Shown piece after piece: positions 1-55,899 of a DNA stretch of 55,899 nucleotides; positions within the stretch are counted from its first letter, which is position 1, and each line of letters opens with the position of its first letter. Under the pieces are notes generated by a model. The model was not told the origin of the DNA, did no database searches, and saw only the letters and a program-made list of their open reading frames with translations. Both the position numbers and the translations under genes were made by a program. The DNA is from Candidatus Saccharimonadota bacterium (lineage in GTDB: Bacteria; Patescibacteriota; Saccharimonadia; Saccharimonadales; OFTM59), in assembly GCA_029260855.1 (NCBI GenBank), contig JAJDCK010000017.1, positions 1 through 55,899 of the forward strand, given 5' to 3'.

Positions 1-251
1 ATCATGTAGTCAACAACTTTTTGCTTGTATTGTTTTTCAAAGTCATAGACCTTAAAATCAATGCCTAGCTGCACAGCTACACGTTTAGCGTCCTGAAAAT
101 CTTCTTTCCACGGGCACGGAAAACCAGGAATATCTTTCGTCCAGTTCTTCATATAAACACCCACAACGGTGTAGCCCTGCTTTTTTAGCAAGGCCGCCGT
201 CACTGAGCTGTCAACGCCACCACTCATTCCAACGAATACTGTCTCTTTCAT
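1..251 (-). CDS. mnmA: tRNA 2-thiouridylase MnmA, N-terminal part (runs off window start)
   Basis: Reverse complement reads MKETVFVGMSGGVDSSVTAALLKKQGYTVVGVYMKNW..., with the SGGVDSS PP-loop typical of MnmA. Confidence 0.9.
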   Translation of the reverse strand, partial: MKETVFVGMSGGVDSSVTAALLKKQGYTVVGVYMKNWTKDIPGFPCPWKEDFQDAKRVAVQLGIDFKVYDFEKQYKQKVVDYM

Positions 252-299
252 AACAACCTATTCTAGCAGATGAGTCTAAACTATTGACTCTGGTGATGC

Positions 300-1172
300 T
301 TAGAAAGGGCGTTCGCCTTGGTCCAGGCGTTGGCGAATTAACTTTAATTCGTATCTTCTACCAAGCCAGAAAGTCATAATAATAAGTGGTATCAATGCTG
401 CCGCTGGTTGCCAAAGAAGCCTAACTGGTTGTTTACCTCCGTCAATAGCCGCGGCCTCGCCAACACCATCCTGACCTAACGGCCCGTTGCCGACACCGAC
501 TAGCTGTAAATATGCCACGGCGCCGCTGGCATCAACCGCTTTTACGATAATATTATATACGCCTGGTCGTTCGTATATATGCTCTATATCGAATGGTCCA
601 GGCGATGGTCTACTACTAAGATCAACAGGCTTTCCGTCGCCCCAATCTACACTGATAGCATACGGGCCTTGCCCGCCACTTAAAATAACCGGCCAGACTA
701 AGGACTGTCCTGGGTTGGCGCCACGCTTCGCAAAGTTACTGGTTAGCCCTACGCGAGAAACAGATCCGGGCCTTCCATCATTGAAGGTAACCCGTACAAT
801 ATTAGAGTCTGGACCTGGTTGATCCAGTTCATCATAAACACGGGCCACTAGTTCATTCAAACCGCTGAAAAGGTCAATCTGGACAGAAAAACTACCATTG
901 CTACACTGAGTAGAACCAGCAAAAACGTTATTCTTAAAGACTTTTATTAGCAAGTCGTCCTGGCAAATGCCAGCCACTGTAACAGGGAGATCGGCAAAAA
1001 TTTGACCATCGCGTGGTACGGATATGGTGGCTCCTACCGTTGGGGGTGGGCTACTTATACGCCCCTCCACGCCTATTGAGCCGCTATCCTCGGCGGCATA
1101 AATAGTCGAGCCAACTAAAACACAGCTAAGACATATGGCAACCAGTACCATTAATGTTTTAATATGGTGCAT
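300..1172 (-). CDS. Secreted/anchored surface protein with Ig/PKD-like repeats and C-terminal TM
   Basis: Signal peptide, PKD-like 'DWGDG...IEHIYERPGVYNIIVKAVDASG', C-terminal hydrophobic helix plus basic tail. Confidence 0.65.
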   Translation of the reverse strand: MHHIKTLMVLVAICLSCVLVGSTIYAAEDSGSIGVEGRISSPPPTVGATISVPRDGQIFADLPVTVAGICQDDLLIKVFKNNVFAGSTQCSNGSFSVQIDLFSGLNELVARVYDELDQPGPDSNIVRVTFNDGRPGSVSRVGLTSNFAKRGANPGQSLVWPVILSGGQGPYAISVDWGDGKPVDLSSRPSPGPFDIEHIYERPGVYNIIVKAVDASGAVAYLQLVGVGNGPLGQDGVGEAAAIDGGKQPVRLLWQPAAALIPLIIMTFWLGRRYELKLIRQRLDQGERPF

Positions 1173-1197
1173 GTTACAACTATATTAACATAAGGGT

Positions 1198-2205
1198 TTA
1201 GTGACGAACTTTTTTGTATTTGTGGCCAGTTGCGTGTTTCTTGACCCAACCAATCATCAAAACTATAAGAACAATAAACAGCGTAACGGCAAGCACAGAC
1301 CACCAAGGTAGGTACCAAAATACGCCACGTATAGTAAGAATTTCGCCACCATTACCGAAGCTAACGTTGGCTGTGGCTACATAGCGACCAGGCGTACCTA
1401 CACCGCTCACTGGATCCTTAAAAATTCGAGTGCTTGATGGTAAGATGTTGCTGCGTGGATCAGTGTCGTTAATCTCGTATTGATGTACTTGCTTACCTAA
1501 AGGGTTGGAAACGGTGACGCTCCCAAAAGGTTTCACGAACCCATTACCCTGGTTGCCTATGCGGATGCCAATTTCTTCTGGTTTAGCGCTGAAAATTGTC
1601 CCTGGCACATTCTTACGATAAAAGAGCACATCCTTTGCCTGGACTTGCTGGCGGATCTCGCCCGGGACCTCGATCATGACTATAGTTCCAACGCTGGCAG
1701 TAAGCGACACCTCGCCTGACTCAAGGGCTTTATTACTGGCCGGGATAGCCGCATAACGAATAACACCGTAGTATGCCCCGGGGGCTGCATCAACAGGTAC
1801 CTGCACGGGGATGTCAAAATTCTGTCTTTCGCCTTTTTTAAGATCCAGGTCCGTTACTCCGACCAGGAACGGCTTGATGCTGGGGGCCCTTCTGGTGTCG
1901 GTTTCAGGTAAAAGCTTGGGCTCGCCTGTTTCGCCGTCGGACTCAAAGTCGTTTACGAACACCTTCGCTACAATATCGCCGTTAGTAACATTTCTGACGC
2001 TCATTTTAATGATGTCTGCTTGACCGCGTTCAATACTGAGTTCTGTGCGCGTTGGTGAGATACTAAGCCCACTACCGGTACTACTATCAGATTGGGCCAG
2101 TAGAGTTACAGTAAGTCCTGTGATCGAGAACAAAGACACAAAAAAAACCAGTAGCAACTGTTTTAACATGCGCAAACCGGAAGTCCTGCCTTTATTGGTT
2201 CCCAT
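1198..2205 (-). CDS. DUF916-like cell-surface protein with C-terminal TM
   Basis: 'GLSISPTRTELSIERGQADIIKMSVRN...' and 'DLKKGERQNFDIPVQVPVDAAPGAYYGVIRY' resemble DUF916; signal peptide and C-terminal TM. Confidence 0.65.
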   Translation of the reverse strand: MGTNKGRTSGLRMLKQLLLVFFVSLFSITGLTVTLLAQSDSSTGSGLSISPTRTELSIERGQADIIKMSVRNVTNGDIVAKVFVNDFESDGETGEPKLLPETDTRRAPSIKPFLVGVTDLDLKKGERQNFDIPVQVPVDAAPGAYYGVIRYAAIPASNKALESGEVSLTASVGTIVMIEVPGEIRQQVQAKDVLFYRKNVPGTIFSAKPEEIGIRIGNQGNGFVKPFGSVTVSNPLGKQVHQYEINDTDPRSNILPSSTRIFKDPVSGVGTPGRYVATANVSFGNGGEILTIRGVFWYLPWWSVLAVTLFIVLIVLMIGWVKKHATGHKYKKVRH

Positions 2206-2246
2206 AATTTATCTTAAGTTTACAACAACAAGTGGCATACATAAAA

Positions 2247-3302
2247 TTAAAATGCTGCTGTCGCTAAAAAAGTAAGTGTAGTGTTGTAAATACCTGGTGC
2301 TTGATTGGCGGATACGTTCACAAGATAGGAAACAGTAAACAGATTAAATTCTGTTGATAAGCTCGAGGAAGATAAACTAGTGCCGGGCTGAAACATAAAG
2401 TTGTTAGATAGGTTGTAGCTTGTGTCTGCGGTGGCCGTGCCGGGCCCTATCACATCCTGACCAACTGCTGGACTGGAGTTCGCCCTTAGGTTAATTCCGA
2501 ACTGACTGGTGCCTGGCAGGCTTGGTGACGGACTGCTTAATTCAGGGATAGTGTTGTTGCCTGAGGTCATAGTAACACCAAGCACGGTGACATTATAACC
2601 ACTTGGGTCGTTACTAGCCCCGGAGTATTGAGACGCCCCTGTGTTAGCTGTGGCCTTGCTAAGCTCGCTCAGGTTAATGTAAAAACCGCTGGCATCTGTA
2701 CAATCCAGTGCGACCGTTATGCCACTACAAAATGTAAGGTGAGGAGGCACAAAGGCATCTACGTTGAGTGGCTGATTAGTCGCGAAGGCAACACTCCCAG
2801 AATCATTGTGAGCACCAGTGCCGTCTGTGCTCCCATATGTCCTGATACGCACAAATGTTGAGCTTGCACCCGACGGGTTAACAATATCTTCAAAAACATA
2901 AGATGAAGGCACGATAAGCCCGGGCAAAGGCGGGCGAGTTATTACAAGCATGTTGGCGGTTGTGCTCCCTGGGTCAATCGCAAAACCAATATTTCCCGTC
3001 TGGTCATTTAGTATAGCCGCCGAAACATCAAGACCAGCCGGAGCACTACAAGGTATTTCATTTAAGGGGCTGTTAGAACAATACTCAAACACTATTGAAC
3101 CCATCACTGCTACGCTGGGCACAGTAATCGCAAAAGCATGTTGTGCTGTGGCGCCGGGAATGGCAGTTGATATAGCAACCGAGCGCGAATCAAGACTAGC
3201 CGCCAGTGCTGGTGCGTGTATGAATAACACAGACGCCACTATAGCAAGCAGTGTCTGTGTTTCGTGCAATGCTAGATTGATTTTATGAAGAAATCCTCGC
3301 AT
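2247..3302 (-). CDS. Secreted surface protein, C-terminal '..G.Y...L.F.AT..F' motif (WxL-like?)
   Basis: Signal peptide; ends APGIYNTTLTFLATAAF, similar to neighbouring secreted proteins. Confidence 0.55.
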   Translation of the reverse strand: MRGFLHKINLALHETQTLLAIVASVLFIHAPALAASLDSRSVAISTAIPGATAQHAFAITVPSVAVMGSIVFEYCSNSPLNEIPCSAPAGLDVSAAILNDQTGNIGFAIDPGSTTANMLVITRPPLPGLIVPSSYVFEDIVNPSGASSTFVRIRTYGSTDGTGAHNDSGSVAFATNQPLNVDAFVPPHLTFCSGITVALDCTDASGFYINLSELSKATANTGASQYSGASNDPSGYNVTVLGVTMTSGNNTIPELSSPSPSLPGTSQFGINLRANSSPAVGQDVIGPGTATADTSYNLSNNFMFQPGTSLSSSSLSTEFNLFTVSYLVNVSANQAPGIYNTTLTFLATAAF

Positions 3303-3345
3303 TAGTCATACTGTACTTCAGTTAAATGATTATGATTATATATGG

Positions 3346-4641
3346 TTAGAAGGTTGCGGTTGCGATGAAATCCGCCTGAACTGTATACGACCCGGTTGGC
3401 GTGGCCGCGGAGGCGGTAACCGCAAACTTTAAAATTAAAGCTTCGTCATCTACAACTTTTGTTGCAGAACCTGCAGAGCTAGCAATTGTGTCTGCAGCAG
3501 CGGTTGCGTCCCACGCGTATTGACCGGTGGTGGTGCCGGATACCATGTTGCTATCGGAAACATAAGTGTTGTTTGGTGCTGCTCCACCATCATAATCTAC
3601 ATCTCTAACCAAGTTATAGCTGCCTGAACCAAAATTACAGGTGTATGCAGTCGCGCTCACACAGTTAACTCCTGCAACAACCATCCCAAACTTTTCCGTT
3701 CCAGCCGTAAAGGTACCGGGCGTAGTCCCTTGAGCATTAAAACACTGGTCGGTCACCACAACCCCCGAACAAGCCGCGCCAGCCACCTTAAGTGTGCCGC
3801 TAGAGTTGTTGAGTATTGACTTGTAAGAAACCACAACACCATTAAGCGCATTGGTCCTGACCATAGCTATACCGTTAACGTTTGAGCCCCCATTACCTGT
3901 CGCAACCGGTGAGACGTTAGTAAAACCACTTTCTACATTTCCGATGTCTACCGTAGTACCTGTGATAGCACTACAATCGGCACCAGGAGTAGTGGTAGCA
4001 TCGTTAATTGTTGTGGATCCGACGCAGAAGACAAGGTTTTCCTGGACACGCGCATTAACCGTCAATGTCTGCGAGGTGCTTTGGGCAAAAACACCCTCCC
4101 ATACTAGCGTTGTTCCTGTGTCGCTATATATACGCATGCGAGTGTAGTAGCTCTTGTTAGCGACCGCGTTGTTGGTGATATCAGTTGGGCTTAGCGATAT
4201 TGTGGCCTCGTCTTTGCTAGCACCAGCGTCTGCAGTTGTTTTGTCAATCAAAATCTGATTGTCTGTGCCGCCGTTATCGCCTGATTGACGCGAAGCTGTG
4301 TTGCCGCCAGAGGTAAAGTTAGTAAGCGTAGCGGTCAACGAAACGGCAATGGTCGGGGTGTTGACGATAGTACAGGTGCCTAGTGGGGTATCACAGAATT
4401 CTATTTCAATGTGGTCTATGTTGGCTACATCTGCGGTCGTATCAAAAATCCAGGTGAGGTCCGTTGTTTGACTGGGGCGCGCGCTTGTGGATTGTAGCTC
4501 ACGTTCTGTAAGCGTTGGTGCAGCATGTGCCACGCCAGGCATAAATACAGGTGAGAAAACTGACAGCATTAATATGGTTGCGTATATTAGGGCTTCAAGT
4601 CTCTTCGCCCGAGCCTTCTGGCGAAACCAGTACTTACTCAT
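3346..4641 (-). CDS. Secreted surface protein, paralogous architecture to 2247..3302
   Basis: Signal peptide; ends TPTGSYTVQADFIATATF; internal 'QENLVFCVG' resembles 'PPHLTFCSG' of the neighbour. Confidence 0.55.
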   Translation of the reverse strand: MSKYWFRQKARAKRLEALIYATILMLSVFSPVFMPGVAHAAPTLTERELQSTSARPSQTTDLTWIFDTTADVANIDHIEIEFCDTPLGTCTIVNTPTIAVSLTATLTNFTSGGNTASRQSGDNGGTDNQILIDKTTADAGASKDEATISLSPTDITNNAVANKSYYTRMRIYSDTGTTLVWEGVFAQSTSQTLTVNARVQENLVFCVGSTTINDATTTPGADCSAITGTTVDIGNVESGFTNVSPVATGNGGSNVNGIAMVRTNALNGVVVSYKSILNNSSGTLKVAGAACSGVVVTDQCFNAQGTTPGTFTAGTEKFGMVVAGVNCVSATAYTCNFGSGSYNLVRDVDYDGGAAPNNTYVSDSNMVSGTTTGQYAWDATAAADTIASSAGSATKVVDDEALILKFAVTASAATPTGSYTVQADFIATATF

Positions 4642-4796
4642 TTTTGTTTCCTTTTGTTGATTTTAGTTATTTCAATACTACTTTTAACACAGCCCTGGTT
4701 ATAGCGCAAGCATTTTCACTGTATTTGTCCACAGTATTTACCTTTAAAAAGATAGCCGATGCTTAAAGCCAGCCACACACCAAACACCCCAGGAGG

Positions 4797-5486
4797 TTAG
4801 CGTGTTTGAAATGACTTTATGATCCCCCCAAGCTCTCGCCCGTCGCCACCTGCCGTTAAATCCTTATACACTATTAGATATCGAGCATGGGTGTTATCGG
4901 GTCGCCACAGCTCTATATACGGACTACCGCCTATTTGACTGATAACAACATCAAAGTTACTCCCGTCGCCCCTGCAAGTAAACGTGGTGTCGTTGAGTGT
5001 TACTGTTCGTATCTGCTTCTTTTCTTCATCCGGCAGCGCAGACCTACAGTGCTGGCTGATCCCGCCCACCACCTCAAAACCACCATCAGGTTTTGGCCTG
5101 ACGGGTTGAACATAAGATACATCTATTGATTGGATGGAGGGGTTTACGTAGATATTCAACTCGTGCTCAATCAAGGGGCCTCTAAACGACCGGTAAACGA
5201 ACTTGTTTACTGTTGTTTCTTTCGCGTCAGCAAGCCAAGTCTTGTTTGCCTGAAATTGAAAATATGCAGTTCTAAAAATCTCAACTGAGGGTGACTGTAT
5301 GCTGGTCTGTACCTCCGATATCGGCGCTAGGTTTTCTTGTCTCGTAAATACGCTCGTTGTCAACAACAAGACCACCAGCAAAACAGGCGTGCCGGCAACT
5401 AGCCCAACCATAAACCACTTGCCATGTGCAATCAATTTATGTCGGCGTTTGCTCGGGTGATCTATACGATAACTCTCTTCAAACAC
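4797..5486 (-). CDS. Membrane-anchored extracytoplasmic protein of unknown function
   Basis: N-terminal basic segment plus one TM; intact ORF in the surface cluster. Confidence 0.5.
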   Translation of the reverse strand: MFEESYRIDHPSKRRHKLIAHGKWFMVGLVAGTPVLLVVLLLTTSVFTRQENLAPISEVQTSIQSPSVEIFRTAYFQFQANKTWLADAKETTVNKFVYRSFRGPLIEHELNIYVNPSIQSIDVSYVQPVRPKPDGGFEVVGGISQHCRSALPDEEKKQIRTVTLNDTTFTCRGDGSNFDVVISQIGGSPYIELWRPDNTHARYLIVYKDLTAGGDGRELGGIIKSFQTR

Positions 5487-5558
5487 GATAGTTATATCCT
5501 GATTTAGCTTAGCATATATAAATCTGACCGGGCACTAGCGACGAGAGACCTAGCCGGC

Positions 5559-6329
5559 TCAATAAGTTACAACCGCAACCAGGTCGTGCTCCATCCGATA
5601 TGTGCCACCTGCAGTAATGTTGCTGATGTTTGCGATATACGAGATCGTATAGTCGGTACGGCCAACAGCTTGCCTACCAATGGTTGCCTGTGAACGCGCA
5701 ATAGTATCGCCCACACCGTAGGCGTATTCATTCGGGTCATCATAGTCACGCTCACCCCCCGGTCCATCTCCAAACGCCTGCCCATCAGCATAGCTATCAT
5801 CAGGCACATTAACGGGATCGGCGCCGAAGGTCGCAGGAGACGTATTGGCAACCAGATTGATGCCAAACTCCTCTGTTCCTGGGCTGGACGCGCCAGTAGT
5901 AAGTTTGGGGCTCAATACCGCCCCTCCCTCACTTGTAAGCGACTGGCTCATCGTCTTAACAAAGTAGCTACTTGATAAATACGTCCGGATCCAAAACACT
6001 CCGACTCCAGTTCCTGTTGACGAGCTACTTAATGTCCCCAGATCGACCACCGTACTATTTACAAACATTTCCAAGTAGGGTGCGTTGGGAGTATAGAACC
6101 CCGCCTCAACGTCATAATTAGTACTAGAAGAAAGGCCAACACCCAAGCTACCCAGACCAGCCTGGACGTTATAACTACCAGAGTTCAGGTCCACCTCGCC
6201 TCCACTACCAAAATACGCTTCTTCAACGCGATAGCTATTTGAAGAAGATTGAGCCCCAACTCTAATCGGAAGCAGTGCGCCGATTACCAATAACACGATC
6301 AGTGTTCTTACGTGTCTCTTTTGTCTCAT
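5559..6329 (-). CDS. Secreted surface protein, same C-terminal motif
   Basis: Signal peptide; ends ITAGGTYRMEHDLVAVVTY. Confidence 0.55.
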   Translation of the reverse strand: MRQKRHVRTLIVLLVIGALLPIRVGAQSSSNSYRVEEAYFGSGGEVDLNSGSYNVQAGLGSLGVGLSSSTNYDVEAGFYTPNAPYLEMFVNSTVVDLGTLSSSSTGTGVGVFWIRTYLSSSYFVKTMSQSLTSEGGAVLSPKLTTGASSPGTEEFGINLVANTSPATFGADPVNVPDDSYADGQAFGDGPGGERDYDDPNEYAYGVGDTIARSQATIGRQAVGRTDYTISYIANISNITAGGTYRMEHDLVAVVTY

Positions 6330-6429
6330 TCCCTTCCCATTATTGATTAATTACCCACTTTGTGCAATCTGTTTATGTTTTTCGGTTTGCAATGTATTAT
6401 GAAGAGATTAGTGGCGGTCAAGAACAAAT

Positions 6430-7413
6430 ATGGACACATCACCTGAAGACAAAGAAATAAACTCCCTCGAGGACAGTAGTGTTGGCTCAAGCCAATCGAG
6501 TAGTGACGGCCCAACAAATAAGCCCAAGCAAGACACAGAACAACGCAACAGGCCCAAGAACGAAAAAATTAACCAACGAATTCAAAATCTAATAACAAGG
6601 GTTAATATATACCTCTTATTGTTTGTCCTTGTGGTGATTATAGCGGCAAGTATTGTGTTTATCAGTTTACAGCAGAATAAAAAGGAGCTGAGGGAGGCTG
6701 ATATTGCGGCAACGCAACTAACCGCAGAAGAACTAAAAGAGCTGGGGATTAACGATACGAAGGTTGGTGACCCCAAGCAAACACTTACAATTGAGTCTAA
6801 TGCTATTTTCACTGGTCAAGCGCTGGTCCGTGGCAACCTTGATGTGGCCGGGGAAATCAAAGTAGGCTCTGCTTTGAATTTGCCAGGCATAAACGTTTCA
6901 GGTGCAAGTACGCTAGGCCAGGTTGCAGCCAACGATCTTACGGTTGCAAACAGCGCGTCAATACAAGGCCAATTGAGCGTCCAACGCACGCTATCCGTAG
7001 CTGGTAGCGCGTCTTTCGGTGGCAGTATTACCGCACCACAACTAACAATCACGATTCTGCAAATTAATGGCGATTTGCAATTAAATCGACATATAGATGC
7101 TGGGGGGCAGACACCAAGCCGGACAAACGGCAGCGCTCTTGGCGCGGGCGGCACCAGTTCTATCAGCGGCACAGACACGGCAGGCACATTGAGCGTTAAC
7201 ACAGGCGGCGGTCCACCGGCTGGTTGCTTTGCAACCATTACCTTTGCACAAGCATTCAGAGATACTCCCCACGTAGCAGTCACCCCAGTAGGGTCCGCGG
7301 GCGGCACCCTTAATTATTATGTAAACCGGTCTAGTGCAAGCTTTAGCATCTGCACCGCGACACCTCCTCCCGCAGGCGTCTCGTTCGCTTTTGACTACGT
7401 TATTATTGACTAG
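6430..7413 (+). CDS. Type II membrane-anchored fibre-like surface protein
   Basis: N-terminal cytoplasmic segment, TM, then repetitive 'V.G.L.V.G...' beta-stalk repeats and a compact C-terminal domain. Confidence 0.55.
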   Translation: MDTSPEDKEINSLEDSSVGSSQSSSDGPTNKPKQDTEQRNRPKNEKINQRIQNLITRVNIYLLLFVLVVIIAASIVFISLQQNKKELREADIAATQLTAEELKELGINDTKVGDPKQTLTIESNAIFTGQALVRGNLDVAGEIKVGSALNLPGINVSGASTLGQVAANDLTVANSASIQGQLSVQRTLSVAGSASFGGSITAPQLTITILQINGDLQLNRHIDAGGQTPSRTNGSALGAGGTSSISGTDTAGTLSVNTGGGPPAGCFATITFAQAFRDTPHVAVTPVGSAGGTLNYYVNRSSASFSICTATPPPAGVSFAFDYVIID

Positions 7414-7581
7414 CTGGCGGGCCGGTTCATAGAATCGTTTCAAGACTACGACGCCGGCTGTTGCCCACTAACGATAACAGGCGGCGCCCCTGACTAAAGC
7501 GTATCTTGGACTGCGTCGGAATTGTTCAAGCCTAAGCGCCAAGGACACTAATAAGAAAATACGATTGGCGCATAGCTAAGC

Positions 7582-7889
7582 TCACACGTCTAGGAATACG
7601 ATGACTTTGTCTTTTTTGACGTGCATGATACCGCGGTTAATTGGAATTTTTTCATCATTTTTGCCGGTGCGAACTATAATATCGCAGGCACTTAGCAGTG
7701 TCATGAAGTTATGATGGTGTGGCAAAATATCAAATGCTCCCGTTTCGTTTACCGCCGATATACTCTGTGCATCACCGTCGTAGTAGGTTTTGAACGGTGC
7801 GTATATTTTGACATGCATACGCTTGCCGTCATAAGCAGTCGCACCTGGTTCAATAGTACTCTTTGTCTTTTGGATTAACCCTTCTGGCA

Positions 7890-7890
<1 letters not shown>
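7582..7890 (-). CDS. atpC: F1-type ATPase epsilon-like subunit (beta-sandwich domain only)
   Basis: 'GAFDILPHHHNFMTLL' resembles 'GDFGILPGHAPLLT'; last gene of the operon; no C-terminal helical domain. Confidence 0.75.
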
Positions 7891-10056
<2,166 letters not shown>

Positions 10057-10060
<4 letters not shown>

Positions 10061-11568
10061 TTTTCAGCCTCAACGCTTTCTTTATGGTCTTCGTCTTTGG
10101 CAGTTACGGTCGGTGTGTTTTGCCTAGGCTGCTTTCTGTCGCCCATTAATTCCATCGTGCAACTTTTCTCAAGATCATCACGGACCTTTTCGTACTGGTC
10201 GTCATTTTTTATCTTTTGCGCAGCTTCGCGAACCCCATTCTTGAGTTTAGGCACATCAAGTACGCCTTGTTTTTCTATATTTAAAACAATGTCGAGCATT
10301 AGTTGTTGCTCTATCAAAGAATACGTGTCAGAAGGATTTTGTGTCAGCAACTCGAGGATCCGTCTGCCTGTTTCCAGAGTATGTCGGGACTCGATGGCTA
10401 GTTCTGATCCAAAATGTGAAAACTCTTCGGCCTGACGATAATCAGCCAGCAGCTTAAGAGCCTGAGCAGCTATGGATTTTTGTCTTTTAGTATGACCTGA
10501 ACCACCGACGCGAGTGACCGAAAGGCCCATACTAAGAGCTGGGCGGACACCATTACGAAAAGTGTCCATATCCAAAATCCATTGTCCGTCAGTTATTGAC
10601 ATTATATTGGTCGGCAAATATGCAGTTATGTCGCCCCCGGCAGCATTAACCAGAGGTATGCTCGTAAGGTGTTTGCCATTTTTCTCCAGACGACCAGCCC
10701 TTTCAAGCAAGGATGAATGGGCATAAAACATATCGCCCGGATACGAGTCGCGACCTGGGCTAACCCCCGATAGTAGTGCAACTTCACGGTAGGCGTGAGC
10801 ATGACTGGTCAAATCATCATAAATAATTATAGTGTCCTGGTTTTGTTCTTGCCACAGATATTCAGCCATAGCGCATGCCACATAAGGCGCCAGATAACTC
10901 ACTATAAGTGATTCAAACATAGTAGAGACGACCACTATGGCTTTTTCTAGCCCGCCGTTTTCCTCTAAGCGACTCAGCAGCATGTCCACATCGCTTCGCC
11001 GTTTCGCGATCAACGCATAAACAACCACCTGCTCTGTGTTCTTCTGGTTAATCGTCAGCTGGGTTACGAGCGTGCTTTTACCTGATTTGCTGTCCCCCAA
11101 CAAAGCCATACGCTGCCCTCGTACAATGGGGAACAGTGCATCTATAGCGATGACCCCGCTTTCTAGCTGGGTATCGAGCAGTTTTCGCTGATAGAGTGGT
11201 GGCGCCGTATTAAAGACCGGCCATGTCGCGTCCGCAGCTATGGGGCCTTTGCCGTCAAGAGGCTCACCCGTTACCGACACGACTCGTCCTATGAAGTCCT
11301 TACCAACCTTGCACACCAGCTCTTGATGCTGCACTACAGCTACTAGACCCACCGATACCGGTACCGTGCCTAGGTGTAAAACAACCACGTGATCGTTCAG
11401 TACCTGATGAACAAAGCCCTTGCTGCCATCTTCAAACATAACCAGCGCATGTATGGCGCACGGCTGTAGCCCCTGCACCCTGATCAGGAACTTGTCAACC
11501 GCTATAACTTCTCCTACCGGGTGCCCCGAGTCAACCAGACGACTAAAGTGCTGATTGGTCGCGCTCAC
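10057..11568 (-). CDS. atpA: F1-type ATPase alpha subunit
   Basis: [10 protein letters not shown]-loop, [29 protein letters not shown] arginine-finger region. Confidence 0.9.
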
Positions 11569-12227
11569 TGCTTGGCCCTCCTTTGTGCTGGCGACTCACC
11601 AGGAGTTAGAGGAACGACCGGCTGCGAAGATAGAAGCTTAGCGCGTCGCGGGTCAACATAAGCTAATTTCGGAGCTGACTCGACAGGCACCGTAGGAGCT
11701 ATAGGTGAATGATCTTTTAAGGTGTGAAGCTTATTTATGAGCGTGTTTTTTTCTTTCACAAATTTCTGTCGTAAGCTGAAATCAAAATGCCGATTGGTCG
11801 TCCTCAAGATACAGCCCGCGCCAATTGTTGGCTGAAGACCAACCTGCAATAAAACAGTAGGACCGATATTAGTTCTCAGCCAGGTGACAAGCTTCTGTAA
11901 AAATAGCGGCGAAGGGTCCGAGCTAAAACTCATGTGCATTAACGGAGCGCTATTTCTAATTTTTTCAAGAAACTCACGCATGGCTCTTCTGTCAGCTTCG
12001 AGCAGAGGCTCAAGTTTATTCTGCTGGATCATTTCGTCAAAAAGCCTGCTCGTCTTGGGGAGTTTTGGGTTGTCATTTGGTTCGCGCAGGACAGCCGCCT
12101 CCAAAAAATTATCCAAAGCATCAAGCTCCCGGAGTAGCCGGGCAACATCCATTCGCCCAACTATGGCTATGGGGAGATGTAGATCGGGCTGTACATGTTC
12201 GTGCGTATCAACCATGTCATGTATCAC
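11565..12227 (-). CDS. atpH: F-type ATPase delta-like subunit
   Basis: Operon position and C-terminal '[32 protein letters not shown]' delta-like segment. Confidence 0.65.
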
Positions 12228-12271
12228 CCCTGTTAAGTGTGTACGTAAGACGGTATAGTCCAGGCATCTTG

Positions 12272-12901
12272 CTACACCCCGCCTGACATATCCGCAATAA
12301 TCGCATCTTTGTTAGCCTCAAGGCTACTCAAAATGAATTCAAGTTGATCATTCAGGTCAATTTGGTCCCCGATCGCTGCTAGCACATAGTGATTGATCAC
12401 ATCGGCCATATTGTCCTCAAAACGTTTAACCAGTAATGTTAAGCTTTTTTCTGCTTCAAGCTTTATCTGCTGATTCATTACTTGGCGCTGCTGCTCAATA
12501 GCTTCTTGGGTCTTAGTTATAGAGTCAATCGCGAGCTGTTTAGCGTCGGTTATTGATTCTTCATACTTAGCAAATTCTTCCTGAAGTGTGCGAGTAATTT
12601 CTGCTTTCATGTATTCATTAAGCTGGGAGGTGGTCAGCCTGAGATCTTGCTGCAAAAACATCGCGTTTTCGCCAATAATTTTCTCAAAATGCAGTCGCCC
12701 ACGGTTTCTAAGCTCTTCACGAAACTCGTTATTGAAGATGTGTTCAACATCTTCTTCGGCGCGCTCGGTCATTACGTCGTGAGGGTTTTTGTGTTTACCT
12801 TTTTTACGCGCTCCACTGTTTATACGGAAGCCGACCCACAAGAAAGCTAGCGTTGCCGATGCTAGACTTCCTAGTACTAATGCGAGTGCCCAACCATTCA
12901 C
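12272..12901 (-). CDS. atpF: F-type ATPase b-like peripheral stalk subunit
   Basis: Single N-terminal TM followed by long charged coiled coil; directly upstream of the delta-like gene. Confidence 0.65.
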   Translation of the reverse strand: MNGWALALVLGSLASATLAFLWVGFRINSGARKKGKHKNPHDVMTERAEEDVEHIFNNEFREELRNRGRLHFEKIIGENAMFLQQDLRLTTSQLNEYMKAEITRTLQEEFAKYEESITDAKQLAIDSITKTQEAIEQQRQVMNQQIKLEAEKSLTLLVKRFEDNMADVINHYVLAAIGDQIDLNDQLEFILSSLEANKDAIIADMSGGV

Positions 12902-12924
12902 TTAAATGCCCACCTTGTAAATAT

Positions 12925-13758
12925 TTATAGCTTTAGTAGTAAATATACTCCAAAAATGCCACTTACAAAAATAGTTAAGCCCACAATCACTACTTGCAGC
13001 ATCCCTTGAATTATTGATTTCTTGCTAAGCGGGTTGCGCCCGACAGAAGTAATCCCCGCTTTTACGCCTCCAAAAAGCAAGCTGGCCGCAATCGCAGTAC
13101 TGACAAAAAATATAACAAGACCCATATAGATACGGGGAGGTTCAACCGGCTTCCCGGCTATATCTTCCGCAGCACGACCTAAGAAGTCCGGCAAACTAGC
13201 CGCTGATTTTTGTGTCGGGTTACGCGCTACTTGTATATCCACCCGCACGCGGCCCACATTAATCGTTCTATCCCCTACCTTTGTTGAGCTAACCACGCCA
13301 TTATGACCATCAAACAGCTCTAGAGCCCTGCCAGCTACGTAAGGCTGTTGGTCATCTACTCGCATACCAACTCCATCCAATGAAGAGGTTGTTATGTAAT
13401 CACCGGGGTTGATTATCCCGTTTTGGTCACTCACCAACACGTCATACTTGCCTACGGTAGCCACGAACACTTTTTGGTCTTCGGCCGATAGTGTTACCGG
13501 AGCGTCATTAGCGTCTACAACGACACCGTGTAATTTATCAGCATGCGTTGAACTGACAGCTTCTACCGTGCTTGTATCGGAATCCTTAATCCCGACCAGC
13601 ATGCCTCGCTGTAGGGCGCCCTCGGCGCTATTGTATCCTTGCGTTACCGCTTGCGCCGATAGCAAGCCTCTTGAACTCAGCACTATCAATAAAATCAGCA
13701 TGCAAAGCGCCAGGACGCGGTAAAGCGGAAAGAGGCGTAGAATTTTTTCTTTTATCAT
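12925..13758 (-). CDS. Extracytoplasmic beta-rich domain fused to a degenerate ATP synthase c-subunit-like hairpin
   Basis: N-terminal signal/TM, ~190-aa extracytoplasmic domain, then two TMs flanking 'SVGRNPLSKKS' (c-subunit polar-loop signature); first gene of the F1 operon. Confidence 0.65.
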   Translation of the reverse strand: MIKEKILRLFPLYRVLALCMLILLIVLSSRGLLSAQAVTQGYNSAEGALQRGMLVGIKDSDTSTVEAVSSTHADKLHGVVVDANDAPVTLSAEDQKVFVATVGKYDVLVSDQNGIINPGDYITTSSLDGVGMRVDDQQPYVAGRALELFDGHNGVVSSTKVGDRTINVGRVRVDIQVARNPTQKSAASLPDFLGRAAEDIAGKPVEPPRIYMGLVIFFVSTAIAASLLFGGVKAGITSVGRNPLSKKSIIQGMLQVVIVGLTIFVSGIFGVYLLLKL

Positions 13759-13789
13759 TTTATAATTTCAGTTAAATCATATCCATTAT

Positions 13790-13808
13790 ACCTGATACCA
13801 CCTCAGGT
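13790..13808. promoter_or_regulatory. Inverted repeat ACCTGA-N7-TCAGGT inside the probable promoter of the F1-like operon
   Basis: Minus strand reads TTGATT-N18-TATAAT with the repeat in the spacer. Confidence 0.45.
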
Positions 13809-13810
13809 AA

Positions 13811-14953
13811 TCAAATAATCGCCAGGATACTTCTAATAGTTTTGATGATAGCTGGTTTGGTCGTAGAGCGACCGATAGTAAAACGCAGCGAGGCTTGAGC
13901 CTTATTATCATTGAGTCCAATGGCTTTTAATACGTAGGAGGGCTCATCACTACTAGCACTGCAAGCTGAGCCTACCGCGCATTGGATGCCTGCCTCATCA
14001 AGTAACATCATCAATCGCTCATTGTCCTGGCCAGCAAAGGTTACGTGTATGTTGTTTGGTAGTCGCGACTTAAGCGATCCGTTAATGATAGAGTCCGGAA
14101 ATTCTTGAGACAATAAGGCGATGAACTCGTCTCTCAGCTCTTGTACGCGACGCGATTCGTCTGAGCGCATACTTTGAGCTTTATCAAGCGCGGCACTTAA
14201 CCCGATGATATTAGCCACATTTTCAGTACCACTGCGTTTATCGTTTTCCTGTCCACCGCCCACTATCAAAGGCGTTAAGGAAATTCCTGACTTAACAAAC
14301 AAAGCTCCGCTCTGTTTTGGGCCGTATATTTTCCCTCCGTTAAGTGTCATCATATCAACGCCAAGCTTGGACACATGCAGGTCCAGGTAGTTGCCAGCCT
14401 GTGCGGCGTCCGTATGAAAATATAAAGGCAGCTTTATGCCCCGTTTTTGGCGGTCTTTTTTAATTTCTTCCAGGGCTTTCGCGATTCGGCGCAAGGGCTC
14501 TATTGTACCGATTTCATTATTTGCATACATAATGCTCACTAACACAGTTTTATCGTTAACAGCTGTTTCTAGCGACGCCAAGTCAATTACTCCGTCTGGC
14601 TGAACCTTAGCGACACGGTTGTCGTAGCGCTTTGACGGTTTTAAAACAGATTCGTGTTCAATGGTGCTAACTACAATATTGGCATCAGGATAGGTACCCA
14701 TGACTCCCATAATGGCCAGGTTGTTGGCTTCGGTTCCGCCGGCAGTAAATATAATTTCACCTGAACGTGCGCCAAGCCAATGAGCTACACGTTCTCTTGC
14801 GCTTTGAATATCTTTTGTAATTATTTTTGCCGCTAAATAAGTAGCTGACGGGTTATGAAATTTTTCGGTAAAGTACGGTTCCATGCAAGTCAGAACATCT
14901 CGGTCCAACGGCGTGGCTGCAGCATAATCAAGGTATATAGATTTCTTGGTCAT
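13811..14953 (-). CDS. Cysteine desulfurase (NifS/IscS family)
   Basis: YLDYAAATPL, TAGGTEANN, HTDAAQA, GSACSA motifs. Confidence 0.92.
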   Translation of the reverse strand: MTKKSIYLDYAAATPLDRDVLTCMEPYFTEKFHNPSATYLAAKIITKDIQSARERVAHWLGARSGEIIFTAGGTEANNLAIMGVMGTYPDANIVVSTIEHESVLKPSKRYDNRVAKVQPDGVIDLASLETAVNDKTVLVSIMYANNEIGTIEPLRRIAKALEEIKKDRQKRGIKLPLYFHTDAAQAGNYLDLHVSKLGVDMMTLNGGKIYGPKQSGALFVKSGISLTPLIVGGGQENDKRSGTENVANIIGLSAALDKAQSMRSDESRRVQELRDEFIALLSQEFPDSIINGSLKSRLPNNIHVTFAGQDNERLMMLLDEAGIQCAVGSACSASSDEPSYVLKAIGLNDNKAQASLRFTIGRSTTKPAIIKTIRSILAII

Positions 14954-14974
14954 GCTGTTTAGATTACTATAAAA

Positions 14975-15343
14975 TTAGGCAACTGTAGCGTAGAGCTCGG
15001 CTTTAACTCGGTCACGGTAAAGCTGGGTAGCGTCAACCAAGCGATCCAGCTCTTGGCCGCTGACCTTTTGGTACTGTCCATTTTGAGACTTCAGGATAAC
15101 GTCAGGCCGCACGTCATAGCGCGTAGTCTTAATTTGGCGCTGCCCAGTTTGGTCAACCCACTCCTCGTGCCAAACCCAGGTGTGCTCGTCCAGGCAAAAG
15201 AATTCTCGGCGGCCGCCAGGACGAACAGGGCCAAACAACTGGCCACCTATCCTGGCCTCGTGCCGTAGTAGTTTACGATAAAGGTCCGCGCGGCGTTCTG
15301 CCTGCTTTTGAGCAACTATGCTATCAAACAGTTTGCGCAGCAT
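14975..15343 (-). CDS. Conserved hypothetical protein
   Basis: Intact ORF sharing the 15343 boundary with its neighbour in a minus-strand operon. Confidence 0.55.
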   Translation of the reverse strand: MLRKLFDSIVAQKQAERRADLYRKLLRHEARIGGQLFGPVRPGGRREFFCLDEHTWVWHEEWVDQTGQRQIKTTRYDVRPDVILKSQNGQYQKVSGQELDRLVDATQLYRDRVKAELYATVA

Positions 15344-15663
15344 CAGCCAGTCTCCCTAAATTCTTGTGCCATGTTGGCGAGCGATACAGCTGATGGTTGA
15401 GCTTCGCTGTTAGCCCGACTTCTATATTCATCCAAGCTATGTACATTTGCTGCCCCACTGTCAACAGGCGCCGCCGGGGCAATTTCTAGAGGCGGTCTTT
15501 CACCGAATAGTGTGACATATGGGCTGGAGCGTTCCTGCTGCTGAACCCGTAGTACAGAAGCTGCTGCTGCGTTTATTATTCTTTGGCGTTGAGCCACAGA
15601 GTCAATACGCCCATGTTGTTGCTCAGGGTTTGGTGAGCCTAAACCATAAATCGTTGCAGTCAT
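15343..15663 (-). CDS. Hypothetical protein
   Basis: Intact ORF overlapping both neighbours by 1-4 nt. Confidence 0.5.
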   Translation of the reverse strand: MTATIYGLGSPNPEQQHGRIDSVAQRQRIINAAAASVLRVQQQERSSPYVTLFGERPPLEIAPAAPVDSGAANVHSLDEYRSRANSEAQPSAVSLANMAQEFRETG

Positions 15664-16481
15664 GATAGTTGAAATAATTCCTTTGCATTCGTGGTCGTGA
15701 CACTAGCCAGTTTACTCAAGGACTCTCCTCGGAGTTGGCATAAAAATTCTGCAGTCGCTCGCACATGTTTTGTCTGGCAGATTGTACCACGGTAAGGAGC
15801 TGGTGTCAAGAACGGAGCATCGGTTTCAAGAAGTAATTTATCAATCGGCACAGACTTTGCCGCTTCTAGATGCCTCTTGTCTTTAGTAAAAGTCATAATG
15901 CCGTTCAGGCCGACGTACAGGCCACGAGCTATGATTTGTTCTAGATCCTCTAAAACGCTACTAAAACTGTGTATAACGCCTCTAGTCCCTTTATATTCAT
16001 CAAAAATAGACCAAAAATCAGCAAACGCGTCCCGGACATGAAATATTAAGGGCAGATCGTGTTCCTGAGCTAACTCCAAATGAAAACGTAAAAGCTTTTG
16101 CTGGTCCGCTGTGGAGGAATGGTCGTAATGGTAATCAAGTCCGCATTCGCCAATCGCCACTACTTTGCGATTATCTAGCAAATTGCGAATTTTTTGCAAT
16201 TTGTCCGGAGCGTTTACGTAGTCTTTAGCTTCGTGAGGATGGACCCCAACGCTTGCCCACAAACCTTGTCTAGCCTGCACAAACCTCACAGCCACAACAC
16301 TGTCCTCAAGCGTAGTTCCGACGCAGACTATGTGGCCAACACCCCGGTCTGCGGCCTGCCGAATCATCGTATCGGCGTCCACGCCCGAATCTTTTTTCCA
16401 GATTCCACGAATTAAATTAGCTTCCGGCAGCCCAGCCGTGGCCTCCTGTATATGGCAATGAGTATCAAACAGCTCTAGCAT
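15660..16481 (-). CDS. tatD: TatD family deoxyribonuclease
   Basis: MLELFDTHCHI..., GECGLDYHYD, LLLETDAPFLTP; start moved to the ATG at 16481 because the longer ORF overlaps metG. Confidence 0.9.
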   Translation of the reverse strand: MLELFDTHCHIQEATAGLPEANLIRGIWKKDSGVDADTMIRQAADRGVGHIVCVGTTLEDSVVAVRFVQARQGLWASVGVHPHEAKDYVNAPDKLQKIRNLLDNRKVVAIGECGLDYHYDHSSTADQQKLLRFHLELAQEHDLPLIFHVRDAFADFWSIFDEYKGTRGVIHSFSSVLEDLEQIIARGLYVGLNGIMTFTKDKRHLEAAKSVPIDKLLLETDAPFLTPAPYRGTICQTKHVRATAEFLCQLRGESLSKLASVTTTNAKELFQLS

Positions 16482-16482
16482 T

Positions 16483-17928
16483 TTATGTAGTTGAAGCTGT
16501 TTCCTTTCGGGGGAATAGGCTGGTTTCAGTTGGACGGATGATACCTTCTCCGAAAATGTGAATAATTTTTTCGGCTGTTTCAGGCAAAAAGGGCTTAAGC
16601 AATTCAGCAATTTCAAGCAAACAGCTGACCTGATATGCTAAAACTTCACGCAAATGGTCTGGGTCATCGGCTTTGTGGATTTTCCAGGGCTTTTCTTCGT
16701 CAATATACTGATTTAAGCCCCGAACCTGCTCCCACAACTCATTCAATGCCTGGTCAAAACGATAATCCTCTAAGGCGGTACGATATTGTGCTGTGTCGTG
16801 TTCTGCAGGTGGTATATCCCCGATGAGGCCGTTTTGGTACTGTGTGATCATGGCCACGGTACGTTGCACGGCATTACCAAGCTCGTTGCCTAATTCGTTA
16901 TTATAGGCGCTGTGTAGCTTAGCCCAGCTGAAGTCACCGTCATCATAGCTTGGTACATGTCGTAAAAAGTAATACCTAAACGCGTCAACACCGTACTCGT
17001 CAACTACCTGTTTAGGATGGATTACGTTTCCGAGGCTCTTACTCATCTTATGGCCTTCAACCGTTATAAATCCGTGTACAAACAAATCTTTTGGCAAAGG
17101 CAATCCAAGCGCTAGCAACATGCCCGGCCAAATCGCAGCATGAAAACGTAAAATGTCCTTGCCGATGACCTGCACATTAGCTGGCCAAAATTCTTTGAAG
17201 TCTTTGTGTTCCGGATAGCCCAGTACGGTTATATAGTTCATCAACGCTTCAAACCAAACATACATAACCTGATTTTCATCGCCTGGCACAGGTATACCCC
17301 AACTAATTTTCTCTTTTGGCCGCGAGATACTTATATCGTCTAGGCCGCTTTTCAGTACTTGGTCAATCTCGTGCTTACGAGTATTTGGCAGCACGCGGAA
17401 CTTTCCGTTTTCTAATGCTTCCTGTATCTGTTGCGTGTATTTACTAAGTTTAAAAAAATAGTTCTCTTCTTCGATCTTTTCATAAGGCTTGTTGTGGTGC
17501 GGGCATACGCCTTTGTTTTCCTTTGCGATGGCTTCAGTCACAAACGCTTCACAGCCCGTGCAATACAAACCACTATATTTACCCTTATAGATGTCCTTTT
17601 CCAGCGCTTTCCAGATTAGCCCGGCACGTTGTTCGTGGCCCGGGTCTGTCGTTCTGATAAAACGATCGTTGCTAATATTAAGCAGCTTAGCTACATCACT
17701 GAATTGTTTGCTGATTTCGTCACTGAACTGTTTTGGCGTTTTACCTTGTTCGGCGGCTTTTTCGGCTACTTTCCCCCCATGCTCGTCTGTTCCTGTGCTA
17801 AAGATTACGGTTTTGCCTTGTTGTCGGGCATAACGAGCCATAACATCACCGTGCAACAGCTCCATGCCAAAGCCGATGTGCGGCTCACCGTTAACATAGG
17901 GAATAGAAGTAGTCACATAGTAATTCAT
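16483..17928 (-). CDS. metG: Methionyl-tRNA synthetase
   Basis: TTSIPYVNGEPHIGF, GTDEHG, KMSKSLGNVI. Confidence 0.95.
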   Translation of the reverse strand: MNYYVTTSIPYVNGEPHIGFGMELLHGDVMARYARQQGKTVIFSTGTDEHGGKVAEKAAEQGKTPKQFSDEISKQFSDVAKLLNISNDRFIRTTDPGHEQRAGLIWKALEKDIYKGKYSGLYCTGCEAFVTEAIAKENKGVCPHHNKPYEKIEEENYFFKLSKYTQQIQEALENGKFRVLPNTRKHEIDQVLKSGLDDISISRPKEKISWGIPVPGDENQVMYVWFEALMNYITVLGYPEHKDFKEFWPANVQVIGKDILRFHAAIWPGMLLALGLPLPKDLFVHGFITVEGHKMSKSLGNVIHPKQVVDEYGVDAFRYYFLRHVPSYDDGDFSWAKLHSAYNNELGNELGNAVQRTVAMITQYQNGLIGDIPPAEHDTAQYRTALEDYRFDQALNELWEQVRGLNQYIDEEKPWKIHKADDPDHLREVLAYQVSCLLEIAELLKPFLPETAEKIIHIFGEGIIRPTETSLFPRKETASTT

Positions 17929-17972
17929 AGAGTCCTTATTATAACAGCTATGGCTGGCAATAAATCAGGCTC

Positions 17973-18710
17973 TCAATCACGAGCCTTCGCTAACAGTCGC
18001 AATATCTCAAGGTACAGCCAGATAAGCGTCACCATTAAACCAAAAGCACTGTACCATTCCATGTATTTGGGCGCCCTGGCCTCCGCCCCTTGTTCGATAA
18101 AGTCAAAGTCCATTACAAGGTTTAGAGCGGCTATACCCACCACAAAGACCGAGAACAAGATACCTGCAGTACCGCTGTCCCAGATTAGCGGCAAACTGTT
18201 GCCAGTAAATATCCCGACGAGCAGGTTCACGATATAGTAAAGAGCAATGCCACCGGTTGCGGCCGTAACCGCCAGCTTAAAGTTCTCTGTAACTTTAATA
18301 AGACCGCTTTTATAAATAACAAGCATGCAGAAGAATATACCGAAGGTTAGCGACACAGCCATCATCACTATGCCGCCGTACTCAGCTTCAAATAATCTAG
18401 AGACGACACCCAGAAACAGTCCTTCTAAAATCACATAAATCGGGGTGGTGACTGGTGCCCAGGTTTTTTTAAAAATCGTAACGAGTGCAACAATAAACCC
18501 AAGTATCGGTGCGCCCATAACAAGCAAGGGAAGTGAGCTGCTGGTGCCTGAGGATAGTAAATTCCAGCCGACAACCGCGCTTGCAACACACATTAAAAGC
18601 GCCGTTAAGGATTTGTTAACTGCTCCGTTAAGGGTCATCGGCTCCCCGGCCGCTTCTAACCCGTAAAAAGTCTTTTTACTAAGGGCTGGGTTGCCTGTTT
18701 TGTACGCCAT
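17973..18710 (-). CDS. Bax inhibitor-1/YccA family membrane protein
   Basis: Seven-TM pattern, LGVVSRLFE and DFDFIEQG motifs. Confidence 0.8.
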   Translation of the reverse strand: MAYKTGNPALSKKTFYGLEAAGEPMTLNGAVNKSLTALLMCVASAVVGWNLLSSGTSSSLPLLVMGAPILGFIVALVTIFKKTWAPVTTPIYVILEGLFLGVVSRLFEAEYGGIVMMAVSLTFGIFFCMLVIYKSGLIKVTENFKLAVTAATGGIALYYIVNLLVGIFTGNSLPLIWDSGTAGILFSVFVVGIAALNLVMDFDFIEQGAEARAPKYMEWYSAFGLMVTLIWLYLEILRLLAKARD

Positions 18711-18767
18711 GTTTCCCTTTGTCCGTTAATATAAAAATTATAGCTTAATTTATCAGAAAAGTGATGG

Positions 18768-19114
18768 CTAATTTGGGGCAGCGGTTTCTAACTCTTTTAA
18801 TTTTAAGGATCTGTTTGGAATCGTAGGTTTTAGAAACTCAACTAATCGTTCAATAAATACTTGACTGCTTTTAATCACTTTGCTCATTGCAGTTGGCAAG
18901 TCTGGCCACTCAGCTTTATCAATCTCAGGGAATTCCTGCATATTGCCAGACCTTGGTGGCCATTCCATAGTGAACATATCTGGCTTTATCTGTGACACGT
19001 CTAGGCAGCCTCATCTTTCTTGGCATAAAATGGCCCGCCCATATGCCCGAGCAGCACCTTAACCTGCCCGTCTTCAATCTTATAAATCAACAACCCTGCA
19101 CTTTGTTTTGGCAT
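18768..19114 (-). pseudogene. NUDIX hydrolase with internal deletion removing the Nudix box
   Basis: 19114-19001 reads MPKQSAGLLIYKIEDGQVKVLLGHMGGPFYAKKDEAA*, then 18998-18768 in another frame reads (M)SQIKPDMFTMEWPPRSGNMQEFPEIDKAEWPDLPTA..., the N- and C-terminal ends of a Nudix protein. Confidence 0.75.
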
Positions 19115-19126
19115 TAGGTATCTAGA

Positions 19127-19660
19127 TTAGGTTTTATTATATTGCTCAATATACTGGTAAGACCATTCCGCCTGGTGCGACTGAATTCTGCCCGCATCTA
19201 GTAGAATACCAGTTGCGGCACCCATACCAATCACTTGAGTAAGGTCATATCCTTGGGATTTAAGTGCTGCTTCGCCGCCTTCTTCCCGGTTCAGCAAAAC
19301 AACAAACTCGGGTAATACCAACCCCGCTCCTTCGATAGGTCCGGTTACTTCTACTTTCGTATCAGTATTGCTTATCACGTTATTAAGCCCAATAACTCTA
19401 TCGCCTGATTGATACTGCCCCTCAATCGGCGGATGTTTGCCATAGCCCTTCTCCCCCTCAGGAGTTCTAAGGTACAAAAGCGAAACACCGTTTAAAAGTG
19501 CGACTGCCCCGACAACTGGATTCACGGCTTGCGGCAAATTAACAATGTGATCAAAGGAGTTTTTTGCCTGATCTAGACCATGCGCATAGCCTTCGACTGT
19601 TAATTTTGCCAGCCGTTTTTGCCTCTCTAGAGACATGTCAATTTTCGTAGAAAATGACAT
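19127..19660 (-). CDS. Orotate phosphoribosyltransferase-like protein with degenerate PRPP motif
   Basis: 'LLYLRTPEGEKGYGKHPPIEGQYQSGDRVIGLNNVI...' and 'FVVLLNREEGGEAALKSQGY' follow the OPRT pattern; adjacent to pyrF. Confidence 0.6.
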   Translation of the reverse strand: MSFSTKIDMSLERQKRLAKLTVEGYAHGLDQAKNSFDHIVNLPQAVNPVVGAVALLNGVSLLYLRTPEGEKGYGKHPPIEGQYQSGDRVIGLNNVISNTDTKVEVTGPIEGAGLVLPEFVVLLNREEGGEAALKSQGYDLTQVIGMGAATGILLDAGRIQSHQAEWSYQYIEQYNKT

Positions 19661-19803
19661 TACACCTCTCCCATTAAAAAAATTAGGCGACAGCCTGCCC
19701 GACTTTAATCTAATGAATTCTTCTTTTGATTTGACATAACCAAGCTCACCCTATCAAATAAGCCGACAACGAGTTCTTCTAGATGTTCGTACTGTGCCAT
19801 TGT

Positions 19804-20522
19804 TTACGCTTTGGCTGTCTCAAGTTCATGTACCAGCTCGTTAAATGCCCGCGCAGGGTCGACGGCCTTTGTGATTTGTCGCCCAATGACTAATAGGTTG
19901 GCCCCATCACGAATTGCGGCCGCTGGCGTACTGACACGTGCTTGATCTTGTACTTCGGAATTTGCTGATCGTGTTCCTGGAATCATGGCGAATAGGCTAG
20001 TGGTTTCTGGATTTTCTTTTATCATGCCCACTTCCTTAGGAGAAGACACAACTCCTTTGAGGCCAGCCCTTGCTGCCATTTCGGCCAATTGTTTAACTTT
20101 CTCTCTTGCTAAAGCACCAAAAATCTCCCTGCTTTCTTCATCCGTTATGGAAGTAAGTACAGTCACACCGAGCATTTTTATATCACCCGCTTCTTCTTGG
20201 GCTTGGTGCATTGCTTCCATGCCTGCAGTCGTATGCATAGTGATAGCGAAGGGCGGGTGCTCTAATTTTTTAAGGTTTTTCGCACGGCACCGACAACCGT
20301 ATTAGGAATATCATCAAGTTTAGCGTCAGCCACCCAATCCAGATCATATTCGGCGGCTATCTCAGAACAATACTGCCAGCTTGTAGCGCTAAATAGTTCT
20401 AAACCAAGCTTGACGTAGCGCGCTCCTGCTTCTTGGGCAATCCCAACGAGTCTCGCTGCCTCTTCTCTCGCAGATGTGTCAACAGCTAAAATAATTCGTT
20501 CTTCCATTCCTGGTTCCGGCAT
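19804..20522 (-). pseudogene. pyrF: Orotidine 5'-phosphate decarboxylase, split by a one-base frameshift
   Basis: 86-aa ORF ends ...DAKLDDIPNTVVGAVRKTLKN*; the next frame continues LKKLEHPPFAITMHTTAGMEAM...LGVTVLTS. Confidence 0.8.
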
Positions 20523-20566
20523 AACCTCTCATTTCTCCCGCCCGTTAGCTTGTTTTGATTATAAAT

Positions 20567-20722
20567 CTATACTGATGATAAATGCCATAGGTCACAGTGT
20601 TGGCATTTGTAGGCTTTTAGTTTTTTACCACTGCGCCACTCGAGTGTAGCTGCTGCACCTTGCGCTTGTGTCTTCTTGTCAAAAGCTAACTTGTCCGCAC
20701 ACGGCAGATCAGCTTTTTCCAT
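20567..20722 (-). CDS. Small Cys/His zinc-ribbon-like protein (51 aa)
   Basis: MEKADLPCADKLAFDKKTQAQGAAATLEWRSGKKLKAYKCQHCDLWHLSSV; start reassigned within the longer listed ORF. Confidence 0.6.
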   Translation of the reverse strand: MEKADLPCADKLAFDKKTQAQGAAATLEWRSGKKLKAYKCQHCDLWHLSSV

Positions 20723-21989
20723 CAATGTATTCTTGGCACAAACGTTCAAAGACTGCGTTCGTCCAACCAAAACCCGTCTGTGTCGGGTAAAGCCCCTTGA
20801 CCGGCGGCTTATCGGACTGTACGACATTGTACTTTTCCAGGAAAACTCCATGTCTGCTAAACCAATCAACGTTTGTTCTAATCCACTTCATGGCTATCCT
20901 GCGGGCGTCATCGTGATACCCGTATCGTCGTAAACCTTGGATCACTATCAAATGTAGTGGCGCCCAACCGTTGGGATACGCCCATTGCGTAGGTATGGTT
21001 CCGCGCACATACTGATTCAAAGGCTGAACATCAGTGGTTGCCAGCCCCCCGCGGTTCTCAAAACGCCGAAGCGACCTGACTAGCTCCTTAGCTCTTTTGT
21101 CGTCTACCATTCCGGCCCACATTGGAAAATAGCTTGCTAGCGACGAAACATTTCCGCGTTTTTCTTTCTCGTAGTTGTAGTCATAATAAAGGTCCCTCAA
21201 CTCGCTCCACATAAGCTCGTTCATGGTTTTATTGCGGGCAGCAGCCGCAACCTCCCAGTAAGACACCTGGCGCCGATCGCCCAGCAGACGATAGTAACGC
21301 GCAAAGTCTGTTTCATACTTAAAAAGCATTGCGTTTAGATCAACCGGAAGATAGTTAAGGCACTTGTGATTGAAGCGCGGGGTCATATCCCAGCCGCTTT
21401 CGGCTTCTGCTAAGTTGTGCTGATAATTTATATCGTAAAAACGGCTTAAGTCACGATAGACTTTGCGAGCATTCGGCTTTTTTGTCCCCATCCATACGAT
21501 CTCGTATTCCTGTTCAGCAATTGGCATACACTGCTGTAGCCACTCAATACTCATGTTGTATTTATCGTAAACTTCCCAGATAAACGTAGTTAGTAGTGGG
21601 GGCTGGCTTCTCCCCATCAAAAAAGTACGCGACGCATTAGGAATAATCTTGTACCGTTTAAACATAAATAGCATATTTTCAAGCATCCCTAACACCAGTT
21701 CTTTGTGCTCTTCGTCCATAATACCCTGGACCATGAAGTAACTGTCCCAGTAGTACATCTCGTTGTAATCAAACTCCGTGCCTACTTCGTACGAAGGCAC
21801 GAGATAAGGTTTAGGTAGACCGATCAGGCTATCTTCATCTTTAGGGCAATAGCGCTGCAGTTTCTCCCAGTACTGACTAATGTATGCTCGGGCAGGCCTT
21901 ACATCATCAACCGTCAGTTCGTGAGATGACTTAAAAAGCTGGAAGTTTCGCACTCTACGGACAGCATCGTTGGCAGGATTCAAGATCAT
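20709..21989 (-). CDS. GH37 trehalase-like (alpha/alpha)6 protein
   Basis: YYWDSYF, ESGWDMTPRF, QWAYPNGWAP, GFGWTNAV align with GH37 signatures. Confidence 0.8.
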   Translation of the reverse strand: MILNPANDAVRRVRNFQLFKSSHELTVDDVRPARAYISQYWEKLQRYCPKDEDSLIGLPKPYLVPSYEVGTEFDYNEMYYWDSYFMVQGIMDEEHKELVLGMLENMLFMFKRYKIIPNASRTFLMGRSQPPLLTTFIWEVYDKYNMSIEWLQQCMPIAEQEYEIVWMGTKKPNARKVYRDLSRFYDINYQHNLAEAESGWDMTPRFNHKCLNYLPVDLNAMLFKYETDFARYYRLLGDRRQVSYWEVAAAARNKTMNELMWSELRDLYYDYNYEKEKRGNVSSLASYFPMWAGMVDDKRAKELVRSLRRFENRGGLATTDVQPLNQYVRGTIPTQWAYPNGWAPLHLIVIQGLRRYGYHDDARRIAMKWIRTNVDWFSRHGVFLEKYNVVQSDKPPVKGLYPTQTGFGWTNAVFERLCQEYIDGKS

Positions 21990-22432
21990 AAGCTTTGGTT
22001 GGCCACTTTCATATGTTTACACGATTCATCAATTAATCGGCGCAGCACATCCATGTTAACATCGCTCAGCTGCTTTATATATAGACAGGATTTCCCGGTT
22101 GAATATTTACCGAGTTGACCCAGTAGTGGCTTCGGGCTATAGCCGCTCGTCTTAGCGTATTCATCAAATCCTGACATGATATACAGGGTTAAGTTTGCCT
22201 TTCGCGGGCTAAAGCCCACCAACATCCAGTCCGCCTCCTTACCACTGGCATATTTATAGTGGTATGCTCCAAAACCGACAATGCTGCTTCCCCACATGCT
22301 AGGTTCCTCACCGGTCACTTCTTGCATTAAGCGGCAGATAACCTGGCTATCACGACGCTTTTGACTATCGGTTATAGATTCTAAAAAGGCGCTCGCGCTG
22401 GCGTCATTTTTCCTTGTCTTCAGCTCTGTCAT
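21986..22432 (-). CDS. DUF1801 (YdhG-like) domain protein
   Basis: MWGSSIVGFGAYHYKYASGKEADWMLVGFSPRK. Confidence 0.8.
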   Translation of the reverse strand: MTELKTRKNDASASAFLESITDSQKRRDSQVICRLMQEVTGEEPSMWGSSIVGFGAYHYKYASGKEADWMLVGFSPRKANLTLYIMSGFDEYAKTSGYSPKPLLGQLGKYSTGKSCLYIKQLSDVNMDVLRRLIDESCKHMKVANQSL

Positions 22433-22583
22433 GCACTTATGGTAACAGATTCAGTATGCTCTTGTGCAGCTTAGCGCATTGTGCCCGGGTTCTCATTAAG
22501 CCAGCTGCAATCACATCATGTTCACCCCCATGCCTATCATGGCCAGACCGTTGTCCGGTATAGGCTTTATGCGCTTTAAATCA

Positions 22584-23054
22584 TCAAATCACTTCAATAA
22601 CGGCACGCATCTGGACTGGGTGTGGCGAACAATAATACAGGTACAATCCTGGCTCGTTAAACGTGTAGGTGTATGTCTCGCCACGATCTAATATGTCACT
22701 GCCAGGACCCTGCATTGGGCTGCTTTTATCTGTTTTAACATCGTGGCCGATCATGCCGACATTTGTCCAGGTCACCGTCGTACCAACGCCAATCTTCATA
22801 ACCGTCGGGTCAAAGTAAAAATCACCTACAGTAACATTGGCTTTCTGTGCACCTACCCTGTCTGTTGTGGTTTTCTTTATGGCCGAACGTATATGATCAT
22901 TGGATTTACTTTGATTGGCCTCACTAATCACACTACTGTCCGCAACGGTTTGCGTTTTGCTTTCTGGACCGTTCTCATTAGGAGGTTTTGAGATAAAAAT
23001 AAACCCACCAGCTATGGCTATGCCCACTATCACAATCAATAAAAATCTCTTCAT
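22584..23054 (-). CDS. Cupredoxin/plastocyanin-like membrane-anchored protein
   Basis: VTWTNVGMIGHDV...GLYLYYCSPHPVQM type-1 copper ligand pattern H...C..H....M. Confidence 0.85.
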   Translation of the reverse strand: MKRFLLIVIVGIAIAGGFIFISKPPNENGPESKTQTVADSSVISEANQSKSNDHIRSAIKKTTTDRVGAQKANVTVGDFYFDPTVMKIGVGTTVTWTNVGMIGHDVKTDKSSPMQGPGSDILDRGETYTYTFNEPGLYLYYCSPHPVQMRAVIEVI

Positions 23055-23127
23055 ATAATTACTCCTGATAAATTTATTGTAACGGTGGATAAGCTAATCA
23101 CAAAGAGCGCATGGCTAATTCTAGTTC

Positions 23128-24447
23128 GTGGTTATGCCCATAATCTCAATAATAGTGTGCTTATATAGATCTCGGGTACAATTAAAATCAATGGTATTCA
23201 CTGCTCAGAAGGTTCTTAAAATTTACGTTACACTGACACTGTTGTCTACGTTTGCGTCCTCGTTTATTTGGGGCATTAACACGCTCTTTTTGTTGGACGC
23301 AGGACTTAGTATCACCCAGGCTTTTGCAGCTAGTGCTTTTTTTACCGCTGGCCAAGTTGTTTTCGAGATACCAACCGGTGTTGTCGCTGACACTCTAGGA
23401 AGACGTACATCATATTTATTAGGCTCGGCTACATTGCTTATTGCAACATTTTTTTACTGGGCGCTCTGGGCAGGTAGTGCCGCCTTTTGGCTTTGGGCGC
23501 TGGCTTCTATGCTATTGGGCCTTGGATTTACGTTTTTCTCGGGCGCTACTGAGGCCTGGCTAGTAGACGCGCTCAAGTTCACTAGATACAAAGGCAGTCT
23601 TGAGGCAGCCTTTGGCAAAGGGCAGGTCGCAACAGGCATAGCAATGCTGAGCGGGACTGTAGCTGGTGGGGTAATCGCACAGTTTACCAATCTTGGCGTG
23701 CCTTATATTTTACGCATCTTTGTGCTTGGCGTAACCTTTTTCATGGCCTTTGTCCTGATGCACGACATTGGTTTCACTCCCCGTGGCAGCAAATCGCCCG
23801 TCAAGGAAATGAAGATTATTATTCAAACCTCGTACGAGCACGGTTTTAAAAGGCCAGCCCTGCGCTGGATTATGTTGGCCGGACCATTTACGTTTGGCGT
23901 TGGTATTTATGCTTTTTATGCCCTGCAGCCGTATCTTCTTGAGCTTTACGGCAACAGCAATTCCTACGCGGTTGCCGGACTAGCGGCAGCTATAATATCC
24001 GCTACTCAGATTTTTGGCGGCATGCTCGCACCTTATTTTCGTCGACTGTTCAAGTTTCGCACCTCAATGCTGATGGCTGGTTCAGCGCTCAGCGCCATGG
24101 CACTCCTTCTAATAGGGCTGCTTCCTATTTTTTGGCTAGTATTGGCAATCTTAATAGTCTGGGGCACTTTGTGGGCGGCCAGTATTCCGGTACAGCAAGC
24201 TTATATTAACGATCTGATCCCCTCAGCACAGCGAGCTACAGTACTTTCCTCTGATAATCTTATCAGCTCATCTGGTGGCGTGATCATACAGCCTAGCCTA
24301 GGCAAGGTCGCACAGCTAGATGGTTATCCCAGCTCGTACATCCTGGCCGGCATTTTGCAGCTAATAGCCGTACCCTTTATTTTGTTGGCCCGCACAAAAA
24401 GGGCCTCTTCCGACCCAATCATGAAGCCCACCCCACCTGCTCATTAG
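23128..24447 (+). CDS. MFS transporter (true start may be the ATG near 23191)
   Basis: About 12 TMs; VVADTLGRRTS loop motif. Confidence 0.85.
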   Translation: MVMPIISIIVCLYRSRVQLKSMVFTAQKVLKIYVTLTLLSTFASSFIWGINTLFLLDAGLSITQAFAASAFFTAGQVVFEIPTGVVADTLGRRTSYLLGSATLLIATFFYWALWAGSAAFWLWALASMLLGLGFTFFSGATEAWLVDALKFTRYKGSLEAAFGKGQVATGIAMLSGTVAGGVIAQFTNLGVPYILRIFVLGVTFFMAFVLMHDIGFTPRGSKSPVKEMKIIIQTSYEHGFKRPALRWIMLAGPFTFGVGIYAFYALQPYLLELYGNSNSYAVAGLAAAIISATQIFGGMLAPYFRRLFKFRTSMLMAGSALSAMALLLIGLLPIFWLVLAILIVWGTLWAASIPVQQAYINDLIPSAQRATVLSSDNLISSSGGVIIQPSLGKVAQLDGYPSSYILAGILQLIAVPFILLARTKRASSDPIMKPTPPAH

Positions 24448-24486
24448 TTGATACCGAGTGTGCTAAAGTGGTTATAGAAAGACATA

Positions 24487-25311
24487 ATGAAATCAAACGA
24501 TGACTATTTCTTTGGTGGACCGCTAGAAGTCCCCGGCGAACCCCTGAAAGGCTCCGCCCCATCTCAGCGCCCGACTAACAAGAGACCGCGTTTTCCTTAT
24601 AAAAGAACTGTATTATCACTAGTCTTTATATTAACACTGGCTGGAACTGCATATGGCGGCTGGAAATTATTTTCTAAAAACAAAGCCGCACCAGCTGCAC
24701 AGGAGTCAAACACCCAAAGACAAACCGCCCCAAACGAGTCTGGCGCCGGCCAGACCACCAGCGATATTCCTGAAGCAAAAGAAACCAAAACCTTTAAAGC
24801 GGATCATCCGCGCATTTCTTTTACATATCCTAGTAATTGGACTGTGACAGAAAATGACGATGGCGTGCGCATTGAGTCGCCGAGCTTCAAATACCTAACT
24901 ACGGATATAGGCGAAGTTACTGGTAATTTCCGGGTTTATATCCGCCAACAAGCCCGAACCTCAGATAGCAAATACATAGGCGACGGAGTTGCGATTAAGC
25001 CTTCAGAGAAGTTAATTTACAGTAATCCTGCTGTTGGTCAACTACCAGAAACAAACTTGATTCATTTCGGCCTAAAAGATACGAGTCATTTTGCATATTT
25101 CTTTATCGCAGGTAATTATTCTTTGCAGCAAAACGATACGCTCGGCCCGGATTATGGCAAAGAGCCGGAGACATACATTATTACTGGCGGCTATTCTTCG
25201 TCCGATTTAACCGATGACATGGCCACACATAAAGTCCCGCTTGATTATTACATCGAAACTAGCGCCTACAAACAAGCTGTAGAAATCTTGAAATCACTTC
25301 AGCTACTTTAA
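24487..25311 (+). CDS. Membrane-anchored PsbP/DUF1795-like extracytoplasmic protein
   Basis: One TM then 'HPRISFTYPSNWTVTENDDGVRIESP'. Confidence 0.5.
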   Translation: MKSNDDYFFGGPLEVPGEPLKGSAPSQRPTNKRPRFPYKRTVLSLVFILTLAGTAYGGWKLFSKNKAAPAAQESNTQRQTAPNESGAGQTTSDIPEAKETKTFKADHPRISFTYPSNWTVTENDDGVRIESPSFKYLTTDIGEVTGNFRVYIRQQARTSDSKYIGDGVAIKPSEKLIYSNPAVGQLPETNLIHFGLKDTSHFAYFFIAGNYSLQQNDTLGPDYGKEPETYIITGGYSSSDLTDDMATHKVPLDYYIETSAYKQAVEILKSLQLL

Positions 25312-25318
25312 GAGTTTA

Positions 25319-26107
25319 CTAATAATTATTCTGCTTGTTGCCCTGAAAATCTGCCGGCTCCAGGTCCATAACTTCAGCCAACAGCTCACGAGCCACCGCC
25401 AGAGCATCCGTTCTGTCTCTAATATCCATATAAACCCCTAACGGAATTATATCTGTGGGCTTTACTACAGGTACGTCATCAGGGGGTAGCTTCATAACTG
25501 GAGTGAAGGGTTGAAAATTTTTTGAAAGCATATAGCCGCCCTCTCCATCCGCCAAAAATATGACTGACTTTGATTTGCGCAGGTCTTCTTCTTCGGGTAT
25601 AAACGCATCAACGAAATGCTGGCAATCGCCACTCTCGTCTACCGCCACATCCTGCGTAATCCACGCATATTCTTCCTTGCTGTCTGTCGCTTTTTTAGCT
25701 TTTTCATTTTTCCCATCTTCACCTTTTTCATCTTTTATAAATGGCAGCAGTTCGTTAACAAATATGCGTATGTGGGGCACGTCCGTGCCTGATCCGGGCC
25801 AAGTTGGTGTCGATGATGGCTCGCACAAAATAAGCACGTTTCTAAATAATTTGGTGTTGTGTACAGCCGTATCTCCAGTAACTTCAGAATCAAAATCGGT
25901 ATGGAACATGGCCCAGCCTTGGCTATTTTCTAATGCGCCGTGGCGGAGTAATTTTGTCATGATATCAGATCGGAATTCAGTAATGTCGCGCTCAAACTGT
26001 CGCTCTAGCTGTGCTTCAATCAATTTACGGTTTTCTGCCTCAAGAATACGAAGCTCACCATACTCTACATAGTCTGGATGATTTGGTGGGAAGGCGCTAT
26101 AAGTCAT
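25319..26107 (-). CDS. Hypothetical protein
   Basis: Intact 262-aa ORF, convergent with upstream gene. Confidence 0.5.
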   Translation of the reverse strand: MTYSAFPPNHPDYVEYGELRILEAENRKLIEAQLERQFERDITEFRSDIMTKLLRHGALENSQGWAMFHTDFDSEVTGDTAVHNTKLFRNVLILCEPSSTPTWPGSGTDVPHIRIFVNELLPFIKDEKGEDGKNEKAKKATDSKEEYAWITQDVAVDESGDCQHFVDAFIPEEEDLRKSKSVIFLADGEGGYMLSKNFQPFTPVMKLPPDDVPVVKPTDIIPLGVYMDIRDRTDALAVARELLAEVMDLEPADFQGNKQNNY

Positions 26108-26454
26108 ATTATGATAAATCCCGATTTAACCTTAGTGTAACCACGTCTCCTTGCTAAAGCAACTTATTTATTGTGTGGTCTTTTCAAAAAAACATGGGTA
26201 GTATAATGTAGCCATTAGCACTAAAACGAAAAGGGGTAATCCATTGAAAAGTCCTAAATCTAACGGACAGATATCAACTAGTTATGCACGTGAGGTACAC
26301 ACAGACTAACCTCCTTTGAACTGTTAAGAGACAGAATCACCTTGACGCCGACACCATGTCCGGTGGTTTTCTTTACTCATAAATCTTTAGCCAAAAAAAA
26401 TATCGGGAGGTATGGCGGAAATCTATTAGCACGAATGGTTAACTAATATTTATT

Positions 26455-26664
26455 ATGGCCGGCATGGATATGAGCAAAGTATTTTTACTGTTAGGGGTTT
26501 TATTTATTATGATGGGCATAGGTTGGTCGCTAGGGCTTGGGCGTTTACCCGGTGATGTTGTGGTGCGGCGCGGTAACCTTACCTTCGCATTCCCGATTGT
26601 CACCTCAATTATCCTCAGCATTATTCTAACTTTTTTAATTAATCTCTTTTTTAGCCGAGACTAA
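26455..26664 (+). CDS. DUF2905-family small membrane protein
   Basis: LGLGRLPGDVVVRRGNLTFAFPIVTSIILSIILT. Confidence 0.85.
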   Translation: MAGMDMSKVFLLLGVLFIMMGIGWSLGLGRLPGDVVVRRGNLTFAFPIVTSIILSIILTFLINLFFSRD

Positions 26665-26693
26665 TTCGCTGACAAGACATAATTTAAAATGAT

Positions 26694-26727
26694 CAAATAA
26701 AAATACAGCCCTTTAAAGGACTGTATT
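26694..26727 (-). terminator. Intrinsic terminator of the candidate sRNA
   Basis: 10-bp stem (one G-U) and T-rich tract on the minus strand. Confidence 0.7.
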
Positions 26728-26877
26728 GGTAAACAAACGGTGTTTTTTGTACTATTTACGACCCGGGCTTCATTGTGCCAATAACTGGGTTTGTAAACGC
26801 CCCGTATTAGATAGGGGAACTTATTACTGCTTTTTCAAAGATTTTTGATGTCTAGAACAAGAGAATACGTTTATTAA
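26695..26877 (-). ncRNA. Candidate ~180-nt small RNA
   Basis: Minus-strand TTGACA-N17-TAGTAT with extended TGn (26911-26883), no plausible ORF, intrinsic terminator AATACAGTCC-TTTAAA-GGGCTGTATT followed by TTTATTT. Confidence 0.55.
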
Positions 26878-27279
26878 GCTTAATACTAGCACACATTTCA
26901 TATTTTGTCAAGCACTTTTGTGTATTTGTGACCTTTTTGTGCATAATCTCGTGATAGCCATAAGTCAGATTAACACCTTAAAGCTTGACATTATTATATA
27001 TGCCTGTACGATAGGTTCTTGTATCTTTTCATATGAGGTGGAGGGGTACAAATGCAGGACAAACAGTAAATCTATCCTGTTCATCAAAACGACAATCACG
27101 CAAAGTAAAAGCGCTCTTCGCGCATAACATCAGGTGGCGACAGCTAATTGTACATATATCAGTACAGTAGCGTATAGCCCTGGTGTGCAATGTGTCTGGC
27201 AAAAAGCAGCACGCAGAGGTGCGCGCCATGCTATGCGGTGATGTGGTGTCAGTTTGTAACTTTAGGAGGAACTTATAAA

Positions 27280-28041
27280 ATGCGTAAAACCGCGTTAGCG
27301 GGCTTGCTTGTTATGACAATCTTGTTCATGAGCAGCTCTAAAGCCAGCGCAGACACGCTCGGACTTATACAATCAGATAATCGGCCCGGAGCTGACCTAA
27401 CCCGACTGGCTGCCTTGGCGCCGTTGACACAAATCAACACCGCAGCCATCGAGCCAGAGCTAGAAGGACTAGAGCCTGTCAAATACAAGGTGGTAGCCCA
27501 GGATTCTTTGAGCAAAATAGCCGAAACATATAACACAACGTGGCAGCGTTTGTTTAACAAAAATACCGCCCTTGCCCACCCGGACCTTATCAAACCTGGC
27601 GATGAGTTAGTCATCCCTAGTCCTGACGAGACACTTGAGGAAAGAAATATTCCCGAAGCAGTAAGGGGACCTGCTGCTATCAAACAAACAACCACGAATA
27701 GCCAAACACGCACCGGATATGAACAGACCAGCAAGACGCTTAGGGGATATTCCAGTAATGGCTACATATCCGGCTACTGCACGTGGTATGCCAAAAATCG
27801 CCGGCCTGACTTGCCTAATAGTCTTGGCAACGCCAACACCTGGGTCTCAAGGGCTCAAGCCCAAGGTATCCCAACAGGCTCTACACCACGCGTCGGGGCT
27901 ATCGGCCAGCAAGGCATGCATGTTGTCTATGTAGAAGCGGTTAGCGGTGAGACTGTTACGGTTAGCGAAATGAACTTTCGCGGCCGAGGAGTTATTTCAT
28001 CACGAACGGTACCGGCGAGCTACTTCCGGTATATCTACTAG
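27280..28041 (+). CDS. Secreted LysM + CHAP-domain peptidoglycan hydrolase
   Basis: Signal peptide, LysM 'YKVVAQDSLSKIAETYNTTWQRLFNKN', CHAP 'GYCTWYAKNRRPDLPNSLGNANTW'; SD AGGAGGA before ATG 27280. Confidence 0.85.
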   Translation: MRKTALAGLLVMTILFMSSSKASADTLGLIQSDNRPGADLTRLAALAPLTQINTAAIEPELEGLEPVKYKVVAQDSLSKIAETYNTTWQRLFNKNTALAHPDLIKPGDELVIPSPDETLEERNIPEAVRGPAAIKQTTTNSQTRTGYEQTSKTLRGYSSNGYISGYCTWYAKNRRPDLPNSLGNANTWVSRAQAQGIPTGSTPRVGAIGQQGMHVVYVEAVSGETVTVSEMNFRGRGVISSRTVPASYFRYIY

Positions 28042-28052
28042 ATACGTTTTAA

Positions 28053-29357
28053 CTAGTAGAGCTTGAACTCTTCGGCATAGACAGCGCCCCGCTTGACGCC
28101 AACCTTTTTCAGGTCTTGTTTCATACTAACTAGCATCTGTGGTGGGCCGCATATGAAGTATGTATGGTCAGCGCCCGCCTTTAGTTCGGCTATATCCCTA
28201 ACCGCGAACTTTCCCTCTGTGTTGCTTTCCCAAAGCCGCAGCGTAAAACCATCTATTTTATTAGCTGTAGTTCTTAGTTCATCTGCAAACAAAGCGTCTT
28301 TTTTGTCCCGCACCGCGTAGTACAAGGTGATCTTTTCCGACCCGCTGACCTCAAGTTCCCTAACACGGCTCATAAAAGGTGTTATACCTATGCCGCCAGC
28401 TACCCATACTTGGCTATCGCCGCCGTTCGCAAATATAAATCGCCCGTACGGCCCTTCTATGTCAACCGTAGAACCAGTCATAAGTGATTTCAATGTCTTT
28501 GTGTAATCACCTAAAGGTTTTGCAGTAAATGAAATATTTGCCGCAGCTGGTGGGCTAGTGAAAGAAAAAGGGTGTGGTTCACGCGTAATGCCTGCAGAGT
28601 CGTGAACCCGGACGAACAAAAACTGCCCAGCCTGATAGTTGACGGGCTTTTTAATTGGAGCCAGCGTAACTTCCGTGCCGTTATCGTCATGGACGTTCAC
28701 GCTCTGAACCTTGTAAGGCGATCGTCGCACTAGCCACCTGCCAAACAATACCCTATACGCAAACGCCACTAGGCCCAAAACAATAATTAATACCATGTAT
28801 ACTCGTAGCTCTGGCGCTGATGACAAATGCCCCGGTATTAAATACACATGAAGGCTTGCAAACAACAGCGACAACCCCAGCCATTGGTGCGTAGATTTCC
28901 ATTTGTGGTATGCGATCCGTATAAAGAAAGTTATAAAAAGCAGTACAGCTAACGTACCAAGCGCTAGAACGCCAAGCAGTTTTGGTATGTCGCTTAAGCT
29001 GGGCACAAAGAAGTTGGCAGCAAACGACAGTGAGCTTGACAGATATTGCAGCCCCAGGAACAAAGGGTGTGTTAGCAACAATATTAAGGTCAGTCCTCCG
29101 AATATGTGATGTACGACATACACCCTAGGTAGCCCACTCATCAAATCCTCCAGCCACCGCAGGCGAGCGGCTAATACAAAATTAAGCGAAAACATACTTG
29201 CGCCCAGCAGCCCGCTGACCTGGCCGATTGACCTTAGTACGCTTGCACTATCGGCCCAGGCGGTGGACCCGACAGACGCCTGCCACAGCACAACCGGTAC
29301 AGCTAGATAGGCAGCGAGCATTAAATACGCAGCTATGTCTTTACAGAGTTTGCTCAT
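28053..29357 (-). CDS. Ferric-reductase-like TM protein with FAD/NAD(P)-binding domain
   Basis: N-terminal TMs with conserved His, 'HPFSFTS', 'WVAGGIGITPFMS', C-terminal 'FICGPPQMLVSMK'. Confidence 0.85.
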   Translation of the reverse strand: MSKLCKDIAAYLMLAAYLAVPVVLWQASVGSTAWADSASVLRSIGQVSGLLGASMFSLNFVLAARLRWLEDLMSGLPRVYVVHHIFGGLTLILLLTHPLFLGLQYLSSSLSFAANFFVPSLSDIPKLLGVLALGTLAVLLFITFFIRIAYHKWKSTHQWLGLSLLFASLHVYLIPGHLSSAPELRVYMVLIIVLGLVAFAYRVLFGRWLVRRSPYKVQSVNVHDDNGTEVTLAPIKKPVNYQAGQFLFVRVHDSAGITREPHPFSFTSPPAAANISFTAKPLGDYTKTLKSLMTGSTVDIEGPYGRFIFANGGDSQVWVAGGIGITPFMSRVRELEVSGSEKITLYYAVRDKKDALFADELRTTANKIDGFTLRLWESNTEGKFAVRDIAELKAGADHTYFICGPPQMLVSMKQDLKKVGVKRGAVYAEEFKLY

Positions 29358-29564
29358 TAGTTACTATTCTATCTTATCGCTGCCTAATTGCTTACAGACA
29401 AAGATTGCGCGGCACGGGTGCTTACGTCTATGCTATTAATATGAAAATCAAGACTGCCGTTGCCGCCGCATTAGCTGTATTTGCAATTACTGTTACCAGT
29501 ATCTTTATAGTCAACTGGGTAAATTAGAGCTCGTGCATGCAACCATAAACCAGTTTTCTATGCG

Positions 29565-30056
29565 TTAGATGCTAGGTTTAAATTTTCCTGCCAAAACGTT
29601 TGGGACAAGCACATCTCGCACATCGGTTAGTAGACCAGCCACCTCGTCCAGGTCAAGTACCTGGCTGTTGTAACTAGTTGTGTTTATCACGCCATTAGGT
29701 CCTACTTGGAATCCTAAATCAACTTCATATGCAACGTCACCCTCTAAAGGGTTGTCCGCACTTTGCATAAGTAATATATTTATTGGATTTATTAGTGCCC
29801 TACCGTGGCGGTTCTTCTCCACAATAGTAGTTTCCGTAGCCGAATCACTGAGAGACACAACCCATCCATCTTTTAGATGAATTTCATCAATAGTTCGTGG
29901 TGTTGTGCCGTCTAGCTCGGATGTGTCAAAACTCCCATGACTTTGCATAATATCTGCAAGCAAACTATGTAATTGGCGGCAAAGCTCAAACTCACGATCT
30001 ATTATTTCTGCTGTTTCTCTCAAGAAGCCTTCCCTCATGAATAGTATTAATGACAT
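29565..30056 (-). CDS. Hypothetical protein
   Basis: Intact ORF. Confidence 0.4.
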   Translation of the reverse strand: MSLILFMREGFLRETAEIIDREFELCRQLHSLLADIMQSHGSFDTSELDGTTPRTIDEIHLKDGWVVSLSDSATETTIVEKNRHGRALINPINILLMQSADNPLEGDVAYEVDLGFQVGPNGVINTTSYNSQVLDLDEVAGLLTDVRDVLVPNVLAGKFKPSI

Positions 30057-30159
30057 ACCGCGTTACTAATTGCAAGCATGAGCAAAAAGCTATTTTTAAT
30101 AATAGCCTTGGTGGGTCAAAGTATTCTTATACTTTACAATTTATAAATATATAGTATAC

Positions 30160-30801
30160 GTGCTTATTATGAGCGCAGACAGTCCTGCAGAAATGTGTCG
30201 AACGCTGGCGCCAGAGTCGCAATTCAACAATTCATCTTTGGCTCGCGTATCTTTAATTCGTCGCGTGTCAGCACGATGTATTGGCCAAGCCTATCAAGAG
30301 GTAGAACTACTAAAGCCGCACCCTGCAGTAGAAATTCGCACACCACAGCAGCCTCGCAGAAACCCAGCCTTAAAAGTACTACACGCCAAGGATTTGAAGG
30401 CTTTTAGAAAATTGCCTCTCATTAGCTCAAATTACTTTATGAATCGCGTCAGAGAAGAAGTACCTTCAGCAGCTATATCTAGCGAATTCACCGTTCATGA
30501 CGTCAGTGTTATGAGCATAAGAGACGGTGCCCATTTTGTTATGCTTGATCCCACTAAAGAATCTTTTGCAACAAGAGATGATGAACGTTGTCGGCTACGT
30601 CGAGTGGCCGTAAAGGTATTAGACGAACAGCCCGGTAGCGAGGGGCTCAAGCTAGATTGGATATGTCCTGTTAATGGTATAGATATTACAGCCGCCTATG
30701 TGCCAGCTGGTTTACCTGCTTCAGTCCTAGACCAAACAGTAGAGCTGATTGCCTGCTACACCCCTCGTAACATACAACTAGACCCGCTCACCAAGGTATA
30801 A
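30160..30801 (+). CDS. Hypothetical protein
   Basis: Intact 213-aa ORF. Confidence 0.4.
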   Translation: MLIMSADSPAEMCRTLAPESQFNNSSLARVSLIRRVSARCIGQAYQEVELLKPHPAVEIRTPQQPRRNPALKVLHAKDLKAFRKLPLISSNYFMNRVREEVPSAAISSEFTVHDVSVMSIRDGAHFVMLDPTKESFATRDDERCRLRRVAVKVLDEQPGSEGLKLDWICPVNGIDITAAYVPAGLPASVLDQTVELIACYTPRNIQLDPLTKV

Positions 30802-30847
30802 CTAGCCTGTCATTATCCTGATAAGAACGCACACCCTAAACTCTAAA

Positions 30848-31144
30848 CTACCACGTTACACCCGAGAAAACCATGTAGCTTATTGCTACTGCCCCAAGAG
30901 TGCGGCGGAAGGGGCTCGCGCCTTGGATTATTTCTAGCCAAGCCCAGGTAAAAAGTAACCCGAACGATATTAATTCTACCGAACTATTCAGCTGACCGGC
31001 TGGCAAGATTTTTGTTAGCAGCATGCTGGCAATCCACACCCATAGCGGCAGATTAGGCCGCTGCCAAATAATCACATTGCCGTGCTTGTCTTTTATAAAA
31101 CGTCCGAGCACTTCAGCACTTATATTCTGATCAAAAATCTTCAT
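30848..31144 (-). CDS. Small membrane protein
   Basis: Several hydrophobic helices; overlaps 31131..31412. Confidence 0.5.
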   Translation of the reverse strand: MKIFDQNISAEVLGRFIKDKHGNVIIWQRPNLPLWVWIASMLLTKILPAGQLNSSVELISFGLLFTWAWLEIIQGASPFRRTLGAVAISYMVFSGVTW

Positions 31145-31412
31145 CAGGATTGTCGCGGTCTGACTTGCCCCAACGCCATTTTAGAGTCGGGCCATGTTTG
31201 TAGCTGACAATAATAAGTGCAGACGTGGCAATTAGTACAACCAGCAAATAAATACTGGCTTCGGCCGAAAAGTCGTCTTCCGGCATATCTCTAATAGACA
31301 GCAGGCCACCGAAAATAACCAACAGATATATTCCAATGCTCGCCCAGCCCTGCCAAGTGACAGGCACAAAGCCGTAACCATAACGTTTTCTCTTAAACCA
31401 ATAATTATTCAT
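31131..31412 (-). CDS. Small membrane protein with C-terminal WGKSDRDN motif
   Basis: Two to three TMs; ends GPTLKWRWGKSDRDNPDEDF. Confidence 0.55.
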   Translation of the reverse strand: MNNYWFKRKRYGYGFVPVTWQGWASIGIYLLVIFGGLLSIRDMPEDDFSAEASIYLLVVLIATSALIIVSYKHGPTLKWRWGKSDRDNPDEDF

Positions 31413-31499
31413 AGATTCAGTTTAACAGAATTTGGGGCGCCTTTTTGGCTACCGAAAACACCATTCTTAACCAAGAGAAATACAGGGTCATATTTTGTC

Positions 31500-31745
31500 T
31501 TAATTTAGATTGTGGCGATCCGATTTGCCCCAACCCCATTTTGAAATTGGACCATATACGCTTATAAGCTTACCGATATGTCGTGCAAACATAATATTTA
31601 CATAAATGGTAAGAATAATATACACAATAGCTTTAGCTAATGAGCCACCTTCGTAGGCGTCCTTGACTGAGAGTACTGAAGCATACACAAGCATTAAACA
31701 GCCCATTATGGCTAAAACGAACTGGTGGCGATGATAGGCTGTCAT
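31500..31745 (-). CDS. Small membrane protein, likely paralogue of 31131..31412
   Basis: Ends GPISKWGWGKSDRHNLN. Confidence 0.55.
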   Translation of the reverse strand: MTAYHRHQFVLAIMGCLMLVYASVLSVKDAYEGGSLAKAIVYIILTIYVNIMFARHIGKLISVYGPISKWGWGKSDRHNLN

Positions 31746-32081
31746 AGGCCTTTTACTGCACGTTTTCTAGCAGATGTTAGCTTACGCTTTCCTTTTGAGA
31801 CTGGCGAATACTTTTGCTTTAGTGCGCGTTTCACAGAACCTTTGCTGAATATTTAAATAAACCCATATTTATCTCTCTTTCCCGCTAATGCTACCATTTT
31901 TAAATTAATTTTTGAATCAAGTTATTCGCATTCAAAGCCATAATTGCCTCTGTCTAGGCGTGAACCGTAAACCGGGCTAGCCACAGCATATTGGGTCAGC
32001 GCCAGTCTAGCTGCGCTGCAGTTAGCGTAGTGAGTGCTATTTGAAGAGGTCGAAATTGCTCATCGGAACAAAAAAGCCGTA

Positions 32082-32969
32082 TTACATATCAAGCGAAGAT
32101 AGGTCAATTTTGCATTTTAGTGCTGTCGCTACTAGCTGTCTGGTCATCATTGCTATGTCTGCCGCCCGTGGCGCAAGAGATGTTTCAGCATTCGCCCTAT
32201 GCGACGGTATAAACAACCTCGGGGTATTGACTGAGGTCTTGGTGTAGCTAGGGGTACCATCCTGAGCTCGTCTATAACGATGGGTTTGATCGTCGTCTAG
32301 ATCAATATAATCTACGCTTAGAAGCGGAACACTAGAAATTCTTGGGCCACTATTAGAAAATCTATAATCTCCAATTACCAGTTGATGTGTATGGTCCAAA
32401 TCTTTTGCAAACACCCGTATCTCCTGCTGCACTGTTTTATCCGGGTCTACTATCTCACGGACCATATCACCAACAGCACGGCTTGGCGCTGAAACACCGA
32501 GTGACGGAATAGTGGCTTTTTCTTCGTCACTTATCTCTATATTGCGTGCCTGGCAGTAAGCAATGTAGCCCATGTGCGCAATAAGTGTTGCCTGACGAGG
32601 ATCAACTTCACTTAAAGCGACTAGTTCACGTGCAATTGATTCAGATTCTAGGAGAGCGGTTTGGCTAGAGTTAGCATAAAAAATAAAGTTGTTGTTACGG
32701 CCCACTATTAGCTTAGCTCTGGTGTTATGCGGAGATAAGGGCCGCAAAAGTTCTATTGCTGCATGCATACCTTCCGGCTCGTTTTCATATCTGAAGGTGC
32801 TGAACACAGCCATAGCACTGTTATCGGGAGCTGCTAAACCCCATTGTGATTGTTGTTTCCGCGGAATAGGTTCTAGTAAGGCTGCTGCGATGCCTTCCAT
32901 TGTTCTTAATTCTATGTCTTCTGCAACCGGCCCATAAACTATAGCTGCAATGTCTATTTCACTACTCAT
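32082..32969 (-). CDS. Hypothetical protein
   Basis: Intact 295-aa ORF. Confidence 0.5.
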   Translation of the reverse strand: MSSEIDIAAIVYGPVAEDIELRTMEGIAAALLEPIPRKQQSQWGLAAPDNSAMAVFSTFRYENEPEGMHAAIELLRPLSPHNTRAKLIVGRNNNFIFYANSSQTALLESESIARELVALSEVDPRQATLIAHMGYIAYCQARNIEISDEEKATIPSLGVSAPSRAVGDMVREIVDPDKTVQQEIRVFAKDLDHTHQLVIGDYRFSNSGPRISSVPLLSVDYIDLDDDQTHRYRRAQDGTPSYTKTSVNTPRLFIPSHRANAETSLAPRAADIAMMTRQLVATALKCKIDLSSLDM

Positions 32970-33037
32970 GATAGAAGATTGTAACAGTGTTATTTTCTAT
33001 AACCATGAGCTCTAAGTGGCTTGTATGGTGCAGATGC

Positions 33038-33922
33038 CTAAACAGAAGGGCTCTCGCCAGAAAGCTCGACATTCTCCTTTATAGATATATCAATAAGTTC
33101 ACTAATAATAGCTTTTAGGTGAAGTCGCTTTGGGTCGCTGTTGTCGGGTAGCTCTTCCAATAGCCCCATGGATTCTGGGTCGCTATTAGGTTGTACAGAC
33201 GATGCCCGCTTACCAAGCATAGATTTTAAATATCTAAAGGTTAAACTATTAGGGCCGCTGCGAAACAGTAATTGCAGCACCGGCGAATCCCTTAGAACCC
33301 TTGTGTTTGGACCTAGAACTATGCTTCGCTCCTGTAAATGCAAAAAGCTATCGTCTGTCGTACATAAATAGTCACGCGTATATATACTGCTGCTCATCAT
33401 GCTGCCGACGACTTTTTTGACTGCATCACCGACGGCATGCTGCCCCAAACTACTATGGACAGGCAAAACACCTAAATCAACCGGCTCCCTACCCTTACCA
33501 ATTGCCAAAGCTACGCCGTACATATGCGTAAGCAAATCGTGCCTTAAACCATCAAGGTCATCTATGCCCAGCAACTTCTCTGCCGCGGCAGCTGCGTCCA
33601 GCGCCGTTTGGCGGTTTGCATATTGTGGCCACTCCGGTTTATGATTCCTGTCAAAAGTTTGCACAAACACTGAACTAGGCGCCCCCTCCTTCATGACAGT
33701 AATTGCTGTACCGCTATTTTCAGGTGCATCGCTTGGCCAATATTCGCTAAATGCTACCGACGCACCGGTTTGAACGTCAACAAGTGTGCTGTGCCTTACA
33801 AAATCTCCGTCAGTCCGCGCAACCAAACCGGCAATTAAGACATCTGTTACTTCCGTGTCTGCGTGTGAAGCCAGTTGCATGCAGTTCATCATGTGCTGCG
33901 GGACAAACTTTCTACTACTCAT
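33038..33922 (-). CDS. Hypothetical protein (start at internal Met MSSRKFV preferred)
   Basis: Intact ORF; shorter start avoids overlap with 33937..34506. Confidence 0.5.
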   Translation of the reverse strand: MSSRKFVPQHMMNCMQLASHADTEVTDVLIAGLVARTDGDFVRHSTLVDVQTGASVAFSEYWPSDAPENSGTAITVMKEGAPSSVFVQTFDRNHKPEWPQYANRQTALDAAAAAEKLLGIDDLDGLRHDLLTHMYGVALAIGKGREPVDLGVLPVHSSLGQHAVGDAVKKVVGSMMSSSIYTRDYLCTTDDSFLHLQERSIVLGPNTRVLRDSPVLQLLFRSGPNSLTFRYLKSMLGKRASSVQPNSDPESMGLLEELPDNSDPKRLHLKAIISELIDISIKENVELSGESPSV

Positions 33923-33936
33923 ATCAATAAGCACCC

Positions 33937-34506
33937 TTACTCGGCTGGTCGCCGCCCGCCAGAGTTTAAGCATTCACCTAAGGTCTTATACGTCTTGTAG
34001 TTTATGATGCGGTGGTATTTTGTGGCCCCAGGAGTATAGCAGATCTTATCGCTTCGGCTTTTCTTAACTACTTCGCGCCTGAAATCTAGGATACCGTGTG
34101 GGTTTGCGCTAAAAGATGGGTTATCTGCCGAGTTCTCGGGATTGGTTTGCGCAACCGGTGGTTGAGGTGCCGGCACCTTATTTCCCGTCTCTACATTTGG
34201 GGTAGGCGCTATTTGGTTATATTCGACAGCCTCTTCTTCTTTTAACTCGTTAGCGGTTTTTTGTTCTTCAGATGTGTCAACCCGATTTTCACGGTCACTG
34301 CGCGCCCGCTTAATGCTAGCTGGCTCAAACGAACTAGAGATAATAGTGGATATCAAAATCAAACCAAGTGAATAGCTAGCTATCCGCCATCGCGTAGCGT
34401 GGCTGCCCAAAAATTTAAAAAGCGAAGGACGAAGCCACCCAAGAACACAAGATAGCAGGGAAACCACGAACATGAACATTGCTAGCGCATACAAGAACCC
34501 ATTCAC
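33937..34506 (-). CDS. Membrane protein with extended linker
   Basis: Two N-terminal TMs, Pro/Asn/Glu-rich linker, C-terminal Cys-containing segment. Confidence 0.5.
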   Translation of the reverse strand: MNGFLYALAMFMFVVSLLSCVLGWLRPSLFKFLGSHATRWRIASYSLGLILISTIISSSFEPASIKRARSDRENRVDTSEEQKTANELKEEEAVEYNQIAPTPNVETGNKVPAPQPPVAQTNPENSADNPSFSANPHGILDFRREVVKKSRSDKICYTPGATKYHRIINYKTYKTLGECLNSGGRRPAE

Positions 34507-34620
34507 GCACTACACTCTATCATGTTTTTGATATTTGTGAATGGTAGCGAGCAGGATTACCGCCTGAATTAACAATAAATTATCGAGATATATGTTTTCT
34601 ACTAATTTTCTATTATACTA

Positions 34621-35742
34621 ATGTTAATGAGTGGTCATTCAACAAAAATAACCAAACGACAAAAGCAAGTTCTAGACTTTATTAATACATACGAACTAAA
34701 ACATGGGTATTCACCGGCTCTTGCTGAAATCGCCAAAAACCTAGACTTGGCCTCTGTCTCAACGGTGCACTTTCATATAAAGCGGCTTCGCAGCACTGGT
34801 TTATTGCCGAGCACTACAGAAAAGCCGATTGACCCTCCGATTAAAAACTCAGTGACTAAACTAACCCGGCGTCCATATAAAAAACTGCCAGTCAATAAAA
34901 TAATCTTGGGCGATGTTGTTGATGAGCTATCGAAACTTCCGAGTGAAAGTTGCGATATGATAATTATTGACCCACCGTACAACATCGGCAAAAACTTCGG
35001 CAACAACCAGGACAACCGAGAGCTACAAGCCTACGTAACTTGGTCTAAAGAATGGATAGCGGAATGTGTCCGTATTCTTAAGCCGAGCGGCACCATGTTT
35101 ATCTATGGCTTCAGTGAGATATTGGCATATCTTTCAGTGGAGATACCCATAAATAAACGCTGGCTTATATGGCATTATACTAATAAGAACGTGGCTTCGC
35201 TCAACTTTTGGCAGCGCAGCCACGAATCTATAATCTGCGCCTGGAAGGACCGCCCGACGTTTAATCGCGATGCGGTGCGCGAACCTTACACCGAAGGCTT
35301 TTTAAAGGGTGCCGCTGGCAAAAAACGTAAGGGCACGATCGGCCGATTCAGCAAGAACGGGCTTGAAACAATCTATAACGCACACGTAGGCGGCGCCCTG
35401 CCCCGTGACGTCATCAAAGTCCCGGCCCTTGCTGGCGGAGCTGGTATGGTCGAAAGGTGGTTCTTGTGTAAAACATGTCACGATATTTTTGAACCGCTTC
35501 AATTAAAAAATCACCTGGGGCACAGCATAGAAAAACACCCGACCCAAAAACCGCTTGAACTTTCGCGCCGTTTAGTTAAATCCGCCATGCCTAGCGGTCG
35601 CGGAACCGTGCTGGTTCCCTTTTCTGGCACAGGCAGCGAGTGTGTGGCGGCCAAAGAACTGGGTCAAAACTATATCGGCATTGAGCTAAACCCTGACTAT
35701 ATGCGTTTGTCAGAAAAGTTTATCGCCAGTGTTAAGCGCTAA
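34621..35742 (+). CDS. Beta-class DNA methyltransferase with N-terminal LexA-like HTH and internal Cys2His2-like insert
   Basis: ITKRQKQVLDFINTYELKHGYSPALAEIAKNLDL (LexA-type HTH); IIIDPPYNIGK motif IV before FSGTGSECVAA motif I; CKTCHDIFEPLQLKNHLGH. Confidence 0.85.
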   Translation: MLMSGHSTKITKRQKQVLDFINTYELKHGYSPALAEIAKNLDLASVSTVHFHIKRLRSTGLLPSTTEKPIDPPIKNSVTKLTRRPYKKLPVNKIILGDVVDELSKLPSESCDMIIIDPPYNIGKNFGNNQDNRELQAYVTWSKEWIAECVRILKPSGTMFIYGFSEILAYLSVEIPINKRWLIWHYTNKNVASLNFWQRSHESIICAWKDRPTFNRDAVREPYTEGFLKGAAGKKRKGTIGRFSKNGLETIYNAHVGGALPRDVIKVPALAGGAGMVERWFLCKTCHDIFEPLQLKNHLGHSIEKHPTQKPLELSRRLVKSAMPSGRGTVLVPFSGTGSECVAAKELGQNYIGIELNPDYMRLSEKFIASVKR

Positions 35743-36437
35743 ACAATCTTTGCGCCGATATCTAGAGCGTGTTTATCAGCCTCAAAACGGGCGGGAGTAA
35801 ATACTACAAAGCCGTTTGGAAATCTCTTAAGTTCACTATTCTCTATAAACCGTAAATATGGCGCTTTAAACTCGCCGGTTTTCTTGCGTGGATTTACAAA
35901 ATAATCTTCAGAAGGGACGTCATAGGCGATATCTATAAACTGACCGGTAATGGTTTTGTTAGGTTCTTTAGCTTTACGCACTTCACGGCTGAACGATTTT
36001 TTCTTGACCTGATAATTCAGCACAGCATTTTTATAGCTTACCTGAAAGTCCGCGCCTTTATGATCTAGCTCCTCACTCATAGCAACAGTGCCGTCCCCAA
36101 AAACTGATTCAGCCACATAGCCAGCATGGATCTGCGTTACTATACTTGCCCATGTACGATAGATTCGTGCCGGCAATCCACGGTAAAAGCAATCTTCGCA
36201 CATGGTAATTTTCTGGCGAAAAGCCTCTATTGGTGTCTTATGTGTGACAAGATACTCGTTATAAAAATCATCATAGCCAATGAAGCGTTTCTCGTCCCAG
36301 TAAATCTTGTACATAAGCACAATTGCCTGAATGTCTTTGGGCAGGTCCATCTCAACGAGCTTAATTGGCCGGTAAGTATCGCGGTACACCTTAAGATCTA
36401 ACGAGCTCAAAAACTTCTCAAATTCTTGCAGATACAT
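35739..36437 (-). CDS. Putative type II restriction endonuclease (PD-(D/E)XK; TaqI-like?)
   Basis: 'HKGADFQVSYKNAVLNYQVKKKSF' D...QVKKK pattern; convergent 4-nt overlap with the methyltransferase. Confidence 0.65.
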   Translation of the reverse strand: MYLQEFEKFLSSLDLKVYRDTYRPIKLVEMDLPKDIQAIVLMYKIYWDEKRFIGYDDFYNEYLVTHKTPIEAFRQKITMCEDCFYRGLPARIYRTWASIVTQIHAGYVAESVFGDGTVAMSEELDHKGADFQVSYKNAVLNYQVKKKSFSREVRKAKEPNKTITGQFIDIAYDVPSEDYFVNPRKKTGEFKAPYLRFIENSELKRFPNGFVVFTPARFEADKHALDIGAKIV

Positions 36438-36492
36438 TTTACATAACTATACCACACGCTCTACTTCACAAGTTTCAAAGATTAATACTTTT

Positions 36493-36508
36493 TCGTGCAA
36501 TTGCACGA
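36493..36508. promoter_or_regulatory. 16-nt perfect palindrome TCGTGCAATTGCACGA upstream of the restriction gene
   Basis: Direct sequence symmetry; about 55 nt upstream of the start at 36437. Confidence 0.5.
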
Positions 36509-36564
36509 TTCAGTATGTAGGCAGGCACCATGACGAGTTAAGGGATCGGCTGGTTGGGTTGTTG

Positions 36565-38388
36565 CTATTTCTGGCGTTTGCGTTTATTAGGGTCTAGCTC
36601 GCGCTTGCGAATACGCAACGATTTGGGAGTTACTTCTAGCAGCTCGTCCTTTTCTATAAAATCAATGCACTGCTCTAGGCTAAAAATAGTTGGTGGAGTA
36701 AGCTGCACGACCCCGTCTGATGAAGAGCTACGCATGTTTGTCAGGTGTTTGGCCTTACATACGTTTATTTCCATATCGTCTTGGCGGCTATTAAGACCGA
36801 TTATTTGGCCGGCGTAGACATTTTCGGCCGGGCCAACAAAACAAATACCTCGAGCCTCTACGTTTTGGAGAGAATATGGTGTAGTAACACCAGTTTCATA
36901 AGCAATCAAAGTACCGTTTCGTAGTTGTTGTAGTGAAGCGCCGAGAGGCTGGTAGCCAACATTTAGGCTATTCATAATCACAGTACCTTTAGTGTTGGTC
37001 ATTAGAATATTACGTATGCCAAGCATGGCACGCGTCGGTAGCTCATAAACTAGTTTTGTAACACCCTTGGGGCTTGCAAATTGCTCTTTTAAGGTAGCGC
37101 GCCGTGCGCCAAGCTCCATCTGTATGGTGCCGACATGCTCGGCCGGAATCTCAATAATAAGCTCCTCCAACGGCTCTTCTGTAACTCCGTTGTGCTCGCG
37201 AGTAACCACCTGTGGTCGACCAACCTCAAATTCGTAACCCTCACGACGCATAGTTTCTATCAATACGCTGAGATGCAACTCGCCGCGGCCACTAACCACA
37301 AAACCTATGCCATCTTCTTCCACACGTAGACCGACGTTAGTTTCAAGTTCTTTATTAAGCCGCTCACCGATTTGTCGCGATGTAGTAAACTCACCCTCTT
37401 TTCCCTTGAAGGGCGATGTATTTGGCCCCAGGTAAATCTTTAGCGTTGGCGCTTCAATCTCAATAACCGGCAGCGCTTCCGGATTGTCATTATCGGCAAT
37501 GGTTTCGCCAATTTGCGCATCGCTTATTCCTGTTAGCTGTACAATGTCACCCGCTACGCCTTCTGAAACCTCAAACTTACTCACTCCGTGACTCATAAAA
37601 ACCAGCTCGACTTTGCCCTTAATAAATGAACCGTTTTTCTTACAAAGCGTTACTAGGTCGCCCGATTTAACATGGCCGCGCTTAATCCTGCCGATTGCAT
37701 ATTTACCCTTGAATGTATCCCAAGCCAGGGCCGTCACCAGCATTTGGAAGGGCTTATCAAGCTCTACTTTCGGTGAAGGAACGTGGCCGATAATGGCATC
37801 AAATATTACATCTAAGTTTCCGTTTGATTCGCTATTTTCTGGCGGAGTTTCCCATGACTTGCCAGCCCTGCCAACCGCATAATAAATCGGATAATGAAGC
37901 TGGTCCTCGTGAACTGCAAGCTCCAAAAACAGATCTGCTAGCTCATCTTCAACTTCCTGGATGCGCATACCCGGCTTGTCAATTTTGTTAATGACAATAA
38001 TTGGTTTTAGGCCCGCAGCCAAAGCTTTAGTAAGCACAAACTTAGTTTGCGGCATGGGGCCTTCCTGAGCATCAACTATAAGTAAGCAACCATCCGCCAT
38101 GTTAAGCGTACGCTCCACTTCGCCACTAAAATCAGCGTGGCCCGGCGTATCGATTATATTAATACGATAATCACCGTGTTGAACGGCTGTAACCTTAGCT
38201 GTAATAGTAATGCCGCGCTCCCGCTCTTGGTCGCCACTGTCCATGATTAGCTCTTGGCTCATTTCTGCCTGATTATCACGAAAGGTTTGAGATTGCTTTA
38301 ACAGCCCATCAACAAGCGTGGTCTTGCCGTGGTCAACGTGAGCTATGATCGCGATGTTTCTTATCTTTGACGGGTCTTGTTTGGACAT
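36565..38388 (-). CDS. typA: Translational GTPase TypA/BipA
   Basis: NIAIIAHVDHGKTTLVDGLL, DTPGHADF, NKID and a full-length BipA pattern. Confidence 0.96.
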   Translation of the reverse strand: MSKQDPSKIRNIAIIAHVDHGKTTLVDGLLKQSQTFRDNQAEMSQELIMDSGDQERERGITITAKVTAVQHGDYRINIIDTPGHADFSGEVERTLNMADGCLLIVDAQEGPMPQTKFVLTKALAAGLKPIIVINKIDKPGMRIQEVEDELADLFLELAVHEDQLHYPIYYAVGRAGKSWETPPENSESNGNLDVIFDAIIGHVPSPKVELDKPFQMLVTALAWDTFKGKYAIGRIKRGHVKSGDLVTLCKKNGSFIKGKVELVFMSHGVSKFEVSEGVAGDIVQLTGISDAQIGETIADNDNPEALPVIEIEAPTLKIYLGPNTSPFKGKEGEFTTSRQIGERLNKELETNVGLRVEEDGIGFVVSGRGELHLSVLIETMRREGYEFEVGRPQVVTREHNGVTEEPLEELIIEIPAEHVGTIQMELGARRATLKEQFASPKGVTKLVYELPTRAMLGIRNILMTNTKGTVIMNSLNVGYQPLGASLQQLRNGTLIAYETGVTTPYSLQNVEARGICFVGPAENVYAGQIIGLNSRQDDMEINVCKAKHLTNMRSSSSDGVVQLTPPTIFSLEQCIDFIEKDELLEVTPKSLRIRKRELDPNKRKRQK

Positions 38389-38549
38389 TATGTATTACTC
38401 CTTGCATGGATTGGGAAGAGCAGCCCGACAAAATGTATTCCATTTTGACGGCGCGATGAGAAACCCGCTTGCGGGTGTCTCATGTTCTCAACGTGAGCTA
38501 TGATCTCAATATTACGAATCTTGGTAGGGTCTTGAATTGTGCTTGCCAT
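38388..38549 (-). pseudogene. 53-aa ORF whose N-terminus duplicates the TypA N-terminus
   Basis: MASTIQDPTKIRNIEIIAHVEN... vs TypA MSKQDPSKIRNIAIIAHVDH; stop TAA overlaps the typA ATG (TAATG). Confidence 0.7.
38456..38483. repeat. Strong palindrome ATGAGAaACCCGC-TT-GCGGGTgTCTCAT within the typA leader ORF
   Basis: Direct sequence symmetry. Confidence 0.6.
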
Positions 38550-38625
38550 AAAATAAAAGCGCCTTTACTGCGCTTGTCTTAATTTACATTATAACATAAG
38601 CAAAACTTATGTACAAATTATAAAC

Positions 38626-38657
38626 AAAAAACGCGCCGATTACTCAGCGCGTTTTTT
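38626..38657. terminator. Bidirectional intrinsic terminator
   Basis: AAAAAACGCGC-N10-GCGCGTTTTTT downstream of the RRM gene. Confidence 0.85.
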
Positions 38658-38680
38658 AAGTAGTTACAAACTAAGCCAGT

Positions 38681-38998
38681 TTAGTAACGTCGGTCACGGC
38701 CACCACCGCCACCATTACCACCGCCGTAGCCACCGCCCGCAGGACGGTCAGTCTTTGGCCGAGCTTCGCTAACGATGATGTTGCGCCCGCCAAGGTCAGC
38801 GTTGTTCAGCTCTTTTACAGCCTTTTGCGCTTCTTCCTCGGTTGACATTTCTACGAAACCAAAGCCTCGTGAGCGGTTGGTGTCGCGGTCAACAACGACA
38901 TTAGCCGTTACGACTGTACCCGCTGAGCTGAAAAAATCTTTCAGTTGGTCGTCTGTCACATCCCATGGGAGTGAGCCGATAAATAGTTTAGTTGCCAT
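38681..38998 (-). CDS. RRM-domain RNA-binding protein with Gly-rich tail
   Basis: KLFIGSLPWDVTDDQL (RNP2), RGFGFVEM (RNP1), C-terminal GGGYGGGNGGGGG. Confidence 0.93.
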   Translation of the reverse strand: MATKLFIGSLPWDVTDDQLKDFFSSAGTVVTANVVVDRDTNRSRGFGFVEMSTEEEAQKAVKELNNADLGGRNIIVSEARPKTDRPAGGGYGGGNGGGGGRDRRY

Positions 38999-39179
38999 TT
39001 AGAACTCCTTCTTACTGTCCGGAGGTAATCTGGCAACCCAGTTAGCTGCTCCTCGGTGAACACTTTTATTAACTTACCTAGACTCGAAAACGAAACGTTA
39101 CTTACTCAGCAGCTTATCTAGTGCGGACATAATAGCATAATAATTTCCAAATTGAAAGAAAATCGCGTTATTTACGACC

Positions 39180-39425
39180 TCAGGTACGAATCTTTGTCAT
39201 AATCCGAAGATTAGACAGATAATCTTTGGGGTTAACCTTTGGGTGGCCCTTAAGATACGCCATGTGTTTCTCGATAAAAGGCGCCTGATGGTCGGGGTAT
39301 AGTTCTTCGTCTGTGTAGCCCGGTTCAGTCTTAAACGACCGATCAGACAACATATCAGTCAACACATCGCGCACCTCTAACTCAGTCATGAACGCAGCGA
39401 CAGCAGTCTTGCTTTTTGACGACAC
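39180..39425 (-). CDS. Hypothetical small protein (GTG start)
   Basis: Intact ORF immediately downstream of the 18-aa microORF. Confidence 0.45.
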   Translation of the reverse strand: MSSKSKTAVAAFMTELEVRDVLTDMLSDRSFKTEPGYTDEELYPDHQAPFIEKHMAYLKGHPKVNPKDYLSNLRIMTKIRT

Positions 39426-39427
39426 TA

Positions 39428-39484
39428 CTATTCCTTGGCCTTTTTGGGCTTTTTGATTTCTTTTCTTCCTCTATCCTTGGACAT
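39428..39484 (-). CDS. 18-aa microprotein MSKDRGRKEIKKPKKAKE
   Basis: Strong SD (AGGAGGATGCC) before ATG; stop adjacent to the next gene. Confidence 0.5.
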   Translation of the reverse strand: MSKDRGRKEIKKPKKAKE

Positions 39485-39537
39485 GGCATCCTCCTGCATC
39501 TGTAGTATGTACACAATTATACACCTTAAGCCTGCAT

Positions 39538-40761
39538 TTATCTAGGGACGAACGTCAGCGCTTGACCAGCACGACCAGCACGACCAGCACGACCGATACG
39601 GTGCGTGTAGTCCTGATAGGTCTTTGGAATTGAATAGTTGATTACGTGAGTAATATCTATGACGTCAATTCCACGAGCCGCCACATCCGTAGCAACCAAA
39701 ATGTTTATCTGATTCATCTTGAAGCTCTTCAAGGCTCGTTGGCGCTGGCCCTGAGTCTTGCCTCCATGGATCGCATCTGCCGAAAAGCCACGGGCTATCA
39801 GCTCCCTGCTGAGGCGTTCGGCCCCGCGTTGTGTTTCTTCAAACACTATGCTTTTTTGGGCTACATCGCTGATCAGAATGTCGTGAAGCTTATCAATTTT
39901 ATCCGTGGTAGAGGTGTAGTGAACTACATCTTGGTTAACATTCTCGCTCGTATCGCTAGTCTTGGTTGATACCAGCATGGGTTCGTTGGAGAATGTCTCA
40001 ATCAACTGACTAATCTTTGGTTCGAGTGTCGCAGAGAAAAAGAATGACTGTCTAGGTGTAGCCAGCTTGCCCAAGATAATTCGAATGTCGTCAATAAAAC
40101 CCATATCCAACATCCGGTCAACTTCGTCTAGTACAACAGTATCAAATGTATCCAGACGTAGAGTATTGCGCTCCATGTGGTCCTTGATTCGCCCAGGCGT
40201 ACCGATAACTATGTTGGGGTTAGAGCGCAAGTCCCGGAGTTGCGGCCCCATAGATGTGCCACCGATCAGTAAAGTTCCAAATAAGCCGCTTCCCTTACCA
40301 ATTGAACGGCATTCGTCTTCAATCTGCTGAGCAAGTTCACGCGTAGGAGCAACGATCAACGCACGGCTACGCGGGCTGCTCATAAGCTTGTGTAGCACGG
40401 GTATCAAGAAGGCTGCTGTTTTGCCGGTTCCGGTGTTGGCTATACCGATAATGTCCTTGCCGAGCAGGCCGACAGGGATCGTCTGATCTTGGATGGGCGA
40501 CGGCGTGACGTAACCCTTACTTGTCAGGTTGCTTTTAATAACATCGTGGGCTTGAAAGTCACTGAATTTGTGCTGGGCAATATACTCAGGGTTTTCAGTG
40601 GCTGTAGCTTTACGAATAAATTTTTGCGGGTCAATGTATTGACCATGCGCAACACCACCGCCTCGTCTACCGCCAGACCGCTTAGGCCCGAAAGACTGGT
40701 AAGATGCGCGGGCACCACGTTTAGTAAAAGAACGCGTACGCGTATTAGAGTTATAAGACAT
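39538..40761 (-). CDS. DEAD-box RNA helicase
   Basis: GIANTGTGKTAAF, APTRELAQQ, VLDEVDRML, FSATL, HRIGRAGRAGRAG. Confidence 0.95.
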   Translation of the reverse strand: MSYNSNTRTRSFTKRGARASYQSFGPKRSGGRRGGGVAHGQYIDPQKFIRKATATENPEYIAQHKFSDFQAHDVIKSNLTSKGYVTPSPIQDQTIPVGLLGKDIIGIANTGTGKTAAFLIPVLHKLMSSPRSRALIVAPTRELAQQIEDECRSIGKGSGLFGTLLIGGTSMGPQLRDLRSNPNIVIGTPGRIKDHMERNTLRLDTFDTVVLDEVDRMLDMGFIDDIRIILGKLATPRQSFFFSATLEPKISQLIETFSNEPMLVSTKTSDTSENVNQDVVHYTSTTDKIDKLHDILISDVAQKSIVFEETQRGAERLSRELIARGFSADAIHGGKTQGQRQRALKSFKMNQINILVATDVAARGIDVIDITHVINYSIPKTYQDYTHRIGRAGRAGRAGQALTFVPR

Positions 40762-40765
40762 AAAA

Positions 40766-40849
40766 AATGAATCCTTGTTGTTTAGTTAATTACTCTGTTT
40801 GCTGCGAATGAAATCAGAGTAACTTAGACTAACTAAACTCGGATTCATT
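40766..40849 (-). promoter_or_regulatory. Large three-tier hairpin directly before the DEAD-box helicase start codon
   Basis: AATGAATCC/GGATTCATT, GTTTAGTTA/TAACTAAAC, TACTCTG/CAGAGTA nested in order. Confidence 0.7.
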
Positions 40850-40884
40850 AATAACAATCTGCTTATACTAACACTAACTGTTTC

Positions 40885-41280
40885 TCAAGTCAAGATGTCC
40901 TGCGACCGTTTATACATTGTCGCTGCGACATTTTGATCAACGCCGTACAGCCCCGCTTTTTCAGCTCTCATAGCTACTAACCCGCCTAATGCCAGCCACG
41001 CAGCTCGTGCATCTTCGCTAGAAAGTTCTAGTGGGGTATCTAAACCTAAACCCTCAATGCGGGTCTGAAATTCACGCACTTGGCTCAGCGCTATGAACGC
41101 TTGCCATATGCGAACAGCCTTATCAGGGACTAGTTGGCGCCAATAAGAGTCTTCTTCGCTAAACTTCGGTACGGGCATCTCTGCTAACAGCGCCCCGGTC
41201 AAGAGCAGTGTTTGCTGAGAGCCAACGCGTAAACAGTGGAGTTCTTTGGCGTTCAGTACGGACAGTGATTCTTCAGGCAT
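40885..41280 (-). CDS. Hypothetical protein
   Basis: Intact 131-aa ORF. Confidence 0.45.
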   Translation of the reverse strand: MPEESLSVLNAKELHCLRVGSQQTLLLTGALLAEMPVPKFSEEDSYWRQLVPDKAVRIWQAFIALSQVREFQTRIEGLGLDTPLELSSEDARAAWLALGGLVAMRAEKAGLYGVDQNVAATMYKRSQDILT

Positions 41281-41445
41281 ACTATTATTGTAACATCAAC
41301 TAAATCAATAGTCAAGCCTCACAACGGTTTAGTGCCTCTGTAGCACTTTTGCGCAAGGGCTGGATCATTACGTAGGCGATGGCGGTTTCCTTGTGTCGTT
41401 CAGAGTATTGGTAAATTATCGCTACTAAACATGCTGAGCAAACTC

Positions 41446-42246
41446 CTATAGCTCTGGGAGCGGAATCCTGCCTTGAAGCGGGTGTTTAGGGAAAGGCTCG
41501 GCCGCAAGTACACCACAGAGCTTTAGCACGAGAGAAATTTTAGCTTCTGCTATAGTTGCCGTACCCTCAACAGGAACGCCGAGTACGTCGTCGCAGCGCG
41601 TATTAAAACCTGCCCGGGAACGACCTTGCGTAAAGTTGCTTAGTATTAGCGGTTTAGGTTGTTCTTCATCAACCGCAAACGGCGCTCTAAGCGGCATTAC
41701 GACCATGCCGTTTTTATGCATTTTCATACCATAGAACACATTTACGCCGGGCGGGATAAAAATACTGTCAACCGCTCCTTCGTGCCTAGCAGCATCATCA
41801 CCGAAGTCCGAACCACGTTTTACCTGCACCGCAAAGATTCCTGCACGTAGCGCAGTAGGCATAAAACAATTTTTTCCGTTCCATAGATAAGCTCCGTCTA
41901 CAAGCCTCGCCCACACCTCGTCGCCAACCTCCACGCTATCGCTGACAAAGCCCCGTGTTGAAACCTGATAGGCAGAGTTAAGCGCCGTGCTACCTATATG
42001 TATGGCGGTAGACAGTCGTGCACGTTCGGTATGGTTTTCCATTCCGCGCACCTTGTCAATCAACATTGCTCGTAGGCCGGTTATATAAGCACTAGTCTGA
42101 TCCAATATAGAGTTTGCTTCAGTACAAACTGTACGTAAATCAGGTGGGGCAGGCTCAGGGAGCGATACATTAACAGCTTTCACGAAGCCTGTTGTCAGCG
42201 GTAACGGTGTGTTCGGGCCGCGGAGCTCTCTTAGTTGTATTGCCAT
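41446..42246 (-). CDS. Hypothetical protein
   Basis: Intact 266-aa ORF. Confidence 0.5.
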   Translation of the reverse strand: MAIQLRELRGPNTPLPLTTGFVKAVNVSLPEPAPPDLRTVCTEANSILDQTSAYITGLRAMLIDKVRGMENHTERARLSTAIHIGSTALNSAYQVSTRGFVSDSVEVGDEVWARLVDGAYLWNGKNCFMPTALRAGIFAVQVKRGSDFGDDAARHEGAVDSIFIPPGVNVFYGMKMHKNGMVVMPLRAPFAVDEEQPKPLILSNFTQGRSRAGFNTRCDDVLGVPVEGTATIAEAKISLVLKLCGVLAAEPFPKHPLQGRIPLPEL

Positions 42247-42400
42247 TTTTGTTACCTAAGCCTAGCTATAACTTTTACTTTATGCCGGGGTTGTACTTAT
42301 GTCAATGTGAGAATTCTCACAAGACAACATCAATCCTTAGCCCCTTGTAGTTATCATGGTTTTAAACCCATGCCGGCTTAGGCAAGGGTGTTAACTAATT

Positions 42401-43090
42401 TTATTCGACCGCCAGTAGCTGTACCTGAAATATCAACACAGAGTTACCCGGTATACTGCCCTGCCCCTGCACGCCATACCCGGCAGCCGGGGGAACTATA
42501 ACAAACCGCACACCACCAACTTTCATGCCTTCAAGCGCTTGCTCCCATCCGGCTATAACCTGATGTGCACCTAACGTAAATATAAACGGCTGCAGCTCAC
42601 CTTTTTCATCTGCACGTGACATATCAAACAGCTTACCGTCCGCTAGCCACCCTTTGTAATAAACAGCTGCTTTTTTATTAGCCGTAAGTTCTGCGCCGTT
42701 GCCGACATTCAGATCCGCGAATAAAGCTGCCCTATCGTTCTTGTATTTATCGTATTGGCTGAATGTTGCCGGATCCAGCATGGCTTCCGCTGAGGGCTGG
42801 CCACTGTCACTGCCAGCACCCGGGTTAAGGCTGATATCGTTTGACGCCATATTGGGCATTAGGCTTTGAGCATTAGAAGTCTTGGATCTAGGTTCGGGAC
42901 TAGTCAACGAAATGCTGTTGGTGTTGTCCGACACGTTTAGTGACTGGCTGCTATATGGCGTACTGCTAGCCTCTCGCTTTTTGTATTGTTTGCCATCGTC
43001 AGGGCCAGATATAAGCCACCAGCCCGTGCCGACGATCCCTACAACTCCAATAATTACGCCAAGGCTTACCCGGTATTTCTTTTTAGACAT
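42401..43090 (-). CDS. FKBP-type peptidyl-prolyl isomerase, membrane anchored
   Basis: VYYKGWLADGKLFDMS, VIAGWEQALEGMKVGG, AAGYGVQGQGSIPGNSVLIFQVQLL. Confidence 0.9.
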   Translation of the reverse strand: MSKKKYRVSLGVIIGVVGIVGTGWWLISGPDDGKQYKKREASSTPYSSQSLNVSDNTNSISLTSPEPRSKTSNAQSLMPNMASNDISLNPGAGSDSGQPSAEAMLDPATFSQYDKYKNDRAALFADLNVGNGAELTANKKAAVYYKGWLADGKLFDMSRADEKGELQPFIFTLGAHQVIAGWEQALEGMKVGGVRFVIVPPAAGYGVQGQGSIPGNSVLIFQVQLLAVE

Positions 43091-43171
43091 GTAGCTAGAT
43101 TGTAAGTGACCGCTCTCGCTTGAACAAATTAGCCCATCAAAAAAGCACCAGAATATCTTCTGATGCCCATT

Positions 43172-43554
43172 TGGTGGAGCTGGCGGGAATTGAACCCGCG
43201 TCCGCTAGTTTAACTGGTTAGTCTATCCTACAGGCATAGGTCATTTGAAATACTGTAGAACGTGGAAATGACCAAAAGGTTCTACAGGTTGGTCCTGGTC
43301 TTAATTCAGCTACGGATCAATTACTGAAAGCAATCAGATGAATTGGCGTGCGCTAGTATTATCTGATGTCACACTAGGCACGGCTGGAGACAATTAAGCT
43401 ACAGCTGGTGCGAACTGAAGTCCTTTGAACGGATTCAAAGAAGCTACGAGTTCGCGGAATGATGTTTTTGCATCTATTCGGTTTTGTCTATACGCTGACA
43501 AGCGACCTGCTGATCTAACCGTTAAAGTCCAACGTCGAGCTAAATATCAGCCCC
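43172..43554 (-). ncRNA. ssrA: tmRNA
   Basis: 5' GGGGCTGATATTTAGCTCGACG and 3' GACGCGGGTTCAATTCCCGCCAGCTCCACCA with 7-bp acceptor pairing; tag reading frame ends FAPAVA*. Confidence 0.93.
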
Positions 43555-43612
43555 GCGTCAATGCCACCTCTTTAGATGGTCTTACAATTATACCACTTAT
43601 GTCAATAAGTTG

Positions 43613-44056
43613 CTAGTGACCCGCCTGATCACCTTTGCGGACTTCGTCATGCATAATACCGAGAATTTCGGCTAGTTGGAGCTGTTGTTTTTCAGATAAA
43701 CGCGCAAACATAGGCACATAGTAATGGTTAAGGATACTGGTAGCATTTTCGGCGAGCTTTACGCCCTTGTTGGTTAAAACGATACTGCGTTCACGGCGAC
43801 TGTTGGGGTTGACCCGGCTTTCAAGCAAGCCTTTGTCGTGCATGTTTCCGATCTGCCGGCTGATACTAGCCTCCGTCTGACCTAAGTATTTGGCGATCTG
43901 TTTTTGCTGAACACCGTCGCGCCATTTGAGCGCCATAAGTATCTTAAACTGGGCAAACCCTATGCCCAAACGTTCCTGAAGAAGTTGATCAGATTGCTGG
44001 TCAACCATAAAAGAGAGGTGGTGAAGCAGGTAGCCAAGGTTTTTTGATGGTTGCAT
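43613..44056 (-). CDS. MarR-family transcriptional regulator
   Basis: wHTH 'QKQIAKYLGQTEASISRQIGNMHDKGLLESRVNPNSRRERSIVLTNKG'. Confidence 0.88.
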   Translation of the reverse strand: MQPSKNLGYLLHHLSFMVDQQSDQLLQERLGIGFAQFKILMALKWRDGVQQKQIAKYLGQTEASISRQIGNMHDKGLLESRVNPNSRRERSIVLTNKGVKLAENATSILNHYYVPMFARLSEKQQLQLAEILGIMHDEVRKGDQAGH

Positions 44057-44086
44057 ACAGTACCCTTCTAATAAAACTTTATTGCT

Positions 44087-44110
44087 TAATACTTAACACG
44101 TCAAGTATTA
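44087..44110. promoter_or_regulatory. Inverted repeat TAATACTT-N8-AAGTATTA, probable MarR operator
   Basis: Perfect 8+8 repeat 30 nt upstream of the marR-like start. Confidence 0.6.
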
Positions 44111-44149
44111 GTGAGTTAAAATGCAAGAAGCCAAACCAAGCAATATTGC

Positions 44150-44914
44150 TTAAGGAAGTTTTTTAAGGGTAATGCTCTCAAACATTTTAATAATAGTTTG
44201 TGCGTCATCGCTGGTAAGAAATTCCGAATTTTCTGAACTGGCACCTATCCTAAAGTTAAAATCGCGAGTTAAAACCTCGCCACACGGGAAAATTATCAGT
44301 CCCATTCCTGGTTCATTCACGGCCTTTTCAGTAAGGTACTCCCAGTTTGTTAAACATACAGAATACAGGGTTTTTTTGCCGCTTTGACTGAGCTTTCCTG
44401 GTGTGTATTTGGTAGTAACCAGAGTTACAGGCGCTTGTTTGTCAAGGTACCCCGTGTTCTTCGAATCAATATTTATGACCTTGCCTTTGGAGAGCAATTC
44501 CCAGGTATCACATTCATTAGTTATTTTGTGCGGTGTATCTTGTGGTTGCGGCTCACAACCTCCACCGCGCCCACCTTGGTCATAAGAAACGGTCAGTTTC
44601 GTGCCCGTTGGTGAAACGAACGACACTTCCCCGCTACGGTATGTTTCACTCTCGCCAACGATCTCTTCTTGTTTATCTGTTATCTTCCAATCGTCAGGAT
44701 AGTCGATACTAAAGCCTGGATTATCGTCAACATAAGTAAGCATTCCTGTCTTTTCAGATTCTTGAATATTTTGAGATTCTGTTGACTTAGATGACCTGGT
44801 CTTCTGCTCACTACTCTTGTAAACCCTGTAACCAACCGCGCCTATTATCACTAAGACCACCGACAGCATGATAGCCGCCACATGAGCTACGCCGCTGTCT
44901 TGAAGCTTTTTCAT
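44150..44914 (-). CDS. Membrane-anchored PsbP/DUF1795-like protein
   Basis: One TM then 'NPGFSIDYPDDWKITDKQEEI'. Confidence 0.5.
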   Translation of the reverse strand: MKKLQDSGVAHVAAIMLSVVLVIIGAVGYRVYKSSEQKTRSSKSTESQNIQESEKTGMLTYVDDNPGFSIDYPDDWKITDKQEEIVGESETYRSGEVSFVSPTGTKLTVSYDQGGRGGGCEPQPQDTPHKITNECDTWELLSKGKVINIDSKNTGYLDKQAPVTLVTTKYTPGKLSQSGKKTLYSVCLTNWEYLTEKAVNEPGMGLIIFPCGEVLTRDFNFRIGASSENSEFLTSDDAQTIIKMFESITLKKLP

Positions 44915-44928
44915 AATGCTTATCCTAA

Positions 44929-45720
44929 TTAATTACCGTTATTGTAGCAGAGATATAGCTTATACCAGTCGTTTAGGCTTAATTCCTGCGCCCGCACGCC
45001 ACGGTCTACTTCGGCCTCTTTCAATATTGTCAGAACTTCCAGCTTGCTCAAATGCAATCCTCCGCTTAAAGAGTTATGAAGAGTTTTGCGACGGCTACTA
45101 AAGCCCGCCTTAACTATCCTGAAGAAGTCCTTAACATTTAAATCACTAAAGAGCGGGGTTTCGCGTCTTTTCATAATTAGTATCTGCGAATCCACTTTGG
45201 GTGGCGGCACAAACAACTTGGCCGGTACTGCCGGGCCTTTGCTTACCTCCCAGTAAAACTGCGCACTGACACTTAATAGCGACATATCCCCCGGTCCGGC
45301 AGACACACGCTGTGCGACTTCTTTTTGCACAAGCAAAACAACTTTAGACGGAGGGTTGCTAGCTTCGCTCAACACACGGATAAGGTTACTGGTAAGGTAA
45401 TACGGTATGTTTGCCACCACTTTGTAATCAGGTGGCATTTCGCCTAGATCAAATTTAAGGATACTTCCCGTCTTTAGGGAAAAGTCATTATCAGCAAACT
45501 TTTTAGAAAGTTCCGTCGCCATTGATTCGTCCAGTTCTACAGCTGTAACATGAGCGCCTCGGGCCAACAATACTTCGGTCAACGTCCCTGTGCCAGGCCC
45601 TACTTCTAGCACCTGATCGCCTCGAGCTATGTCGGCAGCGTCAGCCATGGAGTTAAGCGACGCCGGGTCTTCAAGCCAGTGTTGGCCTAAGGACTTTTTG
45701 GTCTGAGGTAAATCGCTCAT
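44929..45720 (-). CDS. rsmA: 16S rRNA dimethyladenosine transferase RsmA/KsgA
   Basis: KKSLGQHWLEDPASL, EVGPGTGTLT, VVANIPYYLTSNLI. Confidence 0.95.
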   Translation of the reverse strand: MSDLPQTKKSLGQHWLEDPASLNSMADAADIARGDQVLEVGPGTGTLTEVLLARGAHVTAVELDESMATELSKKFADNDFSLKTGSILKFDLGEMPPDYKVVANIPYYLTSNLIRVLSEASNPPSKVVLLVQKEVAQRVSAGPGDMSLLSVSAQFYWEVSKGPAVPAKLFVPPPKVDSQILIMKRRETPLFSDLNVKDFFRIVKAGFSSRRKTLHNSLSGGLHLSKLEVLTILKEAEVDRGVRAQELSLNDWYKLYLCYNNGN

Positions 45721-46139
45721 AGGTCTAAGAGCGCTAAGCCGGTGGCGTCATCTTCCGAGCGAGTTAATTTGCCCTTGAACCAATTGTGCAAAAATATTTC
45801 GCAAGTGCCCCCGACGATCAGCTCTTTTACATGGCCGCCCAGGCCCTGCATGTTCGCATCGCTAAAAGTACCGTGTAAATGTATAAACGGCTCGCCGTCT
45901 TTGTAGGCGATGTTGCCGTGCAGGCTAGTAATTTCAAGCGGTTTATTAAATTCTTTTATTTCATAGTCCCTGGCTTGTAGATCATAGAATGCCAGCTGAA
46001 CCGAAAGCGCTCCGCCAATACCACTGACCCAGCCCCCGTGTATGTTTTCTTTCTTGGCAAATTTTATTAAGCTTTCAACTAAAAGCTCGCCCTTCTGAAG
46101 GCTTATCATCCAGTTAAATCCATCGTACTGAGAATTCAT
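45717..46139 (-). CDS. PPC/DUF296-domain protein
   Basis: GGWVSGIGGALSVQLAFYD...LHGNIAYKDGEPFIHLHGTFSD; start at MNSQYDGF. Confidence 0.85.
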   Translation of the reverse strand: MNSQYDGFNWMISLQKGELLVESLIKFAKKENIHGGWVSGIGGALSVQLAFYDLQARDYEIKEFNKPLEITSLHGNIAYKDGEPFIHLHGTFSDANMQGLGGHVKELIVGGTCEIFLHNWFKGKLTRSEDDATGLALLDL

Positions 46140-46159
46140 ACACGTAGTGTAGCAAACAC

Positions 46160-47404
46160 TTACCACCAGCGCTGGCGCTGCCAGACATCAAAAGCCCTTA
46201 TCCAGTTCCCGTACCGCCCCACAGCATACCCGTTAAAGAAACGCATTTGGCAAACAGGGTCTGATTCCCAGTCTGGGCAGGCATTTCGGAGCTTGCTACC
46301 CGGACAAGCCTGGCCAAGACCAGAGCATCCGCTAGCATTGACAGCGTTCACACGCCAACCAGACTCATGGCTGATAATATAATCAGCGGCATAAAATTCG
46401 TTGGCAGGGATACCGGCCGCCGACATAATTTCGGCCTTGTTACCAGCAACAACCGGAGCTTTTTTACCCCTGGCTACTACACGCTTAACTGGCTGCTCGA
46501 TAATTACTTCCTGGATGACTTTTCGTGATGTCTCGGTGTCGTTTGTTAGGCCTATTTCATAGGTTACGATTCGCTTGCCTGGACGGCCTGGATCACGTAT
46601 TTGTGACGAGCCAAGTGTAAGATTAAAGTCATCTACGTACTCAATCGGCGGCTCAATCGCCTCCTCTAGCTGTGCAAGCTGCGTTCCAAATCTGGCTATT
46701 AGAACCTGGGTATCGGGTATTAATACAGTCCCGGGAGACGGCTGGACGGTGTCTCCTTCGTTCACTTTTATGCCCTTTTCTTCTAATAGTGCCGCGACTG
46801 TCGTCGCATGAGTCCGTACAGTTACGATGTTGCCGTATAGGTTTATAGTTGCCGGAGTGGCCCTCTCAATTACAACTTTTTCAGAAATAACGTTTTGTTC
46901 TTGAATTGCGTCCAGCGGATCCACAATGTCAGCGGCAACTTTAGTCACTTTGTCTTCCGGGTACACGGTCAGGCCGACTTTTTCGGCAACGCGTTTCGGT
47001 GTAGGTTCAGCGGTGACAATAGTCTTTTGTTGGCCTTCGTCGTCTACCAAAACCGTTCTTGCCCGATAAACGTTAACCTGGAATCCGGTATCGGTGATCT
47101 CGGTCTTAAGGCCAGGCTCGACTATATCGTTCTCATGTACAGCTACAGCAAGACGATCAAGTAAGTCTTCTACGGTTTTGGCTCTAGTAGGCACCACCTG
47201 TTCGCGACCCTCAACAAACAACCGGACAACCCGAGTATCAGACGCTCCGATTGTCTGGCCACCAGTATAAATAACAAAGCTAATGCTAAGAAAAAACAGC
47301 AACAAGAACACCGTCACAGGCACAACAAACGGATGATTACGGAGACGATGAATCTTCGTTTTTTGGGCCTTAGTTAATAAGCGTTTAGTGTGCAGCATAG
47401 TCAA
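46160..47404 (-). CDS. DUF348/G5-domain (YabE/Rpf-like) secreted protein with transglycosylase-like C-terminus
   Basis: Repeated ubiquitin-like DUF348 segments, G5-like 'ITYEIGLTNDTETSRKVIQEVIIEQP', C-terminal 'YIISHESGWRVNAVNASGCSGLGQ'. Confidence 0.85.
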   Translation of the reverse strand: MTMLHTKRLLTKAQKTKIHRLRNHPFVVPVTVFLLLFFLSISFVIYTGGQTIGASDTRVVRLFVEGREQVVPTRAKTVEDLLDRLAVAVHENDIVEPGLKTEITDTGFQVNVYRARTVLVDDEGQQKTIVTAEPTPKRVAEKVGLTVYPEDKVTKVAADIVDPLDAIQEQNVISEKVVIERATPATINLYGNIVTVRTHATTVAALLEEKGIKVNEGDTVQPSPGTVLIPDTQVLIARFGTQLAQLEEAIEPPIEYVDDFNLTLGSSQIRDPGRPGKRIVTYEIGLTNDTETSRKVIQEVIIEQPVKRVVARGKKAPVVAGNKAEIMSAAGIPANEFYAADYIISHESGWRVNAVNASGCSGLGQACPGSKLRNACPDWESDPVCQMRFFNGYAVGRYGNWIRAFDVWQRQRWW

Positions 47405-47430
47405 AAAGGTTTGGCCCAGTCCAAGCGACC

Positions 47431-47922
47431 CTAGCCAGCCTTCATTCTAACAGGTTGGTCTCTCTGTCGCCACGCAAGGATAAGTTGTTTGCTGGCCTTG
47501 CTAACGTCAGTTCTGCTCAATATATCTTTAACGGGAAACCATTTCGCATCTACAAGTTCTAGTTTTTGCCGAGTTAACGATGGCCGTTTTAGAAGTTCAA
47601 TAGCATAAACTAAGATCGTAGACGACAAGCCGTTTTCGCTTAGGCGTCGTTTTTCTAAAAATTTAGTTTCTTTTGAATCAAGTTGTATTCCTGTCTCTTC
47701 CTTGACTTCTCTGAGCACTCCCATAATCGTGTCCTCGCCGATATGTAAACCACCACCTGGCAGTTTCCATTGCCCGGGGCCAAGCCAGCTTTTTACAAGT
47801 AGCACCTCGTTCTTGTGGCTTATGACGGCGCGGGTTCTTCTAGACACAAAAAGGTAGGCAAATAGTGCCGGCCAACTTAGCCAGAAAGCTGTCTTGCCTG
47901 CTCTTATCCAAATATTTTTCAC
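47431..47922 (-). CDS. NUDIX hydrolase
   Basis: GGGLHIGEDTIMGVLREVKEETGI Nudix box. Confidence 0.9.
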   Translation of the reverse strand: MKNIWIRAGKTAFWLSWPALFAYLFVSRRTRAVISHKNEVLLVKSWLGPGQWKLPGGGLHIGEDTIMGVLREVKEETGIQLDSKETKFLEKRRLSENGLSSTILVYAIELLKRPSLTRQKLELVDAKWFPVKDILSRTDVSKASKQLILAWRQRDQPVRMKAG

Positions 47923-50069
47923 AACTTTTCCAGCGGGGCAAAGGAGACGTTCAGTTTCTTGCTGCCTTTACCCTTAAAATAAATTGTCGCATTCTCACCT
48001 TCAATGTTAAGCACTACTCCGGCTCCAAAAGTCTGGTGGCGGACCTCATCGCCTTCATTTAATTCCGGGACTATCTGAGAAAAATCATCTTTATAAGGCA
48101 GATCCTGCAACTGGTTTTGGAAGTTTTGAGGGCTGGGCGCTTCGCCATGCACAAACTCAGCATCAATCTCGCTCAAAAAACGGCTGGGTGGGTTGTGCTG
48201 CATGCCACCGTAAAGTAGCCGCGACGAAGCATGCAATAAATAAAGCTCTTCTTTTGCCCGTGTCATACCAACATAACAGAGCCGACGCTCCTCTTCCATT
48301 TCCTTTGGCTCATAAAATGCCCGTGAGTGTGGGAACACAGACTCTTCCATCCCAGAGATGAATACGACCGGGAACTCCAGGCCTTTTGCGGCATGCATCG
48401 TCATAAGTGTGACAGCATTGCCTGACGCCGCGCCAGTTTCAATGTCGGTAACTAGCGCAACCTCTTCCAAAAACCCATCCAGGCCAAGGTCTTGATACTC
48501 CTGGGCGACGCTCAAAAGCTCTTTTACGTTTTCTTGGCGTGATTCACCCTTCAATGTGCCATCATCCAAATATGTCATATAGTCTAAACGGCGAACCAAC
48601 GAATCAAGCAAACCGGTAAGATTGGTTTCGTCTACAATAGCCCTGAGCGTACGCATCATGTCACCGAGCTCAGCTAGACCTTGCCGAGCCTTGCCAGTAA
48701 GTTCCGGATGATTCAATACTGACTCCAGCGCGGCTTGCAAGGTCAAGTTATTGGCGCGCTGCCATGCATAAAACTTTTCTAAAGATTTTGTTCCTATTCC
48801 CCGTGTCGGGACATTTACGACACGCTCAAAACTTATGTGATCCTCGGGCTGATACAGAAGCCGCAAATATGCCATAATATCTTTGATTTCTTTGCGGTCA
48901 TAAAAGCGCACACCACCAACCACACGATACGGAATACCATAGCGAACAAAAGCTTCTTCAATAGAACGGCTCTGTGCGTTTGTACGATACAGTACCGCGA
49001 AATCTTTATACTCTCTGAATCTCGCTTCTGTGGCGTTTTTGATACGACGGATAATAGTTTCACCTTCGCTGCGTTCGTTGCTGACTTGCAGCACCTGGAC
49101 CGGTCGACCGTCGCCCAGATCAGTCCATAGCTTTTTGTCTGAGCGCTGGTGGTTCTTGCTAATAACTGCGTGTGCCGCATCCAAGATCAATTTTGTGCTG
49201 CGATAATTTTGTTCGAGTTTAATAATGCAAGTTTTTGGGTAATCTTTCTCGAAGTTTAAAATGTTACGAAAATCGGCGCCACGCCATGAATAAATACTCT
49301 GCCAATCATCGCCGACGACTGCGATATTTTTCGGGTCATTAACCAGTAGTTTCACCAACTTGTATTGTGCGGCGTTAGTGTCCTGGTACTCGTCAATCAT
49401 TATATAGGTAAGTTGCCTGCACCACTTTTGTCGTACCTCCTGGTGAGCTTGCAATAGATACACGGTACGCCCGATAAGATCGTCAAAATCCAAGGCACCA
49501 GCGTCTTTTAATAATTTCTGATACAACGGGAAGACCTGTGTAGCTGCACGGTGAACAGGCCCGCTACCGATGTCGGCATATTCTTCTGGTGTCATAAGTT
49601 CATTCTTTGCAGAACTTATAAGACCCGCGATTGTTCTTGCTGGAAAAGCTTTTTCGTCTAACATAAGCTGTTTACTGGCTTGTTTTATCGCGCTAACCCG
49701 ATCGCTCTCGTCAAAAATAACGAAATTCTTTGGGACACCAATGTGTTCGCCGTCTTGCCTGAGTAACCGTACACAAATACTGTGAAAGGTACCCATGAAA
49801 GGCATGAATGACCGGTTATCCGGATTTTCGCCTAGCAGTTTTGCTACGCGTTCACGCATTTCTCGCGCCGCTTTATTCGTAAACGTTACGGAAAGAATAT
49901 TAAAAGGTGTAGCCTTTTTGGTTGCTATAAGATATGCAATGCGATGGGTCAGGGTTTTGGTCTTGCCTGATCCTGCTCCAGCCAATATCAATAGTGGCCC
50001 CTCGGTGGTTTCTACCGCGCGTTGTTGCTCCAGATTCAGTCCAACTAAAAGCTCGTCACTATGCATCAA
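47919..50069 (-). CDS. pcrA: UvrD/PcrA-type DNA helicase
   Basis: LNLEQQRAVETTEGPLLILAGAGSGKTKTLTHRIAYLI, VVGDDWQSIYSWRGAD, VTLMTMHAAKGLEFP. Confidence 0.95.
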   Translation of the reverse strand: MMHSDELLVGLNLEQQRAVETTEGPLLILAGAGSGKTKTLTHRIAYLIATKKATPFNILSVTFTNKAAREMRERVAKLLGENPDNRSFMPFMGTFHSICVRLLRQDGEHIGVPKNFVIFDESDRVSAIKQASKQLMLDEKAFPARTIAGLISSAKNELMTPEEYADIGSGPVHRAATQVFPLYQKLLKDAGALDFDDLIGRTVYLLQAHQEVRQKWCRQLTYIMIDEYQDTNAAQYKLVKLLVNDPKNIAVVGDDWQSIYSWRGADFRNILNFEKDYPKTCIIKLEQNYRSTKLILDAAHAVISKNHQRSDKKLWTDLGDGRPVQVLQVSNERSEGETIIRRIKNATEARFREYKDFAVLYRTNAQSRSIEEAFVRYGIPYRVVGGVRFYDRKEIKDIMAYLRLLYQPEDHISFERVVNVPTRGIGTKSLEKFYAWQRANNLTLQAALESVLNHPELTGKARQGLAELGDMMRTLRAIVDETNLTGLLDSLVRRLDYMTYLDDGTLKGESRQENVKELLSVAQEYQDLGLDGFLEEVALVTDIETGAASGNAVTLMTMHAAKGLEFPVVFISGMEESVFPHSRAFYEPKEMEEERRLCYVGMTRAKEELYLLHASSRLLYGGMQHNPPSRFLSEIDAEFVHGEAPSPQNFQNQLQDLPYKDDFSQIVPELNEGDEVRHQTFGAGVVLNIEGENATIYFKGKGSKKLNVSFAPLEKL

Positions 50070-50093
50070 GTTATTTTACCAGCTTGGCGAGGT

Positions 50094-50657
50094 CTATGGG
50101 ATAAATTCGTACGGCAATTTTATGCCGACATCAAGTATATTAGCGTCAATCGCTGCATAAACAGCAGCAGCTGAGAGTAAGAGAAGAGTCAAGCTGACCC
50201 AAAACCATCTTTTGTTTCTACGATGATTAACTTGTCCGATTGGCGCGAAGTACTTTTTAGCCTCTATCATTTTTTCAATTTCAGCCTGACGCACTATATC
50301 TTCTTTGGTGGGTTCGCTTTTTTTCTTTCTTCCGCTTTGTTCAGCCACAGCATCAACTACAGCCGCTTCTGATTTAATTCTGTCGGCCTCTTTGCTCTCC
50401 GCTTCTGCGGCAGCCAATACTGTCACCTCCTCAACGCTGGGAGGTGATTCACTGATCGGCTCTACCACCTTTTCTCTGCTTACCACAACAGGTTTTTCCT
50501 CGTCCTTGACAGTAGACTCTGGGTTATCGATCACCATGCGGTCTTTCATCATTGGGTTATGGGTTGCTATGACCGGCCTAGATGTTGGTGATGGCGCTGT
50601 CTTGTTGGGCTTGCTCACATCAAACACCGACGCTTTGCTATTATTGACCGGCATCAT
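50094..50657 (-). CDS. Hypothetical single-TM protein with charged N-terminus
   Basis: Long charged region then C-terminal TM; overlaps the end of tpiA. Confidence 0.45.
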   Translation of the reverse strand: MMPVNNSKASVFDVSKPNKTAPSPTSRPVIATHNPMMKDRMVIDNPESTVKDEEKPVVVSREKVVEPISESPPSVEEVTVLAAAEAESKEADRIKSEAAVVDAVAEQSGRKKKSEPTKEDIVRQAEIEKMIEAKKYFAPIGQVNHRRNKRWFWVSLTLLLLSAAAVYAAIDANILDVGIKLPYEFIP

Positions 50658-51441
50658 CTTCGCCTTGTGCTTGAACTAGTCGGTATGCACTATCAACAAT
50701 GCCTGCAAACTTATGATAGTTCAGGCTTGCTCCGCCAACCAACGCACCGTCGCAATCTTCCAGCTCCAGGTAACTACGCACGATCTGGTCGTCTACGCTG
50801 CCACCATACAGAAGCCTGACCGCTTTTGCTGCTTTGTTTCCATATAGTTCGGCTATCTGTTTTCTGATAAATTTTAACCCGCTTTCTACGTCGTCCGGCT
50901 TGGCTATCTCACCCTCAAATGTACTAATAGCCCAGACCGGCTCATAGGCTATAACAACCTCTTCAATCTCGTCAGCCGTCAAATTACTAAGCGCCGTAGT
51001 AATCTGATCGTGCAGAACCTGCTTGGTCTCACCGGCGTGACGTTCTTGACCAGTCTCCCCCACACAAAGTAACGGAGTAATACTGTTGCGCACAGCCGAC
51101 GCAACCTTGTCACGGACAACCTCTAAATCCTCATGAAAATGCAAACGACGCTCGGAGTGACCGATAATCACATAGTGCACTAAATCCTGCAGCATACTAA
51201 AACTGACCTCACCAGTGAAAGCGCCCTCATCCTTGTAGTAGGCGTTTTGTGCCGCCAGACGGAACTTCCTTCTGTCCACCTGCGTTGATAATGGTTGTAG
51301 CACAAGCATGCTAGGAGCAAGCACAACCTCTATATTCCTGTGTATTTTGATCCGTTCGTGCAAACGGTGCAGCAATAAACTGGCTTGACTTGCATTCAGA
51401 TGCATTTTCCAATTGCCGACAATTAGTATTCTTTTAGACAT
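50641..51441 (-). CDS. tpiA: Triosephosphate isomerase
   Basis: GNWKMHLN, IGHSERR, VIAYEPVWAI, LYGGSV. Confidence 0.95.
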   Translation of the reverse strand: MSKRILIVGNWKMHLNASQASLLLHRLHERIKIHRNIEVVLAPSMLVLQPLSTQVDRRKFRLAAQNAYYKDEGAFTGEVSFSMLQDLVHYVIIGHSERRLHFHEDLEVVRDKVASAVRNSITPLLCVGETGQERHAGETKQVLHDQITTALSNLTADEIEEVVIAYEPVWAISTFEGEIAKPDDVESGLKFIRKQIAELYGNKAAKAVRLLYGGSVDDQIVRSYLELEDCDGALVGGASLNYHKFAGIVDSAYRLVQAQGEDDAGQ

Positions 51442-51477
51442 TGTGGTTGTGCTTTCTTGCCGTTATTGTACCATCTA

Positions 51478-52767
51478 TCATTTTTTGTCCATCAACGCTT
51501 CTACGCCTGGCAGTGCTTTACCGATCATCAATTCCATACTGGCTCCTCCGCCAGTCGATACATGGTTGAAGCCTTTGACCAGATTACGATCTTCCAAATA
51601 ACCAACAGTGTCACCGCCACCCACAACGCTGAAAGGCTTATGCCCGTACTGACCTAGCATCGAATCTACAATCAACTCTGTGCCGTGCGCAAATGGCCCG
51701 ATCGGGCCCTGTAGCCCCTCGGTCTCTGTAACGCCCATGGCTCCGTTCCAAATAACCGTATTAGCCAACTGCATACCGCCAGCCATGAATGCACCAGAAA
51801 AAGGACCAATGTCTAGGATCATTTCGTCATCAGCAACATCTCGGCTTTCTCTGGGGGGGCGTTTGGGGTAGCTTTCTACGCTCGCAATTATATGTGCGTC
51901 CCAGTCCACTATCCGGGTTTTGGCTGTCTTGTCCATCCTATTAGCTACTACGCCATCTTGGGGCAGATAAAATACAAAGTGCTGTTTCTGTGATTTTATC
52001 CTCGCTCGTTCCATGATTTCTTTTGCAAGTGGCACGTCCTCTCGGTCAACTTTGCTTTTTGCAATGTCTATTCCTGATGCCAATAAAAACGTGTTTGCCA
52101 TAGCCCCGCCAATAGCCATGAAATCTGCTATATCGATAAAACGGTTTATAATATCAATCTTGTCAGATATTTTGGCTCCTCCTATGATTGCCATAAGTGG
52201 TCTATCAGGGTTTTCCATAGCATCTTTTATGGTGTTCACTTCTTTTTCAAGCAACAGCCCAGCTACACTTGGCAGATAGTGCGTTATTGCATCCGTTGAT
52301 GCGTGCACTCTGTGGACTACACCAAAACCGTCTTGGACAAATACTTCGGCCAATTTTGCTAATTGGCCGGCAAACTCCTCGTCATTAGCCTCTTCCTGAT
52401 TATAAAAACGTAAATTTTCTAAGAGCAAAATGTCGCCAGATTTAAGCTGCTTCGCGGCTCCCTCTGCGGCCTTTCCAACACAATTTTCCACAAAATGGAT
52501 TTTTTTATCTAACAGTTCACCGAGGCGTTTTGCAACAGGGGCGAGCGTACATTTCTTGTCGTTCGGGCCTTTGGGCCGACCCAGGTGCGAGCAAATCACT
52601 ATTGAGCAGCCTTGGTCCAATAAATATCTTATAGTCGGCAATGATCTCTCTATACGATAGTCACCGGCGATCGCACCATCATCTTCTATGGGCACGTTGT
52701 AGTCAGCTCTGAGCAAAACGCGCTTACCGGAGATATCCAAATCTTTTATTGTTTTCTTAGTAAACAT
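51478..52767 (-). CDS. pgk: Phosphoglycerate kinase
   Basis: GKRVLLRADYNVPIEDDG, SHLGRPKG, VVGGGDTVGYLE, STGGGASMELM. Confidence 0.96.
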   Translation of the reverse strand: MFTKKTIKDLDISGKRVLLRADYNVPIEDDGAIAGDYRIERSLPTIRYLLDQGCSIVICSHLGRPKGPNDKKCTLAPVAKRLGELLDKKIHFVENCVGKAAEGAAKQLKSGDILLLENLRFYNQEEANDEEFAGQLAKLAEVFVQDGFGVVHRVHASTDAITHYLPSVAGLLLEKEVNTIKDAMENPDRPLMAIIGGAKISDKIDIINRFIDIADFMAIGGAMANTFLLASGIDIAKSKVDREDVPLAKEIMERARIKSQKQHFVFYLPQDGVVANRMDKTAKTRIVDWDAHIIASVESYPKRPPRESRDVADDEMILDIGPFSGAFMAGGMQLANTVIWNGAMGVTETEGLQGPIGPFAHGTELIVDSMLGQYGHKPFSVVGGGDTVGYLEDRNLVKGFNHVSTGGGASMELMIGKALPGVEALMDKK

Positions 52768-52782
52768 GCCACCCTTTTATGT

Positions 52783-54216
52783 TTATTCTAACACTCTTAC
52801 CTTTATGGTGTCTGTTGTACCTACCATACCAGGACGTTTTCCTGACGCAGTGACTACGATATCGCCCTTTGTGAGCACCTTGTGGCGTAGCAGCCAGTCG
52901 GTAAGTTTAGTTGCTGCATGAGCGTCAATAGGGCGCACAAAACTTTTCGCCCCATAAACAATCGCTAGCTGCTGGGCAACACGGGATTCGCTGGTTACCG
53001 CAATCACAGAAATCCCTGGCCTGCGAGTGGCTATATTAAGCGCAGTAGCTCCCGAACGAGTTTCTGCGATGATGGCTTTGGCCTCCAGCGAATCTGCCAG
53101 GTTGATAATGGCGGCAGAAATAGCGCTTTGGCGTGTGTGATCCTCGTATTGGGGGAAAGAGATTTGCAACGGGTTGTGTAGCTGTGTATAAAGAATTACT
53201 CGTTTCATAACTTTAACCGCATCAATCGGGTATTTGCCTGTCGCCGTTTCGTCACTTAGCATAACCGCATCACTACCCAATATAGCAGCCGTAGCAACAT
53301 CTGACACCTCAGCCCTCGTAGGCTCCGGCTCGTCAACCATGCTCATCAGCATCTGAGTAGCAACAATGGTCGGTTTCGCGTAACGCATTCCCAGGCCAAT
53401 TATCTGACGCTGCACAATCGGTACGGACTCAGAGCTTGTTTCAATCGCTAGGTCACCGCGCGCAATCATAACTGCGTCAGCCTCCTGGATTATTTCTTCC
53501 AGATTCTTCAACCCAGCTTTTGTCTCAATTTTGGCGATAATTTTTGACTTACTGCCTAAATTACGCAGCATTGAACGTAGTTTGCGTATATCGTCGCTAT
53601 GCTGCACAAAACTCAGCGCAACATAATCGATGTCTTGAGTGGAACCAAAGGCGATGTCTTCTTTGTCTTTTTTGGTAATAATATCGCCCTCAAAGTCCGT
53701 GTCGGGCAGGTTGATGCCTTTTCTTTTGATCAATATGCCGTTGTTCTCTACGCGTACATGTACAGTCCCGTCCTGGACACTTGTTACGGTCGTCTTTACC
53801 TTGCCGTCAAAAAGATAAAGCCGATGCCCACGCTTTACTTTCTTGGAAAGATCGTATTGGGTTGGTATCGTGCCCGACCGTGCGTAGTCCGCTTTGAGCT
53901 TAAAACTAAGGCTTTGGCCCTTTTGTGTGTTTATAATCGCATCAAAGTCACCCAGTCGTAGCTTCGGGCCTTGAAGGTCCTGAATAATCGCGACCGGCTT
54001 GCCGTACTCCTGCGAGGCTTCGCGTATCCACGCTATCTGCTGAACGCGTTCTTCGTGCGTTCCGTGGCTAAAGTTTAATCGCAACCCATTGGCACCGGCT
54101 TTTATTAAGTTTAGGATAGCTTCGTAACTGTTTGTCGCAGGTCCCAGTGTAGCGATAATTTTTGTACGCTTAAATTCAGCAAGTGGCACGTTTGGTGCTT
54201 TTGAGGTTGTTTCCAT
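52783..54216 (-). CDS. pyk: Pyruvate kinase
   Basis: KIIATLGPATNSY, LRLNFSHGTHEE, IIAKIETKAGLKN, MIARGDLAIE, MLSDETATGKYP. Confidence 0.96.
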   Translation of the reverse strand: METTSKAPNVPLAEFKRTKIIATLGPATNSYEAILNLIKAGANGLRLNFSHGTHEERVQQIAWIREASQEYGKPVAIIQDLQGPKLRLGDFDAIINTQKGQSLSFKLKADYARSGTIPTQYDLSKKVKRGHRLYLFDGKVKTTVTSVQDGTVHVRVENNGILIKRKGINLPDTDFEGDIITKKDKEDIAFGSTQDIDYVALSFVQHSDDIRKLRSMLRNLGSKSKIIAKIETKAGLKNLEEIIQEADAVMIARGDLAIETSSESVPIVQRQIIGLGMRYAKPTIVATQMLMSMVDEPEPTRAEVSDVATAAILGSDAVMLSDETATGKYPIDAVKVMKRVILYTQLHNPLQISFPQYEDHTRQSAISAAIINLADSLEAKAIIAETRSGATALNIATRRPGISVIAVTSESRVAQQLAIVYGAKSFVRPIDAHAATKLTDWLLRHKVLTKGDIVVTASGKRPGMVGTTDTIKVRVLE

Positions 54217-54397
54217 GGCTACGTTAAGTGTAACTGGTTATCCTTACCTTGGACAAGGCTTAACTTATTAATTTAAAAACAATTGGTGGCCGTAGCTCTT
54301 CCGATGTATAAGTTTATAGTAGGAGAATCATCAAGCCGTCATACAGCTAAAACTGAAACATCAGGGGTTGTCCTCAATCCCTAAGCCAATTATTCCG

Positions 54398-54940
54398 CTA
54401 AAGTGAGGCTGCTAGGCGTATGACATTCCTTAGCGACTGACCGTCTATAAAGGTGGTGTCTAGCACTTCTTGGTAAAACTGCTCGCCGTATTGTTTGGCA
54501 GCTCTTAGGTAGTCGTCCAAATATCGTTGCTGTGCCAAACCGTCAAAGACATACTTACCGTCATTTTTATTAGCTGAAAATACAAGACAGTCACCAGCAA
54601 TCGGCTGACCCTTAACGTAGTCGTAGGCTATGGTTGTAAGCAGTTCATAGCCTTCTTCACGTATTAGTAGCTTGGACAAGTCAGGCTCACTAACCTTAAA
54701 AGCTACGCCATTAACTCTGGCTGCTGCACTTTTGGCTTTTGCTATATCCAATGCACACATTGGTTCGCCAGCTAAGTCTTGGTTAGTTTCTGTATAGCCA
54801 ACAGCGTCCCAAAAATTGAAGTTACGAATAAAGCCTTTAATGTAGGCTGGCTTTATGTTGGTAGCTTGTGGAGCAGTTGCTAGCAATGACGGTGTATAAA
54901 TCAGCGACCCAAAGCCAAAGATAGTTTTACTTTTTGTCAT
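54398..54940 (-). CDS. Gamma-glutamylcyclotransferase-like protein
   Basis: IFGFGSLIY start motif of the GGCT fold; start set at MTKSKT. Confidence 0.65.
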   Translation of the reverse strand: MTKSKTIFGFGSLIYTPSLLATAPQATNIKPAYIKGFIRNFNFWDAVGYTETNQDLAGEPMCALDIAKAKSAAARVNGVAFKVSEPDLSKLLIREEGYELLTTIAYDYVKGQPIAGDCLVFSANKNDGKYVFDGLAQQRYLDDYLRAAKQYGEQFYQEVLDTTFIDGQSLRNVIRLAASL

Positions 54941-54941
54941 T

Positions 54942-55292
54942 TTAATTTGGCAAATCCATCGCCAGCAGATGGTCATTATGTTGCCTGCGGTATTCTGGTA
55001 GAACAGCCATACGCTTTATACGTCCTTCCGCTTCATCTGATTTTTGAAGACCGATAAAGCCAGCTGCTTCATCTGCCGCAACATCTCGTGCAATAAAGAA
55101 GCTACCACCTGGCTCAACATAGTACGAATCAATGGCTCTAAGGTCAGTCTGCGATTCGTGAATGTTCGTGCGGAACTGATTCTCACCGTCTTCACGCTGT
55201 TGCAAACGGACTGTTAGATGATGAGCTGCTAGGGTATCAGTTATGGTCTGGTCGTTATCAAAAAGCTCAATAACAATTTCACCGACTATCAT
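54942..55292 (-). pseudogene. GNAT N-acetyltransferase, apparently truncated after the acetyl-CoA motif start
   Basis: GFIGLQKSDEAEGRIKRMAVLPEYRRQ then HNDHLLAMDLPN*; the C-terminal half of the GNAT fold is missing. Confidence 0.55.
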
Positions 55293-55522
55293 AGCAAATA
55301 CTATACGATATACTATGAAATTTCTTAATCTCTAGTGCTAGGGACGCTGTCATACTTTAGACAGTTAAAACCTACGCCTTAAACAAAAGTTCCAAAATAT
55401 GATTTTCCCAAATGGCTTTGAATGCAATACTAAATTGTATAATTTTATAATTGACGAAGTCAGTCCCCTTTACAGAGGGGTAACACCCAAAAATAAAGCT
55501 GACTTTGCCAAAAATTCAGTTA

Positions 55523-55597
55523 TGGTGATCCCGAGGGGAATCGAACCCCTGTTGCCAGGATGAAAACCTGGTGTCCTAACCGTTAGACGACGGGACC
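55523..55597 (-). tRNA. tRNA-Glu(TTC)
   Basis: GGTCCCGTCGTCTAACGGTTAGGACACCAGGTTTTCATCCTGGCAACAGGGGTTCGATTCCCCTCGGGATCACCA; full cloverleaf and encoded CCA. Confidence 0.95.
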
Positions 55598-55620
55598 ATG
55601 CTTGCTTAATTATAAAGGTT

Positions 55621-55777
55621 CGAGAGGGGAATCGACCCACCCATATTTGTCTGCTGACAAATTGGTCGGGCCCGCCTCGGCGCCGTCGCGCCTCCGGCCT
55701 TACGAACTGCCGCTGGCAGTTCTCACCCTGTTGCCAGGATGAAAACCTGGTGTCTAGACCGCTTAGACGACGGGACC
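55621..55777 (-). pseudogene. Second tRNA-Glu(TTC)-like copy interrupted in the T arm by ~88 nt
   Basis: 5' 52 nt match tRNA-Glu through CCTGGCAACAGGG, then a GC-rich hairpin-bearing insert, then GTCGATTCCCCTC with a non-pairing acceptor 3' side. Confidence 0.7.
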
Positions 55778-55899
55778 ATCAACTGCTTTCAACAACTCCA
55801 AAAAGTGTAACATAACAGGGGCGGGATTGGAATCCTTATGTGATGCTCCGTAAAGACTCACAGTTTATGATAGTTGATTAAAAAGCGAATCCCCCGCTT

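Follow-up and report, generated by a model that had tools for sequence, protein, structure and literature searches.

Chp, a protein encoded in the Candidatus Saccharimonadota contig JAJDCK010000017.1, joins a membrane hairpin resembling the c subunit of ATP synthase to a domain predicted to lie outside the cell, and the question raised by its locus is what an F-type ATPase would do with such a subunit. The window referred to below is the whole stretch of DNA that was analysed (55,899 nucleotides), and all coordinates are positions in it. A preliminary description, made from the DNA letters, proposed an external domain tethered to a degenerate c-subunit hairpin; the C-terminal sequence that it quoted is exact and the open reading frame (ORF) is real, though on the minus strand. 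The ORF runs from 13758 to 12925, starts with ATG and encodes 277 amino acids (aa); the plus-strand reading of 12925-13758 is riddled with stops. Chp is not a chance reading, because 74 further loci in named genomes encode it, its GRNP loop is invariant in 41 of 41 aligned homologues, and when 2,616 proteins from the collected loci were scored with a hidden Markov model (HMM) of canonical c subunits, 24 Chp proteins came immediately behind the true c subunits and ahead of all other proteins. A closer homologue set was used for the Chp pattern scan, the initial alignment being too diverse. Searches of Pfam, NCBIfam and PHROGs gave no family name for Chp.

Chp is the first of seven genes lying on one strand in the order Chp-b-delta-alpha-gamma-beta-epsilon. 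These genes and their two flanking neighbours are as follows.

12925..13758, minus strand: Chp, with a signal peptide at about residues 9-35, a beta domain at 38-179 and a carboxylate-less c-type hairpin at 207-276; the proposed rotor-ring subunit
12272..12901, minus strand: b-like stator protein with one N-terminal transmembrane (TM) helix and a long coiled coil, strongly conserved
11565..12227, minus strand: delta/OSCP-like stator subunit; its model matches ATP-synthase entries, its Pfam match reaches only E=0.074
10057..11568, minus strand: alpha-like subunit with P-loop GDSKSGKS and arginine finger SVTRVG
9194..10060, minus strand: gamma-like central stalk (PF00231, E=2e-30)
7890..9197, minus strand: beta-like catalytic subunit with GGAGVGKT and GIGERIRE intact
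7582..7890, minus strand: epsilon-like subunit, 102 aa, N-terminal domain only, inhibitory C-terminal helices absent
6430..7413, plus strand: fib, 327 aa, with a TM helix at 60-78, a bactofilin-like beta region and a C-terminal knob; a membrane-anchored surface fibre
13811..14953, minus strand: NifS-like cysteine desulfurase, a conserved upstream neighbour

The operon has the catalytic alpha/beta motifs and the peripheral stalk (b and delta) of F1Fo ATP synthase, and an F1-like motor is well supported. Across the F1-like operons, the P-loop and the GER motif of beta are each present in 105 of 105 sequences, and the P-loop and arginine finger of alpha in 34 of 34. The b-like protein has no b-subunit match in Pfam; the structure model of the delta-like protein (pLDDT 84) has ATP-synthase entries as all of its best 45 PDB matches, mostly delta/OSCP or stator chains. 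The match of the epsilon-like protein to TIGR01216 spans positions 2-79 of 130, and the median epsilon length in F1-like operons is 102 aa. Subunit a (PF00119) is absent from the F1-like operon and was found solely in the canonical one. NifS is probably not part of the machine, since it stays at loci where the motor is lost. Upstream of NifS lie two small minus-strand genes (14975-15343 and 15343-15663) encoding proteins of 122 and 106 aa with no recognised family, and genes of similar size recur there in most loci. Downstream of the operon, the minus strand carries at 300-6329 a series of genes whose products are probably secreted or TM-anchored and are likely to be surface proteins; most lack a Pfam match, and one has a PKD-like domain.

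Is the Chp hairpin a true relative of subunit c? Chp ends in two TM helices joined by a loop that carries GRNP, the two-helix hairpin with a polar RNP/RQP loop that is typical of PF00137 proteins. An AlphaFold2 model built with 41 homologues in the alignment (pLDDT 93) comprises the beta domain at 38-179 and helices at 207-241 and 243-276. The hairpin part of the AlphaFold2 model, at a pLDDT of about 97, can be superposed on c subunits of ATP synthase, and Foldseek against the PDB returns c subunits, e.g. 9itt_H at a target-normalised TM-score of 0.87 and 1.2 A over 65 residues. A PDB sequence search with Chp up to E = 10 gave a single match, an ATP synthase c subunit, at a weak E of 1.1. There is no Pfam match of Chp to PF00137 up to E=1, and a genome-wide search with that family returns canonical c only. 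In profile-profile comparison (hhalign) Chp matches canonical c locally at P = 1.7e-5, carried mainly by the loop, and weakly in global mode (P 0.0014); homology of the hairpin to c is therefore supported by loop, fold and HMM ranking taken together. The two-helix c-type hairpin with an RNP loop that had been read from the letters is thus borne out by structure, sequence and HMM rank, and the c-subunit match that HHpred was expected to find or miss is present in hhalign. The hydrophobic stretch at residues 9-27 and a possible signal-peptidase site near residue 35, as read from the sequence, together with the model and the TM prediction, give a topology of signal peptide, outside domain and cytoplasmic RNP loop, which fits a c subunit.

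The ion-binding carboxylate of helix 2 is not there. The preliminary description had counted 18 residues from the loop proline (P+18); the canonical c of the same genome has its glutamate at P+17, and both positions were examined. In the window Chp, P+17, P+18 and P+19 are G, L and T and helix 2 contains no acidic residue, as had been claimed. The homologues agree: among 119 distinct Chp proteins none has D or E at P+18, and an aspartate at P+17, where canonical c of this lineage has its carboxylate, occurs solely in two close relatives, which leaves 117 of 119 without an acid at either position, versus a carboxylate at P+17 or P+18 in 17 of 17 canonical c subunits. Loss of the ion site in Chp is well supported. 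The window's genome has a separate canonical F-ATPase operon elsewhere. No genome carries more than one subunit a or more than one canonical c, both in the canonical operon, and in a tree of alpha and beta subunits the two systems are well separated, with the canonical set forming one clade with full support. In four genomes that are 95-99% complete (G024, G025, G033 and G044) the F1-like operon and Chp are present, but subunit a and canonical c are both missing; the F1-like machine there therefore cannot depend on a canonical Fo. Because subunit a and the carboxylate are both missing, a Chp ring would carry no ions.

In place of the ion path Chp has its external domain. The N-terminal part of about 190 aa, earlier taken to be external and fibre-like, contains after the signal peptide a beta domain (about 38-179) whose structural matches are to phage appendages: Foldseek against the PDB finds a phage procapsid outer-shell protein (8pkh, E 6e-4), and comparison with viral models finds preneck-appendage, tail and DUF2190-like proteins with E down to 6e-9. 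The phage preneck-appendage and DUF2190-type domains share the fold of the Chp outer domain, but in Chp the domain is joined to a hairpin in the membrane, and it is a bacterium that secretes it. The same type of beta domain also recurs on its own within giant surface proteins, whose length reaches about 4,400 aa.

The order NifS-Chp-b-delta-alpha-gamma-beta-epsilon holds in nearly all sufficiently long loci across Saccharibacteria, and beyond them Chp occurs with F1-like alpha, beta and gamma in at least ten further Patescibacteria families; the F1-like neighbourhood suspected for Patescibacteria is borne out. Almost all genomes of the 74 named loci bear the label Saccharibacteria, Saccharimonadia, Patescibacteria or unnamed bacterium; the two labelled otherwise (Chlamydiae, Bacteroidetes) may be mislabelled bins, and none of the 74 has the name of a well-known cultured epibiont. 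In 246 genomes of the order, each at least 80% complete, Chp and b-like occur together in 152, neither in 72, b alone in 20 and Chp alone in 2 (Fisher 8e-41, relatedness ignored). Whether the fusion always neighbours F1-like genes, as the preliminary description asked, has a divided answer: 98 of 120 distinct Chp genes do lie beside them, and 22 lie apart. The converse also occurs. Four genomes (G030, G121, G123 and G131) have a complete b-delta-alpha-gamma-beta-epsilon set in which Chp was not detected, and a search of them for any GRNP hairpin found none; the F1-like part can therefore persist without Chp, or with an unrecognised ring protein. Five more retain only the b-delta pair after NifS, with alpha, gamma, beta, epsilon and Chp absent. 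At three loci of one family (L211, L212 and L213, f114), a second Chp is separated from the F1-like b by three adjacent genes of about 370, 320 and 270 aa, possibly extra machine parts; the three at L212 match nothing in Pfam.

What lies beside Chp when F1 does not? The fib gene is convergent with the operon at 44 of 71 loci, and where Chp and b-like are on different contigs fib adjoins Chp (eight genomes serve as examples, among them G051 and G235), which makes fib a candidate partner. Two additional Chp genes of the window's genome lie apart from F1, each by a giant TM-anchored fibre protein (1,534 or 1,629 aa), and in several genomes NifS-b-delta-alpha-gamma-beta-epsilon is kept with Chp elsewhere beside a giant fibre gene. 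A giant TM-anchored protein is encoded within 1.5 kb of 12 of the 22 distinct Chp genes away from F1, versus 26 of 938 similar-sized background ORFs. The operons of G118 and G353 contain a giant gene (1,599 and 1,501 aa) as the immediate upstream neighbour of Chp, and the 1,501-aa protein contains a Peptidase_S74 fibre-chaperone domain. At five loci of other Patescibacteria families (L218, L219, L220, L223 and L228) the operon-adjacent giants start with a MerR-like DNA-binding motif (a Pfam match for L223, read from the sequence for the others), behind which lie a putative TM helix and a fibre region of great length. A type IV secretion system beside the paralogous Chp genes was considered and rejected: the neighbours of about 979 aa are aminoacyl-tRNA synthetases, which we take to be IleS, and the 102-aa one resembles ribosomal protein L21.

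It is most likely that this second ATP-synthase-like machine uses ATP to move something on the cell surface and does not pump protons or make ATP. We consider it rather probable that it is an F-type rotary ATPase without ion translocation, whose torque passes via a Chp ring to an extracytoplasmic ring or fibre assembly. The alpha3-beta3 head would hydrolyse ATP and turn gamma-epsilon, the foot of which would rest on the conserved GRNP loops of a membrane ring of Chp, while b-delta would hold the head still; the rotor would thus be gamma-epsilon-Chp ring and the stator alpha3-beta3-delta-b. Each ring subunit would present its beta domain on the membrane's outer face, and the ring would act as a mechanical coupler that transmits torque or ATP-driven cycling to surface fibres, either the 327-aa fib or the giant membrane-anchored proteins. 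The movement may serve adhesion, host contact or fibre assembly. Lacking subunit a, the stator would need another membrane partner, for which the TM helices of fib or of the giants are candidates. The Chp models are of monomers, co-occurrence and linkage do not in themselves demonstrate function, and we infer the ring assembly, its rotation, the fibre contact and the purpose of the movement. Against the rotary reading count the four genomes with F1-like operons without Chp and the five b-delta-only loci, and about ten bulky beta domains in one ring would have little room and would have to spread outwards. The fullest form of the proposal is put forward tentatively: an F-ATPase stripped of ion transport would have become an ATP-powered motor that rotates a ring of phage-like domains on the membrane's outer side and, by way of this ring, giant surface fibres.

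The loci that keep the F1-like part without Chp also suit a static arrangement, in which the Chp ring would be a membrane anchor or scaffold, ATP hydrolysis by the head would serve some end in the cytoplasm or in regulation, and the outer domain would do no more than dock surface proteins. We think this unlikely, as the rotor and stator parts gamma, epsilon, b and delta are all kept and the invariant GRNP loop of the 41 aligned Chp proteins is the gamma/epsilon contact in c rings. Somewhat less probable still is an ATP-driven machine that assembles or exports giant fibres, with a role comparable to that of type III secretion ATPases, and does not rotate finished ones. The giant genes adjoin Chp in distant lineages, one giant has the S74 chaperone domain, and the mycoplasma Type 3 F1-like ATPase is required for a surface protein system (PMC12994834); yet most of the observed giants carry a TM helix or signal at the N-terminus, which makes the Sec route possible, and no export channel gene was recognised at the examined loci. 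That Chp still pumps ions, by mixing with canonical c, borrowing canonical subunit a or using another ion site, is very improbable: the canonical operon is present in most of these genomes and two close relatives have D at P+17, but the other 117 Chp proteins have no such acid and the four genomes at least 95% complete without any a or canonical c have the machine nonetheless.

As a rotary ATPase without an ion path, how does the Chp machine compare with known systems? With F1Fo ATP synthase it has in common alpha, beta, gamma, the epsilon N-domain, delta, b, the c-fold hairpin with its RNP loop and the catalytic motifs; it differs in having no subunit a, no c carboxylate, a c fused to a secreted beta domain and a short epsilon. 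Its alpha and beta score under the NCBI atpA/atpD cut-offs. The N-ATPase is likewise a second F-type operon beside the canonical one, but it has a and c subunits with carboxylates and is thought to pump ions; the proteins of the Chp operon do not reach the alt_F1F0 models (324 of 750 and 373 of 752 bits). Nearest in kind are the F1-like X0 ATPases of mycoplasmas (Type 2 and Type 3: PMC3369863, PMC12994834), which, like the Chp machine, are second F1-like ATPases of reduced bacteria that depend on a host, apparently pump no ions and are connected with surface functions. Their clusters differ in being without b and delta and in having a 12-TM protein and unrelated membrane parts, whereas the Chp operon has b and delta and no 12-TM protein; X0 Protein 5, of about 87 kDa, was judged mostly cytoplasmic (PMC3369863, PMC12994834). 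The NCBI mycoplasma-type models are not reached by alpha (250 of 520 and 319 of 600 bits) or beta (360 of 570 and 346 of 850 bits). A search of the open-access journal literature found no description of the Chp operon.

One review finds it puzzling that an "F-type ATP synthase" is retained by almost all Patescibacteria although they have no respiratory chain (PMC11665869), and in a survey many Patescibacteria were counted as having a reduced canonical ATP synthase or none (PMC10656485). Part of the "ATP synthase" annotation in Patescibacteria may be a separate machine without an ion path, and homology surveys should separate the canonical ATP synthase from the Chp-type machine. If the ring does rotate, a rotary ATPase has been re-used for work instead of ion coupling, and organisms that live on host cells would have an ATP-driven mechanical link across the membrane to their surface fibres. 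Such a machine, if the proposal is true, would stand beside ion-driven flagella and pilus ATPases as a surface motor of a new class.
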